Source: Massilia putida
GTDB lineage: Bacteria > Pseudomonadota > Gammaproteobacteria > Burkholderiales > Burkholderiaceae_D
Length of the DNA: 64,000 bases
Direction: 5' to 3'
NCBI RefSeq assembly: GCF_001941825.1
Contig: NZ_CP019038.1
Coordinates: 62,001 to 126,000 of the forward strand
Within the stretch, counting starts at the first letter, position 1; each line of letters opens with the position of its first letter. The notes beneath the pieces were generated by a model that was not told where the DNA came from, did no database searches, and saw only the letters and a list, made by a program, of their open reading frames with translations. The translations under genes and the position numbers were made by a program. Shown here in pieces: positions 1 to 64,000 of the stretch.

Positions 1-214
1 CGCGCTTCATGCCGTCATCCATGACGGCCATGGCATCGTCCGTCAGCGCGGCAAACGGCTTGGCCGTGCTGGCGATAAATACGGGGGGCTTTGCCGCTGG
101 CGACTGGCCATGATGGTGGGCCATGGCCTGTCCGAGAGCACTAGCGCCAATCAGGGCGGCAACGGCGAACGTGGCCAAGCGTCGAAGGTACAAGGGACGG
201 TTCATTAAGGTCAT
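1..214 (-). CDS. Secreted His/Met-containing protein, DUF305-like (partial)
   Basis: The first 71 codons of a gene that runs off the left edge. An N-terminal signal peptide (basic start RPLYLRR, hydrophobic core, AMA-type cleavage) is followed by HHHGQ and then a region with DDAMAVMDDGMKR. The His/Met pattern and this motif resemble DUF305 (CopM-type) periplasmic metal-binding proteins, but the diagnostic MIPHH segment would lie outside the window, so the family is inferred. The ATG at 214 overlaps the stop of the anti-sigma gene (ATGA), so it is the third gene of a sigma / anti-sigma / target operon. An in-frame ATG at 205 is an alternative start. Confidence 0.6.
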   Translation of the reverse strand, partial: MTLMNRPLYLRRLATFAVAALIGASALGQAMAHHHGQSPAAKPPVFIASTAKPFAALTDDAMAVMDDGMKR

Positions 215-1008
215 GACGGTTTCTCCAGTTGGTCGTACACGGCGGTGGCAACGCGCGCCAGTTCGGCCTTGTTAATTCCAGCCGACAGCGCATAGCCGAA
301 TTTGCCGTCGATCCAATAAAACACATTCACCGGTCCCTCCTGGGCGAAGCGAAAACCTGTGTCCTTGTTGTGCGCCTGGTCGGTCGACACGTACAAGGTG
401 AGGCGCTGCCCGGTCGCGTCGTGGTACATGAACTGCGCCACCGCGCCTTGGGCGCCAGGGAGCAGGCGACCACCGATCAGCTCGTAGCCGAGTTTGCCCA
501 GCCGGGGTGGCCGAATTGCCGTGCCGAGGCGTTTGGACAGCCATGCCACTAGCTGCTCTTCCTGGTCAGCCCCGATTTCCACCGGCCGCTTGACATCCGG
601 GCTATAGACAACGTGGGCGATTGCGGCCTGATGGGCCAAGCCGGCAACGTACAGCGCCGGCCTGGCCTGCATGGAATCACCTTGGGCGTACTGAATCTCG
701 CCTGCCTGCTGGCCATGCAGCAGCCACCCTGTCGTGCCGCTGAACAGGGCGATGGCAAGACCGGCTACCAGCCGCTGCCATTGCCACTGGCGCGGTCGCG
801 CTGCGCTTAAGCGCTCCGGCACCGCTTCGTCGAGCACGGGATTGAAAAGCGCGCGCAGTTCATCGTTTTGCGCTGTATAGGCGCGCAGTCGCTCCGCCTC
901 TTCCGGGCGCTGCGCCAGATAGGCGTCGACCTCGAGTCGGCGCGCGGCAGGCAGCTTGCCGTCGACGAAGGCGTGCAAGTCGGCTTCCGTGATGGGTAGG
1001 GTATTCAT
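211..1008 (-). CDS. Anti-sigma factor (transmembrane)
   Basis: 265 residues. The N-terminus (ITEADLHAFVDGKLPAARR, then residues to about 60) is the typical short helical anti-sigma domain that binds the partner ECF sigma factor, but without an obvious zinc-binding HxxxCxxC. One membrane helix lies at about residues 80-100 (LVAGLAIALFSGTTGWLL), followed by a periplasmic sensor part of about 160 residues. The ATG overlaps the stop of the sigma gene upstream (ATGA), so the two proteins are translationally coupled, as is usual for sigma / anti-sigma pairs. The inducing signal cannot be read from the sequence. The DUF305-like downstream gene hints at envelope or metal stress. Confidence 0.85.
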   Translation of the reverse strand: MNTLPITEADLHAFVDGKLPAARRLEVDAYLAQRPEEAERLRAYTAQNDELRALFNPVLDEAVPERLSAARPRQWQWQRLVAGLAIALFSGTTGWLLHGQQAGEIQYAQGDSMQARPALYVAGLAHQAAIAHVVYSPDVKRPVEIGADQEEQLVAWLSKRLGTAIRPPRLGKLGYELIGGRLLPGAQGAVAQFMYHDATGQRLTLYVSTDQAHNKDTGFRFAQEGPVNVFYWIDGKFGYALSAGINKAELARVATAVYDQLEKPS

Positions 1009-1511
1009 TTGACCACCTTCAAGGGTGCGATGTACGCTCTCCCTTCCATATTCGCGCGCATTTTTTCACGCGCGCGCGACAGGCGCGACATGACCGTACC
1101 GATGGGAATCTTGAGCGTTTGCGCGACGTCGTCGTAACTCATTTCTTCCAAGGCCACCAGCAGCAGGATTTCACGCTGTTCCTCTGGCAGCGCACGCAAG
1201 GCCGTTTCCATGTCGCGCAGTTCGAGTCCGCTTGAAGGACTGCCAGGTGCTAGTGCCATCGATGTCTCCTCGTTGAGCGCTTCCGTCGGCACTGAAGGCC
1301 GCCGCGCCTGGTCGATACGCAGGTTGTGCATGATGCTGAACAACCATGCGCGCATATCGCTACCACCCTCCCATGACGCCAGTCTCCCCCATCCGCGCTC
1401 GACCGTGTCCTGCACCAGGTCGTCGGCGCCGGCCCGATCGCCGACCAATGCCCGCGCATAGCGGCGCAGACGGGGAATGCAGGCCAGCAGCTGGTCGCGC
1501 GAATTGGGCAT
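1005..1511 (-). CDS. ECF-family RNA polymerase sigma factor
   Basis: 168 residues from ATG at 1511; a GTG nine bases further upstream is also possible and neither has a strong ribosome site. Region 2 is visible as DLVQDTVERGWGRLASWEGGSDMRAWLFSIMHNLRID (read across about residues 32-70). Region 4 is the C-terminal helix-turn-helix around YDDVAQTLKIPIGTVMSRLS. Size and layout fit group IV (ECF) sigma factors, which redirect RNA polymerase to stress promoters when the membrane anti-sigma factor releases them. It is the first gene of an operon with the anti-sigma and the DUF305-like gene. Confidence 0.93.
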   Translation of the reverse strand: MPNSRDQLLACIPRLRRYARALVGDRAGADDLVQDTVERGWGRLASWEGGSDMRAWLFSIMHNLRIDQARRPSVPTEALNEETSMALAPGSPSSGLELRDMETALRALPEEQREILLLVALEEMSYDDVAQTLKIPIGTVMSRLSRAREKMRANMEGRAYIAPLKVVK

Positions 1512-1539
1512 GGATGTCACTGGAGTATCGGTCGATTAA

Positions 1540-1968
1540 TCAATAAGCTGCTGCGGTCAGTTTCGGATCGATCTGCCAGGTTTCGTTGACCAGCTTGCCA
1601 TCGCGGTAGGTCAGCACATAGCGCACATTGACCTGTGCCTTGCCTTCGAACTGCACCTTGGCGACGATCGTCGCACCCTTTGGGTTCGCCGATTCCTCCA
1701 GAGCAAGCACAGTCACGCGCGCCGGCCCGACAGCCTTGCCGAACTTTTCCCAGGTGGCGCGAATGGCATCGGAACCGGCGTACATGCCGTCAAGCGGCCC
1801 GCCGACCCATGTCAGCTGGGCGTTGTCGGCATAGCCACGCATGATGACGGACGTGTCACCGGCGCCAATGGCGCTAAAGTGAATCTGCGCGGCATCGCTC
1901 ATCGGGCTGGCGACAGCGCTGCCGATCGAAGCAATAGCGAGGATGACGGCGAAGATCGCTTGTTTCAT
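1540..1968 (-). CDS. Secreted SnoaL-like / NTF2-fold protein
   Basis: 142 residues with a clear signal peptide (FAVILAIASIGSAVASP). The mature part, about 120 residues, has the pattern of NTF2-like proteins: a helix with DAAQIHFSAIGAGD, YADNAQLTWVGGPLDGMYAG, then strands ending in YRDGKLVNETWQID. Such domains are often ketosteroid-isomerase-like or purely binding; no catalytic residues can be assigned here. A ribosome site AGGGAGA precedes ATG 1968. It ends 29 bases before the sigma gene start, so it could be read into the same operon. Confidence 0.75.
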   Translation of the reverse strand: MKQAIFAVILAIASIGSAVASPMSDAAQIHFSAIGAGDTSVIMRGYADNAQLTWVGGPLDGMYAGSDAIRATWEKFGKAVGPARVTVLALEESANPKGATIVAKVQFEGKAQVNVRYVLTYRDGKLVNETWQIDPKLTAAAY

Positions 1969-2049
1969 GAAATTCTCCCTGGTTGGGTCAGTCGGACGGA
2001 AAAAACCGGTGTTATCGAGGTGAACGGATCTGCGGATGATTTATTCCAT

Positions 2050-2973
2050 CTATTTCAAATTAATTTTCGCAGGCGTTTCGTCGCGCGCTATTTGGGAGAG
2101 GCGGATCATCGCTTCCAGCGCCAGAGATGCCTTTGTCTTGTACCGTTCGGGATGGCGCAACATGTAGAACGCGCGCTCCGGCAAGTCGATGTTTGCTTTC
2201 GCCAGCAAACCTGCCCGCAGATGCGAGGCTACTACCAGTTCCGACATGGCGGTGGCGAACTTGCCGGCCATCACAGCGGAGCGGACCGCTTCGTTGGACG
2301 GCAATGTGAGTGCGATATCGAGTGCATCGAAGTCGACATGCATCGCCTGAAGTGCGCACTCGAGCGCCGAGCGCGTGCCGGACCCCTTTTCGCGCAAGAT
2401 CCACTGTGCCTCAAGAAGATCCGCGTGCAGCAGCCTCCTCCCTGAAGCCCATGGATGGTGCGCTGCGACTACAGCGACGATCTGGTCGGATGCGATGGCA
2501 TCGACCGATAGTGTCGGCTCGTCGATGGCGCCCTCGACAAAGCCAAGGTCGGCGCCCCCCTGAAGCACTGCTTGGGCGACATTATGGGTGTTATCGATGG
2601 TCACGCTCAGTGCGATCGCCGGATGCGCTTGGCGAAATTGCACGAGGTACTCGGGTAGCCAATAGCTGGCGATAGTCTGACTCGCATGAATGGTCAGCGT
2701 GCCACGTTTCATTCCACCCAGCTCGGCCAATGTCAGTTCGGCGGCGCGCGCGCTGGCGATCGTGCGGCGTGCTTCTATCAGGAAAATACGGCCCGCTTCG
2801 CTGATCTCGATGCCGCGGCCGACGCGATTGAATAGGGCAGTACCATAGCGTTCTTCCAGCACCTTGATCGAAGCACTTACCGCTGAAGGGGTGAGCGCCA
2901 ACACTGCGGCGGCCTGGGTCAAATGCTGTCGCTCGGCGACTTCAACAAAAATCCGCAATTGTTCTAGTGTCAT
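2050..2973 (-). CDS. LysR-family regulator, YeiE-like
   Basis: 307 residues. The N-terminal winged helix-turn-helix (TLEQLRIFVEVAERQHLTQAAAVLALTPSAVSASIKVLEE) is classic LysR, followed by a substrate-binding effector domain from about residue 90. The start at ATG 2973 fits the family; a longer frame to 3024 adds residues the family does not have. It is divergent from a YeiH-type transporter gene, the same arrangement as yeiE / yeiH in enterobacteria, so it probably controls that gene. A perfect 17-bp palindrome sits just upstream of its start. Confidence 0.88.
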   Translation of the reverse strand: MTLEQLRIFVEVAERQHLTQAAAVLALTPSAVSASIKVLEERYGTALFNRVGRGIEISEAGRIFLIEARRTIASARAAELTLAELGGMKRGTLTIHASQTIASYWLPEYLVQFRQAHPAIALSVTIDNTHNVAQAVLQGGADLGFVEGAIDEPTLSVDAIASDQIVAVVAAHHPWASGRRLLHADLLEAQWILREKGSGTRSALECALQAMHVDFDALDIALTLPSNEAVRSAVMAGKFATAMSELVVASHLRAGLLAKANIDLPERAFYMLRHPERYKTKASLALEAMIRLSQIARDETPAKINLK

Positions 2974-2979
2974 CTGATT

Positions 2980-2996
2980 GTTCAATTCTATTGAAC
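2980..2996. promoter_or_regulatory. Palindromic operator candidate between lysR and yeiH
   Basis: GTTCAATTCTATTGAAC is a perfect 7-3-7 inverted repeat seven bases upstream of the LysR start codon, inside the divergent promoter region. LysR proteins bind imperfect dyads of this size and often repress their own gene. Assignment to this regulator is inference. Confidence 0.5.
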
Positions 2997-3079
2997 GATA
3001 TATTCGATATTGTAAGATGGACATAACAATCTGTCGACTTGATAATCGTTCTATTGAGTTCGAGAATCAGGAGCGGCAA

Positions 3080-4096
3080 ATGGTCAAGCAACCACTAAAA
3101 CTCGTTCGCAACGCGCTGCCAGGCTTGGCACTTTGCGCTGTGGTTACTGCGATAGCTTACGCAATGGAAAACATCGAAAGCGCTTTATTTGGCCACGCAT
3201 GGCTCGAAAGCCTGGTGCTGGCCATTCTTCTAGGCACCGCCGTGCGGACGGTGCATCGGCTCGATACTCGCTTCGAAGACGGCATCCAAGTCGGTGCGAA
3301 ATTATTGCTGGAAATCGCGGTCGTGCTGCTGGGCGCTTCGGTCAGCGCCGGTGCGCTGCTCGAAAACGGCATCGGTCTGATGAGCGGCATCGCGGCAGTG
3401 GTCGCCATCGCGATTGCGCTCAGCTTTGCCCTTGGCCGTGCTTTTGGTCTGCCGCGCAAGATGGCCATCTTGATTGCCTGCGGCAATTCGATTTGCGGTA
3501 ACTCTGCCATTGCCGCGGTGGCCCCGGTTATCGATGCGGATGGAAAGGACGTCGCTGCGGCGATCGCCTTCACTGCCGTGCTTGGCGTTGTCGTGGTGCT
3601 GGTGCTGCCGCTAATGGTGTCACTGTTGTCGTTTTCACCAACGCAGTTCGGTGTCTTTGCCGGGCTGACCGTCTACGCGGTGCCCCAGGTGCTGGCCGCG
3701 ACCTCATCGATATCGCTTAGCAGCGTCCACATCGGCACCCTGGTGAAACTGGTGCGGGTGCTGATGCTGGGCCCAGTCGTGCTGGTACTGTCGCTGATTG
3801 GTCGGCGCGAAGGTGGTCGTCGTCCTGCGCTGTCGCATATGGTCCCGTGGTTCATCGTCGGCTTTTTGCTACTGCTGACCTTGCGCTCGTTCGGCGCCAT
3901 TCCAGAGGCGGCAATTGCGCCGATGCACGTGACGGCGAATTTCCTCACCATTATGTCGATGGCCGCACTCGGACTCGGCGTCGATGCGCGCTCAGTCATG
4001 CGGGCCGGTTGCCGGGTCGCCGCAGTTGTCGTGTTGTCGCTGCTGGCGTTGGCAGTCATCAGTTTTTTCCTGATAAAAATGCTCGGCATCGTTTGA
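3080..4096 (+). CDS. yeiH: YeiH-family putative sulfate exporter (UPF0324)
   Basis: 338 residues from ATG 3080, which has a strong ribosome site (aggagcgg). About ten hydrophobic segments follow one another across the protein. Recognisable family stretches include IACGNSICGNSAIAAVAPVI, with the conserved GNS/CGNSA motif, and TVYAVPQVLAA. YeiH proteins are inner-membrane proteins annotated as putative sulfate exporters; the substrate is not well established. The divergent YeiE-like LysR gene is the expected regulator. An upstream ATG at 2978 would add 34 residues overlapping the operator and is unlikely. Confidence 0.87.
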   Translation: MVKQPLKLVRNALPGLALCAVVTAIAYAMENIESALFGHAWLESLVLAILLGTAVRTVHRLDTRFEDGIQVGAKLLLEIAVVLLGASVSAGALLENGIGLMSGIAAVVAIAIALSFALGRAFGLPRKMAILIACGNSICGNSAIAAVAPVIDADGKDVAAAIAFTAVLGVVVVLVLPLMVSLLSFSPTQFGVFAGLTVYAVPQVLAATSSISLSSVHIGTLVKLVRVLMLGPVVLVLSLIGRREGGRRPALSHMVPWFIVGFLLLLTLRSFGAIPEAAIAPMHVTANFLTIMSMAALGLGVDARSVMRAGCRVAAVVVLSLLALAVISFFLIKMLGIV

Positions 4097-4476
4097 AGCA
4101 CTGCCCGATTAGCGGCTACCGTTAGAAATCGAGGATCTGTATTTTTTAATACGAGAAACTTGGTGGTATTGCAGAAAGTTACAGTCTGATACGCTTGGCA
4201 AGCAGTCGCGCAATGCGCTTGCCAGAGCGGTCTTGATTCATCGCTTAGGTGATATGTGCGACCGCGGCTTAAACCTGGTGACGGGCGCCATCGTTCTTTG
4301 CATGCGGTGTTTCTGGAGCGGGCGACACAGGTTGCGCGCGGTCCTGGCAGCTCCCCGACGCCAGTATGCTGCAGTTTCGTGTCCTCGTTGGCCTGGGAGC
4401 ACATCTACGGGACCGGATATTACATTTGAAGGAAGAGCAAGAAGGTTGATGAGAAAAATATCGGCCGCTGCGGACT
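4097..4476. other. Gene-free stretch between yeiH and the arsenic cluster
   Basis: No reading frame here looks like a protein. The sequence is more AT-rich than its neighbours and borders a truncated arsC, which suggests an old rearrangement junction. A possible but weak trace of an ArsC C-terminus (LIN ... VDVLPGQRG) can be read on the minus strand around 4340-4410, in another frame and with the wrong spacing. Confidence 0.5.
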
Positions 4477-4758
4477 TCAAGAATCGGTAACAGGGCTTAG
4501 CGCCCGATTTTTTCCGTTTTCCCTATTCTCCCCATCCAGGCCGAGCTCCAGGAATGGCGTGCCTTTCTCGCGTACGGCGCCGCGAACCTGCAGGCCTGCG
4601 CGCTGAATCAGGTTGACCAGTGTTGCGCGGTCGGGCGGGTTCTTAAGGTATTCGATCACGGTCGGCTCGATGCCGGCATTCCGGATGAGGCCCAGCGTGT
4701 TGCGGGAGGTGCCGCAATCGGGGTTGTGATAGATCGTGACGTCCAGTGCCTTGTTCAT
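4477..4758 (-). pseudogene. arsC: Arsenate reductase, glutaredoxin type, C-terminally truncated
   Basis: The first ~75 of 93 residues match glutaredoxin-coupled ArsC. YHNPDCGTSRNTL carries the catalytic cysteine, then come VIEYLKNPPDRATL and REKGTPFLELGL. Family members continue for about 50-60 residues through an INRPIVV segment holding a catalytic arginine. Here the sequence leaves the family after LELGLDGEN and ends in an unrelated tail. The protein probably lacks activity. It is the last gene of the minus-strand ars operon, starting 13 bases after arsB, with ribosome site aaagga. Confidence 0.8.
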
Positions 4759-4771
4759 GTTCGGTCCTTTC

Positions 4772-6052
4772 TCAGCTCAAGCGCAGGGCAAGCGCGCTCA
4801 GGGTCACCAGCAGGATCGGCAGGGTCAGGAGAATACCGATCCGGAAGTAGTAGCCCCAAGAGATCTGGATATTCTTCGCCGAAAGCACGTGCAGCCACAA
4901 CAGCGTGGCGAGGCTGCCAATCGGCGTGATCTTCGGGCCGAGGTCAGCACCAATCACGTTCGCGTACACCATCGCTTCGCGCACAACACCCTGTGCCGTG
5001 GTGGCGTCGATTGCCAGCGCGCCCACGAGTACGGTCGGCATATTATTCATGATCGACGACAGGATGGCAGTGATGAAGCCGGTGCCGAGCGCTGCGCCCC
5101 ACACGCCATGCTCGGCGCACCGGTTGAGCAGGGCAGTGAGGTAGTCCGTCAACCCGGCATTGCGCAGGCCATAGACCACCAGGTACATCCCCAGCGAGAA
5201 TACGACCACCTGCCATGGGGCGCCGCGCAGCACCTCGCGGGTCGAGATCCGGTGCCCGCGCGCAGCGACAGCCAGCAGCAGCACTGCGCCAACCGCGGCC
5301 ACGGCACTGATCGGGATGCCGGCAGCGTCGAGCCAGAAGAAGCCGACCAGCAGCATGCCCAGCACCCACCAGCCGGTGACGAAGGTGGCGCGGTCATGGA
5401 TGGCCTCCTCGGGGCGTTTCAGTTGTGTCACGTCGTAGTTGGCCGGGATGTCCTTGCGGAAAAACCAGACCAGCGCGGCAAGCGTCGCGGCCACCGACAC
5501 CAGGTTCACCGGCACCATCACTGCGGCGTAGCGCGCAAAGCCGATATTGAAATAGTCGGCCGAGACGATATTCACGAGGTTCGACACGACCAGCGGCAGG
5601 CTGGCAGTGTCGGCGATGAAACCGGCCGCCATTACGAAGGCCAGCGTGGCTTTCGGCGAAAATCGCAAGGCGACCAGCATGGCGATGACGATGGGCGTCA
5701 GGATCAGCGCCGCGCCATCGTTGGCGAACAGCGCGGCCACGGCCGCACCCAGCAAGACAAGAAGCACAAACAGGCGCCGGCCGCTGCCGCCGCCCCAACG
5801 CGCCACGTGCAACGCAGCCCACTCGAAGAAGCCGGCCTTGTCGAGCAGGAGGCTGATGATGATGACGGCCACGAACGCACCGGTGGCATTCCAGACGATA
5901 TGCCAGACGGTGGGAATGTCACTGACGTGGATGACGCCCGCGAGCAAGGCCACGGCGGCGCCCGCGGCGGCGCTCCAGCCGATACCGAGGCCGCGAGGCT
6001 GCCAGATGACGAAGGTGAGGGTTATCAGGAAGATGAGAAATGCGATCAGCAC
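4772..6052 (-). CDS. arsB: Arsenite efflux permease ArsB
   Basis: 426 residues with about 11-12 membrane segments, of normal length for ArsB. Family features include [14 protein letters not shown] at the N-terminus, [13 protein letters not shown] near residue 120 and the [14 protein letters not shown] and [23 protein letters not shown] stretches in the second half. ArsB extrudes arsenite across the inner membrane, driven by the membrane potential or with ArsA; no arsA is visible here. The start codon is GTG. It follows arsC (6127-6606) in the operon and precedes the truncated arsC. Confidence 0.95.
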
Positions 6053-6126
6053 GGAAGTCTTTCAGGGAGCTACGGGCACATGGACAAGCCGGGCAATGGC
6101 CCGGCTGACGTAACGGAAGGTGGCGT

Positions 6127-6606
6127 TCAGGCGCCGATATGGCCGATGCGGTCGAGTTCGGTCTTGAACTTCGCGCGGTCGGATTTCAACTTCTCGAGCG
6201 GCAGGGCGAGGAAGGCTTCGATACGTGCGCGGAGGATGGCGTAGGCCTTTTCGAAGGCGGCGTCGATTTCCTCTTCGGTACCGACGACGTGGCTTGGGTC
6301 TTCGACACCCCAATGCGTACGAAGCACCGGACCGAGGTAGGCCGGGCAGGTTTCACCGGCAGCGCTGGCACACACCGTTACCACGAGGTCAGGGGTGACG
6401 GGCAAATTGTCCCAGGACTTGCTGTAGTAGCCCTCGGTGGAAATGCCTTTGCTGGCGAGCAGGGCGAGCGCCTTGTCGTTCAACTTGCCGGTCGGTTGGC
6501 TGCCTGCGCTGATGGCGTGCCAGCCAGTTGGAGCCAGATGATTGAAGACGGCTTCACTGATGAGCGAGCGGCACGAATTGCCGGTGCAAAGAAAAAGTAC
6601 GTTCAC
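6127..6606 (-). CDS. arsC: Arsenate reductase, LMW-phosphatase type
   Basis: 159 residues, GTG start. The N-terminal P-loop LCTGNSCRS gives the CX5R motif (Cys7, Arg13). Two further cysteines, Cys79 and Cys87 in VCASAAGETCP, sit where thioredoxin-coupled ArsC enzymes pass the disulfide. HWGVEDP is also typical. It reduces arsenate to arsenite, which ArsB then exports. It lies between arsR and arsB in the minus-strand operon. Confidence 0.93.
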   Translation of the reverse strand: MNVLFLCTGNSCRSLISEAVFNHLAPTGWHAISAGSQPTGKLNDKALALLASKGISTEGYYSKSWDNLPVTPDLVVTVCASAAGETCPAYLGPVLRTHWGVEDPSHVVGTEEEIDAAFEKAYAILRARIEAFLALPLEKLKSDRAKFKTELDRIGHIGA

Positions 6607-6642
6607 GGTAGACCTTAGGTTGAGAGGAAATAAGCGCAGAAA

Positions 6643-6987
6643 TTAGCTTGTTTGGCTGGAAGCGATGGGCTCACATCCCGAGCCATTCGTTGGCGAACAA
6701 GGATTGCCGCCACAGCAGTTCTCGGTCAGGAAGCCCAGCAGCTGATTCATCGTGTCGAAGTTCGCTGCGTAAATGATGAAACGGCCTTCCTGGCGCGGAA
6801 TCACCAGGTTGGCGTGGGTAAGTTCTTTCAGATGAAAGGACAGCGATGAGGGAGGCGTGCCGAGTGCCTCGGCAATCTTGGTTGCGGAAAGTCCTGCAGG
6901 GCCAGCCTGCACGAGCAAGCGAAAGGTTGCCAGCCTTGATTCCTGGGCGAGGGCGGCAAGCGCGGCAAGTGCGGGTTTCGTGTCCAT
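6643..6987 (-). CDS. arsR: ArsR-type arsenic-responsive repressor
   Basis: 114 residues from ATG 6987 (ribosome site ggacgag). A winged helix-turn-helix occupies about residues 10-75 (LSATKIAEALGTPPSSLSFHLKEL). There is no CxC in the DNA-binding helix. Instead the C-terminus has Cys91-Cys92 and Cys97 (CCGGNPC), matching the C-terminal As(III) site of the Acidithiobacillus-type ArsR, plus Cys105. It should repress the ars operon until As(III) binds. A probable operator lies between its start codon and its -10. Confidence 0.93.
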   Translation of the reverse strand: MDTKPALAALAALAQESRLATFRLLVQAGPAGLSATKIAEALGTPPSSLSFHLKELTHANLVIPRQEGRFIIYAANFDTMNQLLGFLTENCCGGNPCSPTNGSGCEPIASSQTS

Positions 6988-6994
6988 GATCTCG

Positions 6995-7041
6995 TCCAAA
7001 TATTCGATAGTTCCAGTATAGTGGAAGTGACGCCTGTGCGG
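6995..7041 (-). promoter_or_regulatory. arsR promoter with probable ArsR operator
   Basis: On the minus strand a -35-like TTGCCG and a -10-like TATACT are 18 bases apart. Downstream of them the stretch 6995-7010 (plus strand TCCAAATATTCGATAG) nearly repeats a motif at 7599-7614. The shared core TCCAAATAT(A)TCGA is the best candidate for the ArsR site. The match between the two is seen directly; the function is inferred. Confidence 0.5.
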
Positions 7042-7048
7042 CAAGCCC

Positions 7049-7561
7049 TCACAGGAGCGGCACGTCCGAACGGCCGATGGCGGCCAGTTCCTTTTGGATA
7101 GCCAGGCGCGACAGCGTCGCAAACGGAAGCATGGAAAAGATGTCGAGGCGATTCTTGATCTCGCGGCATGTGCGGGCAAAGACCTGGCGATGCTCCCGGT
7201 CGCTGCCCACGAATGCTGCTGGATCTTCGAAGCTCCAATGCGCCGTGATCGGGTGCCCTGGCCAGCGGGGACACGCCTCGCCAGCGGCCTTGTCGCATAC
7301 CGTGATCACGAAGTCCATGTGCGGAGCATCGGCAACTGCGTACTCATCCCAGCTTTTGCTGCGCAGGCCCTGGACGGGGAAGCCGAGCCGTTCGATCTGT
7401 TCGATCGCAAAGGGATGCACCGAGCTGCCTGGATGGCTTCCTGCGCTGTAGGCGCGAAACCGGCCAGCGCTGGTGGCGTTGAGGATGGCCTCGGCAATAA
7501 TGCTGCGCGAGGAGTTGCCGGTGCAAAGAAATAGTACGTTGAAAATCCTGTTGTCAGTCAT
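7049..7561 (-). CDS. arsC: Arsenate reductase, LMW-phosphatase type (second copy)
   Basis: 170 residues from ATG 7561. P-loop FLCTGNSSRS (CX5R, Cys13/Arg19), then a VCDKAAGEACP pair of cysteines and HWSFEDP. It is clearly diverged from the copy at 6127-6606, so it is not a recent duplication. The C-terminus is about 10 residues longer (LPFATLSRLAIQKELAAIG). An in-frame ATG at 7636 would place the start inside the probable operator, so 7561 is preferred. It is the first gene of the minus-strand ars run, 61 bases before arsR, which has its own promoter. Confidence 0.92.
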   Translation of the reverse strand: MTDNRIFNVLFLCTGNSSRSIIAEAILNATSAGRFRAYSAGSHPGSSVHPFAIEQIERLGFPVQGLRSKSWDEYAVADAPHMDFVITVCDKAAGEACPRWPGHPITAHWSFEDPAAFVGSDREHRQVFARTCREIKNRLDIFSMLPFATLSRLAIQKELAAIGRSDVPLL

Positions 7562-7598
7562 GGCGGTCTCGACCTGTTCGGTTGGTTGATACGACACT

Positions 7599-7669
7599 TC
7601 CAAATATATCGAAACATCTTGACCGTTTGATGACAACGACGATATTCTATATTCGTCGATTAACGAATA
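7599..7669. promoter_or_regulatory. Divergent ars control region
   Basis: Two candidate sites lie in the gap between arsC (minus) and the flavoprotein gene (plus). TCCAAATATATCGAAA at 7599-7614 repeats the motif found at the arsR promoter. TATTCGTCGATTAACGAATA at 7650-7669 is a perfect 7-6-7 inverted repeat. The second could serve the other ArsR of the cluster, since its half-site ACGAA recurs before that gene. Confidence 0.5.
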
Positions 7670-7794
7670 ACCGGTTCAGGCGCGCGTCCGGGTCTATCGC
7701 TGCGCCCATGCATTCGTAATTCGACGAAATAGGAAATGCCGAGGTTTGGCTGCGGACCAACAGAACTTTGCCTGACTAGACGAGGAGAGCAAGA

Positions 7795-9198
7795 ATGAAT
7801 AGCAACAAAAAACTGCCGGTGGCGGTGCTTGGAGCTGGGCCTGTAGGCCTTGCGGCGGCTGCGCACCTGATCGAGCGGGGCCTAACGCCGCTCATTCTCG
7901 AAGCTGGCCCCAAGGTAGGCGCCAACCTGGCCACCTACCGCCACGTGCGCCTGTTCTCGCCCTGGCAATACAACGTCGACAAGGCGGCCCGCCGCCTCCT
8001 GCAGCAGCACGGTTGGACTTCGCCGCCGGACGACGGGCTGCCGACCGCGGGCGAACTACTCGACGCTTACCTTACTCCGCTCGCAGCGACGCCTGCAATT
8101 GCGGCCAACCTGCTGCTCGGGCAGCGGGTCATTGCCATCACGCGCGTCGGTTTCGACAAGGTAAAGACCATGGGCCGCGAGGCCGCACCCTTCCTGATCC
8201 GCACCGAAACGGCGGAAGGGACTCGGCAGTACCTGGCCAGTGACGTGATTGACGCTACCGGCACCTGGTCGCATCAGAATCCGTTGGGTGCCGATGGCAT
8301 CCCTGCGCTTGGCGAAGTGGTACTGGCGGCGCGCATCGACTATGGCATGCCTGATGTCCTTGGAAGCGCGCGTGAACGCTTTGCGGGCCGGCGAGTGCTG
8401 GTCGTGGGAGCAGGGCACTCCGCAGCCGGAAGCCTGCTCGCGCTCGCGCAACTAGCCGAGGCATATCCGAAGACCAGCATCGTCTGGGCAACCCGCGGCA
8501 GCAACCTGACCCGGGTGTTCGGCGGCGGCGAAGCCGATGGCCTGCAGGCACGCGGCCAGCTCGGAATACGCCTGAAGGCCCTGCGTGACTCTGGTGGACT
8601 GGAATTGCGCCAGAACTTCCGGATCGAGCAACTGGAAGAAGTCGACGGCCGGATCCGCGTGACCGGAGAGCCGATCAGCGGCGCCACGCCGGTGATCGAC
8701 GGGATCGACCGTATTATTTGCGCGGCCGGGGCGCGGCCCGACCTTGCGCTGACGCGCGAACTGCGCGTGCGCCATGACCCGTGGCTCGAGAGCACCGACG
8801 CGCTGGCGCCCCTGATCGATCCGAACGAGCACAGCTGCGGCACCGTCCGTCCGCACGGACATAACGAGCTGGCCCACCCTGAAGCCGGCTACTACGCCGT
8901 GGGCGCAAAGAGCTATGGCCGCGCACCTAATTTCTTGATGGCGACAGGGTACGAGCAGGTGCGCTCAGTGGTCGCAGCTCTTGTGGGCGATATGGCTGCG
9001 GCCGACGACGTGCAGCTCGACCTGCCGAAAACGGGCGTGTGCAATACTCGGCTGGCTTACGACGATGCTGCATCCGAGCCGGTGGTTTCCTGTTGCGGAG
9101 TCCCGGCGGCCCAGGCTGCGAGCTGCTGCGTTCCAGCACCGTCTCCGTTCGGCGCTTGCGGCTGCAGTGCGCCGGCCAAGACCAGCTGCTGCGCCTGA
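7795..9198 (+). CDS. ArsO-like flavin-dependent oxidoreductase with Cys-rich tail
   Basis: 467 residues with a strong ribosome site (gaggag). An N-terminal FAD-binding GxGxxG motif (VLGAGPVGLAAAAHL), a second nucleotide motif near residue 200 (VLVVGAGHSAAGSL) and ATGTWSHQNPLG fit the flavin monooxygenase / NAD(P)-binding family found in ars clusters and often named ArsO. The last ~35 residues contain four cysteine pairs or triplets (SCC, SCC, CGC, SCC), which could bind As(III). The reaction is not established from sequence. The MFS gene follows at once, so the two probably act together. Confidence 0.75.
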   Translation: MNSNKKLPVAVLGAGPVGLAAAAHLIERGLTPLILEAGPKVGANLATYRHVRLFSPWQYNVDKAARRLLQQHGWTSPPDDGLPTAGELLDAYLTPLAATPAIAANLLLGQRVIAITRVGFDKVKTMGREAAPFLIRTETAEGTRQYLASDVIDATGTWSHQNPLGADGIPALGEVVLAARIDYGMPDVLGSARERFAGRRVLVVGAGHSAAGSLLALAQLAEAYPKTSIVWATRGSNLTRVFGGGEADGLQARGQLGIRLKALRDSGGLELRQNFRIEQLEEVDGRIRVTGEPISGATPVIDGIDRIICAAGARPDLALTRELRVRHDPWLESTDALAPLIDPNEHSCGTVRPHGHNELAHPEAGYYAVGAKSYGRAPNFLMATGYEQVRSVVAALVGDMAAADDVQLDLPKTGVCNTRLAYDDAASEPVVSCCGVPAAQAASCCVPAPSPFGACGCSAPAKTSCCA

Positions 9199-9249
9199 TT
9201 GAATGAACTGCCGTCGGCGCGAGCCGGCGGTGCCAACCTGGAGCCTCGC

Positions 9250-10464
9250 GTGCAACGGCCATCGAAGACCATTGGCATCCTCGCCGTCACCCAGATCCTG
9301 TCCTGGGGATCGCTTTACTATGCCTTCACCATCGTGGCCCCCGATATCGAGCGTGATCTGGCGCTCGCGCCGGAACTGGTGTTCGGCGCCTTTTCATGGG
9401 CCTTGCTCGTTGCAGGATTGGCTTCTACGCCAACGGGCATCCTGCTGGACCGCTACGGCGGGCGCTACGTGATGGCGACAGGTTCGTTGCTATGTACTCT
9501 TGGGCTGGTTTGGCTCAGCCGCTGCACCAGCGTCGCATCCTATTATTTTGCCTGGACGCTCATTGGCGTTGCGATGGCACTCACGCTGTACGAGGCCGCT
9601 TTCGCAACCATCAACCGCAAGCTCGAGATTGGCTCCAGAAAAGCGATTTCGACCTTGACGCTGTTCGGCGGTTTTGCCAGCACGGTGTTCTGGCCATTGA
9701 CCGCCAAATTGCATACGATGCTAGGCTGGCGCGACACCTACCTTTTGTACGGGCTCATACAGCTTCTGATCTGTGTGCCGCTACATCTCTGGCTAGGCAC
9801 CGATCCGGCCGGCAGCAAGTTGAGGGATCCAGCCGGTGCGCCCCGGAGCCACACCCTGGCGGAAGCTTTGCGGCACCAGGCGTTCTGGATGCTGGCACTG
9901 GCATTCTCGGCCAATGCATTCATTTTCTCGGCGATGTCGGTCCACCTGATCCCGTTGCTCGGGCACTTGGGCGCATCCGCGACGCTGGCGGTCATGCTGG
10001 CCACGTTGATCGGCCCAATGCAGGTTGCGGGGCGTATTGGAGAGATGACGCTCGGGCGGAATACGCCGCCGCAAACGGTCGGCAAGCTGACGTTCTCGAT
10101 GCTCCCGGCAGCCTTGCTCGTCCTTGTACTATTTGGTTCGCAGGCTTGGGCGGCGGCTTCTTTCTGCGTGCTTTACGGGTTGAGTAACGGCATCTTGACT
10201 ATCGTGCGTGGTTCGGTCCCTCAGGCGCTGTTCGGCCGCGAAAACTATGGCGCAATCTCCGGTGCGATGGCAGGCCCGTCGCTCCTTTCGAAGGCGGCCG
10301 GGCCGCTGGCAGCGGCAGCAATCCTGCGATACGACAGAGGTCCTTTGGTATTGCTGTTCGTGCTGCTCGCCATGTCTGTCGCTTCGCTTGCCTTCTACCT
10401 TCGAGCGGTCGCCGCTGAACCATCGCGGCAGTACGTCAAAGCTTTTGACAAGAGTGTCTCCTGA
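9250..10464 (+). CDS. MFS transporter, arsenic-cluster associated
   Basis: About 404 residues with 12 predicted membrane segments (VTQILSWGSLYYAF first). Between segments 2 and 3 is the MFS signature GILLDRYGGR. I prefer the GTG at 9250, which has ctggag upstream. A TTG at 9199, directly after the previous stop, would add 17 residues without a ribosome site. It sits between the flavoprotein and a second arsR, so export of an arsenic species or a product of the flavoprotein is likely. The exact substrate cannot be told. Confidence 0.83.
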   Translation: MQRPSKTIGILAVTQILSWGSLYYAFTIVAPDIERDLALAPELVFGAFSWALLVAGLASTPTGILLDRYGGRYVMATGSLLCTLGLVWLSRCTSVASYYFAWTLIGVAMALTLYEAAFATINRKLEIGSRKAISTLTLFGGFASTVFWPLTAKLHTMLGWRDTYLLYGLIQLLICVPLHLWLGTDPAGSKLRDPAGAPRSHTLAEALRHQAFWMLALAFSANAFIFSAMSVHLIPLLGHLGASATLAVMLATLIGPMQVAGRIGEMTLGRNTPPQTVGKLTFSMLPAALLVLVLFGSQAWAAASFCVLYGLSNGILTIVRGSVPQALFGRENYGAISGAMAGPSLLSKAAGPLAAAAILRYDRGPLVLLFVLLAMSVASLAFYLRAVAAEPSRQYVKAFDKSVS

Positions 10465-10476
10465 GGCCTATTCTGC

Positions 10477-10494
10477 GTTCGCCAAACAACGAAC
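10477..10494 (+). promoter_or_regulatory. Possible ArsR operator before the second arsR
   Basis: GTTCG and CGAAC form a 5-bp inverted repeat with an 8-base spacer, six bases before the ATG. The half-site resembles ACGAA in the divergent region at 7650-7669. Short and therefore weak. Confidence 0.3.
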
Positions 10495-10500
10495 AAACCT

Positions 10501-10818
10501 ATGTCCAAATCCTGCTGTCCTCCAACTACGCCTCGCATGCGTGATACGGAAATCGATGCCGATGACCTGGCACGCATGTGCAAGGCACTCGCGCATCCTG
10601 CACGTATCCAGCTGCTCCGTCACCTGATCGATTATGGCGAGTGCTACTTCGGGAAGCTAACGGATGTCTTGCCGCTGGCGCCGTCGACGATTTCGCAGCA
10701 TGTCTCGATCCTGAAGGAAGCAGGACTGATCGAGGGGTCGTCGGATGTGCAGCGGGTCTGCTACTGCGTCAACCAGGAGCGGCTGCGAGAGTTGAAGCAG
10801 GCGATTGGAGCGCTTTAG
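10501..10818 (+). CDS. arsR: Second ArsR-family repressor
   Basis: 105 residues. The winged helix-turn-helix is clear (CKALAHPARIQLLRHLIDYGECYFGKL, then LAPSTISQHVSILKEAGLI). Cysteines are at 5-6 (KSCCPP), 27, 48 (ECYFG) and 87/89 (CYC). Their placement differs from the first ArsR (6643-6987), so it would sense through another site. It closes the plus-strand flavoprotein / MFS / arsR run and probably controls it. No good ribosome site is seen; an in-frame ATG at 10537 is possible but would lose the CC pair. Confidence 0.88.
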   Translation: MSKSCCPPTTPRMRDTEIDADDLARMCKALAHPARIQLLRHLIDYGECYFGKLTDVLPLAPSTISQHVSILKEAGLIEGSSDVQRVCYCVNQERLRELKQAIGAL

Positions 10819-11513
10819 CGTTCGTGCAATCCGACGCCGGCTTCTTTCGCCAAAACGATCCCGCCAATGACGAGGTGCAGCTCACGTTTTCGCAGCTCGT
10901 CCCGCAGAGTCTAGTTTCCTGTCCCTAGCTTGCGCTGTATGTTCTGCGCCGTTCTCATGACAGCAGCAATCCGCGATTTTGCCTCTGGCTTGCGGCCGGC
11001 ATCGACTTCGAGACAAGTTAGGTTGGCCTCGAATGGCGTTCAGACACTGTCCCTTATGGAGAGCCGGAATCCGATCCACGGTCTTTGATAATCTCCTATT
11101 ATCAAAGACCGTATTCTTTGTACCGAAGATGCGCTATCCCCCATCCCAACAGATTTGCCTAAGCGTAGCAAGTAGCGTCAAGCGACCTTGAGTGGACACC
11201 GTCCCGGACCGTCGGCGGCGCCCAACGTCGAGGAGTTCAAGGAGGTGTGAACCGGGGGAAGGCTGTCGATCACCTCGGCAAACATTGACGACTTTACCCC
11301 TCAAGGACGACGTCAGTTCCAAGTGTCTGCTGAAAGGATCCTGCCTCCGACCGCGATTGTGTCGAGGTAGACCTTATGGCTTCCGGGCGATGATCATCTG
11401 GGAGCGACTCGTTGCTAACCGTAATCCACTGCCATTTTTAGATTTCCTGAGTCTCAGAAGCATGGGGAGGGACGGAATAAAAACGCCGGGCTTCGCCTTA
11501 TTCGTTGTATGAT
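10819..11513. other. Gene-free stretch between arsR and the recombinase operon
   Basis: No intact gene. On the minus strand about 10828-11055 a protein-like frame (EANLTCLEVDAGRKPEAK, later LRDELRKRELHLVIGGIVLA) is interrupted by a stop and may be a gene remnant of unknown kind. A perfect 15-bp inverted repeat lies at 11078-11112. Base composition becomes more AT-rich from about 11100 rightward. Confidence 0.5.
11078..11112. repeat. Perfect 15-bp inverted repeat with 5-nt loop
   Basis: ACGGTCTTTGATAAT, loop ctcct, then its exact reverse complement. It is not followed by a T-run on either strand as a standard terminator would be, and it lies about 400 bases past the end of the recombinase operon. 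It could be a recombinase binding site, a protein operator or an old element end. Confidence 0.6.
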
Positions 11514-12839
11514 TTATCTCGTACTACTATCAGTTTTTGCCCCCAATTTTGTTAGCGCCTCAAGTTCTGTTTTCCCTTTCGAAATCCGGTGTTCAACCAA
11601 TGCGAGTTCTTGCTTCTTTGCCTTCAGCATCTGATCGATCGTTACCAAATCGTCATGTCCGGAAAGTCTTTGATATCTTTTCTTTAGGATGGTGACGTAG
11701 TCTCTTATACTATCCACGTTCCGATGTCCCGCACGTTCTGCGACTTTTCTTATAATAAGTTCCCAATCAATATCTTTAAACGTTCCGCCGTTTGAAATCA
11801 AAAGAGCTGTCGCAGCGTCTATTTCGGAGTGGAGGAGATTGGTGAGGTAGTGAGCGCGAATCCGATGCCCATGTCCCTCGACTTTAGCTTTTCCGAAAAA
11901 TGCAGTAAATAGGTTGCTCATGGTTGTCAACGTCAAGGCTGCACCGGTCTTTGCCGAAATAAAAATTTCTTTTGGCTCCTTATAGGTCGAGATTTTTCTC
12001 CTGAATCGCTCGACGATATCTGCTCGTGGGCCCTCTATCCACTCCCGAGTTCGTTCCAGTAAGCTTGGTAGCACGCCTATATGTCTTGGCCTACCACCCT
12101 TGGTCTTAACGATACGCAATTCGCAGATATACCCGTCTCGGCGTAGATCATCAATTACAGACCACTCTGGAATTTGATCGACAGTCAAATTCTGCGCCTC
12201 GATCCGACGAACGCCCGTTTGGCCATACCAATCGATAAGCAGATGGTTGCGGTCCGTCAGGCTTGGGTTCTTCGGATTATCGGCTGCAATATACAATTTT
12301 GTCAGGTCTTCATTGGTGGGAGTAGGCTGAACACTATTGGCGTCATTCGCCCTCGGACGCACACCTGAAACCACCCCAAATCGTGAAGGACGAAATTTGC
12401 CAGGACGAGCACGCTTACTGGATAGCAGCGGCTCGAAATTTTGCCCATCGTTATGTCCGGGTATGCGTACGATGTCTTTTACATACCCGTTTACTTCAAG
12501 CCAACAGTACATGTCGAAAATTGCGTCGCATCGAGCTGTGGCCACATAAATTTTATTATCGCGATTTCTCTGTTGGTTCAACCATGTAAGAAGTTGCTTA
12601 TCTGTTACCTCAGCGTAGTTCGCTCCTTCTCCTTCCAAGTAGTTCCAGAAAAGCTGAATATATTGGGCGTAGGTCTTGACTGAGCTGGTCTCAAGTTGTT
12701 CGTGTATAACGAGGTTACGTAAGTAGTCACACACCGGCGCCACGAAATGAAACAGAGAGTCCACGAGCAGGGGTATGCCAGGATAGGGTCTGTCAGCATA
12801 GACAAACCGATCGCTAGTGTATTCGAGATGACATTCCAT
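11514..12839 (-). CDS. Tyrosine recombinase (site-specific integrase)
   Basis: 441 residues. A SAM-like core-binding region at about 35-120 is followed by a catalytic domain with all the expected residues: Arg at 211/212 (TGVRRIEA), Lys247 (TKGGR), His325-x-x-Arg328 (GHRIRAH), His372 (AGHRN) and Tyr381 (RDYV). The C-terminus is a short helical tail. It is the last gene of a five-ORF minus-strand operon, two bases after the small coiled-coil gene, and the only member with a textbook catalytic set in normal length. It probably performs strand exchange for island movement. Confidence 0.88.
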   Translation of the reverse strand: MECHLEYTSDRFVYADRPYPGIPLLVDSLFHFVAPVCDYLRNLVIHEQLETSSVKTYAQYIQLFWNYLEGEGANYAEVTDKQLLTWLNQQRNRDNKIYVATARCDAIFDMYCWLEVNGYVKDIVRIPGHNDGQNFEPLLSSKRARPGKFRPSRFGVVSGVRPRANDANSVQPTPTNEDLTKLYIAADNPKNPSLTDRNHLLIDWYGQTGVRRIEAQNLTVDQIPEWSVIDDLRRDGYICELRIVKTKGGRPRHIGVLPSLLERTREWIEGPRADIVERFRRKISTYKEPKEIFISAKTGAALTLTTMSNLFTAFFGKAKVEGHGHRIRAHYLTNLLHSEIDAATALLISNGGTFKDIDWELIIRKVAERAGHRNVDSIRDYVTILKKRYQRLSGHDDLVTIDQMLKAKKQELALVEHRISKGKTELEALTKLGAKTDSSTR

Positions 12840-12841
12840 AG

Positions 12842-13378
12842 TTAATGTCGATCGCTATCGTCGTGTGAACGTCGAACGGACCGGAGTGGTGTCACCTTTT
12901 GGTCGTAGTCCTTCATCCTATTAAGTTGAAGCAGAAGACGAGCTATTTCCTTATCCTTCTCCTGTAGCTCAGCTCTCGCGGCAGTATAATCATCCACATA
13001 GGATTGAATCCTCCTTTCTGCCGTTTTGAGTTGTTCACGCAAATTGCTGATCTCGCTTTCTTTTTTAGATTTACTTTGCCTTTTCTTTGCCAATCGTTCG
13101 AGAAGATGTTCCATTTTCTCGTGAAGTGCAGTGTATTCCACATCTGTTTCGTAGAGGGCGTTTCTGGAAAACCTTTCGATGCCAAGTGTCTCGTCTATCC
13201 ATGCGACAAACGTCGCGGGGCGCATATTCTTTGGAATCGACTCAATAGCATTGGTCTCCAGTAGTTCCTCTAATTTCTTAAGCTTGAAAACATACTTCTT
13301 GATTGCGTCGTTCCGCCGCTTCAACGCAATAGCTGGTTTATTTGCTCGCGGTGTACCGGCATCGTTCATATTAGTCAT
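12842..13378 (-). CDS. Small coiled-coil protein of the recombinase operon
   Basis: 178 residues from ATG 13378, which overlaps the end of the 827-residue gene by 8 bases (ATGACTAA). An N-terminal part with PATFVAWIDETLGIERFSRNALYET looks like a small DNA-binding fold. Residues about 95-160 form a long heptad-rich coiled coil (ISNLREQLKTAERRIQSYV). The build is like TnpC of Tn554 and like the small protein at 60530-60940, both partners of tyrosine recombinases. A role as accessory or directionality factor is inferred. Confidence 0.6.
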   Translation of the reverse strand: MTNMNDAGTPRANKPAIALKRRNDAIKKYVFKLKKLEELLETNAIESIPKNMRPATFVAWIDETLGIERFSRNALYETDVEYTALHEKMEHLLERLAKKRQSKSKKESEISNLREQLKTAERRIQSYVDDYTAARAELQEKDKEIARLLLQLNRMKDYDQKVTPLRSVRRSHDDSDRH

Positions 13379-15854
13379 CAGGGTCTCCCTGTGGTAAAGG
13401 GCATTGCGTTTCCGCCAAGGCAGCAATAAGCTTCTGATGAATCGCCCGGCTGGCTTCGCGGAGGATTGCCGGAGAGTCTTCAGATTCGGCAGTCTCTTGA
13501 TGAAACTTGATGGCGTTAATCAAGGAGCTCTGCGCAGATGGCGTTACCATGCTAAACGCGCAGCCGGTGCAGGTAATTTCGCTGGCTTGACCGTGATCCG
13601 GTTCCGAGGAACTCGTGCAGTTACAGGGACGCTTCTTGTGTGCCTTTCGAAGCACACAGTATCCCCAAGGGAATCCTGTCAATGAGACGCCCGTACGCTC
13701 GACTAGTCGCTCAAGTTTCTGCTTGTACTTGCGAGGCGAAACAACATCTGTATGTTTTGCCATCTGAGCATGAAGTCGTTGCGCAACTTGTTTTAATCGC
13801 GTGCCTTCCGAACCGCCGATATAAGTCAATCCTAGGGCCGCGCTGGCAAGAATGTTTGCGGTGTGCTCCTTGTCGACTTGAGCGATGATTTGCCCGATTT
13901 CGTTCTCCGAGGCGTAGCGACGGGTCATTTCACTGGTGAAGTGTCTCAGATGATACTGCAATGCGCCCCAATCGCCCTTATCGTAAATCCAGATATAAAG
14001 AATCGCGAAGAATCGCCGGAACTGATGCGGCTTGAACGTCCATGGTGTGCCATCTTCCAGTCGAGGAACGTCTACGAAATATCCAAATTTGCGCAAATTT
14101 TCGGCTAGGCGAAAAACCGGAAAATTCATCTCGCTTATTCCGTAGGTTCTATCAGATCCTGGGACATTGTACTGGAAGACATAGGGTTCATCAGTGAGCC
14201 GCCTGGCTCGCTCGCTCAATTTTTCAAGAACGTTTACCGCGGCCACCACTACCTCTGGAACTGGAATGCGTGATTCGGTCTTCAAAGTCTTATGGATGAA
14301 GCATTCAAGCCAAGGTTGACCAGAGTCATCAATATGAACACAACCTGCTTTGAGACCTATAATCTCCGAGGCGCGCCTGGCACTAAAGGCAGCGATAACC
14401 ACGGCGCAGGCAGTCATTAAAAATAGAATGGCAGAGTGGAGACTCATCCCATCACGCAGCGATTCGGCACGGGATTGTTCGTTCGAGGATTCTCCGGTGT
14501 CGCTAATCCGAGTCGGTACTATAGGAAACGGACTGGCGGGACCCGTCGGCCAAGTTCGAAACGAGTCTAGATGCTCAGCATATTTAACGGCGGCGCGACC
14601 CGGGTCCGCCTCATATACGATCTCAGCGTGGCTGTATAACGCTAGCAGGGTCGGAGCATAGTCGAGAACCCACCGTACAGAGCGCTCAATAAGACATGTT
14701 GCTTGCGCGACTGGAATAGTTCCGGTACGACCGACTTCCCGGCCGAGTTTCTGTGCTTCGGCTCGCGCAGATGTCGAAAAGAACGGAGCGCTAGTTAATG
14801 CATCTTCCAGATACCGTCGGTGATCGTAAAGGTATTGGAACGACATGAGAAATCGACGGAGGTGTTCTTCGGATACGGGCTTGTCGTCATAATCGTCCTT
14901 CGATTGCGCTAGCGCCGCCTCTGTTTGATCCGGTTGCTTTATTTCACTTAAGGTATTGGCCTTACCCTGACGTGGTACTCTCCGATTGTCCGTTTTAGTT
15001 GCTCCGGCTTGGTCAATGTATTGGTTGCTGGAAGTGTCCCGATCGATGATGACTGAATCGACGCTGTTATTCGCGTTTCCCTGCCCTAAAAATTCGGGTT
15101 CCGGGTTATTATTCACTTCTTTGCTCTGCGATTTCTTTGTTCTTGCTTTTATGAAGCCTGGCTGGTATAGCATGCACAGTGCTTCGGTTTCGTCTAAAAG
15201 CGTTATCAGGACACCAGACCGGCCGTTTGCTGCAAATGTGCCGAGCCCTGCATCGCTGAGAATAGCCATCCTGTCGAGAACTGCAGAGTTGATACTTTGG
15301 TTTGCTTTTTTTCGTACGGGGAAAACACGCATTGCTTTCCACCGACGCGTTTCAAGATCGTCATCAGCATGAAAGTTTGCTTCTGCAATTAGATTCTCAA
15401 GGTGTCGTTCCAAAATCGATTCAGTATTTAAGACGTTGTGGACACCATAGACCGCAGCACAGGCGTATTCCTCGCGGTCAGCCTTAGTGAGATCGGAGAA
15501 ACGCTTTATGCCGCGGCTTATCATCCAACACGCGAGTGTGGTCAGGTTGCTTACGATTGTTGCTTGAACATCTGCACTTTCGACTTCGGCGAGGGGGCCA
15601 GTGCGGACGCCGTACGCGATGCGTTTAACCGATTCGTAGAGATTGGGGTAGTCAGAAAGAACTCCTCCATTAGGTATCTTCACGTTGAATGTCAGCACCC
15701 TGGGAGGCTTATTGCCAATATTCCGAACTGTCCAATCATGGGCGCTGTAAGGGCCAATCAACATCCATTCTGGTGAATAGCCCTTATCGCTGTGGAGAAT
15801 AGGCGGTATAGTGCTGTCAACCGCTCTTGATTGAACCAACTGTGCATGCACCAT
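13371..15854 (-). CDS. Large tyrosine-recombinase-family protein with C-terminal Cys cluster
   Basis: 827 residues. The first ~330 residues have no clear family and include a polar low-complexity linker (about 235-320). A recombinase catalytic domain occupies about 470-660: Arg493/494 (SARRASEI), Lys522 (HKTLK), His610-x-x-Arg613 (HQFRR), His635/638 and Tyr647 (RRYASE). The last 100 residues have a probable zinc site (CVLRKAHKKRPCNC and CTGC). It starts two bases after the preceding gene stops and ends overlapping the coiled-coil gene, so expression is tightly coupled. Confidence 0.78.
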   Translation of the reverse strand: MVHAQLVQSRAVDSTIPPILHSDKGYSPEWMLIGPYSAHDWTVRNIGNKPPRVLTFNVKIPNGGVLSDYPNLYESVKRIAYGVRTGPLAEVESADVQATIVSNLTTLACWMISRGIKRFSDLTKADREEYACAAVYGVHNVLNTESILERHLENLIAEANFHADDDLETRRWKAMRVFPVRKKANQSINSAVLDRMAILSDAGLGTFAANGRSGVLITLLDETEALCMLYQPGFIKARTKKSQSKEVNNNPEPEFLGQGNANNSVDSVIIDRDTSSNQYIDQAGATKTDNRRVPRQGKANTLSEIKQPDQTEAALAQSKDDYDDKPVSEEHLRRFLMSFQYLYDHRRYLEDALTSAPFFSTSARAEAQKLGREVGRTGTIPVAQATCLIERSVRWVLDYAPTLLALYSHAEIVYEADPGRAAVKYAEHLDSFRTWPTGPASPFPIVPTRISDTGESSNEQSRAESLRDGMSLHSAILFLMTACAVVIAAFSARRASEIIGLKAGCVHIDDSGQPWLECFIHKTLKTESRIPVPEVVVAAVNVLEKLSERARRLTDEPYVFQYNVPGSDRTYGISEMNFPVFRLAENLRKFGYFVDVPRLEDGTPWTFKPHQFRRFFAILYIWIYDKGDWGALQYHLRHFTSEMTRRYASENEIGQIIAQVDKEHTANILASAALGLTYIGGSEGTRLKQVAQRLHAQMAKHTDVVSPRKYKQKLERLVERTGVSLTGFPWGYCVLRKAHKKRPCNCTSSSEPDHGQASEITCTGCAFSMVTPSAQSSLINAIKFHQETAESEDSPAILREASRAIHQKLIAALAETQCPLPQGDPDD

Positions 15855-15856
15855 GG

Positions 15857-17623
15857 CTAGAATAACTTGAATGGTCTATAAGTAGGACGACGAGCGTTTG
15901 CCTTTTCTGTCGCCTGTAAAAATGCAGACGCAGTGTCGCCTAGTGCGAACTTAGCAAGCGCTACTTCTGCCAATGCAAGCCACGGAAGCCACCGTGTCTC
16001 CCAGGCTTCTGGATGCGCTTTCGTAGCCTCGGCTTCCTGGGACTTCAGATATTCCTCGAAAAGGATCAAATCGGTTATGTTATCTACAGTCCCAACAAGG
16101 TAGCGCATTTCGCAGTTTGGGCACGCGTCGAGTCTCGTGCAACTCTCTCCTCTACGTGTGCCAGGTTGGACACCCGCCTTTGGATTCAAACATGCTATCC
16201 CGAGGCCTGATCTCGCAGCGTCTGAAAATAGCGCTTCCGCCTCCTCTGGGGAAATACCAAGTTTCTCCGCGGCACCTTCGATCGAAGCAATAATTACAGA
16301 TTGAAATAGTCGGGTGAATTCGCGTACTTTCTGAACATAAACGAGCTTCGTATGCGTTCGATGCGTGTAGTTATTACCTGTTGTTGAAGATAACACGTGG
16401 TCCGCAATCGCCTGAGCGGACTCTGTACTTACTGCTGGATCTTCATGCTGCACCTTTAGCAAATACGATGGTCTTATGAACGATGGGCGTATAGGAAGAT
16501 CTCTTAGCTCAGCATGATCTTGTAGGAATTCTTTAAAATCGTCCCGAGCCCGAAATTCTGTAATCCCAATAATATCGTTCTGGCGTGTGTCAAGGAATAG
16601 TAGCTCTGCTACTTCCCCATTCGCAATCTTGCGGTTGCGGGAAGACATGATTTCGTAATGCTGAATAGCCTGTACGGCCGAGAGCTCGTGGCCAGGCTGA
16701 GGTTGAATCGGAAGACAGTCATTAATGCGCTTATATCCGGCCCGCGCTTTCAATCCGAAAGACACGATCATGTGGTTGGGATCTTCCGATTTTCGAAGAC
16801 ACGCAAGCGGCATCTCACGCACCACCTCACAGTTCGCTCCCGTATCTATGAGAATGATGGTCCACAACGCGACCGTTGCTCGCTTATGAGGATGAAGATA
16901 TGCATGTAGGGCTTCGTTGCCACCCCACTGTCGTTTAATATGATGGTATCGGCCACTGATACCATTGGCATTGCCGCCTAGTGCTCCGATTAAGAGATTC
17001 AGAGCGTTGCCTAAATGGCAATCCGTCTTGCCTGATATGAGCCTCGTCCTATTGCGACTGCGCTCTGAAACTGATCGCTCCGGTCGGTCCAGCAAATCTA
17101 CCATTTCTTCTGGCGAATGTGACGCATTCGCCAGTGCATGCTGTCCCTTATTCCAATGTTCGAACCAATGAAGAAAGTCTTTCTCTGCGCAACGACGAAT
17201 CGCCTCCAGGCGGTTTGCGTTAAGCCGCGCAATCTCCACAACCAAGGCGTCTAAAGTTAACGCTCGTACTTTGGCGGGAGGTAAATTTGCGCAAAGAGCA
17301 TTGATGAATTCACGCGCTTCTTCCTTATCGCTCTCGTCGAAATATTGGCTGATCTTATGTGTTGCGGCATGTAGTTCTATGGCGCTTTCGTCTAACAGTG
17401 CAGTTTTCGCGGAGCTGAGTTGCGCGAGCGAGGGTCGATTCTTCGTTTTTAATGTCGACTTTGCGCCTTTTATTCCCTTTAGTTTCACGGCAGGCACCAG
17501 TAGGCTATCGGCAAGTGCAGCCCATAGCCGATTCATTGCCTGTATCTTCATGTGCTTTGTGATGTCTAGTACGTGCTTCGCCGGGCTAGAATTAATAAGG
17601 TGGTCCCGCCACTCATAAAGCAT
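15857..17623 (-). CDS. Recombinase-like protein with degenerate catalytic site and Cys cluster
   Basis: 588 residues from the first ATG. The middle (about 250-440) resembles a tyrosine-recombinase fold (WTIILIDTGANCEVVREM), but the first arginine and the HxxR motif are not in their usual form, so it may be structural rather than catalytic. The C-terminal part has CLNPKAGVQPGTRRGESC and CPNCEM, a probable zinc-binding site. The frame stays open and protein-like for another 76 codons upstream, to 17851, without ATG, GTG or TTG, overlapping the end of the 17812-18885 gene. See the separate finding on a frameshift. Confidence 0.65.
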   Translation of the reverse strand: MLYEWRDHLINSSPAKHVLDITKHMKIQAMNRLWAALADSLLVPAVKLKGIKGAKSTLKTKNRPSLAQLSSAKTALLDESAIELHAATHKISQYFDESDKEEAREFINALCANLPPAKVRALTLDALVVEIARLNANRLEAIRRCAEKDFLHWFEHWNKGQHALANASHSPEEMVDLLDRPERSVSERSRNRTRLISGKTDCHLGNALNLLIGALGGNANGISGRYHHIKRQWGGNEALHAYLHPHKRATVALWTIILIDTGANCEVVREMPLACLRKSEDPNHMIVSFGLKARAGYKRINDCLPIQPQPGHELSAVQAIQHYEIMSSRNRKIANGEVAELLFLDTRQNDIIGITEFRARDDFKEFLQDHAELRDLPIRPSFIRPSYLLKVQHEDPAVSTESAQAIADHVLSSTTGNNYTHRTHTKLVYVQKVREFTRLFQSVIIASIEGAAEKLGISPEEAEALFSDAARSGLGIACLNPKAGVQPGTRRGESCTRLDACPNCEMRYLVGTVDNITDLILFEEYLKSQEAEATKAHPEAWETRWLPWLALAEVALAKFALGDTASAFLQATEKANARRPTYRPFKLF

Positions 17624-17787
17624 CTTTTCCCACCGCGTGGAATCTAGACTTGCGTATTCATGTGTTGCAAGAGTTGAGAAAAATTCCGCTTCGAAGCCGC
17701 TCTGTTTATGTTGCTCAAGGAAGAGCAGAAGCGAGGTGAAGACGTGGTGGTAGTCTTTCGCTTGCGTTTCTGAGCCGGCCCCATAAA

Positions 17788-17804
17788 ACCTATAGAGTAT
17801 AGGT
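17788..17804. repeat. Palindrome ACCTATA-GAG-TATAGGT
   Basis: A perfect 7-3-7 inverted repeat just downstream of the stop of the 17812-18885 gene and inside the upward extension of the next frame. Its half-site ACCTATA is the same as in the 19-bp palindrome at 19985-20003, which suggests one protein binds both places. Confidence 0.5.
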
Positions 17805-17811
17805 ATTGCCC

Positions 17812-18885
17812 TTAGTAAAAATATCGAGCTAGAGGTTGGAATGTCCTGTAGTCATACGGCATTTTCCTTTTGTGTTTTTCAATCAAAAAAGCGAAAGGAG
17901 ATAAGGGCACCGCCTCCGCTCCTTCATCGGGATCGGCTTTCCGGGTGACGTTTGCGGTTCCTGAGGCAGCTCGCTTTCGTCCCTTGGGAGAAACTATTTC
18001 GAATTTCTTCGGGAGTAAGCCTGCAACTGCCATATGCGCCATCAGATTGTTCGTACATAGACGATGTCGATCCTTCGTCTTCGGCGAGAGTAAGTCTCCT
18101 GTCCGATCCGAAACTTGATCCGCAAGAATTAGATTCCCTAGTCGCTCCACAAATTGCCGCCAGTCTTCTTCACTGAGCGCTTGAGCCGACACATAGCCTT
18201 CTTCGACAAAAAAAGCATAGAGGCTTCGGATAAAATGATCAAAGCGACTAGCATAATTGGCGAGCCAAGTTCTTTCTTCTACGCCTGCCGTTTGTCGCAA
18301 ATTCTTTACAAGAGTACAAGCGGATTCCAAAAAATCCCTTCCGATTATGTCTGCGATATCGGTGTAGTCGTACGTGACCGCATTTCCCCCCTTCCAAGGG
18401 GTAGTCTGCAAAACATGGTACGGCCCATCTTTCGACAGAACCTTTGGATCAAAACGCATGGGGATCAAGCCCGCCTTAGCATATCGTGTTAGCGTTCCAA
18501 GGTAGCGACTCTTGAGCTGTTTTTTTCTTACGTCGGATTTTTTTTGGTCGCTTTCGATACGGCTAATTAACCGAGTGGTGAATTCGTTCCAGTCGGCTAT
18601 CTCCATAGCGTTGGCAGTGGCAATGTTCTTTTTATTCAGAACAGACTCTATGGTGGTGAAGACTAACTGCAGATGTGAAACATACGCCTCTACGCAATAC
18701 TCGGTCGTGTAGCCCTTTGACTGCGCCATGGCGAACTCGTGCTTGGCCAGGGCGCAAATCTTCTCAACGAAGTTGGGCCCGAGTCGGTTCGCAAACGAAG
18801 AATATTCATGCGAAACAGGTTTGTCTCGTACCTTCGTCTGCACGACTAAGTAAGGGTGGGTCAGGTCAGGGTCTGCAGGTTTCAT
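17812..18885 (-). CDS. Recombinase N-terminal-type protein, first gene of the operon
   Basis: 357 residues. No catalytic recombinase residues are seen. Two similar helical segments, each ending in a loop of the form AKAGLIPMRFDPKVLSKDG and AVAGLLPKKFEIVSPKGRK, look like repeated core-binding (SAM-like) domains. The protein stops at YFY just where the next frame (15857-17851) is already open. A shift of -1 on a run of five T at the end (minus strand of 17817-17821) would join both into one protein of about 1000 residues. It is closest to the thyA end of the island. Confidence 0.6.
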   Translation of the reverse strand: MKPADPDLTHPYLVVQTKVRDKPVSHEYSSFANRLGPNFVEKICALAKHEFAMAQSKGYTTEYCVEAYVSHLQLVFTTIESVLNKKNIATANAMEIADWNEFTTRLISRIESDQKKSDVRKKQLKSRYLGTLTRYAKAGLIPMRFDPKVLSKDGPYHVLQTTPWKGGNAVTYDYTDIADIIGRDFLESACTLVKNLRQTAGVEERTWLANYASRFDHFIRSLYAFFVEEGYVSAQALSEEDWRQFVERLGNLILADQVSDRTGDLLSPKTKDRHRLCTNNLMAHMAVAGLLPKKFEIVSPKGRKRAASGTANVTRKADPDEGAEAVPLSPFAFLIEKHKRKMPYDYRTFQPLARYFY

Positions 18886-19027
18886 TCCAGTGTCGCCGCT
18901 AACGAATCAGTAATATTGCCCAGCGAGAACAATCGGCCTGAGTCAACGCATTATAGCGAGCCCATTCAAACTTTACTTGTGCGTCGACGTTTCGCTAAGT
19001 TCCTGCGAAGTCGAATTCAGATGCGAA

Positions 19028-19864
19028 TCACTTAGCGATCGGAGCAGGAATGTGCGGATGCGGGTCGTAATTTATAACTTCGAAATCCTCGAACTTGTAA
19101 TCGAAAATTGAGGCTGGCTTGCGCTTGATTACTAGTTTTGGCAATGGTCGTGGCTCGCGGGTAAGTTGTAGGCGTGCCTGCTCTAAGTGATTGGAATAGA
19201 GATGCAAATCTCCGATCGAATGGATAATTTCTCCCACTTCAAGGTCGCACTGTTGTGCAATCATATGAGTAAGGAATGATACGCTCGTACAGTTGAACGG
19301 GATGCCCAAGTACAAATCACCTGAGCGTTGCGTTAGATGCGTCGAAAGGCGCCCGTTAGCAACGTAGAACTGATACATGATGTGGCAGGGCGGCAAAGCC
19401 ATTTTGCCTTCAAGCGCATTGAGTTCAGGTGCTTTTGACTCGTCAGGCAAATATGCGACATTCCAAGCATTGATAATATGACGCCGACTGTCAGGGCGCT
19501 TTTTTATGCCATCGATCAAGGCTGCAATCTGGTCGTAGGTTTCTCCGTTCGGGCCTTTCCAAAACCGCCATTGTGCACCGTAGACTGGACCGAGTTCGCC
19601 TTCCGGAGTTGCCCACTCATTCCAGATTGAAACGCCATTATCGTTTAGGTACTTGATGTTTGTATCGCCCCGTAGGAACCACAGGAGTTCGTGCAGGATG
19701 GACTTAATATGAAGTTTCTTGGTCGTGAGCAACGGAAAGCCGTCGCTCAGATCGTGTCGATACATGCGACCGAAGACCGACAGGGTGCCGGTGCCCGTTC
19801 GATCGCCTTTATGGACCCCGTTGTCAAGTACGTCACGCAGCAGGCTAAGGTATTGCTTGTCCAT
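19028..19864 (-). CDS. thyA: Thymidylate synthase, complete, island-borne
   Basis: 278 residues, a full-length Thy[12 protein letters not shown] near the N-terminus, the catalytic cysteine in [30 protein letters not shown], and the folate/nucleotide region ending [17 protein letters not shown]. It makes dTMP from dUMP with methylene-tetrahydrofolate. Codon use is more AT-rich than in the truncated native copy (20044-20601), and an insertion around [15 protein letters not shown] separates the two, so it is a foreign paralogue and not a duplicate. It probably restores the function lost by insertion. Confidence 0.96.
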
Positions 19865-19984
19865 CGTATGTGGTCTTTCATGGCTTGTTGAGATGCCTGC
19901 CTCGCTATGCCGGCGGGGCGCCCAGATTCATCCGGATTATCCGAACTCGAACGTTGTATAGCGTAACACAAATTCTGACGCTAG

Positions 19985-20055
19985 TATAGGTACTGTACCT
20001 ATAGATGGAGGGTGCGTAAGTACTTGATTATAAATGGTTTTATCTATGGGTACAG
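19985..20055. repeat. Inverted-repeat end of the thyA island (candidate att / recombinase site)
   Basis: TATAGGTACTGTACCTATA at 19985-20003 is a perfect 9-1-9 palindrome. Overlapping it, CTGTACCTATAGAT (19993-20006) is repeated inverted at 20042-20055 with one mismatch (ATCTATGGGTACAG). The second copy ends 18 bases from the break in thyA. Nested inverted sites at an element edge are typical binding sites for tyrosine recombinases. Confidence 0.6.
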
Positions 20056-20601
20056 TCGGGGCATGTGGCAAAGGAACGGGACGCCGAGGAAGATGTCGGC
20101 GCTGCGCTGGTACAGCTGGCACGAGAGCTTGCCGTCCGCGACGTAGAACTGGAACAGCGCATGGCACGGCGGCAGCTTCATCTTCGGGATGTCGGCGACG
20201 TTCCACGCCGAGACGATCATGCGGCGTGAGTCCGGGTTGTTCTTGATCTGGTCCATGACTTGCGTGATCTGGTCGATGTGCTCGCCGGATGGCGTCGGCC
20301 AGCTGCGCCACTGGTAACCGTAGATCGGACCGAGGTCACCGTTCGCGTCGGCCCACTCGTCCCAGATCGAGACGCCGTTGTCCTTGAGGTATGCGATGTT
20401 CGTGGAGCCGGCCAGGAACCAGATCAGTTCATGGATGATCGACTTCAGGTGCAGCTTCTTCGTGGTCACCAGCGGGAAGCCCTGCTGCAGGTCGAAGCGC
20501 ATCTGGTGGCCGAACACGGAGCGGGTGCCGGTGCCGGTGCGGTCGGTTTTGACCGTGCCATGGTCCAGCACATGGCGCATCAGGTCGAGATATGGACGCA
20601 T
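20044..20601 (-). pseudogene. thyA: Native thymidylate synthase, 3' part lost to island insertion
   Basis: From ATG 20601 (MRPYLDLM; a longer start at 20616 is possible) the protein follows ThyA perfectly: [40 protein letters not shown], catalytic [22 protein letters not shown]. After GVPF the family continues with NIASYALLTHM for about 80 residues. Here it changes to LCHMPRLYP and stops. The missing part holds essential substrate-binding residues, so this copy is inactive. GC-rich codon use matches the core block. Confidence 0.93.
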
Positions 20602-20640
20602 CGGTGTGGCTCGCATTGAAAGGTTGAAAACCCGCGCATT

Positions 20641-21735
20641 TTAACCGATGCCGCGCTCCACCGCCGCCGCCAGCAGCGCGACGGCTTCGCGCACGCGGCC
20701 GTCCGGCGTGTCCAGCAGATTGTCGCCGACGTAGATCTCGAAGAACGAGGTCTCCGGCAGCATGCCGTGGTTGACGCGGTTGAATGGCCAGATGCCGTGG
20801 TCGCGCGCCAGTTCGCGGCGGATTTCCAGTGCGCGCTCGCGGCCGACGGGCAGGTGGAGGTGCAGCATGTTCGCCTGCGGTTCGGCCGGGTTCACGCGCA
20901 GCACCGGGTGGTCGCGCAGGACGTCGAACAGGAACCGCGTGCGCTCGAAACAGGCGGGCATGGCGGCAAGGCGCTGTTCGAACTGCATTGCGGCCGCGAC
21001 CACGTAAGGCGAGCGGTGGATCACGTTGCCGCCCTGGCGCTTGAACCATTCGGCGGCCTGCGCGACGAATTCGTGGCTGCCGGCCAGCATCGCGCCACCG
21101 AGGCCGCCGATGCCCTTGTACAGGGAGGTGTAGACGGTGTCGAAGCCGGCCGCGATCTCGGCCACGGAGCGGCCATAACCGGCCGCCGCTTCCCACAGGC
21201 GCGCGCCGTCCATGTGCAGGTGGATGCCGTCCGCGCGGCAGTGCGCCTTGATGGTCCGCAGGTCGTCCCAGGAAGGCAGCTGGCCGCCGATCTCGCGCAT
21301 GGGAATCTCCAGCGCGACGGCGGACAGGCGGTCGGGGACGTTCACGATGTCGGCGGCCGACCACGGACGATACGGGTCGCCGACGCGCAGCGCGTCGAAA
21401 TGCCCCAGCAGCTGGTAGTTCGAACGTTCGTGGACGAAGATGTGCGCGGTCGGATGCAGTGCGACCGGGGCGCGGCCGCGGGCGTCGGCCGCGAGGCGCA
21501 GCGCGGTCACCTGTGCGAGCGTACCGCTGATGCAGAACACGGCCGCTTCGAAACCGAGCAGTTCGGCCACGCGCCGCTCGAAACCCTGGATCAGGGCGCC
21601 GTCGCCGTATGTGTCGTGGGCGATGCCGTTGGCGTCGCACCACGCGGACATCGCGGCGAACATTTCCGCCGGCGTGCGGGCGCGGTGGCCGGGGAGGACG
21701 GTGGTGCAGCGGGCGAGCAGTTCGGTGTCGGTCAA
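20641..21735 (-). CDS. Low-specificity threonine aldolase
   Basis: 364 residues, PLP fold type I. The PLP lysine lies in TSLYKGIGGLGGAML. HLHMDGARLWEA contains the aspartate that contacts the pyridine ring. These match L-threonine aldolases, which split threonine to glycine and acetaldehyde. It ends about 25 bases before the native thyA fragment starts, in the same direction, and may have driven thyA transcription before the disruption. Confidence 0.88.
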   Translation of the reverse strand: MTDTELLARCTTVLPGHRARTPAEMFAAMSAWCDANGIAHDTYGDGALIQGFERRVAELLGFEAAVFCISGTLAQVTALRLAADARGRAPVALHPTAHIFVHERSNYQLLGHFDALRVGDPYRPWSAADIVNVPDRLSAVALEIPMREIGGQLPSWDDLRTIKAHCRADGIHLHMDGARLWEAAAGYGRSVAEIAAGFDTVYTSLYKGIGGLGGAMLAGSHEFVAQAAEWFKRQGGNVIHRSPYVVAAAMQFEQRLAAMPACFERTRFLFDVLRDHPVLRVNPAEPQANMLHLHLPVGRERALEIRRELARDHGIWPFNRVNHGMLPETSFFEIYVGDNLLDTPDGRVREAVALLAAAVERGIG

Positions 21736-21861
21736 GGGTAGCTCCAGTGCGGGGTCGAGCTACTCTACACCGAAGCAGGCGGAGGAGGAAGGGTGCCCAG
21801 CAAGCCGTCGTTCGCGCGCAGGCGGGAACCCGTTCCGAGTGTCCTGTTCGGCTCAGTATGG

Positions 21862-21881
21862 ATCCCCGCCTGCGCGGGGAT
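21862..21881. repeat. GC-rich intergenic hairpin (dispersed type)
   Basis: ATCCCCGC, loop ctgc, GCGGGGAT. The same design (CCCCGC...GCGGGG) occurs at 40299-40316, so it is a dispersed palindrome of the core genome. Lying between the chemoreceptor gene end and the aldolase start, it may also terminate transcription. Confidence 0.55.
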
Positions 21882-21887
21882 GACGGA

Positions 21888-23900
21888 TCAATATTGCGCA
21901 AGCGCCGGCCGTGCGTCGGCCAGCTGTTGGTCCAGCTTGAACAATCGGACGGAACGCGCCAGCTGGTCGGCCTGTTCCTGCATGGCCTGGGCGGCGGCGC
22001 TGGCTTCCTCGACGAGGGCGGCGTTCTGCTGGGTGACCTGGTCCATCTCGCCGATCGAGCGGTTGATATGCTCGATGCCGGCGCTCTGCGCCGCGTTCGC
22101 GGTGCTGATGCGGGCCATGATCGCGGTGACCTTTTCGGCGCTGGCCAGCACGTCGTTCATCGTCACGCCCGCGTCCTGCACGATGCGGCTGCCGGCATCC
22201 ACTTCGGCCGTCGACGCGACGATCAGGCCCTTGATCTCCTTCGCGGCGGCCGCGCTGCGCTGTGCAAGGTTGCGCACCTCGGTCGCGACGACGGCGAAGC
22301 CGCGGCCTTGTTCGCCCGCACGGGCCGCCTCGACGGCCGCGTTCAGCGCGAGGATGTTGGTCTGGAAGGCGATGCCGTCGATGACGCCGATGATGTCGCC
22401 GATCTTGCCGGACGACGCCTTGATCGTGTCCATCGTCGCGATCACTTCGCGCACCATGCGGCCGCCTTCCTGCGCGACCAGCGACGTGTTCAAGGCCAGC
22501 TGGTTCGCTTCTTGCGCGTCGCCCGCGTTGCGGCGCACGGTCTCGGTCAGGTCCTGCATCGAATTCACGGTCGACGCGAGGTTGGCGGCCTGCTGTTCGG
22601 TGCGCGAGCACAGGTCCAGGTTGCCGCTCGAGATCTCGCCGGACGCGCCCGCGATCTGCTCGGCGCCGTTCCGCACCTGGCCCACCACGTTCGAGAGGCT
22701 GCTGCTGATATTGTTCATGGCCTCGGCCAGCAGGCCGATCTCGTCGTTGCGGTCGACGGGCATGCGCACGGTCAGGTCGCCCTCGGCGATGCGGACGGCG
22801 GCGTCGCGCGCCCGCACGAGCGGCCGGGTGACGGTGCGCTTCATGACGGTGTGCAGGATGGCGGCGAAGATCGCCAGCGCGACGAGGCCGATGACGATGT
22901 AGCGGTTGCGCAGGCTGGCCGCTTCCTTGGTGATCTCGTCTTCGTACGTGCCGCCGGCGATCAGCCAGTTCCAGTCCTTGAACAGCGTATAGGCGGCGAC
23001 CTTCATGCGCGGCGCCTTCTCGCCGGCTTCGGCGTTCTGCCACGGATACGTCATCAGGCCGTGCTGCGTCTCGAGCATCTCCTTGATGAATTCGCGGCCG
23101 CCGGCGTCGCGGCTGCCCAGGATGTTCTTGCCTTCCTTGACCGGGTGGACGATCAGGTCGCCGTAGGTCTTGCCCTGGTTCGCGTCCAGCACGAAGTAAT
23201 AGCCCGTCTCGCCGACCTTCATCTTCTTGATGCGCTCGCGCAGGGCGCCGATATTGCCCTCGACGTCGAGGCCGATGTAGAGGATGCCGATCACCTTGCC
23301 GGATGCGTCGCGGATCGGTTCGTAGTCGGTGATGAACTGCTTGCCGAACAGCTTGACGATGCCGATATAAGGCTTGCCGTCGCGGACGGCGGCATACGCG
23401 GGGCTGGCGTGGTCGAGGATCGTGCCCACGGCGCGGTCGCCGTTTTCCTTCTTGACCGAGGTGCTGACGCGGACGAAGTCGTCGCCACTGGCGGCGAAGA
23501 TCGTCGCATTGCCGCCCGTCTGGCGCGTGAAGCGGTCGGGCGGCGTGAAGTCGAGGTTCAGGGGCTTGCCGGCGATTTTCAACGTCGGCACCTGCTTGTC
23601 GCCGACGGCGACCATGGCGCTCGTGTCGAGCGTGAATTCGCCCTCGAACTGGGTGGCGAAGATGCGGCCGAAGCTCATGGCCTGGCTCTTCATCACCTTG
23701 TCGAACATCTCGACCGCGTTGACGACGCTCTGCAATTCCGACTCGACGTTGGAGATGGCGCGCGCATGCAGCATCGACGACGTGGTCCAGGTGATGGTGA
23801 ACACGAGACCGGCGAGAATGGCGCTGACGAGAGCGAACGTGAATGCCGTGATCTTGGACCCGACGGTCCAGTTGGCGACGCGGAACGATTGTGTGTTCAT
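21888..23900 (-). CDS. Methyl-accepting chemotaxis protein with Cache sensor
   Basis: 670 residues from ATG 23900. Membrane helix 1 is at about 15-40, then comes a periplasmic single-Cache-type domain (SMVAVGDKQVPTLKI, YIGIVKLFGKQFITDYEPIRD, GYYFVLDANQGKTYGDLIVHP). Membrane helix 2 is near 305 (YIVIGLVALAIFAAIL), followed by HAMP and the cytoplasmic hairpin with the highly conserved tip IDGIAFQTNILALNAAVEAA. It signals to CheA/CheW; the ligand is unknown. No C-terminal receptor-modification pentapeptide is seen. Monocistronic. Confidence 0.95.
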   Translation of the reverse strand: MNTQSFRVANWTVGSKITAFTFALVSAILAGLVFTITWTTSSMLHARAISNVESELQSVVNAVEMFDKVMKSQAMSFGRIFATQFEGEFTLDTSAMVAVGDKQVPTLKIAGKPLNLDFTPPDRFTRQTGGNATIFAASGDDFVRVSTSVKKENGDRAVGTILDHASPAYAAVRDGKPYIGIVKLFGKQFITDYEPIRDASGKVIGILYIGLDVEGNIGALRERIKKMKVGETGYYFVLDANQGKTYGDLIVHPVKEGKNILGSRDAGGREFIKEMLETQHGLMTYPWQNAEAGEKAPRMKVAAYTLFKDWNWLIAGGTYEDEITKEAASLRNRYIVIGLVALAIFAAILHTVMKRTVTRPLVRARDAAVRIAEGDLTVRMPVDRNDEIGLLAEAMNNISSSLSNVVGQVRNGAEQIAGASGEISSGNLDLCSRTEQQAANLASTVNSMQDLTETVRRNAGDAQEANQLALNTSLVAQEGGRMVREVIATMDTIKASSGKIGDIIGVIDGIAFQTNILALNAAVEAARAGEQGRGFAVVATEVRNLAQRSAAAAKEIKGLIVASTAEVDAGSRIVQDAGVTMNDVLASAEKVTAIMARISTANAAQSAGIEHINRSIGEMDQVTQQNAALVEEASAAAQAMQEQADQLARSVRLFKLDQQLADARPALAQY

Positions 23901-24053
23901 GGCGGATCCGTGGAGGCTGGCGTTGCTCCATGGTACGCCAGCTATCCTCATGGCAACAAAAGCATGTCCCTTTTCGACGCGTTCATGCAACAAATGCTTG
24001 CCGTTCGGGCACGATTTGTGACTGAACCGCCGCCGGCTTATCTGGCCGCCAAC

Positions 24054-25928
24054 TCAATGCTCGACGTGCACGTTATGGAACTGTAAAGCCGCCAGGTTGG
24101 CGTAGATGCCACCCAGGGCCACGAGCGACGCGTGCGTGCCCGTCTCCACGATGCGCCCGTCCTCCATCACGATGATGCGGTCGGCCCGCTGCACGGTGGC
24201 CAGGCGGTGCGCGATGATCAGCGTCGTACGGCCCTCCATCGCCGCTTCCAGTGCGCGTTGCACCAGGCGCTCCGATTCCGCGTCCAGCGCGCTGGTCGCC
24301 TCGTCCAGCAGGAGCAGCGGCGGATTCTTGAGCAGGGCGCGCGCGATCGCGATGCGCTGGCGCTGTCCGCCCGACAGGCGCACGCCGCGCTCGCCCAGGT
24401 ACGATTGATAGCCTTGCGGCAGGCGCTCGATGAATTCGTGGGCGGCGGCCAGCTTCGCCGCCGCGATCACTTCCTCATCGGTCGCGTCGGCCCGGCCGTA
24501 GCGGATGTTTTCCAGCGCGTTGGCCGAGAAGATCACGGTGTCCTGCGGGACGATGCCGATCGCGCCGCGCAGCACGTGCAGGTCGAGGTCGCGGATGTCG
24601 ATGCCGTCGAGCCGGATCGCGCCCGACTGCGGGTCGTAGAAGCGCAGCAGCAGCTGGAACAGGGTCGTCTTGCCGGCGCCGGACGGGCCGACGACGGCCA
24701 CGGTCTCGCCGGGCTTGACGTCCAGGCTCACGTGGTCCAGCGCAGCGGTCTCCGGGCGCGACGGATACGAGAACTGCAGCTGCGCCAGGGAGAGCGCGGC
24801 GCCGCCGGCCGTGCGCGCGGGCAGCGGCGTCGGGTGGGACGGACTGCGGATGCTTGACCTGACGGCCAGCAATTCCAGCAGGCGTTCGGCGGCGCCGGCC
24901 GCGCGCTGGGCCTCGCCCATCACTTCCGACAGCGCGCCGATCGCGCCGGAGACGATGGACGCGTACAGGATGAACTGACCGAGGTCGCCGCCGGTCATGC
25001 TGCCTTCCAGCACGGCGTGCGCGCCCAGCCACAGCACGAACACGATCGCGCCGAACACGAGCGCGATCGCGAGCATCGTGAGGATGGCGCGGGCGCGGAT
25101 GCGCCGCATCGCGGTCGTGAACGCGCCCTCGACAGATGTGCCGAAGCGCTGCGCCTCGATCCGTTCGTACGTGAACGCCTGCACCGTCGGCATGGCGTTG
25201 AGGATCTCGCCGGCCAGGGCCGACGCGTCGGCGATGCGGTCCTGCGAATCGCGCGACAGCTTGCGTACGCGCCGACCGAACAGCACGATCGGCACGACGA
25301 CCAGCACCAGCAGGCCGAGGATGATGGACGTGAGCTTCGCGCTCGTCACGAACAGCATCACGAGGCCGCCCGCGAACAGCAGCGTGTTGCGCAGCGCGAG
25401 CGAGATGCTGGTGCCGACGACGGTCTGGATCAGGGTCGTGTCCGTCGTCAGGCGCGACAGCACTTCGCCGGTGCGCGTCGTCTCGAAGAACTCCGGACTC
25501 TGTTCCACGACGTGGCGGTAGACGGCGCTGCGGATGTCCGCCGTCACACGCTCGCCCAGCCACGACACCGTGTAATAGCGCGCGGCCGTCGCGACCGCGA
25601 GCACCGCGGCCACGCCGAACAGCGCGAGGAAGGTGTTATTGACGCTCGCGGCGCTGGCCATGCCGCCTTTGGCGCCGAAGCCGTGGTCGATCATCTGCTT
25701 GAAGGCGTACGGGATCGCGAGCGTGGCGCCGGCCGCGACGAGCAGGGCGATGCCGGCGAACAGGAACTGGCGGCGGTACGGGCGCAGGAAGGGCAGCAGG
25801 CCTTTCAAGGCGACGAGGGTGCCCTTGCGCGTTGCGGGGGCGGGTGCGGTAGCGTATGTGTCGGTGGTGGAACCGTTGCTCATGTCGTTCTTCGTTATTC
25901 GTGGTGGTGCGGATGCTTGCGTGTTCAT
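24054..25928 (-). CDS. ABC exporter, fused permease-ATPase (MsbA/ABCB type)
   Basis: 624 residues. The permease domain has six membrane helices (about 45-330), then the ATPase has Walker A GPSGAGKT, Q-loop GIVPQDTVIFS, signature LSGGQRQRIAIARALL, Walker B LLLLDEATSALD and the switch histidine AHRLAT. Half-transporters of this kind act as homodimers exporting lipids or drugs. ATG 25928 overlaps the stop of the AttH-like gene (ATGA) and is preferred to the ATG at 25883. The substrate is not evident. Linked to an FtsX-type permease and AttH-like protein upstream. Confidence 0.9.
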   Translation of the reverse strand: MNTQASAPPRITKNDMSNGSTTDTYATAPAPATRKGTLVALKGLLPFLRPYRRQFLFAGIALLVAAGATLAIPYAFKQMIDHGFGAKGGMASAASVNNTFLALFGVAAVLAVATAARYYTVSWLGERVTADIRSAVYRHVVEQSPEFFETTRTGEVLSRLTTDTTLIQTVVGTSISLALRNTLLFAGGLVMLFVTSAKLTSIILGLLVLVVVPIVLFGRRVRKLSRDSQDRIADASALAGEILNAMPTVQAFTYERIEAQRFGTSVEGAFTTAMRRIRARAILTMLAIALVFGAIVFVLWLGAHAVLEGSMTGGDLGQFILYASIVSGAIGALSEVMGEAQRAAGAAERLLELLAVRSSIRSPSHPTPLPARTAGGAALSLAQLQFSYPSRPETAALDHVSLDVKPGETVAVVGPSGAGKTTLFQLLLRFYDPQSGAIRLDGIDIRDLDLHVLRGAIGIVPQDTVIFSANALENIRYGRADATDEEVIAAAKLAAAHEFIERLPQGYQSYLGERGVRLSGGQRQRIAIARALLKNPPLLLLDEATSALDAESERLVQRALEAAMEGRTTLIIAHRLATVQRADRIIVMEDGRIVETGTHASLVALGGIYANLAALQFHNVHVEH

Positions 25929-26992
25929 AGCTTCATGGCGGATACATAGCCCGTCAGTTCGAGATAGCCGCGCCCGGCGGGCCGGCCGTCGCGCTGCACG
26001 GTGACGGCGCCTTCCCAGTACACGGCCCCGGTCGACCGGCGCGAATCGAGTTCCTGGTCCGGCTGCAAAGGCTCGATGCGCCATGCGGTCGCGCCCGTCG
26101 TCAACAGCGTCGCGACCGGGTAGGCGGCGTTCGTGCGGGGCGAGGTCCAGGTCCGTTGCGGCGCGAAGCGCACCTGGTCCGGGCCGTACTGCGTCACACG
26201 GCCGGCGCCGTCGCGCCAGGTCGCGTGGGCCCACAGTGTACTCCCATCCCTGGCGCGGATCCGGAAGGCCATCAGGGCGCCGCCGTCATCCAGGTTGATG
26301 CCGGTCCAGTCCCAGCCGGCGGCGTTCACGTCCAGCACCTGGCTGGACCATTCGTGGTCGAGCCACGCGGTGCCCGTCACGGCCTGCTTGCGGCCCCCAC
26401 GTACGATCTCGCCGTCCACCTGGAGGTGCGGCTCGCTGTAGTAATAACTGGCGTGGCCGGCCTGCGGGCCCTTTTGCGAATAACCGGACTCGCCCTGCAG
26501 CAGCATGGGTTGCGTGGGCGCGAGACGCAAGGTGAACGACAGCTCGCCGGCGCGCACGACGACCCGGTAGCGGCCGTCGGGGTCGCGGCGCATGCTCCAG
26601 TCGTCCAGCTTGACGTCCGTCGTGCCGGTATACGCATAGGCGAGGCCGAAGCCGGCGCGTGCGCTTCTCTGGTCGTGCACGAGGTGTCCCAGGGCCGGGT
26701 CGGACAGCGCGGCGTGGCCGATGATCAGCTGCTTGGGCGCGAACGCGCTCGGGTTGGCGGGATCCGTCTCCGTGCGGCTGCGGAAGAACGTGACCTGGAA
26801 GCCGAGTGGCTTGCCGTCCGGCGTGTTCAGCCAGCCGGTCGCGTACCACCATTCCGTACGGTAGTCCGGATGGGCGCCATAGTCGGCCGGGAACGTCAAG
26901 GCGCGGCTGGGGGCGACCGTCGCGAAGACGGGCGGCGCGGCATGGACGCACGCGGCGGCGAGCCACAGGAGCAGCATGCGAACGAACGACAT
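25925..26992 (-). CDS. Secreted AttH/CrtC-type lipocalin-like protein
   Basis: 355 residues with an N-terminal signal peptide (FVRMLLLWLAAACVHAAP). The body is a double lipocalin-like fold of the AttH / hydroxyneurosporene synthase family: DYRTEWWYATGWL, GFQVTFFRSR, YYYSEPHLQVDGEI, GTAWLDHEWSSQVL, GWDWTGINLDDG. In AttEFGH-like systems this protein accompanies an FtsX-type permease, and here it directly follows one (TGATG overlap). The role in envelope transport is inferred. Enzymatic carotenoid hydration is unlikely because no carotenoid genes are near. Confidence 0.85.
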   Translation of the reverse strand: MSFVRMLLLWLAAACVHAAPPVFATVAPSRALTFPADYGAHPDYRTEWWYATGWLNTPDGKPLGFQVTFFRSRTETDPANPSAFAPKQLIIGHAALSDPALGHLVHDQRSARAGFGLAYAYTGTTDVKLDDWSMRRDPDGRYRVVVRAGELSFTLRLAPTQPMLLQGESGYSQKGPQAGHASYYYSEPHLQVDGEIVRGGRKQAVTGTAWLDHEWSSQVLDVNAAGWDWTGINLDDGGALMAFRIRARDGSTLWAHATWRDGAGRVTQYGPDQVRFAPQRTWTSPRTNAAYPVATLLTTGATAWRIEPLQPDQELDSRRSTGAVYWEGAVTVQRDGRPAGRGYLELTGYVSAMKL

Positions 26993-29541
26993 CACCAGTC
27001 CTCCCGCACGGCGCGCACCGGCCCGCCGGACAGCGCGTAGCGGCCCGACACGAGCGCCGTCGCGACGGATGCCGCCACCAGCACGGCCGCGACGCCGCCC
27101 AGCAAAGGCCACGGCAGGTGCAGCTGCATCGTCCAGTGGAACGATTGCGGGTTGACGACGTAGACGAGAATCAGGCTGATGACGAGGCCCAGCACGAACC
27201 CGGTCAGGACGCCCAGCGCCGTGAGCGCGCCGCCTTCGACCGCGAGGATGCCCAGCACCTGCCCGCGCGTGACGCCGACGTGGCGCAGCATGCCGAATTC
27301 CTTCGCGCGCGCCAGGGTCTGCGCGGAGAACGTGGCCGCCACGTCGGAGAGGCCGATGGCGATCGCGATCGCTTCCAGCAGATAGGTCACGGCGAAGCTG
27401 CGGTCGAAGATTCTCAGGCTCATGGCGCGGATGTCGCCGGGGCGCGCCATCTGCAGCGCGGCGCCGAACGGCAGCCGCCGCAACGCGCCCTCGATGTGCG
27501 CGACGTCCGCGCCGGGTGCGGCCCACAGCGCCGCGTCCGTGACCGTCGTGTCGCCCGTCAGTGCGCGGTAGTCGGCCAGGCGCACGACGGCGGAACCGGT
27601 CTGGTTGGCGTAGTCGCGCCACACGCCGGCGATGAAGAACGGTTGCGGGCGGCCGCCCAGCGGCAGGGTCAATGTCTGGCCGACTTTCAATCGGTACAGG
27701 TCCGTCATCGCTTCCGAGATCCACACGGGGCGGCGGCCGGCAGGCACCGGCGCCGCGTCGCCGACGAGGGCAAGCAGGCGGCCCGGATCGCCGGCGTCGA
27801 TGTCGCGCGCGACGAGCACGATGTTCGGGCGCGCCGGATCGAGAGACAAGGGCCGCGTGCGCAGGAAAGCGCTGCGCGCGACACCCGGCACGGCGGCCAT
27901 CGCGGCCTGTTCCTGCGGCCCGAAGCCGCCCGTGTTGCCGCCGGCGCTGCTGCGCACGTACAGGTCGGCGGGCAGGATGTGCAGTATCCAGTCGTCGACG
28001 GAGACGCGGAAGCTGGCGACCATGATGCCCATCGCGACCATCAGGCTGAAGCTCGCCAGCACGCCGCCCAGCGCGATCGATGCCTGGCCGGGCGCGTTCG
28101 CGAGGCGCGCCAGTGTCAGCGCCAGCACGGGAGAATGGTTTTCGCGCCGCAGCAACAGGTGGTCCAGCAGGCGGAACGCGGAGGCGGCGAGCCGCGGCAT
28201 CAGGCCGATGCCGCCCACCAGCAGCAGCGCGACGGCGAAATAGCCGAACAGCGGCAGCCCGAACACGGGCGGCGCGAACGCGCACGCGGCGGCCAGCAGC
28301 AGGCAGACAAGCGCGGGCCAGATACGGTTCAGGCGCTCCAGTGCCGTCTCGTCGTTGCCCGATTTGAGCGCGATGGCGGGCCGGGCGCGCGCCGCTTCCA
28401 GGGCCGGTGCCGCGCAGCCGAGCAGCGCGACGCCGAGGCCCAGGCCGAAGTAGACGATGGCGGCGCCGGGCGCGAATTGCACGTGCGGCTTCACGCCGGG
28501 GAAGTAGCCGGCGCCGAGGTCGCCGCCGAACAGCGCCAACGCGGCCGCCGCGAGGCCGTAGCCTGCGGCGATGCCGAGCAGGGCGCCGAGCACGCCGAGC
28601 GTCCCACCTTCCAGCAGCACTTGCCGCAGCAGGGCGCGCCGCGGGAGGCCGAGCACGCGCAGCAGCGCGAACTGGCCGCGCCGGCGCAGCACCGACAGCG
28701 CCTGCGTGGAAAACACGAGGAAGGCGCCGGTGAACAGCGCGACGAGCGCCAGCACCGTGAGGTTCACGCGGTAGGCGCGGCTCAGGTTATTGCTGCGGCT
28801 TTCCTGGTTGGCGTCGCCGGGCCGGCCGACCGTGAAGCGGCCGGGATAGTCGCGGTCCAGCTCCGCCGCCAGCGCGCGTTCGAACGTGGCGCGGTCGACG
28901 CCGTCGCGCAGCTTCAGGTCGACGCGCGACAGTTTGCCCGTGAGCTGAAACCGCCACTGCAGCGCGCCGATGTCCATCACGCCGAGCCGCTGCCCGCTGC
29001 GCGCACGCAAGATCGGACCCGCCACGCGCAAGTGGAGGTCGCGCGTGCCGGCGCGTACGGCGACGACGTCGCCGCGCGCCTTGCCGAGCCAGGCCTGCGC
29101 CGCCGGGGAGAGAAACACGGCATCGTCGGCGAGGACGTCGTACGGGTGGGACGCATCCGGCACGCCCATCAGGTCGGGCGCGATGTAGCCGGCGCGGAAG
29201 GCGTCGAGGCCGACGATCTTCAGCGAACCCTGTCCGTCCGCGCGGGCCGCGTCCACTTCCAGCACGGGCGACGCGATGGCGACGCCCGCATGCGTGGCCA
29301 GGCGCGGATAGATGCCTTCGTCGAACAGGGCTTCGCGTCCCGCCACCTGGATGTCGGCCTGGCCGGACAGGCTTTGCACGGCCGCGTTGAATTCGTTGAA
29401 GGCGGCCGCGTTGATCAGGTGGATGGCGAAACCCATCGCGACGCCGACGGCGATGGCGACGACGGCCAGCACGGCGCGCATCGGGTGCGCGCGCCATTCG
29501 CCGAACAGCAGCCAGCGCGACAGCTGGCTCACGCCGGACAT
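26992..29541 (-). CDS. FtsX-family ABC permease (AttF/AttG-like)
   Basis: 849 residues. One membrane helix near residue 25 is followed by a large periplasmic domain, then three helices around 255-370, a second set around 420-480, another periplasmic domain, and three helices at the end (FSAQTLARAKEFGMLRHVGVTRGQVLGI, with the typical FtsX turn). This double-FtsX layout is found in permeases of LolCDE/MacB-like machinery. The partner ATPase normally sits beside it, but none is adjacent here. Start chosen at ATG 29541; it overlaps the DUF4124 gene by 13 bases. Confidence 0.87.
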   Translation of the reverse strand: MSGVSQLSRWLLFGEWRAHPMRAVLAVVAIAVGVAMGFAIHLINAAAFNEFNAAVQSLSGQADIQVAGREALFDEGIYPRLATHAGVAIASPVLEVDAARADGQGSLKIVGLDAFRAGYIAPDLMGVPDASHPYDVLADDAVFLSPAAQAWLGKARGDVVAVRAGTRDLHLRVAGPILRARSGQRLGVMDIGALQWRFQLTGKLSRVDLKLRDGVDRATFERALAAELDRDYPGRFTVGRPGDANQESRSNNLSRAYRVNLTVLALVALFTGAFLVFSTQALSVLRRRGQFALLRVLGLPRRALLRQVLLEGGTLGVLGALLGIAAGYGLAAAALALFGGDLGAGYFPGVKPHVQFAPGAAIVYFGLGLGVALLGCAAPALEAARARPAIALKSGNDETALERLNRIWPALVCLLLAAACAFAPPVFGLPLFGYFAVALLLVGGIGLMPRLAASAFRLLDHLLLRRENHSPVLALTLARLANAPGQASIALGGVLASFSLMVAMGIMVASFRVSVDDWILHILPADLYVRSSAGGNTGGFGPQEQAAMAAVPGVARSAFLRTRPLSLDPARPNIVLVARDIDAGDPGRLLALVGDAAPVPAGRRPVWISEAMTDLYRLKVGQTLTLPLGGRPQPFFIAGVWRDYANQTGSAVVRLADYRALTGDTTVTDAALWAAPGADVAHIEGALRRLPFGAALQMARPGDIRAMSLRIFDRSFAVTYLLEAIAIAIGLSDVAATFSAQTLARAKEFGMLRHVGVTRGQVLGILAVEGGALTALGVLTGFVLGLVISLILVYVVNPQSFHWTMQLHLPWPLLGGVAAVLVAASVATALVSGRYALSGGPVRAVREDW

Positions 29542-29963
29542 TCCACCGCCAGCGCTTCCCGCGCCCGCGTCGACCTGCGCTGCGCCGCGATGCGGGCGCG
29601 GCCCGCCAGCCGCGCGGCGTCTTCGTCGGCCCAGCGCTTGCGCAGGTGCAGGCGTTCGCACTGCTTGCGGCGCGCGGCGGCGGCGCGGGCCGTGCGCGCG
29701 TCGGCCTTGTCGACGCGCTGCTGTTCCTTCTCGCGTGCGATGCGCAGCTTTTCCAGTTCGACGAGCGTGCGCGCGTCGCGCGTGGCGACCGTCTCCGCGC
29801 CTTCGGGCCGTATGCCGGCCGGTGGCGGCAGCTCGACCGATCGGCCGGCGGCGCAAGGCCGGTCCGCGTAAACCGTCTTGCCGTCCTGCGTGCACTTGTA
29901 GACGGGTTGGGCGAGGGCGCCGGACACCATGCAGGCCGCCAGCAGGGGAAATAAGCGCGTCAT
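29529..29963 (-). CDS. DUF4124-containing secreted protein
   Basis: 144 residues. Signal peptide (LFPLLAACMVSGALAQ), then the DUF4124 core PVYKCTQDGKTVYADRPCAAG with its two cysteines, then a charged helix with many Arg/Lys/Glu (about 75-130, likely coiled coil). DUF4124 proteins are common small periplasmic proteins of betaproteobacteria with unknown function. First gene before the FtsX-type permease, so possibly co-transcribed. Confidence 0.85.
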   Translation of the reverse strand: MTRLFPLLAACMVSGALAQPVYKCTQDGKTVYADRPCAAGRSVELPPPAGIRPEGAETVATRDARTLVELEKLRIAREKEQQRVDKADARTARAAAARRKQCERLHLRKRWADEDAARLAGRARIAAQRRSTRAREALAVECPA

Positions 29964-29976
29964 CGAGAGCTCCCGG

Positions 29977-31386
29977 TCAAAGGATTTTACCGGGGTTCAT
30001 GATGCCGAGCGGGTCCAGGGCGGCCTTGATGGCACGCATGAGGTTCAGTTCGATCGGTGATTTGTAGCGCGGCAGCTCGTCCCGCTTCAGCGCGCCGACG
30101 CCGTGCTCCGCCGAGATCGAGCCGCCGTGCGCCATCACGCTGTCGTGCACGATGCGGTTGATGGGCCCTTGCTGCGCGAGGAAGTCGTCGTGATGGATGC
30201 CGTCCGGCGGCGCGATGTTGTAGTGCAGGTTGCCGTCGCCCAGGTGGCCGAAGCAGACGACCTGCACGCCCGGATAATCCGCTTCCAGCTGGGCGTCCGT
30301 CGTCTCGATGAAGTCGGCGATGCGCGAGATGGGCACGGAGATGTCGTGCTTGATGTTCTTGCCGGCCGCCGCCTGGGCGAGCGGGATGTGCTCGCGGATG
30401 GCCCACAGCGCGCGCGACTGGGCGATCGACGTCGCGACGACGGCGTCCCGCGCGAGGCCGTCTTCCAGCGCCCGTTCGATGGCGCGCTCCAGCAGCGCGA
30501 CGCCGTGCTCCTCCGATTCGTGGCTGGACAATTCCAGCAACGCGTATTGCGGATAGCGTTCCGGGAACGGCTTCGGCAGGTCGGGAAAGTGGCTGGCGAC
30601 GAGGCGCAGGCTGACGTCGCTCATCAATTCATAGCCCGTCAGCGTCGGGCCGCACTCCGCTTCGACGAGCTTCAGGAGCGCCAGCGCATCGCGCGGACTG
30701 GCCAGCGCGACAAGGGCCGTGATCGCCGCCTTCGGTTGCGGAAACAGCTTCAGTACGGCCGCCGTGATGATGCCCAGCGTGCCTTCCGCGCCGATGTACA
30801 GGTCGCGCAGGTCGTAGCCCGTGTTGTCCTTGCGCAGGCCGCGCAGCGCGTCCCACACTTCGCCTTGCGCCGTGACCACTTCCAGGCCGAGGCACAACTC
30901 CCGTGTGTTCCCGTAGCGCAGGACGCCCGTGCCGCCCGCATTGGTCGACAGGTTGCCGCCGATCGTGCAGCTGCCTTCGGCCGCGAGCGACAGCGGGAAC
31001 AGCATGCCGTGTTCGCTCGCCGCCTGCTGGATGTCCTGCAGGATGCAGCCGGCGTCCACCGTCATCGTGCGGTTGAACGTGTCGACGGACCGGATGCGGT
31101 TCAGGCGCCGCAGCGACAGCACGACGGCGTCGCCCGTCGCATCCGGCACGCTGCCCAGCACCAGGCCCGTGCGGCCGCCCTGCGGGACGATCGGCACGCG
31201 CAGATCTAAGCACAGGCGCACGACGGCGGCCACTTCCGCCGTGCCCGCGGGACGGACGACGGCGCGGGCCCGTCCGGTGAAGCGGCCGCGCCAGTCGGTC
31301 AGGTACGGGGCGGTGTCTTGGTCGTCGACGAGGACATTGGACGCGCCGACGATGGCGCTGCAGCGCGCAAGAAAACCATCAGTCAT
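29977..31386 (-). CDS. FAD-binding oxidoreductase, D-2-hydroxyacid dehydrogenase type (GlcD-like)
   Basis: 469 residues. The FAD_binding_4 domain is first (PQGGRTGLVLGSVP, AAEGSCTIGGNLSTNAGGTG, YGNTRELCLGLEVV), with a C-terminal FAD-oxidase domain ending in GGSISAEHGVGALKRDEL and LDPLGIMNPGKIL. These match the D-lactate / D-2-hydroxyglutarate dehydrogenase and glycolate oxidase GlcD group; the exact substrate is not decided. The start overlaps the DUF2069 gene stop by 8 bases (ATGACTGA), so it is coupled to it. Confidence 0.9.
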   Translation of the reverse strand: MTDGFLARCSAIVGASNVLVDDQDTAPYLTDWRGRFTGRARAVVRPAGTAEVAAVVRLCLDLRVPIVPQGGRTGLVLGSVPDATGDAVVLSLRRLNRIRSVDTFNRTMTVDAGCILQDIQQAASEHGMLFPLSLAAEGSCTIGGNLSTNAGGTGVLRYGNTRELCLGLEVVTAQGEVWDALRGLRKDNTGYDLRDLYIGAEGTLGIITAAVLKLFPQPKAAITALVALASPRDALALLKLVEAECGPTLTGYELMSDVSLRLVASHFPDLPKPFPERYPQYALLELSSHESEEHGVALLERAIERALEDGLARDAVVATSIAQSRALWAIREHIPLAQAAAGKNIKHDISVPISRIADFIETTDAQLEADYPGVQVVCFGHLGDGNLHYNIAPPDGIHHDDFLAQQGPINRIVHDSVMAHGGSISAEHGVGALKRDELPRYKSPIELNLMRAIKAALDPLGIMNPGKIL

Positions 31387-31777
31387 GCGGCACTTTGACC
31401 TTGTCGAGCAATTCCTTGGCGAGCTTCTGCGCCTGCTTCTTGTACGGCCGCAGGTACAGCAGCGCGAACAGGAAGTACGAGACCACGAGCAGGGCCTCGC
31501 CGAGGGCCATCATGCGCGAGATGTCCGTGCGGTCGCTCCAGGCGCGCACGATGCCTTCGACCAGGTAGATCAGGATCACCATCGACGACCATTGCAGCGT
31601 GTACAGGTCGCGTTTGAGGACGCCGCGCAGCGGCAGCAGCAGCGGCAGGGCCTTGAGCGCCAGCAGCGAGCCGCCCGGATGGAGCGGCGCGACGACGATC
31701 TCCCAGGCCAGCAGCCAGGCGAACAGCAGGACCAGGCTGGTCACCGCGCCCGTATGAAACACCCTTAGCACTTGCAT
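31379..31777 (-). CDS. DUF2069 membrane protein
   Basis: 132 residues with about four membrane helices (TSLVLLFAWLLAWEIVVAPL, LLALKALPLLLPLRG, LYTLQWSSMVILIYLVEGIVR, MMALGEALLVVSYFLFALLYL). Its length and the motif ALPLLLPLRGVLKRDLYTLQW fit DUF2069. Function unknown. It stands between wrbA (3-base gap) and the FAD dehydrogenase (overlap), as one operon. Confidence 0.88.
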   Translation of the reverse strand: MQVLRVFHTGAVTSLVLLFAWLLAWEIVVAPLHPGGSLLALKALPLLLPLRGVLKRDLYTLQWSSMVILIYLVEGIVRAWSDRTDISRMMALGEALLVVSYFLFALLYLRPYKKQAQKLAKELLDKVKVPHD

Positions 31778-31780
31778 TAC

Positions 31781-33829
<2,049 letters not shown>

Positions 33830-33840
<11 letters not shown>

Positions 33841-34138
33841 GCTTGCCCGTCAGCATCTGCCAGTACATCACCCAGTCGGCGCGGAACGAATACCAGGGGT
33901 GGTCGAACGTGGCCGGCCGGTTCTTCTCGAAAAAGAAGTGGCCGATCCACGCGCCGCCGTAGCCCGTCACGACCGCGACGAGCAACCACCACGGATTCAG
34001 GCTGTCGATGTATTGCGCGATGCCCGCGATGGCCGACGACGTCCCGAGGAAGTGGGCGCGCCGGCACAGCTGGTTCTCGTGCTGGGCCAGGTAATAGGGA
34101 TAGAACTGCGCGAAGCTGTCGTAGCGGACGGCGGCCAT
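33830..34138 (-). CDS. DUF962 / Mpo1-like membrane protein
   Basis: 102 residues. YLAQHENQLCRRAHFLGTSSAI, then LVAVVTGYGGAWIGHFFFEKNRPATFDHPWYSFRAD: the histidines and FEKNRPATF match DUF962. The yeast relative Mpo1 is a metal-dependent dioxygenase of 2-hydroxy fatty acids; whether this short bacterial form is active is unknown. Two membrane helices. Convergent with yihY. Confidence 0.85.
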
Positions 34139-34177
34139 GCCTGTTCTCCTGATCGTTGCCCCACTGCCCAGTGTAGA

Positions 34178-34987
34178 TCAATTCAGGCCGCGCACGAAGT
34201 CCGCCAGCGTGTTTGTCACGGCTTCCGGCTGTTCCGTCATCAGGGAATGCCCGCAATCGAGGGCGACCACGCGCGCGTGCGGGATCGCGGCCACGAGCGC
34301 CTGCGCGGAGCGGGGCGGCGTCATGACGTCGCGCCGGCCCTGCACGAACAAGGTCGGACACGCGACGGCCCGCGCCGCCGCGTCGCCGTTGGCGTACGTA
34401 TTGCACGCGACGAAGTCCGTATGAAACAGCTGCGCGGGGTTCAGTTGCGACAGGCGCTGCATCAGCCGGCGCGAGGCGCCCGGCACCCAGAAGCCTTGCG
34501 GGCTGCCTGCCGCCGCCGGTGCGATGCTCGCGTGCGACCACAGGTTCACCATGTCGATGGCGGTGGCTTCGTCCGTGCGCGCGGTTTCCAGCAGGGCGTC
34601 CGACACCTTCATCGGCCACGTGCTGCCGGCGAGGGCAAGCGCGCGCACGCGGGCCGGAGCCTGGAATGCGGCCTCCAGCGCGATCAGCGATCCCATGCTG
34701 TGGCCGGCCAGCACGGCGTGGGTTATGCCGGCCGCGTCCAGCAGGGCGAGCAGCCAGGTTGCCATCGCTTCCACCGTCGCCAGCGCGGGACCGGCGCTGC
34801 GGCCGTGGCCGGGCAGGTCGACGGCCAGCACGGGGTGGCCCTGCCGCGCCAGGGCGCGGGCCTGGGCCGTCCAGACGGAATGGTCGTTCTGGGCGCCGTG
34901 GACGAATACGATGGCGGGGCGGTCCGGCACGGGGGCGGTGCCGGCGGTATAGGCGTAGGCGGTGTCGCCGTTCACGTCGATCAGCAT
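34178..34987 (-). CDS. Alpha/beta hydrolase
   Basis: 269 residues from ATG 34987. FVHGAQNDHSVW near the N-terminus (oxyanion loop), nucleophile elbow LAGHSMGSLI, acid likely in LFVQGRRDVMTP, and catalytic histidine in ALDCGHSLM. This is a complete triad in the usual order. The substrate cannot be told. It begins one base after the stop of the PLP-family gene at 34989, so it is in an operon with it. Confidence 0.88.
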   Translation of the reverse strand: MLIDVNGDTAYAYTAGTAPVPDRPAIVFVHGAQNDHSVWTAQARALARQGHPVLAVDLPGHGRSAGPALATVEAMATWLLALLDAAGITHAVLAGHSMGSLIALEAAFQAPARVRALALAGSTWPMKVSDALLETARTDEATAIDMVNLWSHASIAPAAAGSPQGFWVPGASRRLMQRLSQLNPAQLFHTDFVACNTYANGDAAARAVACPTLFVQGRRDVMTPPRSAQALVAAIPHARVVALDCGHSLMTEQPEAVTNTLADFVRGLN

Positions 34988-34988
34988 G

Positions 34989-36125
34989 TCAGGCTCCTTT
35001 TTGCGCCAGTTTGAGGGCGCGGGCGATGTCGTCGAGCAGGTCATCCGCGTCTTCCAGGCCGATCGCGAGGCGGACCGTGCCCGCGGCGGCCGATGCGGCA
35101 TGCGAGCGGGCGCCGCCGCTGGCGCCCTCCCGGCCGACCAGTTTCAATCCGTCGAGGAAGCGCGCGGCGGCGGCGGGACCGCCCAGCAGCGCGAACGGGA
35201 CGATGGCGCCGCAGCCGCGCGGCAGCAGGCGGCGGGCAATGGCGTGGTCCGGGTGGCTGTCCAGGTCCGGATACGCGACACTCGCGACGGCCGGGTGGGC
35301 CGCGAGGGCTTCGGCGACCCGGCGCGCGCCCGCGACGTGGCGCTCCATGCGCACGCCCAGCGTCTCGAGGCCGTTCAACATGACGGCCGCATCGTATGCG
35401 CCGGGCGTGGCGCCGAAATCGCGCAGGCCCGCATGGCGCGCGCGCAGGGCGAAGGCGCCCACCGTCGACTCCTCCGCGAACACGCGGCCGTCGCAGCCCG
35501 GGTCCGGCTCGCACAGTCCGGCGAAACGGCCCGTGCGCGCATGGGCCGCGTGCCAGTCGAACGTACCGCCGTCGACGAGCAGGCCCCCCGTGGCGCCGGC
35601 TTTGCCGGACAGGAAGGCCGCGTCATGGATGACGAGGTCGGCGCCGTGGTCGAACGGCATCAGGAGCCACGGCGTCGCGAGCGACGCGTCGACCAGCAGC
35701 GGCAGGTCGTGCTCGTGCGCGATGGCGGCCACCTGCGGGATGTCGAGCACGTCCAGGTCGGCGTGGCCGAGGGCGGCGCCGGCCAGCAGCCGCGTTTCGG
35801 GCCGGATGGCACTGCGCCAGGCGTGCGGGTCGCGCGGGTCGACGAAGGTCGTGGCCACGCCGAAGCGCGCGAGGCCGTGCGCCAGCAGCGCCGCGTGTTC
35901 CCCGCGCAGGTTGTGCGCGGCGACGACGTGGTCGCCGGCGCCCGCAAGCGTGGCCAGCGCGAGGTGCAGCGCGGCCTGGCTGCTCGCCGTGGCGAGGCCG
36001 GCCACGCCCCCTTCGAGGGCGGCGATGCGTTCTTCCAACGTGGCGACGGCCGTGGGCGCCGCTTGCGGGCTTGTGGCCGTGTGCAGCGCGAGGGTGGTGA
36101 AACCGGGATACCTGGGTCCGCTCAT
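34989..36125 (-). CDS. Transsulfuration-family protein lacking the PLP lysine
   Basis: 378 residues, aligned by eye to cystathionine gamma-synthase / O-acetylhomoserine sulfhydrylase: FTTLALHTATSP, GVAGLATASSQAALHLAL, LDVLDIPQVAAIAHEHDLPLLVDASLATP, HGADLVIHDAAF. The pyridine-contacting aspartate is kept (Asp146). The catalytic lysine, expected in an HSxTK motif, is replaced (H167-D-A-A-F171); the nearest lysine is Lys175. The SLYGGTY motif is also lost (NLRGEHA). It is shorter than most sulfhydrylases (about 420-430). Probably a pseudo-enzyme or an enzyme of altered chemistry. In an operon with the hydrolase. Confidence 0.75.
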   Translation of the reverse strand: MSGPRYPGFTTLALHTATSPQAAPTAVATLEERIAALEGGVAGLATASSQAALHLALATLAGAGDHVVAAHNLRGEHAALLAHGLARFGVATTFVDPRDPHAWRSAIRPETRLLAGAALGHADLDVLDIPQVAAIAHEHDLPLLVDASLATPWLLMPFDHGADLVIHDAAFLSGKAGATGGLLVDGGTFDWHAAHARTGRFAGLCEPDPGCDGRVFAEESTVGAFALRARHAGLRDFGATPGAYDAAVMLNGLETLGVRMERHVAGARRVAEALAAHPAVASVAYPDLDSHPDHAIARRLLPRGCGAIVPFALLGGPAAAARFLDGLKLVGREGASGGARSHAASAAAGTVRLAIGLEDADDLLDDIARALKLAQKGA

Positions 36126-36315
36126 GGCGTGCTATTCCTGAATGACGAAGACGGCGCATGCTAGCATTCGATAGCGCTAACCGTTACATTTAATCATCAA
36201 GATGGTGCGTCTTGCACGGTTGCAGGGCATAAAGCTGGATTTTTCGAGGAGCTTAGGCTAGAGTCAATTTATGAGTTATACAACGCAGCAAGCATCTCCA
36301 ATCAAGGGGGTCCAA

Positions 36316-36771
36316 ATGAAGGTATCGGAAATCCTGCAGGTCAAGGGCGACATCCTGTACACGGTCTCGCCCGACACCGACCTGGCCAACGCCGCCGCCA
36401 CCATGGCCGAGCGCGACATCGGTTCGCTCGTCGTGATGGAATACGGCGACCTGGTCGGCATGCTGACCTTCCGCGAGGTCATCAAGGCCTTGCATGCGCA
36501 TGGCGGCTCGCTCGAGCACGCGGGCACCGTGCGCAAGCACATGGACGACAGCCCGATCACCGTCACACCGGACACCGAAGTCAACGAAGTGCGCCGCATC
36601 ATGCTGGAAAAGCACGCGCGCTACCTGCCCGTCATGAACGCGCGCACGCTGCTGGGCGTGATCTCGTTCTACGACGTCGCGAAGGCCGTGCTGGAAGCGC
36701 AGAGCTTCGAGAACCGCATGCTCAAGGCCTATATCCGCGACTGGCCGGCGGAGCAGATGGCCGAGGACTGA
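36316..36771 (+). CDS. CBS-domain-pair protein
   Basis: 151 residues from ATG 36316, chosen for its strong ribosome site (aaggggg); an upstream ATG at 36271 has none. Two CBS motifs in tandem: VSEILQVKGDILYTVSPDTDLANAAATM with DIGSLVVMEYGDLVGMLT, and DSPITVTPDTEVNEVRRIM with HARYLPVMNARTLLGVIS. CBS pairs bind adenine nucleotides and sense energy state. No partner domain is fused; stand-alone members of this kind are common in Burkholderiales. Confidence 0.92.
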   Translation: MKVSEILQVKGDILYTVSPDTDLANAAATMAERDIGSLVVMEYGDLVGMLTFREVIKALHAHGGSLEHAGTVRKHMDDSPITVTPDTEVNEVRRIMLEKHARYLPVMNARTLLGVISFYDVAKAVLEAQSFENRMLKAYIRDWPAEQMAED

Positions 36772-36778
36772 TCGCGGA

Positions 36779-39019
36779 TCACGCGGCGCGTGTCAGCGCG
36801 TCGCTCCCGAGCCACTCGATGAGTGCCTCGGGCGCCAGCGGCCGCGCGAACAGGTAGCCCTGCGCCAGCGGGCACCCGAGGGTCTGCAGGATCTGCGCCT
36901 GGCGCTCGTCTTCGACGCCCTCGGCGATGATCGACAGGCCCAGGTTGCGCCCCAGCTCGATGATCATCTCGGCGATGCTGCTGCCGCGCGCCGCGTCCGT
37001 GATTTCCGTCACGAACGCGCGGTCGATCTTCAGGCGGTCCACGCGCAGCCGCTGCAGGTAGGACAGCGACGAGAAACCCGTGCCGAAATCGTCGATGGCG
37101 ATGGACACGCCCGTGCGCTTGATCTCGGCCAGGCGTTCGATCAGCAGGTCGGGCTCCTCCATCGCCATCGATTCCGTGATTTCCAGTTCGACGCGCTCCG
37201 GCGGCGCGCCCGTGTCGGACAGCGCCTGGCGCAGCATGTCGATGAAATGCGGATGGCGGAACTGCACCTGCGAAACATTGATCGACATCGTGAAGTCGAG
37301 GTGGCCGGCCGCGCGCACGCGCATGAGTTCCGCGCAGGCTTCGCGCAGCACCCACGCACCGATGTCGATGATCAGGCCCGAGTATTCCGCGATGGGGATG
37401 AAGCGGTCGGGCGGCACGAAGCGGCCGTCCTCCGTGCGCCAGCGCAGCAGGGCTTCGGCGCCGAACGCGCGCCGCGCGGCCAGTTCGACCTGGGGCTGGT
37501 AGGCGAGGAACAGTTCGCCGCGCGCGAAGCCGCCGCGCAGGTCGTGCATGAGGCGCACGCGTTCGCGGATCTCCACGCCCATGCCGCGCGAAAAATAGAA
37601 ATGGCCGCCGCGCCGCAGGCTCTTGGCGCGCTTGAGGGCGATGTCGGCATCCTTGAGCGCGTCGGCCGCGTTGGCGTCGTGTTCGCGCAGGCGCACGAGG
37701 CCCAGCGTGGCCGACACCTGCACGTCCTGGCCTTCGATCGAGAACGGTGCCGCGAACAGGCCCTGGATGGCGGCCGGTTCGATCAGGTCGGCCTGGCCCA
37801 GCAGGCAGAAGGTGTCGCCGCCGATGCGGGCCAGTGCCAGGCGGCCGTCCAGTTGGAGGCGCAGGCGTTGCGCCACCGCGCCGAGCAGCGCGTCGCCGAA
37901 CTGGTGGCCGAGGGCGTCGTTCGTTTCGGCGAACTGGTCGATGTCGACGAGGCACAAGGTGGCATCGGCGCCGGTCTGCAGGCTGTCGTCGACGAGTTCG
38001 ATCAGGCGCGTGCGGTTCGGCAGGCCCGTCAACGCGTCGTAGAACGCGGCGCGGTGCAGGTCGGTCATCAGCGCGACGTTGTCCAGGCCGACGGCGATGC
38101 TGCTCGTGAAGACGTCGATGAGGCCGCGGCGCAGTTCGTCCAGCGGGCGCGCAAGGCGCACCCAGGCGGCGAAGTCGCAATGCGCCTTGCCGCTGAAGTA
38201 GAGGGCGAGGTGGTCGTCGCGGTACAGGTTGCGGCGCTCGGCCAGTGCTGCCGCGATGGCCGCTGCCGGTCCGTGCGCGCCCGCCGCGAGCATGCCGTCG
38301 CGCGCGAAGTCCGCGGCGGGGCCGCAGCTGGCCAGCACCTGCCAGCCGCTGGCGGCGGTGCCCGGCGGGCAGCCGCACAACAGGCCGTCGGCCGGCTGGC
38401 CGGCGAGGGCGGCCACTTCACGCAGGATGCCCAGGGTCATCTCGGCGACCGAATGCAGCGCCATCAGCTCGGTGTTCGCCCGCACGACTTCGGCCAGGCC
38501 CGTGCGGCTGTCTTCCAGCGCGTGGATCTGCTGGTAGGCGCGGATCGCCGCCGCCACGCTCGTGTAGAGCTTTGTGCGGGTGAGTTCGGACTTGGTGCGG
38601 TAATCGTTGATGTCGTAGCCGCGGATGGCATCCATCTCGGGCGCATAGCCGGGCTGGCCCGTGCGCAGGATGATGCGCACGTCGTGGCGGCCCAGCGTGT
38701 CGCGCACGTGGCGCACGAGGTGCAGGCCGGCGTCGGCCTGTTCCATCACCACGTCGAGCAGGATCACGGCGATGTCGTGCTCGCGCTCCAGCACCGCCAT
38801 GCCCTGGGCGGCGGAATAGGCATGCAGGAATGTCAGCGGCCGGCCATGCATCTCGAGACTGCCCAGCGCGAACGTCGTCGTCGAGTGGACGTCGGCATCG
38901 TCGTCGACGATCAGCACGCGCCACGCGCCGCCGCCATGGGGGGCGACTACCGGCGTCTCGTCTGCGAACACCAGGTCGTCGTCCTGCGCGTCGCCCGAGG
39001 GCGTGTGCGGTGCGGGCAT
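36779..39019 (-). CDS. Response regulator with DUF3369, degenerate GGDEF and EAL domains
   Basis: 746 residues. A receiver domain lies at about 33-155 (VLIVDDDADVH; phospho-acceptor in VILLDVVME), then a DUF3369-like sensory region to about 320, a GGDEF domain whose motif reads GGDTF, and an EAL domain (FGAEALLRW, then ITESMAME and AIDDFGTGFSSLSYL). The cyclase half is probably inactive and the EAL half keeps its catalytic residues, so it should act as a c-di-GMP phosphodiesterase under phospho-relay control. No histidine kinase is adjacent. Convergent with the CBS gene, seven bases apart. Confidence 0.9.
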   Translation of the reverse strand: MPAPHTPSGDAQDDDLVFADETPVVAPHGGGAWRVLIVDDDADVHSTTTFALGSLEMHGRPLTFLHAYSAAQGMAVLEREHDIAVILLDVVMEQADAGLHLVRHVRDTLGRHDVRIILRTGQPGYAPEMDAIRGYDINDYRTKSELTRTKLYTSVAAAIRAYQQIHALEDSRTGLAEVVRANTELMALHSVAEMTLGILREVAALAGQPADGLLCGCPPGTAASGWQVLASCGPAADFARDGMLAAGAHGPAAAIAAALAERRNLYRDDHLALYFSGKAHCDFAAWVRLARPLDELRRGLIDVFTSSIAVGLDNVALMTDLHRAAFYDALTGLPNRTRLIELVDDSLQTGADATLCLVDIDQFAETNDALGHQFGDALLGAVAQRLRLQLDGRLALARIGGDTFCLLGQADLIEPAAIQGLFAAPFSIEGQDVQVSATLGLVRLREHDANAADALKDADIALKRAKSLRRGGHFYFSRGMGVEIRERVRLMHDLRGGFARGELFLAYQPQVELAARRAFGAEALLRWRTEDGRFVPPDRFIPIAEYSGLIIDIGAWVLREACAELMRVRAAGHLDFTMSINVSQVQFRHPHFIDMLRQALSDTGAPPERVELEITESMAMEEPDLLIERLAEIKRTGVSIAIDDFGTGFSSLSYLQRLRVDRLKIDRAFVTEITDAARGSSIAEMIIELGRNLGLSIIAEGVEDERQAQILQTLGCPLAQGYLFARPLAPEALIEWLGSDALTRAA

Positions 39020-39195
39020 CTGCTACGTCTCCAGGTTGGGCTCGGTGATTGCAAGCTAGTATATATGGGATGGTATCAATTCAGGCAAGAAAATTCCGCA
39101 CGGAAACATTTTTGTTGATCTGAATAGCATTCCCCCGCCCGCATGTCCGTGCTGGTAAAATCTTTCATTCCATTCGCACAACCCAACGAGAATCC

Positions 39196-40290
39196 ATGTC
39201 CGGCAACACATTTGGCAAGCTGTTTTCCGTAACCACTTTCGGCGAGTCGCACGGTCCCGCGATCGGCTGCGTGATCGATGGCTGTCCGCCGGGGCTGGCG
39301 CTGTCCGAGGCCGACATCCAGCCGGAGCTGGACCGGCGCAAGCCGGGCACGTCGCGTCACGTGACGCAGCGCCAGGAAGCCGACCAGGTCAAGATCCTGT
39401 CCGGCGTCTACGAGGGCGTCACGACGGGCACCCCGATCGCGCTGCTGATCGAAAACACGGACCAGCGCAGCAAGGACTACGGCAATATCGTCGAGATGTT
39501 CCGCCCGGGTCACGCGGACTACACTTACTGGCACAAATACGGCGTGCGCGATCCGCGCGGCGGCGGCCGCTCGTCCGCGCGCCTGACCGCGCCCGTCGTC
39601 GGCGCCGGCGCCATCGCCAAGAAATGGCTGCGCGAAAAATACGGCACCGAATTCATGGGCTGCATGAGCCAGCTCGGCGACATCGCCGTGCCGTTCCAGG
39701 ATTTCAAGCACGTGCACGACAATCCATTCTTCGCTGCGACGTCGGACGCCGATCTGATCGCGCGCATGGAGGCGGCGATGGATGACCTGCGCCGCGCCGG
39801 CGACTCGATCGGCGCCCGCATCGACGTGGTGGCGAAGAATGTGCCTGTCGGCCTCGGCCAGCCGATCTACGACAAGCTCGACGCGGATATCGCGTATGCC
39901 ATGATGGGCATCAATGCCGTCAAGGGCGTGGAGATCGGCGCCGGTTTCGACTCGGTGGCGCAGAAGGGTTCCGAGCACGGCGACGAGCTGACCCCCGAGG
40001 GCTTCGTCGGCAATAACGCCGGCGGTGTGCTGGGCGGTATTTCGACGGGCCAGGACATCATGGTGTCCATCGCCATCAAGCCGACGTCGTCGATCCGCAC
40101 GCCGCGCCGCTCGATCGACAAGCAGGGCAATCCGGTGACCGTCGAGACCTTCGGCCGCCACGATCCGTGCGTGGGCATCCGCGCGACGCCGATCGCGGAA
40201 GCGATGCTGGCGCTGGTGCTGATCGACCACGCGCTGATGAACCGCGCGCAGTGCGGCGACGTGCACGTGGATACGCCGCGGCTGCGTTAA
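39196..40290 (+). CDS. aroC: Chorismate synthase
   Basis: 364 residues, full length. Family signatures: [48 protein letters not shown] and [16 protein letters not shown], then [17 protein letters not shown]. It converts EPSP to chorismate, the last step of the shikimate pathway, using reduced FMN. Monocistronic, with a palindrome-rich convergent gap behind it. Confidence 0.98.
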
Positions 40291-40298
40291 CGCCGTCG

Positions 40299-40316
40299 TC
40301 CCCGCGAAAGCGGGGA
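40299..40316. repeat. Hairpin TCCCCGC-gaaa-GCGGGGA after aroC
   Basis: A perfect 7-bp stem with GAAA tetraloop, 9 bases after the aroC stop. Similar to the hairpin at 21862-21881. It may end aroC transcription. Confidence 0.55.
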
Positions 40317-40393
40317 GCCGTACCGCGTGTTCGAAGGCGGGTATTTATAGAGCTGAAGTGTGGCAGGCATACGGAATCCCGGCGCTCGGCATG

Positions 40394-40424
40394 GCGGGAA
40401 TAATGCCGGGGGCATTATTCCCGC
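40394..40424. terminator. Perfect 14-bp hairpin between convergent genes
   Basis: GCGGGAATAATGCC, loop ggg, and its exact reverse complement, between aroC and the convergent HDOD gene. There is no long T-run on either side, so it is either a bidirectional stabiliser/terminator or a dispersed palindromic repeat. Confidence 0.5.
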
Positions 40425-40440
40425 TTGCGCGGGCATGACG

Positions 40441-41934
40441 TCAGGCCCGGCTTGCCGCCGCTTCCACCGGCTGGCGCCGCTCGACGCTCTTCACCACGAG
40501 GCCGCGCAACTCGTTCAGCAACGAGAATTCCGTCTGGCTCAGGTAGACGGACGGGAAGCGGTCGTCCCAGTCGCCGTAGATGAAGCCGACCGGCTCGCCG
40601 TGCGTGCATAACGGGATGATCACGAAGCAGCGCGCTTCCTGCAGCGTGTCTTTCCACCACGTCGGCAGTTTGCTCGAGAATTTCGGGTCGCGTGCGTTCT
40701 CGATGAAGATCACGCGGTCGCTGCCGAGGGCGGCGAAGAACACGTTCGGTTCGTAGCTGTCGTCGAAGGCGAGCTTGGGGACGAGCGTCTTGGCGTTGTC
40801 GCCCAGGCCGATCTTGGCCGTGTAGCGGCCGTCGCGGCGGTTGCGCAGGAAGCCGAAGGCGCGTGTGAACGACAGGCCATGGTAGGCGGTCTCGATCGCC
40901 ATCGACACCATCTGGCCAGGCGTTGCCTGGGCAGCGGCGTCGCGCATGTCGGCCACGCCGTTCAGGAGGATCTTGTTGCCGGCCTCGCGCATGCGCGTGA
41001 CGGCGGCGGCGCGGGCGCGCTTCTCCGGCGGATTCGCGAGCGGCGCGATCGACAGGTCGGCGGCCGCTTCGACCTTGGCTTTTTCGATGGCGCCGACGAT
41101 GTTGTCCGGCTCGATGCCGATCAGCGGCGCAAAGCCGGCCGCCAGCAGTTTGACCTGCTCGGCGCCCGCTTCGTCGCCATGCCACAGGCTCTCGGCGCAC
41201 TGGCTCGACATGGTGCCGAGGGCGGCGAGCCAGTCGTCGTGGTTGAAGTCGGCGGCGCGCTCGCCCGGCTCGACGCGGCGCATGCCGGCGATCAGGTTGT
41301 GGGGCAGGCCCCAGTGCTCGGCGGTCGCGCGGCCGATCTGTTCGAGCGAGAGACCCAGCTGGGCGATGGACGCCGCGTCGATGTCCCCGGCACCCGCGGC
41401 CTGCTGCATCATCATCCAGTGTTCGGGCAGGTAGAACGTGACCATCATCCGGCCCAACGAGTGCAGGATCGAGCACACGACGGCTTCTTCGGGATCGCGC
41501 GTGGCCGCTTCGCTCGCGACCTGATGCGCCACCATCCCTGCCAGCACGGCCTTTTCCATCTCGATGTGGGCCTGCAGCGAATCGGGCGTGGACTTGGAGA
41601 GTTCCTCGATGAGTTTCAGGCCCAGCGCCAGGTGGCCGATGGCTTCCGTGCCCAGCACGAGGATCGCTTTCGAGACAGTGTTGACACGCTGGCCGAAGGC
41701 CGAGTACATGCCGCTGTTCGCGAGGCGCAGCACTTTCTGGGTGAGCACGGGATCGGACAGCACCGTCTGGGTCATGGAAAAGTCGCGCTCGTCCTCGCCG
41801 CGCATGGACGCGAGGATGGCGTTGATGGCCTTCGTGAAGCCCGGCATGTCGCCGCGCCGGCGGATCCGCTCCCACAGCAGGGAAAGGGTCGCGTCGGCTT
41901 TCGGCGATCGTTCGATGGTAGCAGTCTGGTTCAT
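40441..41934 (-). CDS. HDOD-domain signalling protein
   Basis: 497 residues from ATG 41934, which overlaps the stop of the GGDEF/EAL gene (ATGA). The HDOD domain at about 15-230 shows DMPGFTKAINAILASM, LTQKVLRLANSGMYSAF, STVSKAILVLG-like NTVSKAILVLGTEAIG, and a degenerate HD site (SILHSLGRMMVTFYLP). The C-terminal part (about 330-490) has a GAF-like look, with FVIIPLCTHGEPVGFIYGDW. HDOD proteins regulate motility and c-di-GMP or stress pathways. Coupling to a GGDEF/EAL protein supports that. Confidence 0.87.
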   Translation of the reverse strand: MNQTATIERSPKADATLSLLWERIRRRGDMPGFTKAINAILASMRGEDERDFSMTQTVLSDPVLTQKVLRLANSGMYSAFGQRVNTVSKAILVLGTEAIGHLALGLKLIEELSKSTPDSLQAHIEMEKAVLAGMVAHQVASEAATRDPEEAVVCSILHSLGRMMVTFYLPEHWMMMQQAAGAGDIDAASIAQLGLSLEQIGRATAEHWGLPHNLIAGMRRVEPGERAADFNHDDWLAALGTMSSQCAESLWHGDEAGAEQVKLLAAGFAPLIGIEPDNIVGAIEKAKVEAAADLSIAPLANPPEKRARAAAVTRMREAGNKILLNGVADMRDAAAQATPGQMVSMAIETAYHGLSFTRAFGFLRNRRDGRYTAKIGLGDNAKTLVPKLAFDDSYEPNVFFAALGSDRVIFIENARDPKFSSKLPTWWKDTLQEARCFVIIPLCTHGEPVGFIYGDWDDRFPSVYLSQTEFSLLNELRGLVVKSVERRQPVEAAASRA

Positions 41935-43661
41935 GTGAGGCCCGCCCGTAATTCGCCCGGCAGCAGTTCCGTGTACAGGTTTTCCTTGAGCGCGGCCATG
42001 GCCACGTGGGCTGGCATCGGCTTGCCGGTGAGGTAGCCTTGTACGTAGTCGCATCCGCGCGACTCGACGTAGGTCAGTTGTTCTTCGGTCTCGACGCCTT
42101 CGGCCACGACCGACAGATCGAGGTGTTGGGCCAGCGAGAGTACGGCGTTGCAGATCGCCGCGTCCTTGGTCGAGGCGGGCAAGTCCTTGATGAAGGCGCG
42201 GTCGATCTTGAGCACCGAGATCGGGAAACGCTTCAGGTAGGCCAGGCTCGAATAGCCCGTGCCGAAGTCGTCGATCGCGATGCGCGCATTGCGTTCGGCC
42301 ATCTTGGTGAGGATGGCCTCCGCATGGACCGGGTCGATCATCAGCGTGCCCTCGGTGATCTCGAGGACCAGCTTGTCGCCCGGCGTGCCCGAAAAGGCGA
42401 GGGCGTCGTCCAGCACGCCCAGGAAGCGGTCGTTGCGGAACTGGCGCGGGCTGATGTTGACCGAGATGTACAGGTCGCGCTTGGCCACGTCTTCGAACTG
42501 GCGCAGCTGCACCAGGGCCGCCTTGAGCGCCCAGGCGCCCAGCAGGTTGATGAGGCCATTGGTCTCGGCGATCGGGATGAAGCGCACGGGCGGCACCATG
42601 CCGAGGGTCGGGTGCTTCCAGCGCATCAGCGTCTCGAAGCCTTCGATTTGGCGCGTGCGGCTGGAGACGATCGGCTGGTAGTACAGCAGGAATTCGCCTT
42701 CGCGCACGGCCTGGAACATCGCGGCTTCGAGCGAGATGTCGTGCTGCGGCGGTCCGCTTTCGCGCACGCTGTAGACGACCGTGCGGCCCTTGCCCGTTTC
42801 CTTGGCGCGGCCCATGGCGGCATCGGCAAGGGCGATCAGCCGGATCTCGTCCTCGGCGTGGTCGGGGTAGATCGACACGCCGACGGACGCGCCCAGGTAC
42901 ACCGTATGCCCGTCGACTTCGAACGCCGATTGCAGCGCCGCGAGCAGGCGGCCGCTGACCAGCTTGATCTGGTCCGGCGTGAAGGTGCCCGGCAGGACCG
43001 CGACGAATTCGTCGCCGCCGACGCGGGCCAGCGTATCGCTGTCGCGCAGCGTCTTGCGCAGGCGGCCCGCGGCTTGGCGCAGCACGGCGTCGCCGACCGG
43101 GTGGCCGAGGCCGTCGTTGACTTTCTTGAAGCCGTCCAGGCCGATCGTGGCGATGCAGAAGCCCTGGCCGGAACGGCGCGCGTTGGCGATCACCATGCGG
43201 ATGCGGTCGGACAGCAGCAGCCGGTTCGGGAGTTCCGTCAGGGCGTCGTGCGTCGCCATATGGCGCAGACGCTGCTCGGTGGCACGCTGGGCCGACATGT
43301 CGCGGCCGACGGCCAGCAATTCATGCCCGCCGGGGAGAACCGCAATGCGCAGTTCGTACCAATTTTCCTTGCCGGCGCAGCGCATCCGCACTTCAACGAG
43401 CACCGGGTCGCTGGCCGTGCCGGCATCGACGAGGGCATTGCGCAGGGCCGCTTGGTCGGCGTCGACGGCGAGGGACGTCAATAGGGTGCCGGCGAGGGGT
43501 TGCGTGCCGAACGCACGCTGGGCGCGCTGGCTCGCGTGACGGATCAGGCCGGAAGGATCGAGGCGGAACGCGACGTCGCCCACCGCTTCCATGTAGCCGT
43601 CCGGGCTCGCCGGGGCCGCATGGCGCGGATCGTTCGGTACGGCGGGTGAACTGGCGCGCAT
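41931..43661 (-). CDS. PAS-GGDEF-EAL c-di-GMP protein
   Basis: 576 residues. PAS domain at about 20-130 (MEAVGDVAFRLDPSGLIRHAS). GGDEF domain with intact RVGGDEFVAVL and the metal-site aspartate in IATIGLDGFKKVNDGLGH. EAL domain with ETLMRW in place of EALLRW (glutamate kept), then ISVNISPRQFRND and AIDDFGTGYSSLAYLKRFP. Both activities may be present. Translated together with the HDOD gene downstream. Confidence 0.93.
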   Translation of the reverse strand: MRASSPAVPNDPRHAAPASPDGYMEAVGDVAFRLDPSGLIRHASQRAQRAFGTQPLAGTLLTSLAVDADQAALRNALVDAGTASDPVLVEVRMRCAGKENWYELRIAVLPGGHELLAVGRDMSAQRATEQRLRHMATHDALTELPNRLLLSDRIRMVIANARRSGQGFCIATIGLDGFKKVNDGLGHPVGDAVLRQAAGRLRKTLRDSDTLARVGGDEFVAVLPGTFTPDQIKLVSGRLLAALQSAFEVDGHTVYLGASVGVSIYPDHAEDEIRLIALADAAMGRAKETGKGRTVVYSVRESGPPQHDISLEAAMFQAVREGEFLLYYQPIVSSRTRQIEGFETLMRWKHPTLGMVPPVRFIPIAETNGLINLLGAWALKAALVQLRQFEDVAKRDLYISVNISPRQFRNDRFLGVLDDALAFSGTPGDKLVLEITEGTLMIDPVHAEAILTKMAERNARIAIDDFGTGYSSLAYLKRFPISVLKIDRAFIKDLPASTKDAAICNAVLSLAQHLDLSVVAEGVETEEQLTYVESRGCDYVQGYLTGKPMPAHVAMAALKENLYTELLPGELRAGLT

Positions 43662-44002
43662 TGTCGAAATTTCTGCTTTCTAATCTTGGCAGCAAGGCCG
43701 GGGTAATGCTGGAGTGTACCAAATCAACAAGCAATGTATCACCGAAAGATGCCAGCGAGCACTAAAAAGCACAATGCCCCGCGTCTTTCTGTCTTTGCTT
43801 GATGCGTCGCAGTTCCTGGATCGGATGGGTCGCGCTTGCCCGGCACAAGGCTTTACGCTAGCCTTGTTGCTTAACCGATAACCCGGAGCTGCAATGCCAG
43901 GGAATATTGTCGCCGATATAGTGCAAATAGGAAACTTTTACTCCAAAAATATGATGCTCAACTGCAACAGCTGAGCGTGCGGACCACGCCGGAGGAGGCG
44001 CC
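43662..44002. other. Divergent promoter region, aidB / GGDEF-EAL
   Basis: No gene is seen. It holds the start regions of both divergent genes and is more AT-rich toward aidB (aaatatgatgctcaactgc). A strong ribosome site (ggaggagg) precedes the aidB ATG. No clear operator is recognised. Confidence 0.5.
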
Positions 44003-45709
44003 ATGAACCGTTTCGATACCCACGAGGTTTTCAACCAGGCGCCGCCGTTCGGCGACGTCAACCTGTTCCACTGCGATGCCGCGCTGCGGGAAGGCGTGAC
44101 CCGCGAGGGCGCCGAGTGGGCGGACGCCGGCCTGGAGCGGCTGGGCGCGGAACTGGGCCGCGCCGGCGTGCTCGACCTGGGCCGTCTGGCCAACGAGTTC
44201 CCGCCGCGCCTCGTGAATTTCGACCGGGGCGGCCACCGCGTGGACGAGGTCGAGTTCCATCCGGCGTGGCATGAATTGATGCGTCTCCTGATCGAGAACG
44301 GCGCGCATTCCCTGCCATGGGAAGCGCCCCGGCCCGGCGCCCAGGTCGCGCGCGCGGCCGCCTACCTCATGTTCGGCCAGGTCGAGAACGGTTCGCAATG
44401 CCCGGTGACGATGACGTACGCGGCGGTGCCGGCGCTGCGCCAGCACGCGGGCATCGCGGCGCGCTGGCTGCCGACGATTCTGTCGCGCGCTTACGATCCC
44501 CGTTCGCTGCCCATCGAGCAAAAGCGGGGCGCCCTGATCGGCATGGGCATGACGGAAAAGCAGGGCGGCACGGACGTGCGCGCCAACACGACACGGGCCA
44601 CGCGCATGAGCCCGGCCGTTGCCGAAAGCCGTTTCGGCGCGGATTGGAAAGAGGCATGGAGCCTCGTCGGCCACAAGTGGTTCTTTTCGGCCCCGCAATC
44701 GGACGCCCACCTCGTCCTGGCTCAGGCCGACGAGGGCGGCAGCGCCGGCGAAGCGTCGCCCGGACTCTCCTGCTTCTTCGTGCCCCGCTACCTGCCGGAC
44801 GGGACCCGCAACGCGATCCGCGTGCAGCGCCTGAAGAACAAACTGGGGAACAAGTCGAACGCCTCGTCCGAAGTTGAGTTCTGCGATGCGGTCGGCTGGA
44901 TGATCGGGAAGGAGGGGCGGGGCATCCCGACGATCCTCGAGATGGGCAGCCACACCCGGCTCGATTGCGTGACGGGTTCGGCCGGCATCATGCGCGCCGC
45001 CCTGTGCCATGCGCTGCATCACGCGCGCGCGCGCAGCGCGTTCGGCCGCCGGCTGGCCGAGCAGCCCCTGATGCAAAACGTATTGGCCGACCTGGCGCTG
45101 GAATCGGAAGCGGCCACCGCGTTCGCGTTGCGGCTCGCACGCTGCTTCGACGTCGGTGCGGACGGCGCCGTCGACCCGCGCGAGGCGCTGCTGGGCCGCC
45201 TCCTGACGCCGGCCGGCAAGTACTGGCTGTGCAAGCGCGGACCCGCGTTCGGCGCCGAGGCGATGGAAGTCATGGGCGGCAACGGATATGTGGAGGACGG
45301 CCCGCTGGCGCGCCTGTACCGCGAATTTCCCGTCAACTCGATCTGGGAAGGGTCCGGCAACGTGATGTGCCTGGACGTGTTGCGCGCGTTCGCCAAAGGA
45401 CCGGAAACGCGCGACGCCCTGGCCGCGGAGCTGGCGCTGGGAGCCGGCCGCGATGCCCGTTTCGACGCGTGTTGCGCACGTCTGCTGGATGACCTGGGCA
45501 CCCTGGCGGCCGACGAATTCGGCGCGCGCCGCCTCGCCGAACGACTCGTCGTGGCCGTGCAGGCCGGCCTGTTGCTGCGCCATGCGCCGCCTTTCGTGGC
45601 CGAGGCCTTCGTGGCGTCGCGCATCGCGGTGGACGTCGGCGGCGCGTTCGGCCGGCTGCCGGACGGCGTCGATTGCGCGGCGATCCTGGACCGGGCCCTC
45701 GTTGAATGA
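44003..45709 (+). CDS. aidB: AidB-like acyl-CoA dehydrogenase family protein
   Basis: 568 residues. It follows E. coli AidB along its whole length: THEVFNQAPPFGDVNLF, REGAEWADAGL, GMGMTEKQGGTDVRANT, LVGHKWFFSAPQSDAHLVLAQ, LKNKLGNKSNASSEVEF, GGNGYVEDGPLARLYREFPVNSIWEGSGNVMCLDVLR. AidB is a flavoprotein of the alkylation-damage (Ada) response that binds DNA through a C-terminal domain; its substrate is unsettled. No ada gene is adjacent. It starts with a strong ribosome site and is followed by upp after 122 bases. Confidence 0.93.
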   Translation: MNRFDTHEVFNQAPPFGDVNLFHCDAALREGVTREGAEWADAGLERLGAELGRAGVLDLGRLANEFPPRLVNFDRGGHRVDEVEFHPAWHELMRLLIENGAHSLPWEAPRPGAQVARAAAYLMFGQVENGSQCPVTMTYAAVPALRQHAGIAARWLPTILSRAYDPRSLPIEQKRGALIGMGMTEKQGGTDVRANTTRATRMSPAVAESRFGADWKEAWSLVGHKWFFSAPQSDAHLVLAQADEGGSAGEASPGLSCFFVPRYLPDGTRNAIRVQRLKNKLGNKSNASSEVEFCDAVGWMIGKEGRGIPTILEMGSHTRLDCVTGSAGIMRAALCHALHHARARSAFGRRLAEQPLMQNVLADLALESEAATAFALRLARCFDVGADGAVDPREALLGRLLTPAGKYWLCKRGPAFGAEAMEVMGGNGYVEDGPLARLYREFPVNSIWEGSGNVMCLDVLRAFAKGPETRDALAAELALGAGRDARFDACCARLLDDLGTLAADEFGARRLAERLVVAVQAGLLLRHAPPFVAEAFVASRIAVDVGGAFGRLPDGVDCAAILDRALVE

Positions 45710-45831
45710 AGGTCGCCATAAAACTTCGACAAAGGACGGGACAAACGGGCGCGCGGCTGGGATAATGTTTGCCATTTACCAAAACACCACGCCGTTGCCA
45801 CAAGCGACGGCTTTCGTATCGATTCCCGCTC

Positions 45832-46482
45832 ATGAAACAAGACCCGCGCTTCCCGAACCTGTTCATCCTGAACCATCCCCTGATCCAGCATAAGCTGTCC
45901 CACATGCGCGACCGCGGCACGTCCACGCGCACGTTCCGCGAACTGCTGCGCGAAATCACGCTGTTGATGGGTTACGAGATCACGCGCGACCTGCCGCTGA
46001 CGACGCGCACCATCGACACGCCGCTGATGACCATCGACGCCCCCGTCATCGCCGGCAAGAAACTGGCCATCGTGCCGATCCTGCGTGCCGGCGTCGGCAT
46101 GAGCGACGGCCTGCTGGAACTGGTGCCGTCGGCGCGCGTGGGCCACATCGGCGTGTTCCGCGACCCGGACACGCATCTGCCCGTCGAATACCTCGTGCGC
46201 CTGCCGGACACGACCGACCGCACGTTCATCCTGTGCGATCCGATGGTGGCGACGGGCAACTCGGCCGTGTACGCTGTCGACGTGCTGAAAAAGCGCGGCG
46301 TGCCGGACGACCAGATCCTGTTCCTGGCCCTCGTCGCGGCGCCGGAAGGCGTCGAGGTGTTCCACCAGGCCCATCCGGACGTGAAACTGTACGTCGCGTC
46401 GCTCGACGACAACTTGAATGACCACGCCTACATCGTGCCGGGACTGGGCGATGCGGGCGACCGCATCTTCGGCACCAAATGA
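45832..46482 (+). CDS. upp: Uracil phosphoribosyltransferase
   Basis: 216 residues from ATG 45832. [21 protein letters not shown] at the start (read in two halves), [23 protein letters not shown]-binding [14 protein letters not shown] (usual form DPMLATGGS) and the C-terminal uracil site [16 protein letters not shown]. It salvages uracil to UMP. The stop overlaps the Hpt gene (ATGA), so the two are coupled. Confidence 0.97.
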
Positions 46483-46853
46483 GCAACAGCGCGGATGCCG
46501 AGTTCTTCGCGCGTCTCGGCGAACTGAACGATAAATTCGCGGCGAGCCTGCCGCAGACGCTCGGCCGCCTGTCGGCCGCGCGCAACGAGTTCGACACGCA
46601 GCATCCGCCGCTGGCGCTGATCGAGCAAATGCATGCCGTTCTGCATACGTTGGCGGGCTCGTCCGCCACATTCGGTTTCCGCATCCTCGGTCAACAGGCG
46701 CGCATGCTGGAACAGCGCCTGCGCGTGCTGATGACGTTCGACGGCGTCGCGCCGCAGGAATGGGAAGCGTGGCTGGCCGAGCTGGACGTGTTCGTGGCCT
46801 GGGGCACCATCGACCCGAAAGCCGCTTATCCCAACGACGACTCAGCCGTTTAA
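46479..46853 (+). CDS. Hpt (histidine phosphotransfer) domain protein
   Basis: 124 residues, all-helical. [21 protein letters not shown] carries the phospho-accepting histidine in an HTLxGS motif; the usual lysine of HxLKG is alanine here. Stand-alone Hpt proteins relay phosphate between hybrid kinases and regulators. Coupling to upp (ATGA overlap) looks like simple packing and not a functional link. Confidence 0.82.
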
Positions 46854-47007
46854 CCTTACAGCAAAGCACCTGTCAGGAAATCGTTTGATTTAGGACAAAC
46901 TTTATCTGCTTCCATGCCCTATATTTTGCGTAGTGCCGACGCATACGGGATCGGTAAAGGTTGGCGATAGGAATTGTTACGGATCCCGGTTTTATTTTGC
47001 GAAAACC

Positions 47008-47147
47008 GTGTACATGCGGGTTTATTCGGTATAATTAGGGATCGTTGGATTCGCGGTAGCAGTGCAGTTAGTCTGTCATTTGTTTCTTGCTTCTTCAAAC
47101 GATCGTAAACGGACTTCGGTCCACTTCAACTGAAATAGGAAATTGTA
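47008..47147 (+). promoter_or_regulatory. Promoter and long leader of the cold-shock gene
   Basis: TATAAT at 47030-47035 is a perfect -10; a weak TGTACA lies 15 bases upstream at about -35. The transcript would start near 47042, leaving a leader of about 105 bases before the ATG. Such long leaders fold differently at low temperature in cspA-type mRNAs. The whole gap 46854-47147 has no gene. Ribosome site aggaaa. Confidence 0.6.
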
Positions 47148-47351
47148 ATGGCAACTGGCATCGTAAAATGGTTCAATGACTCCAAAGGCTTCGGGTTCAT
47201 CACCCCGGACGAAGGCGGCGAAGACCTGTTCGCGCACTTCTCGGCGATCCAAACTCAAGGCTTCAAGTCGCTGCAAGAGAACCAGCGCGTTTCTTTCGAC
47301 GTGACCTCTGGTCCGAAAGGCAAACAAGCATCGAACATCCAGCCGCTGTAA
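47148..47351 (+). CDS. cspA: Cold-shock protein, CspA family
   Basis: 67 residues, a single OB-fold. [20 protein letters not shown] holds RNP1 (KGFGFI), then DLFAHFSAI holds RNP2-like residues. It binds single-stranded RNA/DNA as a chaperone. Monocistronic: its own promoter with a long leader before it and a hairpin terminator behind. Confidence 0.96.
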
Positions 47352-47370
47352 TTCGCTGAATGTCTGATAA

Positions 47371-47402
47371 AAAATCCTCGGAATCTCCGGGGATTTTTTT
47401 TG
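47371..47402 (+). terminator. Rho-independent terminator after cspA
   Basis: AAAATCCTCGGA, short loop, TCCGGGGATTTTTTTT: a stem with one mismatch followed by a run of T, about 20 bases after the cspA stop. Confidence 0.85.
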
Positions 47403-47434
47403 CCAAGCCGCAAGGCGTTGCGGCCTGGCTGTTA

Positions 47435-48349
47435 TCAGCCCGTCATATTCCGGCGCCAGTACTCCGGCTGAGAATAGGCGTGGCGCAGGAAATCGACGAA
47501 TACGCGGATGCGCAGCGGCAAGTGGCGGCGTTGCGCGAATACGGCATAGATATCGCTGCCGGGCGCCGCGTACTGCTCCAATACCGGCACCAGCAGGCCC
47601 GCCTCGATTTCCGAACTCACTTCCCACATCGACCGCCACGCCAGGCCGCGTCCGGCCATCGCCCAGTCGTGCAGCACGGCGCCGTCGTTGCATACCATAT
47701 TGCCGCCCACTTTCACTGTGACGATCTTGCCGTGGTCGCGGAAGGTCCAGCCCCGCTGGCTGCCCTGGCTGCTGATCGCCAGGCAGTTGTGCTTGCCGAG
47801 GTCGTCGAGGGTTTGCGGCGTGCCATAACGTTTCAGATAGCCCGGCGTGGCGACGACCACCCGGTGATTGTCGGCCAGTTTCACGCCGACCAGATTCGAG
47901 TCCGTCAGGCTGGCGATGCGGATCGCGATATCGACGCCTTCGCCGATGACGTCGACCACGCGGTCGGAGAGGTTCAGGTTGACGCTCACCTCGCGGTGCT
48001 CGGCGAGGAAGGAGGGCACCAGCGGCGCCACGTGCTGGCGGCCGAAGCCGGCCGGCGCGGAGACGACGAGGTGTCCCGTCGCGCGCGCACTCCGTTCGGA
48101 CACGGCCGCTTCCGCCTCTTCCAGCTCGGCCAGGATCCGCTGGCAATCATCGAGGAACGCCGCCCCTTCGTCCGTCAACGCCAGCTTGCGCGTGGTACGC
48201 TGTAACAGCTTGACGCCCAGGCGCGCTTCGAGCGCGTCCAAGCGGCGGCCGATCATGGCCGGCGCGATGCCTTCGGCACGTGCCGCGGCCGACAGGCTGC
48301 CGCGGGCGATCACTTCGACGAAGGTCGATATCTGACGAAAATGGTCCAA
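47435..48349 (-). CDS. LysR-family transcriptional regulator
   Basis: 304 residues from a TTG start at 48349 (DHFRQISTFVEVIARGSLSA); there is no ATG or GTG in frame near it. Winged helix-turn-helix at 1-60 (SAAARAEGIAPAMIGRRLDALEARLG), then the effector domain (GRQHVAPLVPSFLAEHREV, DIAIRIASLTDSNLVGVKL). It is divergent from malate synthase, which may be its target, though regulators of this CrgA-like branch often control dehydrogenases. Confidence 0.9.
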   Translation of the reverse strand: MDHFRQISTFVEVIARGSLSAAARAEGIAPAMIGRRLDALEARLGVKLLQRTTRKLALTDEGAAFLDDCQRILAELEEAEAAVSERSARATGHLVVSAPAGFGRQHVAPLVPSFLAEHREVSVNLNLSDRVVDVIGEGVDIAIRIASLTDSNLVGVKLADNHRVVVATPGYLKRYGTPQTLDDLGKHNCLAISSQGSQRGWTFRDHGKIVTVKVGGNMVCNDGAVLHDWAMAGRGLAWRSMWEVSSEIEAGLLVPVLEQYAAPGSDIYAVFAQRRHLPLRIRVFVDFLRHAYSQPEYWRRNMTG

Positions 48350-48520
48350 AGAATCCTCGATGCTTGCTTTGATCTGTGACAAAAACGCACAAATGAATAT
48401 ATTTTTTGTCTCGTTTAGGCGAGTAATAGTGAATATACTTGAAGCAATATCAAACGCCAAGCCGGCTTGTGCCAGGACGTGCGGCACAAACCGAATTTCA
48501 TACCAGAACAGGAGAACGCA

Positions 48521-50110
48521 ATGACCATCGCCACCCCAGCCGGAATGGAAATCCGGGCCGAGATCAAACCCGGCTACGAACAGATCCTGACGCCGGAAGC
48601 ACTCGCGCTGGTCGCGAAACTGAGCCGCGAATTCGAACCGCGCCGTCAGCAACTGCTGGCCGCCCGCGTGGAGCGCGCCAAGCGCCTGGACGCCGGCGAG
48701 CGCCCGGACTTCCTGGCCGAGACGGCCCACATCCGCAACGGCGACTGGAAGATCGCGCCGATTCCGAAGGCGCTCGAATGCCGCCGCGTGGAAATCACGG
48801 GCCCGGTCGAGCGCAAGATGGTCATCAACGCGCTGAACTCCGGTGCGGACAGCTATATGACCGACTTCGAGGATTCGAATACGCCGAACTGGGACAACCA
48901 GATCACCGGCCAGATCAATATGCGCGACGCCGTGCGTAAAACGATCTCGCTGGAACAGAACGGCAAGCAATACAAGCTGAACGACAAGGTCGCGACCCTG
49001 GTCGTCCGTCCGCGCGGCTGGCACCTGGACGAGAAGCACGTTCTCGTCGACGGCAAGCGCATCTCGGGCGGCATCTTCGACTTCGCCTTGTTCATGGTCC
49101 ACAACGCCAAGGAACAGCTGGCCCGTGGCGCCGGCCCGTATTTCTATCTGCCGAAGATGGAATCGCACCTGGAAGCGCGCCTGTGGAACGACATCTTCGT
49201 CATGACGCAGAACGAACTGGGCCTGCCGCAGGGCACCATCAAGGCGACCGTGCTGATCGAGACGATCGTCGCCGCCTTCGAGATGGACGAGATCCTGTAC
49301 GAACTGCGCGAGCACAGCGCGGGCCTGAACGCCGGCCGTTGGGACTACATCTTCTCCTGCATCAAGAAGTTCAAGCTGGACAAGGACTTCTGCCTGGCCG
49401 ACCGTCCGAAGGTCACGATGACGGCGCCGTTCATGCGCGCCTATGCGCTGCTGCTGCTGAAGACCTGTCACAAGCGGAATGCCCCGGCGATCGGCGGCAT
49501 GTCGGCTCTGATTCCGATCAAGAACGATCCGGAAAAGAACGAAATCGCGATGGGCGGCGTGCGCAGCGACAAGGCGCGCGACGCGACCGACGGCTACGAC
49601 GGCGGCTGGGTCGCGCACCCGGGCCTCGTCGACCTGGCGATGACGGAATTCAAGAAGGTGCTGGGCGACCGTCCGAACCAGATCGACAAGCAGCGTCCGG
49701 ACGTCGAAGTGACGGCCAAGGACCTGCTGGACTTCCGTCCGGAGACCCCGATCACGGAGGCGGGCCTGCGCTACAACATCAACGTCGGTATCCACTACCT
49801 GGGTGCCTGGCTGGCCGGCAACGGCTGCGTGCCGATCCACAACCTGATGGAAGACGCCGCCACCGCCGAGATCAGCCGTTCGCAGGTGTGGCAGTGGATC
49901 CGTTCGCCGAAGGGTGTGCTGGAAGATGGCCGCAAGGTTACGGCCGAGATGGTGCGTGCGATGATTCCGGAAGAGCTGGCCAACGCGAAAGCGGCCGCCC
50001 CGAACGGCGACAGCCCGACCTATGACCGCGCCGCCCAGATCTTCGAGCAGATGTCGACCTCGGAAGACTTCGCCGAGTTCCTGACGCTGCCGCTGTACGA
50101 AGAAATCTAA
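48521..50110 (+). CDS. aceB: Malate synthase A
   Basis: 529 residues from ATG 48521 (an upstream ATG at 48467 lacks a ribosome site). Signatures: [89 protein letters not shown]. It joins glyoxylate and acetyl-CoA in the glyoxylate shunt. Isocitrate lyase (aceA) is not in the window. Divergent from a LysR gene. Confidence 0.97.
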
Positions 50111-50277
50111 GTTGGACCTCGACGCAGCCGCCATCGACCGGCGGTTGCGTCGTTACCACTGCCGTTGCGCCGCCGGCTATCCGCCGGGAAGCGCGCAACC
50201 CGTCTTCATCGATCCCGTTGCCCTGCAACCGCCAGGGCAAGGCATCGATCCGGGCCTCGCCTCTTCCCGCCTCACGT

Positions 50278-51075
50278 TCAGAACACGTTCTTCCATTCGC
50301 GCAGCGCCGCGAACACGGCCACCGGGTCCGCACCGGACGGCAGGCGGCCGGCCGCCGCCAGGCTCTCGATGATCGTCGGCTCGCGCGTACGCAGGAAGGG
50401 GTTCGTCGCTTTTTCGATGGCGATCGTCGATGGAATCGTCGGCAGGTGCGTGCCGCGCAGTTGGCTGTCGTTGGCGATGCGCATATGCAGCGCCCGGTTG
50501 CCCGGCTCCAGTGCTTCGGCAAAGCGCAGGTTCGCTAGCGTATATTCGTGGGCGCAATAGACCAGCGTATCGTCGGGAAGGGCGGCCAGTTTCGCGAGCG
50601 ATGCCGCCATCTGTGCGGGCGTGCCTTCGAACAGGCGGCCGCAGCCGCCGCCGAACAGCGTGTCGCCGCAGAACAGCCAGTGGCCGCCGTCGTCTTCGCG
50701 CACGTACGCGATGTGGCCGTTCGTGTGACCGGGCACGTCCAGCACGGCGAGTTCGAGGGCCAGCCCCGGCACCCGGACGCGGTCGCCTTCGCCCAGCGGA
50801 TGGTTGACCGTGACGATGCCGTCGTTGCGCGGTCCATACACGGGCACGTTGCTGTGTTCCAGCAGGGGCATCACGCCGCCAATGTGGTCAGCATGGTGAT
50901 GGGTGAGTAGAATGGCGGTCAGGGTGAGACCATTCGCCTGCAGGGCCGCGAGGATCGGTTCGGCGTCCCCCGGGTCGACCACTGCCGCATGGACGCCGTC
51001 ATGGATGAGCCACAGGTAATTATCCTTGAACGCGGGCACGGTCAGTACGGTCGGTTCAGTGGGCGCAGGAGTCAT
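50278..51075 (-). CDS. gloB: Hydroxyacylglutathione hydrolase (glyoxalase II)
   Basis: 265 residues from ATG 51075. Metallo-beta-lactamase fold with the metal motif [12 protein letters not shown], then [13 protein letters not shown] and [18 protein letters not shown], and [17 protein letters not shown] near the C-terminal domain. It hydrolyses S-lactoylglutathione to lactate and glutathione in methylglyoxal removal. Divergent from the methyltransferase gene, 17 bases apart. Confidence 0.96.
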
Positions 51076-51092
51076 TGGGGTTTGAATAAAGG

Positions 51093-51884
51093 TTGGGCAT
51101 GGACAGCGCGGCATCCGAAAAATCCATTATAGCGCTCGACCGCTGGCTGCAATCGCCGGCGGGCGCGTACGTGCGCGCCTGGGAGCAGGCATGCCTGGAC
51201 GAGTTGACGGTCGATATCTTCGGCTTCAACGCGATCCAGATCGGCGTGCCCCAGATCGACGCGCTGGCCGCGAACCGCATGCCTAATAAATGGCAGGCGG
51301 CCACGCGCACCTCCACGGCCGACGAGCTGGCCTTCGCGGCGAAGAGCAAGCAGATCGCGGTGGCGCTCGACTTCGCCGAGCTGCCGTTCGCGTCGCAAAG
51401 CCTGGACCTCGTCGTGCTGCCGCACGTGCTCGAGTTCGCGGCCGAGCCGCACCAGGTGCTGCGCGAGGTGGAGCGCGTGCTGATCCCCGAAGGCCAGGTG
51501 ATCATCTGCGGCTTCAACCCGGCGAGCCTGTGGGGCGTGCGCCAGGGCATGGGACGCATCACGAGCAGCGACTACCTGCCGGCCGCGGGCGAGTTCATCT
51601 CTATGCCCCGTTTGAAAGACTGGTTAAAATTGTTGAATCTCGGCGTCACGCGCAGCCATTTCGGCTGTTACGCGCCGCCGTTCCGGACCGCGCAGTGGCT
51701 CAACCGCTTCGCCTTCGTCGAAGGCGCGGGGCGCCGCTGGTGGCCTTATCTCGGCGCCGTGTACATGGTGCACGCGATCAAGCGGGTGAAGGGCATGCAC
51801 ATCATCGGCCCGGCCTGGAACAAGAAGACGGCCAAGGCGCCGCAGGCGGTGCCGGCGACGAACCGCAACGAACATCACAAGTAA
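51093..51884 (+). CDS. Class I SAM-dependent methyltransferase
   Basis: 263 residues (an ATG at 51099 is also possible). The methyltransferase-11 core shows [34 protein letters not shown], then [20 protein letters not shown]. The N-terminal motif I is weak. The substrate is not known; this gene commonly lies between gloB and rnhA in Burkholderiales. It precedes rnhA by 25 bases. Confidence 0.85.
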
Positions 51885-51909
51885 TACGCACAAAGGAAGA
51901 AAACGCAGC

Positions 51910-52350
51910 ATGACCAAAGTTGAGATTTTTACCGACGGTGCCTGCAAGGGAAATCCGGGCACCGGCGGCTGGGGCGCGCTGCTCGTGGCCGATGGCGGCC
52001 ACGAAAAGGAAATCTTCGGCGGCGAGCCGAACACGACCAACAACCGGATGGAACTCCGCGCCGTGATCGAGGCACTGACCACGCTCAACCGCCCATGCCA
52101 GGTCGTGCTGCACACGGACAGCCAATATGTGCAGAAGGGGATTTCGGAATGGATCCACGGCTGGAAGGCGCGCGGCTGGAAGACGTCGACCAAGGAACCC
52201 GTCAAGAACGACGACCTGTGGAAAGCGCTGGACGCCGCCCAGCAGCAGCACGCCGTCGAATGGCGCTGGGTGCGCGGCCATAACGGCCACCCGGGCAACG
52301 AACGCGCCGACGCGCTGGCGAATCTGGGTGCGGCTTCGGTAAAGCGCTGA
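51910..52350 (+). CDS. rnhA: Ribonuclease HI
   Basis: 146 residues. Catalytic residues visible in order: Asp in [13 protein letters not shown], Glu in [13 protein letters not shown], Asp in [14 protein letters not shown] and Asp in [12 protein letters not shown]. It removes RNA from RNA-DNA hybrids. In related genomes dnaQ follows; here only the first codons of dnaQ remain before foreign DNA. Confidence 0.98.
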
Positions 52351-52400
52351 TTTTGCTATACTAATTGGTTTTCCCTAACGCTTTTTGAGTCTTCACGCGC
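52351..52400 (+). promoter_or_regulatory. Native dnaQ promoter region
   Basis: TATACT at 52356-52361 is a good -10, with a TTCGGT-like -35 in the end of rnhA. It would now transcribe into the island. Confidence 0.4.
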
Positions 52401-52454
52401 ATGCGCCAAATCGTGATCTTCTATATAGGAAGCAGGAGTGTAAACGGTCAGTGA
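52401..52454 (+). pseudogene. dnaQ: dnaQ 5' fragment (DNA polymerase III epsilon), cut by island
   Basis: ATGCGCCAAATCGTG encodes MRQIV, the start of beta-proteobacterial DnaQ, which continues LDTETTG (first exonuclease motif). Here the frame continues IFYIGSRSVNGQ and stops at 52454. Its place right after rnhA is the conserved dnaQ position. The break is at about 52415. The rest of dnaQ should lie at the other end of the island, beyond 64000. Interruption of the proofreading subunit would give a mutator phenotype unless the gene is re-started there. Confidence 0.8.
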
Positions 52455-52561
52455 GTGACCCCATTCTCTTCTGTGATGCAGCTCTTCTAAAACCTCTTGT
52501 TGGTCAAATGTCGAGTAAAGTGTAAACCTAGAGCCGTTTTGCCCCCTCTCTGTTTACACTT
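52436..52561. repeat. Repeated AGTGTAAAC sites at the island edge
   Basis: AGTGTAAAC occurs at 52437-52445 and 52519-52527 in direct orientation and at 52552-52560 inverted. The last two extend to a perfect 10-bp inverted repeat (AAGTGTAAAC / GTTTACACTT). Three copies within 125 bases at the element edge suggest recombinase or accessory-protein sites. Confidence 0.5.
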
Positions 52562-53098
52562 CATGATGCCGTCCTGTTTGCAGTGGGTACTCAGCAATAA
52601 CCGGTGAACGTTCGTCCTGATGCACGACCCAGTCTCTTCCTACACTTGCAAACGGTAACCCACGCGATCCAGCCCGTCTCGCTTGGGATGCCGTAATGCA
52701 CGACAAGGCTTCTTCTCGCACGTCGTTCTAATACGATGCTTCTGCTTTTCTGTCTCTGCTTCGCAGCCTGATCTGAAATGAGGATCGCTTCAGGATCTGG
52801 GTGGGCTAGGAAGAAGTAAATTTTTGCAGCTAAAATAGTGGCAAATATTCATCGCACAAATATTATGAAAAGCGGTCGAGCATGCGACAGTTGTGCCGCT
52901 CACGTCCAGTTTGGCGTTGAAGGATCTTGTAACTCCTGCGAACAGGTCAGATGCAGGTAACGGGGACATGCTTTAGGGCCTAGATCGGTCGCGAATAGCG
53001 AAGTCGTTAATTCCTGTCACGAGTACGGTAACAAATTCAGAGGCATTCCGACTGCTTCACAAACGGTTGACGTCAGCGTCGAGGACGAAAGCATAGCT
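52562..53098. other. Gene-free left end of the dnaQ island
   Basis: No convincing reading frame. Pyrimidine-rich stretches (cttcttctcgc, tctgcttttctgtctctgcttc) and a later AT-rich part (about 52815-52870) that may hold the promoter for the gene at 53099. No tRNA or known RNA recognised. Confidence 0.45.
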
Positions 53099-54877
53099 AT
53101 GAATCAAGACTGGATCCTTCAACAAAGAGAAACTCGACGAGCGTTCTCAAACTCAACTTGGGTGCCCTTGAGGGAAAGCAGCACGGATGAGCAGGGTAAT
53201 GTTCGTGCTGTGGGTTATGTCAGCGAAGTATTCGCATGCGGATCTGTTGCCTTTCCGCCGGAGCATCGCGGCTTTGCGGAAGGACTTAGCTGGAGTGAAA
53301 TCGGGATTGGACGCAGTGCGCAACCATATGCCTACGAGGACGGCTATTATTCATCTATCGAGCAGTATCAATATCACGATAAAGAACCAATAGGAGTCAA
53401 TCTAGTCTTTGAACACCCCCAGCCTGTTGTAGGCGGAAAGCTGTGGATTTTAAATCCTGATCTAGTTGTCGCGCTGCATCTAATAAAGGAGGGGGGCGAG
53501 TGGGTCAGGCCAGAAGAAAACTTCGCGGTAGTGGCACGCGAAGTTGTTGACGAAAAAGGGAATTATCGTCGCATTGAAATTAAGCGAGAGTTCCTGATGG
53601 ATTACTTGGCCGCAAGGAATCTGTCGCTCCGACTGTCCTATTACCGTCAACGAGTAGAGAATGTGGCTACTTTGGAAAACAGTCCGTACTCGAATCTGGT
53701 AGACCTACAGGAACAGCGGGACGGGGGGCGATTTGAGCTTCGAGTTCGCACTTTGGATACTATTTTTGGGGGGAGTTGGGCTTCGTTTCGCATGTGGCGA
53801 ACGGACGTCGATGAAGATGATGACGCGCCGGTAATGGGGCCAGAGAACAATGATAACGTCGAGACCGAGAGCTCCGAAGGATATCGTGGTGGTTACAAAG
53901 GCGTGCGCGTAGAAGGGGAGTTTTGGCGAGACGAATGGATCGAGCACCAAGGGCTGAGTGTGCGTGTGCGAGGAGATGCCGACAAGAATCTTCCTCAATT
54001 CATTGTGGAGACCGATGGGGCACGAATTGCATCTGTAGATTTAGATAATGAAGATATTGGCCGATGGCTTTGGTTCCGCCCAAGCATAGTCAACGAGCTT
54101 CTTAAGTATCGTGGTTTTTCATTAGATTGGTATACCGCAGAAACCGGCGCTATACACTCAACATCCGGTTACGTAACTCCTTTCGGTGTCAACGGTTCTG
54201 ACCTTGTAACCGTCTATGCTTATGATATCGCGCGTCTAGACGGCTGGGAACAGCACATTTGGGCTGCACATAATGTTGTCCCCGATGGAAAAGTCTCTAG
54301 CGAATTATTAGCTGCACAGGTAAGAGCTGAACCAGCCGGCACTTATGCTGTTGAGTTTTTGCTCTTCCAAACTATGCGCCAATTAGAGCAAGGCTTCCGT
54401 GATAGATTCGGCGTATCGTTATATACCCATGACATTGACGATGCAGCAGTTATGCAGCATATGTCTCGTTTTGCAAGTACAGATCAGGCCTCATTGTTGA
54501 GACTGGCGAAAGAACTCGTGCGCGTGTTTTCGGATCGACTTAATGTCACTGTACTTCGTAAGCTTGCGGCTCATGCGGAAAAGGAAAAGCTAGGCTCGAA
54601 CAAACTTCTACAGGATATTTTGGCACAGAAGGTGGGTGCTGATAGAGCACGCCAAGTGCTTAGTGTCATTGCTGGTGCATACGATATGCGAGTAGGTGAC
54701 GCACATCCGACAGGTTCTAAAATCCGTGATGCTATAAAACTCGCAGGAGTTGATGAAAGCTTGTCGTATCTGCAGCAGGGCGAGCAACTAATTTCGAATT
54801 TTGGAGAGGCAGTCTGGTGGATCGGAAGATTGCTTTTCGGGCCGCCTGAAGGCGATGGGTCAAAAACCATTGGCTGA
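53099..54877 (+). CDS. Unknown 592-residue protein with HEPN-like C-terminal motif
   Basis: Not recognised as a named family. The first ~400 residues look beta-rich and soluble (many Trp, Tyr, acidic residues; an acidic loop DEDDDAPVMGPENNDN near 245). The last ~190 residues are helical and contain Arg531-x4-His536 (RVGDAH) in a helix followed by PTGSKIRDAIKLAGVD. R-x4-6-H is the active motif of HEPN ribonucleases, which are frequent effectors in phage defence. No signal peptide or membrane segment. First cargo gene in the island. A defence role is inferred from motif and context only. Confidence 0.6.
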   Translation: MNQDWILQQRETRRAFSNSTWVPLRESSTDEQGNVRAVGYVSEVFACGSVAFPPEHRGFAEGLSWSEIGIGRSAQPYAYEDGYYSSIEQYQYHDKEPIGVNLVFEHPQPVVGGKLWILNPDLVVALHLIKEGGEWVRPEENFAVVAREVVDEKGNYRRIEIKREFLMDYLAARNLSLRLSYYRQRVENVATLENSPYSNLVDLQEQRDGGRFELRVRTLDTIFGGSWASFRMWRTDVDEDDDAPVMGPENNDNVETESSEGYRGGYKGVRVEGEFWRDEWIEHQGLSVRVRGDADKNLPQFIVETDGARIASVDLDNEDIGRWLWFRPSIVNELLKYRGFSLDWYTAETGAIHSTSGYVTPFGVNGSDLVTVYAYDIARLDGWEQHIWAAHNVVPDGKVSSELLAAQVRAEPAGTYAVEFLLFQTMRQLEQGFRDRFGVSLYTHDIDDAAVMQHMSRFASTDQASLLRLAKELVRVFSDRLNVTVLRKLAAHAEKEKLGSNKLLQDILAQKVGADRARQVLSVIAGAYDMRVGDAHPTGSKIRDAIKLAGVDESLSYLQQGEQLISNFGEAVWWIGRLLFGPPEGDGSKTIG

Positions 54878-55093
54878 CTATGATTTTTTCGTAGTGAGCC
54901 GACGCGTGTCCACCCTACCGAGGTTACACTTGGGATCAGTTCGATTTTGTGACGTACCGGCGGTGCCAGGCTTGGCGCCTGAAGTGAAAGACGTCGCGCG
55001 AAGCCGATAGACGGTCGTACGTGAGATTGTCCTCTTTTTTGATTTATTGATCGCCTTCTGTCGACGGCTATTGCTTGTGTTCTCCCAAAAAAT

Positions 55094-56089
55094 ATGAAAA
55101 ATCGAAGAAAAATAGGCGAAGTCAAACGAGAGATTCTCGATGGATGTGAATACGGGTTACTCAGAGCGGAACGAGTCTCCTCCATTAGATATATTGCTAG
55201 GTATCCCGATTTGTTCATGTACAACGGAGGTGCCATAGCTCATTATACCGATTTGGCTGGCTTTATTGGAATCTTGTCCAATAAAGGCTTTTGGCTATCG
55301 GATGCTCGATATCTGAATGATGAAGAAGAGTTGCACAACGGGCTGAACCTTGCACAAAGTTTGCTGCAAAGGCTTATCGCGAAAAATAGATGCACATTCT
55401 TTACGGATGTGCTCGATGGGGTGGCTAGAAAACTGTCAATCGATCCGCTCCGCGATACATACGTGTGTTCGTTTTCAACAAACTCCGACATGCTAGAGCA
55501 GTGGCGAGCATATGCTAGAAATGGGACAGGCATTTCTATTGAGTTCGATCTTGCAAGAACGACTCATTACCCACACTTCGGTTTGCCTCCACAATACTTT
55601 ACTATGAAGGTGGTCTACGACGACGAGGTAAAGATCTGGATTTTGCTTTCTGTTATATCGACGTATCGACAGGGTTTCTTGTTTGACTTGGCGCGGCATC
55701 CGAATGAATGCAAAGATTATATCGATGACTATATTCGAAGCTTGGCATTTCGCCTATCGTCGCTATTTGTGAACTTCAAACACTCGTCGTTTCGCTCGGA
55801 GCAGGAGGTGCGGCTTGTTGATGCGTCTCGAAAATTTGATTTTTACAATGGGAAGCGCTATAGAGCATCCAATGGCATCATTGTGCCTTACGTTTGCACA
55901 TATGACACGAAACTAAAAAACGATAATGGTGAACCTATGGAGCTCGATAATCTGCCAGTTCGTAAAGTCATGGTGGGACCTGCGGCTCATCAAAAGGCAA
56001 TGATAAGTAGTATAAAAAATTTTCTCGAAGATTTTGGATACGGTGGCGCTATCCCGGTAGCGAAGTCATGTATTCCTTACAGGGGTTGA
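55094..56089 (+). CDS. DUF2971-domain protein
   Basis: 331 residues. HYTDLAGFIGILSNKGFWLSDARYLNDEEEL, then VCSFSTNSDMLEQWRAYARNGTGISIEF and FRSEQEVRLV are the standard DUF2971 landmarks (read in parts). The biochemical function of DUF2971 is unknown; it is frequent in accessory and defence regions. The start is uncertain (ATG 55094; no good ribosome site). It lies 217 bases after the HEPN-like gene, in the same direction. Confidence 0.85.
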   Translation: MKNRRKIGEVKREILDGCEYGLLRAERVSSIRYIARYPDLFMYNGGAIAHYTDLAGFIGILSNKGFWLSDARYLNDEEELHNGLNLAQSLLQRLIAKNRCTFFTDVLDGVARKLSIDPLRDTYVCSFSTNSDMLEQWRAYARNGTGISIEFDLARTTHYPHFGLPPQYFTMKVVYDDEVKIWILLSVISTYRQGFLFDLARHPNECKDYIDDYIRSLAFRLSSLFVNFKHSSFRSEQEVRLVDASRKFDFYNGKRYRASNGIIVPYVCTYDTKLKNDNGEPMELDNLPVRKVMVGPAAHQKAMISSIKNFLEDFGYGGAIPVAKSCIPYRG

Positions 56090-56203
56090 TCCGCATTAGT
56101 GGGAAGGGCCCTGTAGAAGGACTTGCCGGCCTATCTGCGGCGCCCCCAAACAATGCGTTACTCATCCACCACAGAAGGTGACAATCACGGCAGAATTACC
56201 ACA

Positions 56204-56545
56204 CCGTATGGGTTAATCGCGCTGGCCGGGTTTTCGGGCGAGTTTGGCGTAATCATGCTGCTGTACCTAAAGCATGCTTGGGAACCCCAGTTCGCTGCCG
56301 GCGAATCCGGCGAGGTCGACCTGTCAATGCGATCTGCGAGGGTGCCGTCCTGCGTGTGCGGCCGAAGGCGATGACGATGGCCGTGATCATCGCCGGTCTT
56401 CTGCCAGCCATTGCGGTTTCCGGGACGGGGTCGGAGATCATGCAGAGATCGCGGCGCCGATGGTGCATCGGATGATCACGGCGCTGCTGCTTTCAATGTT
56501 CGTGGTGCCGGTGGTACCTCTTGTTGCGGCGTTGGCGGTTGAGGA
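56204..56545 (+). pseudogene. CusA/CzcA-type RND efflux pump, decayed C-terminal fragment
   Basis: Three successive frames each read as part of a heavy-metal RND pump: [23 protein letters not shown], then [19 protein letters not shown] with GTGSEIMQR, then [21 protein letters not shown] (each quoted in part). Two frameshifts separate them. The rest of the pump is missing, so this is a relic of a lost copper/silver or cobalt/zinc/cadmium resistance locus. Confidence 0.8.
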
Positions 56546-56666
56546 CGCAGCCGCCTACCACCAATACGATTTCGAAATCGGCCTGAAGTGGGACACTACC
56601 AGGTGAGCAGTGCTATCGTTTGGTGTACGTGCGATCGGCGATGCCATCAAGACCAGTAGAACATCA

Positions 56667-57862
56667 CTACTCAAAACGCTCATCGCTGATTCGATCGCGC
56701 GCGGTTTCGAATTCTCGCTCTCTGGCCACTTCTTGCGCGCACTGGGCCTTGGCCGCCATTGCGAGCGGGCCAAGGGGTGGGATCAAAGGCGCGATGCTGT
56801 CCAATAGCCGAGCGTTTGCCTCCATGAGTGCGGCGCGCGACCCGCTCCAACTCATGGGCCGGAACCGTGCAATGAATGTTGCGAGCACTGCCTCGGGATT
56901 AGGAGCACCCATAAGTAGTGCCACAGCTTGTTCGGACCATGCGTGCGCTACATTTGCTTCCGCGGGCCGATCAAACGTTATGATCGCAGCCGCAAGTGGG
57001 TAGCGAACCTCAGCGTCTAAGTTGCACCAAGCGATGAGTGTAGCGGGGGGAATCGAATCCATCGGGTTAGCTCGATGGTCTCCCGAATCGTCAAATACCC
57101 GCACACCAACCCGACGGTCTTCTTCGTCACCCGAGAATAGAGCATTTAATACTGGAACAGGTTGTACTTGTAATAGGGCTGTAAGCAGTTCCTGATTCTC
57201 GAACGAGTGAGCCTCGTAGTTCGCTATGGCCTGCCGTAGTTGAATGGCAACTTCAGCTGCAATCGGGCCTGCGGCGCTTGCAGTCAGGCACGCCTTCGCA
57301 ACCTCCGCAAGATGGTATGTTTTGCTCGAATCGATGGTCCGGAAGTCGATACGACGTAACAGCTCTTGCCCTGCCAAAACAAGCTCTGGCTCATGGTCCC
57401 GCTTGTCGGAACGGTCCGAGTAGAAACGCATGTCTAGGATTTCCAGCGCAACATCAAACCCGTCGGGCTGGCCGGCAATCAACAAGAGCAGCTTTTTGAA
57501 GGGACCGGGGGGCATATGATCCGTGACGCGGCCGAACGTAAGGTATCGGAACGCCAGGATCGGGACTTGGGCGTGCAGTGCGCGCTCAAGTCTGGCTACG
57601 CCGCGCGCATCGATCTCTACGGCTGTTTGTAATAACGGCGAAAGCTGGAGCAAGCTTGGGGTTTCGAGCGCGGCATCAAGTAGGTCTTGTGCGAGGGGTC
57701 TGTCTCGCTCCCAGACAGCTGCCAGAAAGCCCCTGAGAACTTGAACATCATGGTGCTCCGACGGTACTTGCCCAAGACCGTCGGCGAGTTTTTCCCAAGT
57801 GGCGAGAGCCTGGGGTAACGCTGTCGCCAACCCCTGACCAAACGCCCATGTTCGGGCCCCAC
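56667..57862 (-). pseudogene. C-terminal part of a large helical-repeat protein, cut by IS3 element
   Basis: About 398 codons without their own start, entering directly from the left end of the IS. The sequence is rich in leucine and alanine helices (HDVQVLRGFLAAVWERDRPLAQ, LLQLSPLLQTAVEIDARGVA), like the C-terminal helical repeats of large NTPase-type proteins. I do not recognise the family. The N-terminal part does not reappear on the other side of the IS, so material was deleted. A defence-type STAND-like protein is one possibility, not supported by any motif. Confidence 0.6.
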
Positions 57863-57912
57863 TGAACCGCCCCGGGTTTTGTAGAGGCTCCATTGTTTGA
57901 GAAAATGGAGCT

Positions 57913-58236
57913 ATGAAGAAGCAACCCAAGTATTCCCCAGAAGTCATCGAGCGCGCCGTGCGCATGGTCAGCGAGGCCGCCAGCGAGTACAACTCGCAGT
58001 GGGCAGCCATCGAATCGATCGCAGCCAAGATCGGCTGCACACCTGAAACCCTACGTCGCTGGGTACGCCAGCAGGAGCGCGATACCGGCCAGCGTCCAGG
58101 GCCGACCACCGCCGAGGAGGAGCGCATCAAGGCGCTGGAGCGTGAAGTGCGCGAGCTGCGCAAGGCAAACGAGATCCTGCGTCTGGCGAGTGCGTTTTTC
58201 GCCCAGGCGGAGCTCGACCGCCGCTTCAAATCGTGA
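57913..58236 (+). CDS. IS3-family transposase OrfA
   Basis: 107 residues. A helix-turn-helix ([29 protein letters not shown]) for end binding, then a leucine-zipper-like coiled coil ([22 protein letters not shown]) for oligomerisation. It ends ..[12 protein letters not shown], the usual end of OrfA in this IS3 group. The stop overlaps the orfB start (GTGA). Confidence 0.93.
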
Positions 58237-59135
58237 GGGCATTCATCGACCAGTACCGCCATGCTTACGGTGTCGAGCCGATCTGCCGGGTGATGCAGGT
58301 CGCGCCGTCGGGCTACTGGCGACACGCGGCGCAGCAGCGCAATCCGGCACTGCGCTGTTCACGAGTCCAGCGCGACGACGTGCTGAGCGTCGAGATCGAA
58401 CGGGTCTGGCAGGCGAACCTGCAGGTCTACGGGGCCGACAAAGTGTGGCGCCAACTGCGGCGTGAGGGAACCGATGTGGCCCGCTGTACGGTGGAGCGCT
58501 TGATGCGCAAGGCCGGCCTGCGAGGCGTCATGCGCGGCAAGGTCGTGCGCACCACGGTAGCGGATGCGAAGGCGCCATGCCCGCTCGACCGGGTCAACCG
58601 CCAATTCAAGGCGCAGCGGCCGAACCAGCTGTGGGTCAGCGATTTCACTTATGTCTCGACCTGGCAGGGCTTCGTCTACGTAGCTTTCGTCATCGACGTC
58701 TTTGCCCGGCGCATCGTCGGCTGGCGTGTCAGCAGCTCGATGCGGACAGACTTCGTCCTCGACGCCTTGGAGCAGGCCTTGTACGCGCGTCAGCCGGAAC
58801 GAAACGCGTTGGTACACCATAGCGACCGCGGCTCGCAATACGTGTCGATTCGGTACAGCGAGCGTCTGGCAGAAGCCGGCATTGAGCCGTCTGTGGGCAG
58901 CAAGGGCGACAGCTACGACAACGCTTTGGCCGAGACCATCAACGGACTCTACAAGGCTGAGTTGATCCACCGCCGCGCTCCTTGGAAGACGCGTGAGGCC
59001 GTCGAACTGGCCACGCTGGAATGGGTGTCCTGGTTTAACCACCACCGCCTGCTTGAGCCACTCGGCTATATACCGCCGGCCGAAGCTGAGGCAAACTATT
59101 ACAAGCAACTGAGCAGTCAAGCCATCCCGGCCTGA
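58233..59135 (+). CDS. IS3-family transposase OrfB (DDE integrase)
   Basis: 300 residues from GTG 58233. An N-terminal HTH_21-like part ([16 protein letters not shown]), then the rve core with the acidic triad: Asp in LWVSDFTYV, Asp in [12 protein letters not shown] and Glu in [12 protein letters not shown]. It is intact and may be active. In this family an OrfAB fusion by -1 frameshifting is the working transposase. Confidence 0.95.
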
Positions 59136-59190
59136 CTCACACTAACCGGCCTCCACGAAAGCCGGGGCGGTTCACTATGGAGGTAGTGAA

Positions 59191-59628
59191 ATGGACAACA
59201 AACCGCACTTAGCATCTGAACCAATTTGCGAAGAGCAGTATGCGCAAGTTCCGGCGGACTTCCCGCGCCCAGTACACCTCAGTGCAGTTTCAGGCGCGCA
59301 GCCAAAGCTCTTGATGACGGAGTACAAAGGACGCTTTTACAGTCCAGGCTGCACACCGCCGGAAATTTTCGCCAAATGGGATATGTGCGAGGACCTTGCT
59401 AGACAGATGTCAGCGAAATCTCTTGAGTCGAAAGCCGGGAAGCGCTCTCACATGTCCGAGCTTGAGATTCTCGACCAGTACCTTGCCCGACTGATTGCCA
59501 CGCGGTGGACTTCCGAAGACGAGGCGCGGTGGGTAATCCGTCGTGTAGCCGCGATGCTCGATTGGCCCGTACCACCTACGGCGGAAGGGCATGGCGGGCC
59601 TGATTCTTCGCTTAGCGCTAAAGCTTAA
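59191..59628 (+). CDS. Unknown 145-residue protein with SGAQPKL motif
   Basis: Not recognised. Strong ribosome site (ggaggt) just outside the IS end. SAVSGAQPKLLM near residue 35 resembles the SGxQxKL stretch of HipA-type toxin kinases, but the kinase core is absent and the remainder (CEDLARQMSAKSLES, then SEDEARWVIRRVAAMLDWP) is helical. It may be a complete small protein or a cargo accessory. The IS sits 16 bases before its ATG, so its own promoter was replaced or lost. Confidence 0.55.
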   Translation: MDNKPHLASEPICEEQYAQVPADFPRPVHLSAVSGAQPKLLMTEYKGRFYSPGCTPPEIFAKWDMCEDLARQMSAKSLESKAGKRSHMSELEILDQYLARLIATRWTSEDEARWVIRRVAAMLDWPVPPTAEGHGGPDSSLSAKA

Positions 59629-60529
59629 TCGTGTTGCCCCCCGGGAGCGTACATGCACTTCAAGAACAACGGGAGCGTGAATGTGCCGCGGCCTACTTTG
59701 TATCCATGAACACGACGATACAAAATACTGCGACTCGCCATTGGCGTTTTTCTGTGGCGTCGCACCATTTTTATCCCGCTCAGTGCCATTTCAGAGGTTC
59801 TTGGGCCACCTGTTCACGCCTATAAAGCCTGCGACCAGTGTAAGCGCTGCCGTGCGGTCACCTGCCAGTCTTGTGCTTGGCTTCGGTTTCGGCCTGGCAC
59901 ACGTCGTCTGACGACTGCAAGCAGGTGCTGGTTGTGCTGCTCGACTCATGCTTGAGCTTATGGCGCGCATGACGCAGCTCGATAGAAAGTAGTTCAGCAG
60001 AATCTAGTGTCTTGCAGGAAATTATTCGACTTTATTTAGCCTTCAATAAAACCTAATAAAGACCGCACTTCCCCTAGAGCATAGGCCGTAAACGCGATCG
60101 AACTTGCCAATCCTAGCGTGACTGTAGAAAAAGGCACATGAGCAATAAAGCCTCTCACCAGGGCTAGGGGCGGCTGTTCGATCACCAGCCAATCCTATGC
60201 TTGACTTCAATTCCGGCGTGGCGGGCATCGTCTAACGAAAGTAAGCGGCCTGTCGCCGACCGTACACTGAACAGCCAAGTGCCGCCGAAAGTAGATAATG
60301 ATGGGATAGACGCCCCACCCATAACGGCATCGATGTGCCAAAGTGGAAGTATCGAGCAGCCACTTGAACCAAGGGGGCAGCATCATGTAGATCACGACAG
60401 TTGGTATCGACCTGTCAAAGAACTACGTGGTGCGGTGGTGCACGATGGAGCCGCCGCGTGCGGTTAGAGACACCGACGGGGCATACGGCAAATCTCTCAG
60501 TCGTGCACAGAACGTATAAATCCGGGACT
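59629..60529. other. 901-bp stretch without intact genes; IS110 remnant inside
   Basis: No convincing complete gene. At about 60388-60440 (plus strand) the frame reads ITTVGIDLSKNYVV, which matches the N-terminus of IS110-family transposases (usual form ITTVGIDLAKNVF). It is preceded by ATG-TAG and breaks off soon after, so it is a relic. The rest, including clusters of short frames at 59640-59910, looks like decayed sequence. Confidence 0.55.
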
Positions 60530-60940
60530 TTATCCTTTTTCCTTTTTCGGGAGGGGCGCCATAAGCCTTTCACGTGAAAGGCCAGCAGCAGAGGCGTTGT
60601 GAATAAAGCGATTCGCGATTTCCGCCAGCTTCTGCATCTCTGCTTTCAGCAGGTCATTCTCCTCCTGCAGCTTAGCGATCCGTTCGATTGCGTCGAGCAT
60701 GCTTTGTGGGCGAGCGACTTTTTTCAACGTCGCTACTGCAGTCCGCAACTGCTGGCGCTTTGATTCGTAGGCGGACATGAGCACCGGCTTCTTGTGGAGG
60801 GCCTGCCGGGTTGGTTCATAACCCAATATGCTCTTTGCGCCCAAACAAATTGTCTCCCATTTGAAGGGCTGGCCCTTTGGCCATTCCCGGATCATCTCTG
60901 CGATTAACTTAACGTCGCTTGGCGTGATTGCCTTAGGCAT
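60530..60940 (-). CDS. Small coiled-coil protein of recombinase trio (GmtX-like)
   Basis: 136 residues. N-terminal part DVKLIAEMIREWPKGQPFKWETI, then GYEPTRQALHKKPVLMSAY, suggests a small DNA-binding fold. Residues about 85-112 (LDAIERIAKLQEENDLLKAEM) form a coiled coil. The ATG overlaps the stop of the 691-residue recombinase by 8 bases. Size, position and partners resemble GmtX of gamma-mobile-trio elements. Assignment rests on arrangement and size, not on a search. Confidence 0.6.
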   Translation of the reverse strand: MPKAITPSDVKLIAEMIREWPKGQPFKWETICLGAKSILGYEPTRQALHKKPVLMSAYESKRQQLRTAVATLKKVARPQSMLDAIERIAKLQEENDLLKAEMQKLAEIANRFIHNASAAGLSRERLMAPLPKKEKG

Positions 60941-63008
60941 TCCGTTCCCCCCTTAGTTCATCTAGACATGCAAGCAGATCACTACCATACTCGAGGACCA
61001 GTTCTTTTCGTGGCACGATTTTGATATTGGCGTGCTCAGCCTTCTCGTTAATCAGCGTCTGTTCGTGGTTAAAGTCAGTGCCGGCGAGCTCGATCGGACT
61101 GCCGTCTTCGATCGTTGGATCGTTTAGGATGGCCAGTAGTTGGTTCAAGCGGAGAATTTGCGGCCTCGCCACCCTTAGCCAACGGCTCGCTGACCTCTCT
61201 CCACGTACAATGGCTTCCTGGGCGGCTTTGTACGTTTTCACCAAATTTTCCCGGTCTAAAGCAACAATCTGGGCTGCGACCTTATCGCCTTTGCACATCA
61301 GGAGTTCTGAACAGTTTAAGCAGTCGCCAAACTTGTTGCATGCACCAGCTCGCCAACTGCGACGACATAGACCGTACCGGCTACGGTGAATGGGTCCTTG
61401 TCCGTAGATTTCTGCCTCTTCGCTGGTGACCGGATCCTTCGCGCTTTGGTCACTACTCATGCCCATCAACTTGGAGGCAGTTGTAGCAGCTTCACCTTGA
61501 TCGTTTTCGAGGTAGGTAAGCGTTTGACGATAAGACGAACGGCTACTCCAGGCTGTAATCGTCTCTATCGAGACTCCACTTTGTTTTGCCAATCTGTTCA
61601 GCATATGACGGATGCCGTGAGACTTAAGCTTGATTGACTCGAAACCGTGACGATCAAAGAAACACATCACAAGTCGATTCCTGTGACTCTGTCCTAAAGG
61701 AGCACCTAACCGCTTAGCGTAATAGTCTCGATGGAATGGTGCCAGGAGAACCGGACTAGCGCTCCAGTCGCTCGAGAATTGATAGCGACGAGTGCACAGT
61801 AAAGACTCCGACATTTTTGGTGGCAGCACGGCCGTGCCCTCAATGGACTCTTGATATGGAAAGTACGGATTTGACTGCTGATGATCCTTAAGTACAATTG
61901 CCCACAGAGAATTCAATGTGAAGCCAGTAAGTTTTCGTGCCCCCGTCCATTTCTTAATGTAGTCTTCGACAGACTTTCGACTTGCGAAACCTAGCGCGCG
62001 AGCTACTTCTTCGCGCGTCAGGATTTGGTCGTCTGGGACACGCGGACAGTCCGCGTGGCGGTAGAAGGTTGTGGGATTGGTCTCGAAATAGCGAGCGAGA
62101 CGTCGTCCTTCTTCGGTGATTTGCTTCAGCCGTTTGATGGCTTCTAGCGCGCTTTCGGCCATCACTTTGGGGATTGGCTTCCTCACATATTCTTTAATTT
62201 TCGGGACCCAGTATCTCAGGTAATACTGAACATCGCCGTCTTTGTCCTGGTCGCTACTCAAGCACTCAGTTCTAAACCTGATCACTTCGCCGACACGGCT
62301 CGGAGCGCTTAACAGAACGGCGGTGAGACTAGTAATGAGATGATCTTGGTCGCTTAGTGGCTCAATGTATCCGCGGCTAAAAACGTCGCCGATTGCTAGT
62401 AAGGCATCCTGATCCGCAACTTTGTTATCTTTTATGATCTTCGGGGCTTGCGATCCGTTTGTTCTGTCCCAGCTTAACTTCCCAACGTAGGGATGCGTCC
62501 AGTATTGAGCGGTGTTCGTGACGATACCGTACGCCGCCAGATTCCTCAAAATCCGCAAGAGCTCAGCTGCAAGGAATGGAGCTGCTTTCAAGCGACCGAG
62601 AACTGCAATCGCCTCGTCGAAATGTCTCAGTTTGACTTTGGTAATATCTGGCACCTCCATGTTTTTTCGAAGAACAAATTCCAAGGCGCGAAATGCAGTC
62701 ATTTCGCGGGCGATGTTTTTGTGTGGCGCTTCGTGATGGCGATAGCGTATATAAGCCTTTGCCACCTCCACAAATCGTGGATGCATTAGTTGATCAACTC
62801 GCGGTTCGATGGTGTGATGTAGCGAGCAACTTTCCTCGTTCACAAATCTAACCGAACGGTAAGTTGTCTTCCACTCGGACGCTTCCCAAACAAACCCTTC
62901 AATTGCGGACCAAGTCGTCAAAATATCCCTGGAGAGGGTAATAAAGGCTTCCAGATTGCGCTGGGCAGAAAGCTCTTTGCGTGGCGTAAACTGAATGATA
63001 TCGACCAT
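60933..63008 (-). CDS. Large tyrosine-recombinase-like protein with Cys cluster (GmtZ-like)
   Basis: 691 residues from ATG 63008, one base after the stop of the upstream recombinase. Recombinase-like core at about 240-540: SAPSRVGEVIRFR (first Arg), KSHGIRHMLNRLA (HxxR) and LTYLEND (likely Tyr). After it comes a cysteine cluster (CRRSWRAGACNKFGDCLNC, MCKG), a probable zinc site. Second gene of the trio. It may be catalytic or an architectural partner. Confidence 0.7.
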   Translation of the reverse strand: MVDIIQFTPRKELSAQRNLEAFITLSRDILTTWSAIEGFVWEASEWKTTYRSVRFVNEESCSLHHTIEPRVDQLMHPRFVEVAKAYIRYRHHEAPHKNIAREMTAFRALEFVLRKNMEVPDITKVKLRHFDEAIAVLGRLKAAPFLAAELLRILRNLAAYGIVTNTAQYWTHPYVGKLSWDRTNGSQAPKIIKDNKVADQDALLAIGDVFSRGYIEPLSDQDHLITSLTAVLLSAPSRVGEVIRFRTECLSSDQDKDGDVQYYLRYWVPKIKEYVRKPIPKVMAESALEAIKRLKQITEEGRRLARYFETNPTTFYRHADCPRVPDDQILTREEVARALGFASRKSVEDYIKKWTGARKLTGFTLNSLWAIVLKDHQQSNPYFPYQESIEGTAVLPPKMSESLLCTRRYQFSSDWSASPVLLAPFHRDYYAKRLGAPLGQSHRNRLVMCFFDRHGFESIKLKSHGIRHMLNRLAKQSGVSIETITAWSSRSSYRQTLTYLENDQGEAATTASKLMGMSSDQSAKDPVTSEEAEIYGQGPIHRSRYGLCRRSWRAGACNKFGDCLNCSELLMCKGDKVAAQIVALDRENLVKTYKAAQEAIVRGERSASRWLRVARPQILRLNQLLAILNDPTIEDGSPIELAGTDFNHEQTLINEKAEHANIKIVPRKELVLEYGSDLLACLDELRGERNA

Positions 63009-63009
63009 A

Positions 63010-64000
63010 TTAATTTTCGAGTTCTTGCTTTCGAGCGTTGCAGCGCTCGATGCAAGCACGTACAGCCCTGATATCTGCTGACAGGTCAATTGGAGTGAGC
63101 AACTTCCGGTTTCCGCCAATCCTGATCATCGCTCTTTCTTCGTCTTGCCTCTTCAACAGAGCTTGCAGAACCTCGTCATGGGGTGCATAAACTAACGGCT
63201 CGAAATGCTTACACCGGTAGCATGGCACAGGCACAGATGTCGTTGCGCAAAAGGAGTATTTGCCGCAGTTTCCTACGGTCTCTAAACGCCCTTCGTTAGC
63301 AAACTCCAGTCTGCTTTCAGGAACGTCGGCCCGCGATGCTTGTGACTCGTCATCGATCAGGTTCCCTGTGAATGCCAGCGCCAGGGGAACTAGGGCAGAA
63401 CCCATTGACTCGTTAATTTTCCTCGCTTCTTCCGCGGGATCGTTGTAGTAAGCATCAAGGGAGCAGTCTTTTGTGTGTCCCAACCAGAACGAAAGCACAT
63501 GTTTCGGTACTCCTAGACGAGCAAGCTGTCGAGCACGGGTATGGCGCAAACGAGTAGCGGTCACCGAGATAGGATTGCCTGTACGATGACTAATCGGAGG
63601 CGTTATCGATAGTCGCGAATTGCCTCGCCCCGCCTGATGACTACTCCAATCGAGAATATGATAGGTAGCGGAGCGACTCAGATGAAATAAGCGATGATCC
63701 AAATGATCTTTCCAGTCCAAACCATAGTGAACGGTGAGGACACTCACAGCTTTTTCAATCTGGTAGGCAGCAGAAAACAGTGGCAACCTAACAGTGTCGG
63801 CCTCAGATAGCTTGATTTCAAGACGATTTTCAAAAAGCTCCTTAATTTCGTTCTTCTGAAGCTCGAACAGGTTCCACAAATGATCGGCGACTGGATGCAC
63901 TTCGACCTTGCTGTCGCGGAAATGGTGCTCGGCATTTATATCCTTTGCTCCCGGAAACAGTATCCTTCGTCCGCTATCCACCGTCCCGTCAACCCCGTCT
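63010..64000 (-). CDS. Tyrosine recombinase, partial (GmtY-like)
   Basis: The frame is open to the window edge, so the N-terminus is missing. The visible part includes a canonical catalytic end: TRLRHTRARQLARLGVP (HxxR with LRHT), WLGHTKDCSLDAYYNDP (His and Tyr). A cysteine cluster follows (CGKYSFC, CYRCKH). First gene of the trio and nearest to the island's outer end. Probably the main integrase acting on the dnaQ site. Confidence 0.8.
   Translation of the reverse strand, partial: DGVDGTVDSGRRILFPGAKDINAEHHFRDSKVEVHPVADHLWNLFELQKNEIKELFENRLEIKLSEADTVRLPLFSAAYQIEKAVSVLTVHYGLDWKDHLDHRLFHLSRSATYHILDWSSHQAGRGNSRLSITPPISHRTGNPISVTATRLRHTRARQLARLGVPKHVLSFWLGHTKDCSLDAYYNDPAEEARKINESMGSALVPLALAFTGNLIDDESQASRADVPESRLEFANEGRLETVGNCGKYSFCATTSVPVPCYRCKHFEPLVYAPHDEVLQALLKRQDEERAMIRIGGNRKLLTPIDLSADIRAVRACIERCNARKQELEN

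Follow-up and report, generated by a model that had tools for sequence, protein, structure and literature searches.

An island in the genome of Massilia putida very probably represents a lineage of GInt elements for which the 5′ end of dnaQ is the main insertion site, with a recombinase-end terminus that doubles as a translation-start cassette and is fused in frame to the dnaQ body. The island measures 13,704 bp (C3:114419-128122) and runs from position 52419 of the window, meaning the whole 64,000-nucleotide stretch of DNA analysed (G000:C3:62001-126000), to the equivalent of 66122, beyond the window end. Its GC content is 51.9%, against 63.9 and 61.2% in the flanks; the distal 400 bp, at 49.8%, are AT-rich compared with the host and hardly so compared with the island.

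At the left junction, an intact rnhA is followed from 52401 by ATG CGC CAA ATC GTG ATC TTC TAT ATA ... TGA, which encodes MRQIVIFYIGSRSVNGQ and stops at 52454. The order of parts is ATGCGCCAAATC, GTGATC (52413-52418), and island DNA beginning TTCTATATAG, with native dnaQ sequence extending to ATC (codon 4, to 52412) and island DNA from 52419. The features of this end are:

51910..52350, + strand: rnhA, the host gene left of the island, intact (open reading frame, also used as a query)
52401..52454, + strand: dnaQ 5′ stub of 17 aa, MRQIVIFYIGSRSVNGQ, comprising 4 host codons, the 6-nt exchange stretch and island codons
52413..52418, + strand: exchange (overlap) stretch of the left end, 6 nt, GTGATC, from junction comparison
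52419..52445, + strand: left end arm of the element, TTCTATATAGGAAGCAGGAGTGTAAAC, from comparison of 13 left junctions
52520..52559, no strand: inverted pair GTGTAAAC / GTTTACAC inside the left end, with similar pairs seen by eye in relatives

The inverted GTGTAAAC / GTTTACAC pair marks possible recombinase sites. Native dnaQ starts were surveyed among 141 dnaQ matches in genomes of the family, of which 110 5′ ends were inspected (30 loci and 80 fetched) and 109 were readable; an RQ-type start followed by LDTETTG was present in 107 of these, the exceptions being this genome and G091. The earlier note had placed the split of dnaQ by the island after the fifth codon, which proved accurate within one codon, as the break falls at codons 5-6. 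Chance or an assembly slip is very unlikely, because 14 related loci in other genomes are split at the same dnaQ codon. The left GTGATC is unlike the natives of the genus, which read GTCCTC (5/7) or GTTCTC (2/7), and for this reason it may be read as a donor fingerprint.

The dnaQ body resumes 13.7 kb on, past the window end, at C3:128123 (L005:15123), headed by island sequence:

L005:15090-15122, beyond the window: start cassette
L005:15123-15818, beyond the window: dnaQ body

At L005:15090 (C3:128090), ATGAGTTTACAAACACGCACTAACCGTATGGTA GTCCTC GATACC opens a 242-aa frame that matches DnaQ models, in which 11 island-supplied codons, MSLQTRTNRMV, head the dnaQ body in frame. The fused start aligns with RQIVLDTETTG of the solved E. 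coli epsilon. The earlier note had predicted a dnaQ body at the far end of the island preceded by island DNA, and the body was found there with island DNA, a start codon and new first codons ahead of it. It had also named an intact dnaQ elsewhere as evidence against its reading; at E 1e-60 DnaQ has a single match in this genome, and a second dnaQ is ruled out at that threshold. The other three RNase_T proteins of the genome resemble, by eye, an oligoribonuclease, a DEDDh exonuclease and exonuclease I. That the island simply breaks dnaQ and leaves the strain without proofreading is extremely improbable: the native start does lie 13.7 kb from the body, but the 242-aa frame is intact, with its own ATG and a full exonuclease match, and the same arrangement is kept in 14 relatives. 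A broken gene was rejected on account of this in-frame body.

Inward from the dnaQ end, the island carries ginA-like, ginB-like and ginC-like genes, a gene for a small protein, cargo and a short distal end. Cargo occupies 53099 to 60530, next after the ginD-like gene. In order from the left end, the genes are:

53099..54877, + strand: cargo, 592-aa protein, no family found
55094..56089, + strand: cargo, DUF2971 protein, 331 aa
56667..58325, - strand: cargo, C-terminal part of a PD-Lambda-4_A-like anti-phage gene (profile positions 885-1283 of 1283), cut where an IS3 element sits
57913..59135, + strand: IS3-family insertion sequence, two ORFs
59191..59628, + strand: cargo, 145-aa protein, no family found
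60530..60940, - strand: ginD-like small protein, 136 aa
60933..63119, - strand: ginC-like large protein, up to 728 aa
63010..64000 in the window, - strand: ginB-like tyrosine recombinase, 549 aa (whole gene L005:12010-13659)
L005:13721-14945, beyond the window: ginA-like gene, split over three frames

A piece of GinA matches Phage_integrase at E 2.2e-12, and GinB matches the same family at E 0.0043, below the cut-off, and NF041502 with 236 bits against a cut-off of 350. GinC matched no Pfam or NCBIfam model, and the GinD-like protein gave weak ZapB and DpdI matches only. Among the nine island proteins scanned, no relaxase or conjugation families were found, and the NCBIfam matches at E 0.01 included no Gmt models (GmtX/GmtY/GmtZ, Gamma-Mobile-Trio), which we take to be present in that library. 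The ginA gene is one open frame in all 18 relatives read and is split over three frames here; as T runs are close to both breaks, either decay or sequencing error may account for them. If the split is real, the island may be stuck and is probably no longer able to leave unaided. Separately, the PD-Lambda-4_A-like gene between 56667 and 59135 is cut at the IS3 element, and its C-terminal third alone is recognised. A viral origin of the island was considered and rejected, as five pattern matches among viral contigs yielded none that was confirmed.

Tn554 proper comprises tnpABC, with two recombinases, and targets radC. Multiple tyrosine recombinases and an additional small protein, TnpC in Tn554, are common to both, but the island has three recombinases and lies in dnaQ. 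SXT/R391 ICEs, which carry conjugation genes and a different integrase set, replace the 5′ end of prfC, likewise a conserved gene. The earlier note had likened the use of dnaQ to that of prfC by SXT, and the way of working does correspond. Kinship is another matter: that the element is an SXT/R391-like ICE placed in dnaQ instead of prfC is hardly credible, given the fixed GInt order of three recombinases and a small protein, the lack of a relaxase or conjugation family in the nine scanned proteins, the different target gene and the small size of 13.7 kb.

By module layout and order, the island is classified as a GInt (Tn6571 subfamily of the Tn554 family). According to the main text of PMC5385486 (Bardaji et al. 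2017), one end of a GInt holds three recombinase genes and that of a small protein, the cargo begins directly behind ginD, and the distal end is short; these elements undergo staggered exchange over 6 nt, require all four gin genes, and insert at the 5′ or 3′ ends of conserved genes. In GInts, GinA and GinB are tyrosine recombinases, GinC is a degenerate one, GinD resembles TnpC or has a helix-loop-helix end, the distal end is AT-rich, and excision gives a circular form. One end of the island carries the three integrase genes followed by the small gene, and a 6-nt exchange can be read from the sequence, with 6 variable nucleotides at the same two codons in 13 left and 15 dnaQ-side right junctions. 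That main text differs in containing neither "dnaQ" nor "start codon" and in describing no start cassette. Tn6571 is named as a transposon subfamily equal to GInt in PMC10121019 and PMC8865565, whose main texts on these ginABCD members of the Tn554 family likewise do not contain "dnaQ". The strand-biased circularizing integrative elements (SEs) of PMC10214605 carry 6 host nucleotides beside the intA-proximal end, the same polarity as suggested here for the ginA end, but they have two recombinases plus Tfp and Srap, and their protein clusters are separate from those of GInts. In the main texts of openly licensed papers, no mention was found of dnaQ as a GInt target or of a coding start cassette at dnaQ; PMC8138268 mentions neither GInt nor dnaQ, and the part of PMC3091717 consulted lists dnaQ as a border of a plasticity region in Photorhabdus/Xenorhabdus, with the end unstated.

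Scanning of named genomes with a 20-row ginB alignment yielded 19 related loci. Fourteen lie at the same dnaQ codon (14 of the 17 that could be judged), three lie at another gene, and two (L055, L058) are cut by contig ends. All four gin parts occur in order in 17/19 loci and in the element studied here, the two cut loci being the exceptions, and a ginD-like small protein follows the ginC-like gene in 18/19. The dnaQ-site loci come from beta- and gammaproteobacteria, namely Duganella, Herbaspirillum, five Pseudomonas, three Halomonas/Vreelandella, Leclercia, Aeromonas and two beta MAGs. In each of the 14, the dnaQ body lies right beyond ginA in the same orientation, and the catalytic Asp codon lies 158-193 bp from the point where the ginA match starts in 13 loci, and 648 bp from it in L060.

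The three remaining loci (L054, L059, L061) are Pseudomonas GInts that share another site, a gene that looks by eye like a MocR/GntR-type regulator and lies upstream of a phosphoglucomutase-like one. They form one clade beside a dnaQ-site element in the ginB and ginC trees, which were rooted by midpoint only, so a single switch of target would suffice. The lineage is rare: it was found in 4/392 genomes of the family (three below E 1e-190) and 3/369 of the class (two distant only), this genome included in both counts. No place covering 80% of the Leclercia gin end was found in any of 5426 E. coli genomes; 5374 of these gave some match, and the 15 matches listed correspond to dnaQ only, at 2% of the query. 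A plasmid copy in S. stutzeri (p1_PM101005, L086) sits at a non-dnaQ site and still has the cassette, which indicates that the cassette belongs to the element; its left end was sought and not found. The same plasmid also carries, at L167 28499-34407 and following, a second module, headed by an annotated site-specific integrase together with three hypothetical proteins; genes annotated as anti-phage come next.

The cassette was compared over 16 ends, comprising the 14 dnaQ-side ends, the one described here and the plasmid copy. An ATG in the dnaQ frame ahead of any stop is present in 16/16 ends, which are from related elements and thus not 16 independent trials; the other two frames have one in 1/16 and 0/16, and 0.23 are expected per shuffled end. 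The cassette has 6-13 codons, begins with ATG and ends in Arg-x-Val, giving starts such as MTNRQVVL, MNNRIVIL, MTVYKSVANRMVVL, MSRHFSGYRTVIL, MVNKLGTDRVVVL, MSNRIVIL and MVNRLVVL, among others. The ATG lies 8 to 15 codons ahead of the Asp codon at a position that differs between subgroups, and Arg(-5), Val(-3) and Leu(-1) are invariant in 14 fused proteins.

The conserved codons at the end could instead be a recombinase binding arm only, with the in-frame ATG incidental and dnaQ using an internal or other start. A TTTA(C/A) motif located 28-29 nt from the exchange site in 9/16 ends is what a binding site would give, and differences between near relatives (16, 7 and 20 at codon positions 1, 2 and 3) reveal no clear coding constraint. 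This alternative is nevertheless very unlikely, as ATGs are confined almost entirely to the dnaQ frame and vary in position by subgroup, 12/16 ends lack a second in-frame ATG, and dnaQ of the Pseudomonas relative G789 has retained a start of this kind although ginB was not found there. In the other 4/16 ends, this one included, a further in-frame ATG lies closer to the body, and either ATG may be the true start. A translated cassette is the preferred reading, and the predicted N-terminal peptide of the cassette-started DnaQ, in this strain or in Duganella qianjiadongensis, is MSLQTRTNRMVVLD (or MTNRQVVLD).

The earlier note had proposed a new promoter together with new first codons, and the in-frame island codons bear out the latter part. 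As to the former, a sigma-70-type promoter scan of the 16 ends rose clearly above shuffles in one (Aeromonas, 0.005), with the other 15 at 0.19-0.90. A new promoter in the element end, predicted to start transcription inside the short stretch between ginA and dnaQ, is nonetheless plausible. Outward transcription from the gin end was demonstrated for one other GInt, as stated in the main text of PMC5385486.

The exchange site is 6 nt long and coincides with the two codons that immediately precede the one for the first catalytic Asp. Left junctions were obtained for this element and for 12 of the 14 relatives, those of L052 and L053 not being found. In the 13, dnaQ sequence continues to codon -3, followed by 6 variable nucleotides and the element, with TTCT directly next in 10/13. 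The left flank is native-like in 12/13 junctions, with C2 and BN102 one nucleotide off their relatives at codon -3, and that of Leclercia is itself cassette-like. On the right side, GTA or GTT of the element is followed by the 6 nt and then by GAT or GAC.

The right 6 nt equal the commonest native version of relatives in 9/13 elements, and the left 6 nt do so in 1/13 (P. koreensis). For these comparisons, relatives with 65% identity or less, or without the locus, were dropped (4/10 for Aeromonas, 3/9 for BN102, 4/13 for V. sedimenti and 4/9 for Leclercia). The right 6 nt are native-equal in the island studied here, Duganella, Herbaspirillum and the four Pseudomonas of the GM48/C2/koreensis/TH43 kind (7, 7, 7 and 2 natives). 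In BN102 they read GTACTG, as in 3/5 natives with G789 left out, and in Aeromonas ATTCTG, as in 6/6 relatives, with GTTCTC on the far side. Leclercia has GTCCTC, found in 2/5 relatives (GTTCTC in three), and V. sedimenti has ATCTTA, found in 2/9 relatives but not its closest; V. zhuhanensis and HyVt-328 match 0/9 relatives. Several left 6 nt are unlike Val/Ile-Leu codons (ATCGGT, CAATCG, GAGTTC, GCTTCC), which suggests that they may derive from earlier stays of the elements at other sites.

As read from these junctions, the ginA side seems to receive the host 6 nt, with the same polarity as in SEs, which hints at strand-biased integration. Selection for working codons could also explain a host-like dnaQ side, since only insertions with working codons would survive, and in three Halomonadaceae and Leclercia the right 6 nt differ from the version commonest among natives. 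We consider this explanation a real contender and yet rather doubtful, as the hosts' own synonymous choice is matched in 9/13, and in Aeromonas the native ATTCTG stands on the dnaQ side, although the far-side GTTCTC would encode equally workable residues. PMC10214605 describes strand bias in GInts as still elusive, and natural junctions such as these bear on it.

As read from the sequence, the 6-nt exchange fuses the cassette in frame to the dnaQ body, while the former start survives only as a dead stub at the opposite end of the island. In the proposed mechanism, translation of the cassette would complete the first beta strand of the exonuclease domain, and proofreading would thereby survive. 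If the dnaQ-side 6 nt come from the host, frame and residues would be kept on every insertion. As codons of the catalytic motif define the site, it would be usable in a wide range of beta- and gammaproteobacteria. We further put forward, as a tentative proposal with the balance tipped slightly against it, that the terminus is dual-coded, with ∼20-40 bp serving as both recombinase arm and first coding piece of the proofreader, and that strand-biased exchange gives the host 6 nt to the gene side, placing every insertion in frame by rule. The element would thus control expression of the proofreader and would leave its start behind when lost, as in G789; it may also tune the mutation rate, or render its own loss by deletion harmful.

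These elements can land in highly constrained codons of a replication gene without breaking it, by means of a ready-made replacement start. The finding adds dnaQ to the GInt targets named in the main text of PMC5385486, which are the 5′ end of an ABC transporter gene, ssb and the ribonucleotide reductase alpha gene. It also carries a warning for annotation, as the N-terminus of DnaQ in such strains is no ortholog of the native one.

One start of this kind appears to have outlasted its element. G789 (L180), among the six closest of nine relatives of Pseudomonas BN102, has the dnaQ start MTVCNNATNRKVVL (L180, about 1400-1540). Alignment of its 94-nt head to the element ends of GM48 and C2 gives scores of 32 and 33.5, against 13.5 and 13 for the best of 500 shuffles. 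The Duganella end aligns less well (13 against 12.5), four other ends show no clear alignment (3 to 11.5), and three natives do not align (2-4). ginB, the only gin gene sought, was not found in G789 at E 1e-10 with an alignment that finds the copy of this island, in a genome for which completeness is not given. The likeliest explanation of this alignment is that the element is gone and its start still heads dnaQ.

In G091, no ginB was found and no element motif was seen; its non-native dnaQ start, MERRHTTSDRLVVL, is cassette-like, lies beside another gene and may be the scar of a lost GInt or of a rearrangement. This start lies at about 1440-1560 of L022, where it reads MERRHTTSDRLVVLDTETTG. 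The left dnaQ stub of Leclercia (L082, about 2040-2140) resembles a GInt start cassette (ATGAGTATTGCAGACACACATAACGCCGACAGGATC) and is preceded by a GTTTACA motif, which would fit an earlier element having re-headed the site before a second one inserted there.

In the Halomonas relatives L079 and L081 (about 1515-2000), the end of rnhA and the start of dnaQ overlap; through the insertion, the rnhA frame seems to be lengthened by element DNA, giving open frames of 196 and 200 aa. Elsewhere in the window, at 11514-19864, another multi-recombinase module lies directly beside thymidylate synthase and encodes a 441-aa Phage_integrase protein, a 194-aa coiled-coil protein and proteins of 827, 588 and 357 aa. 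This module has no clear similarity to the proteins of the dnaQ element and is probably what the earlier note counted as the first island.
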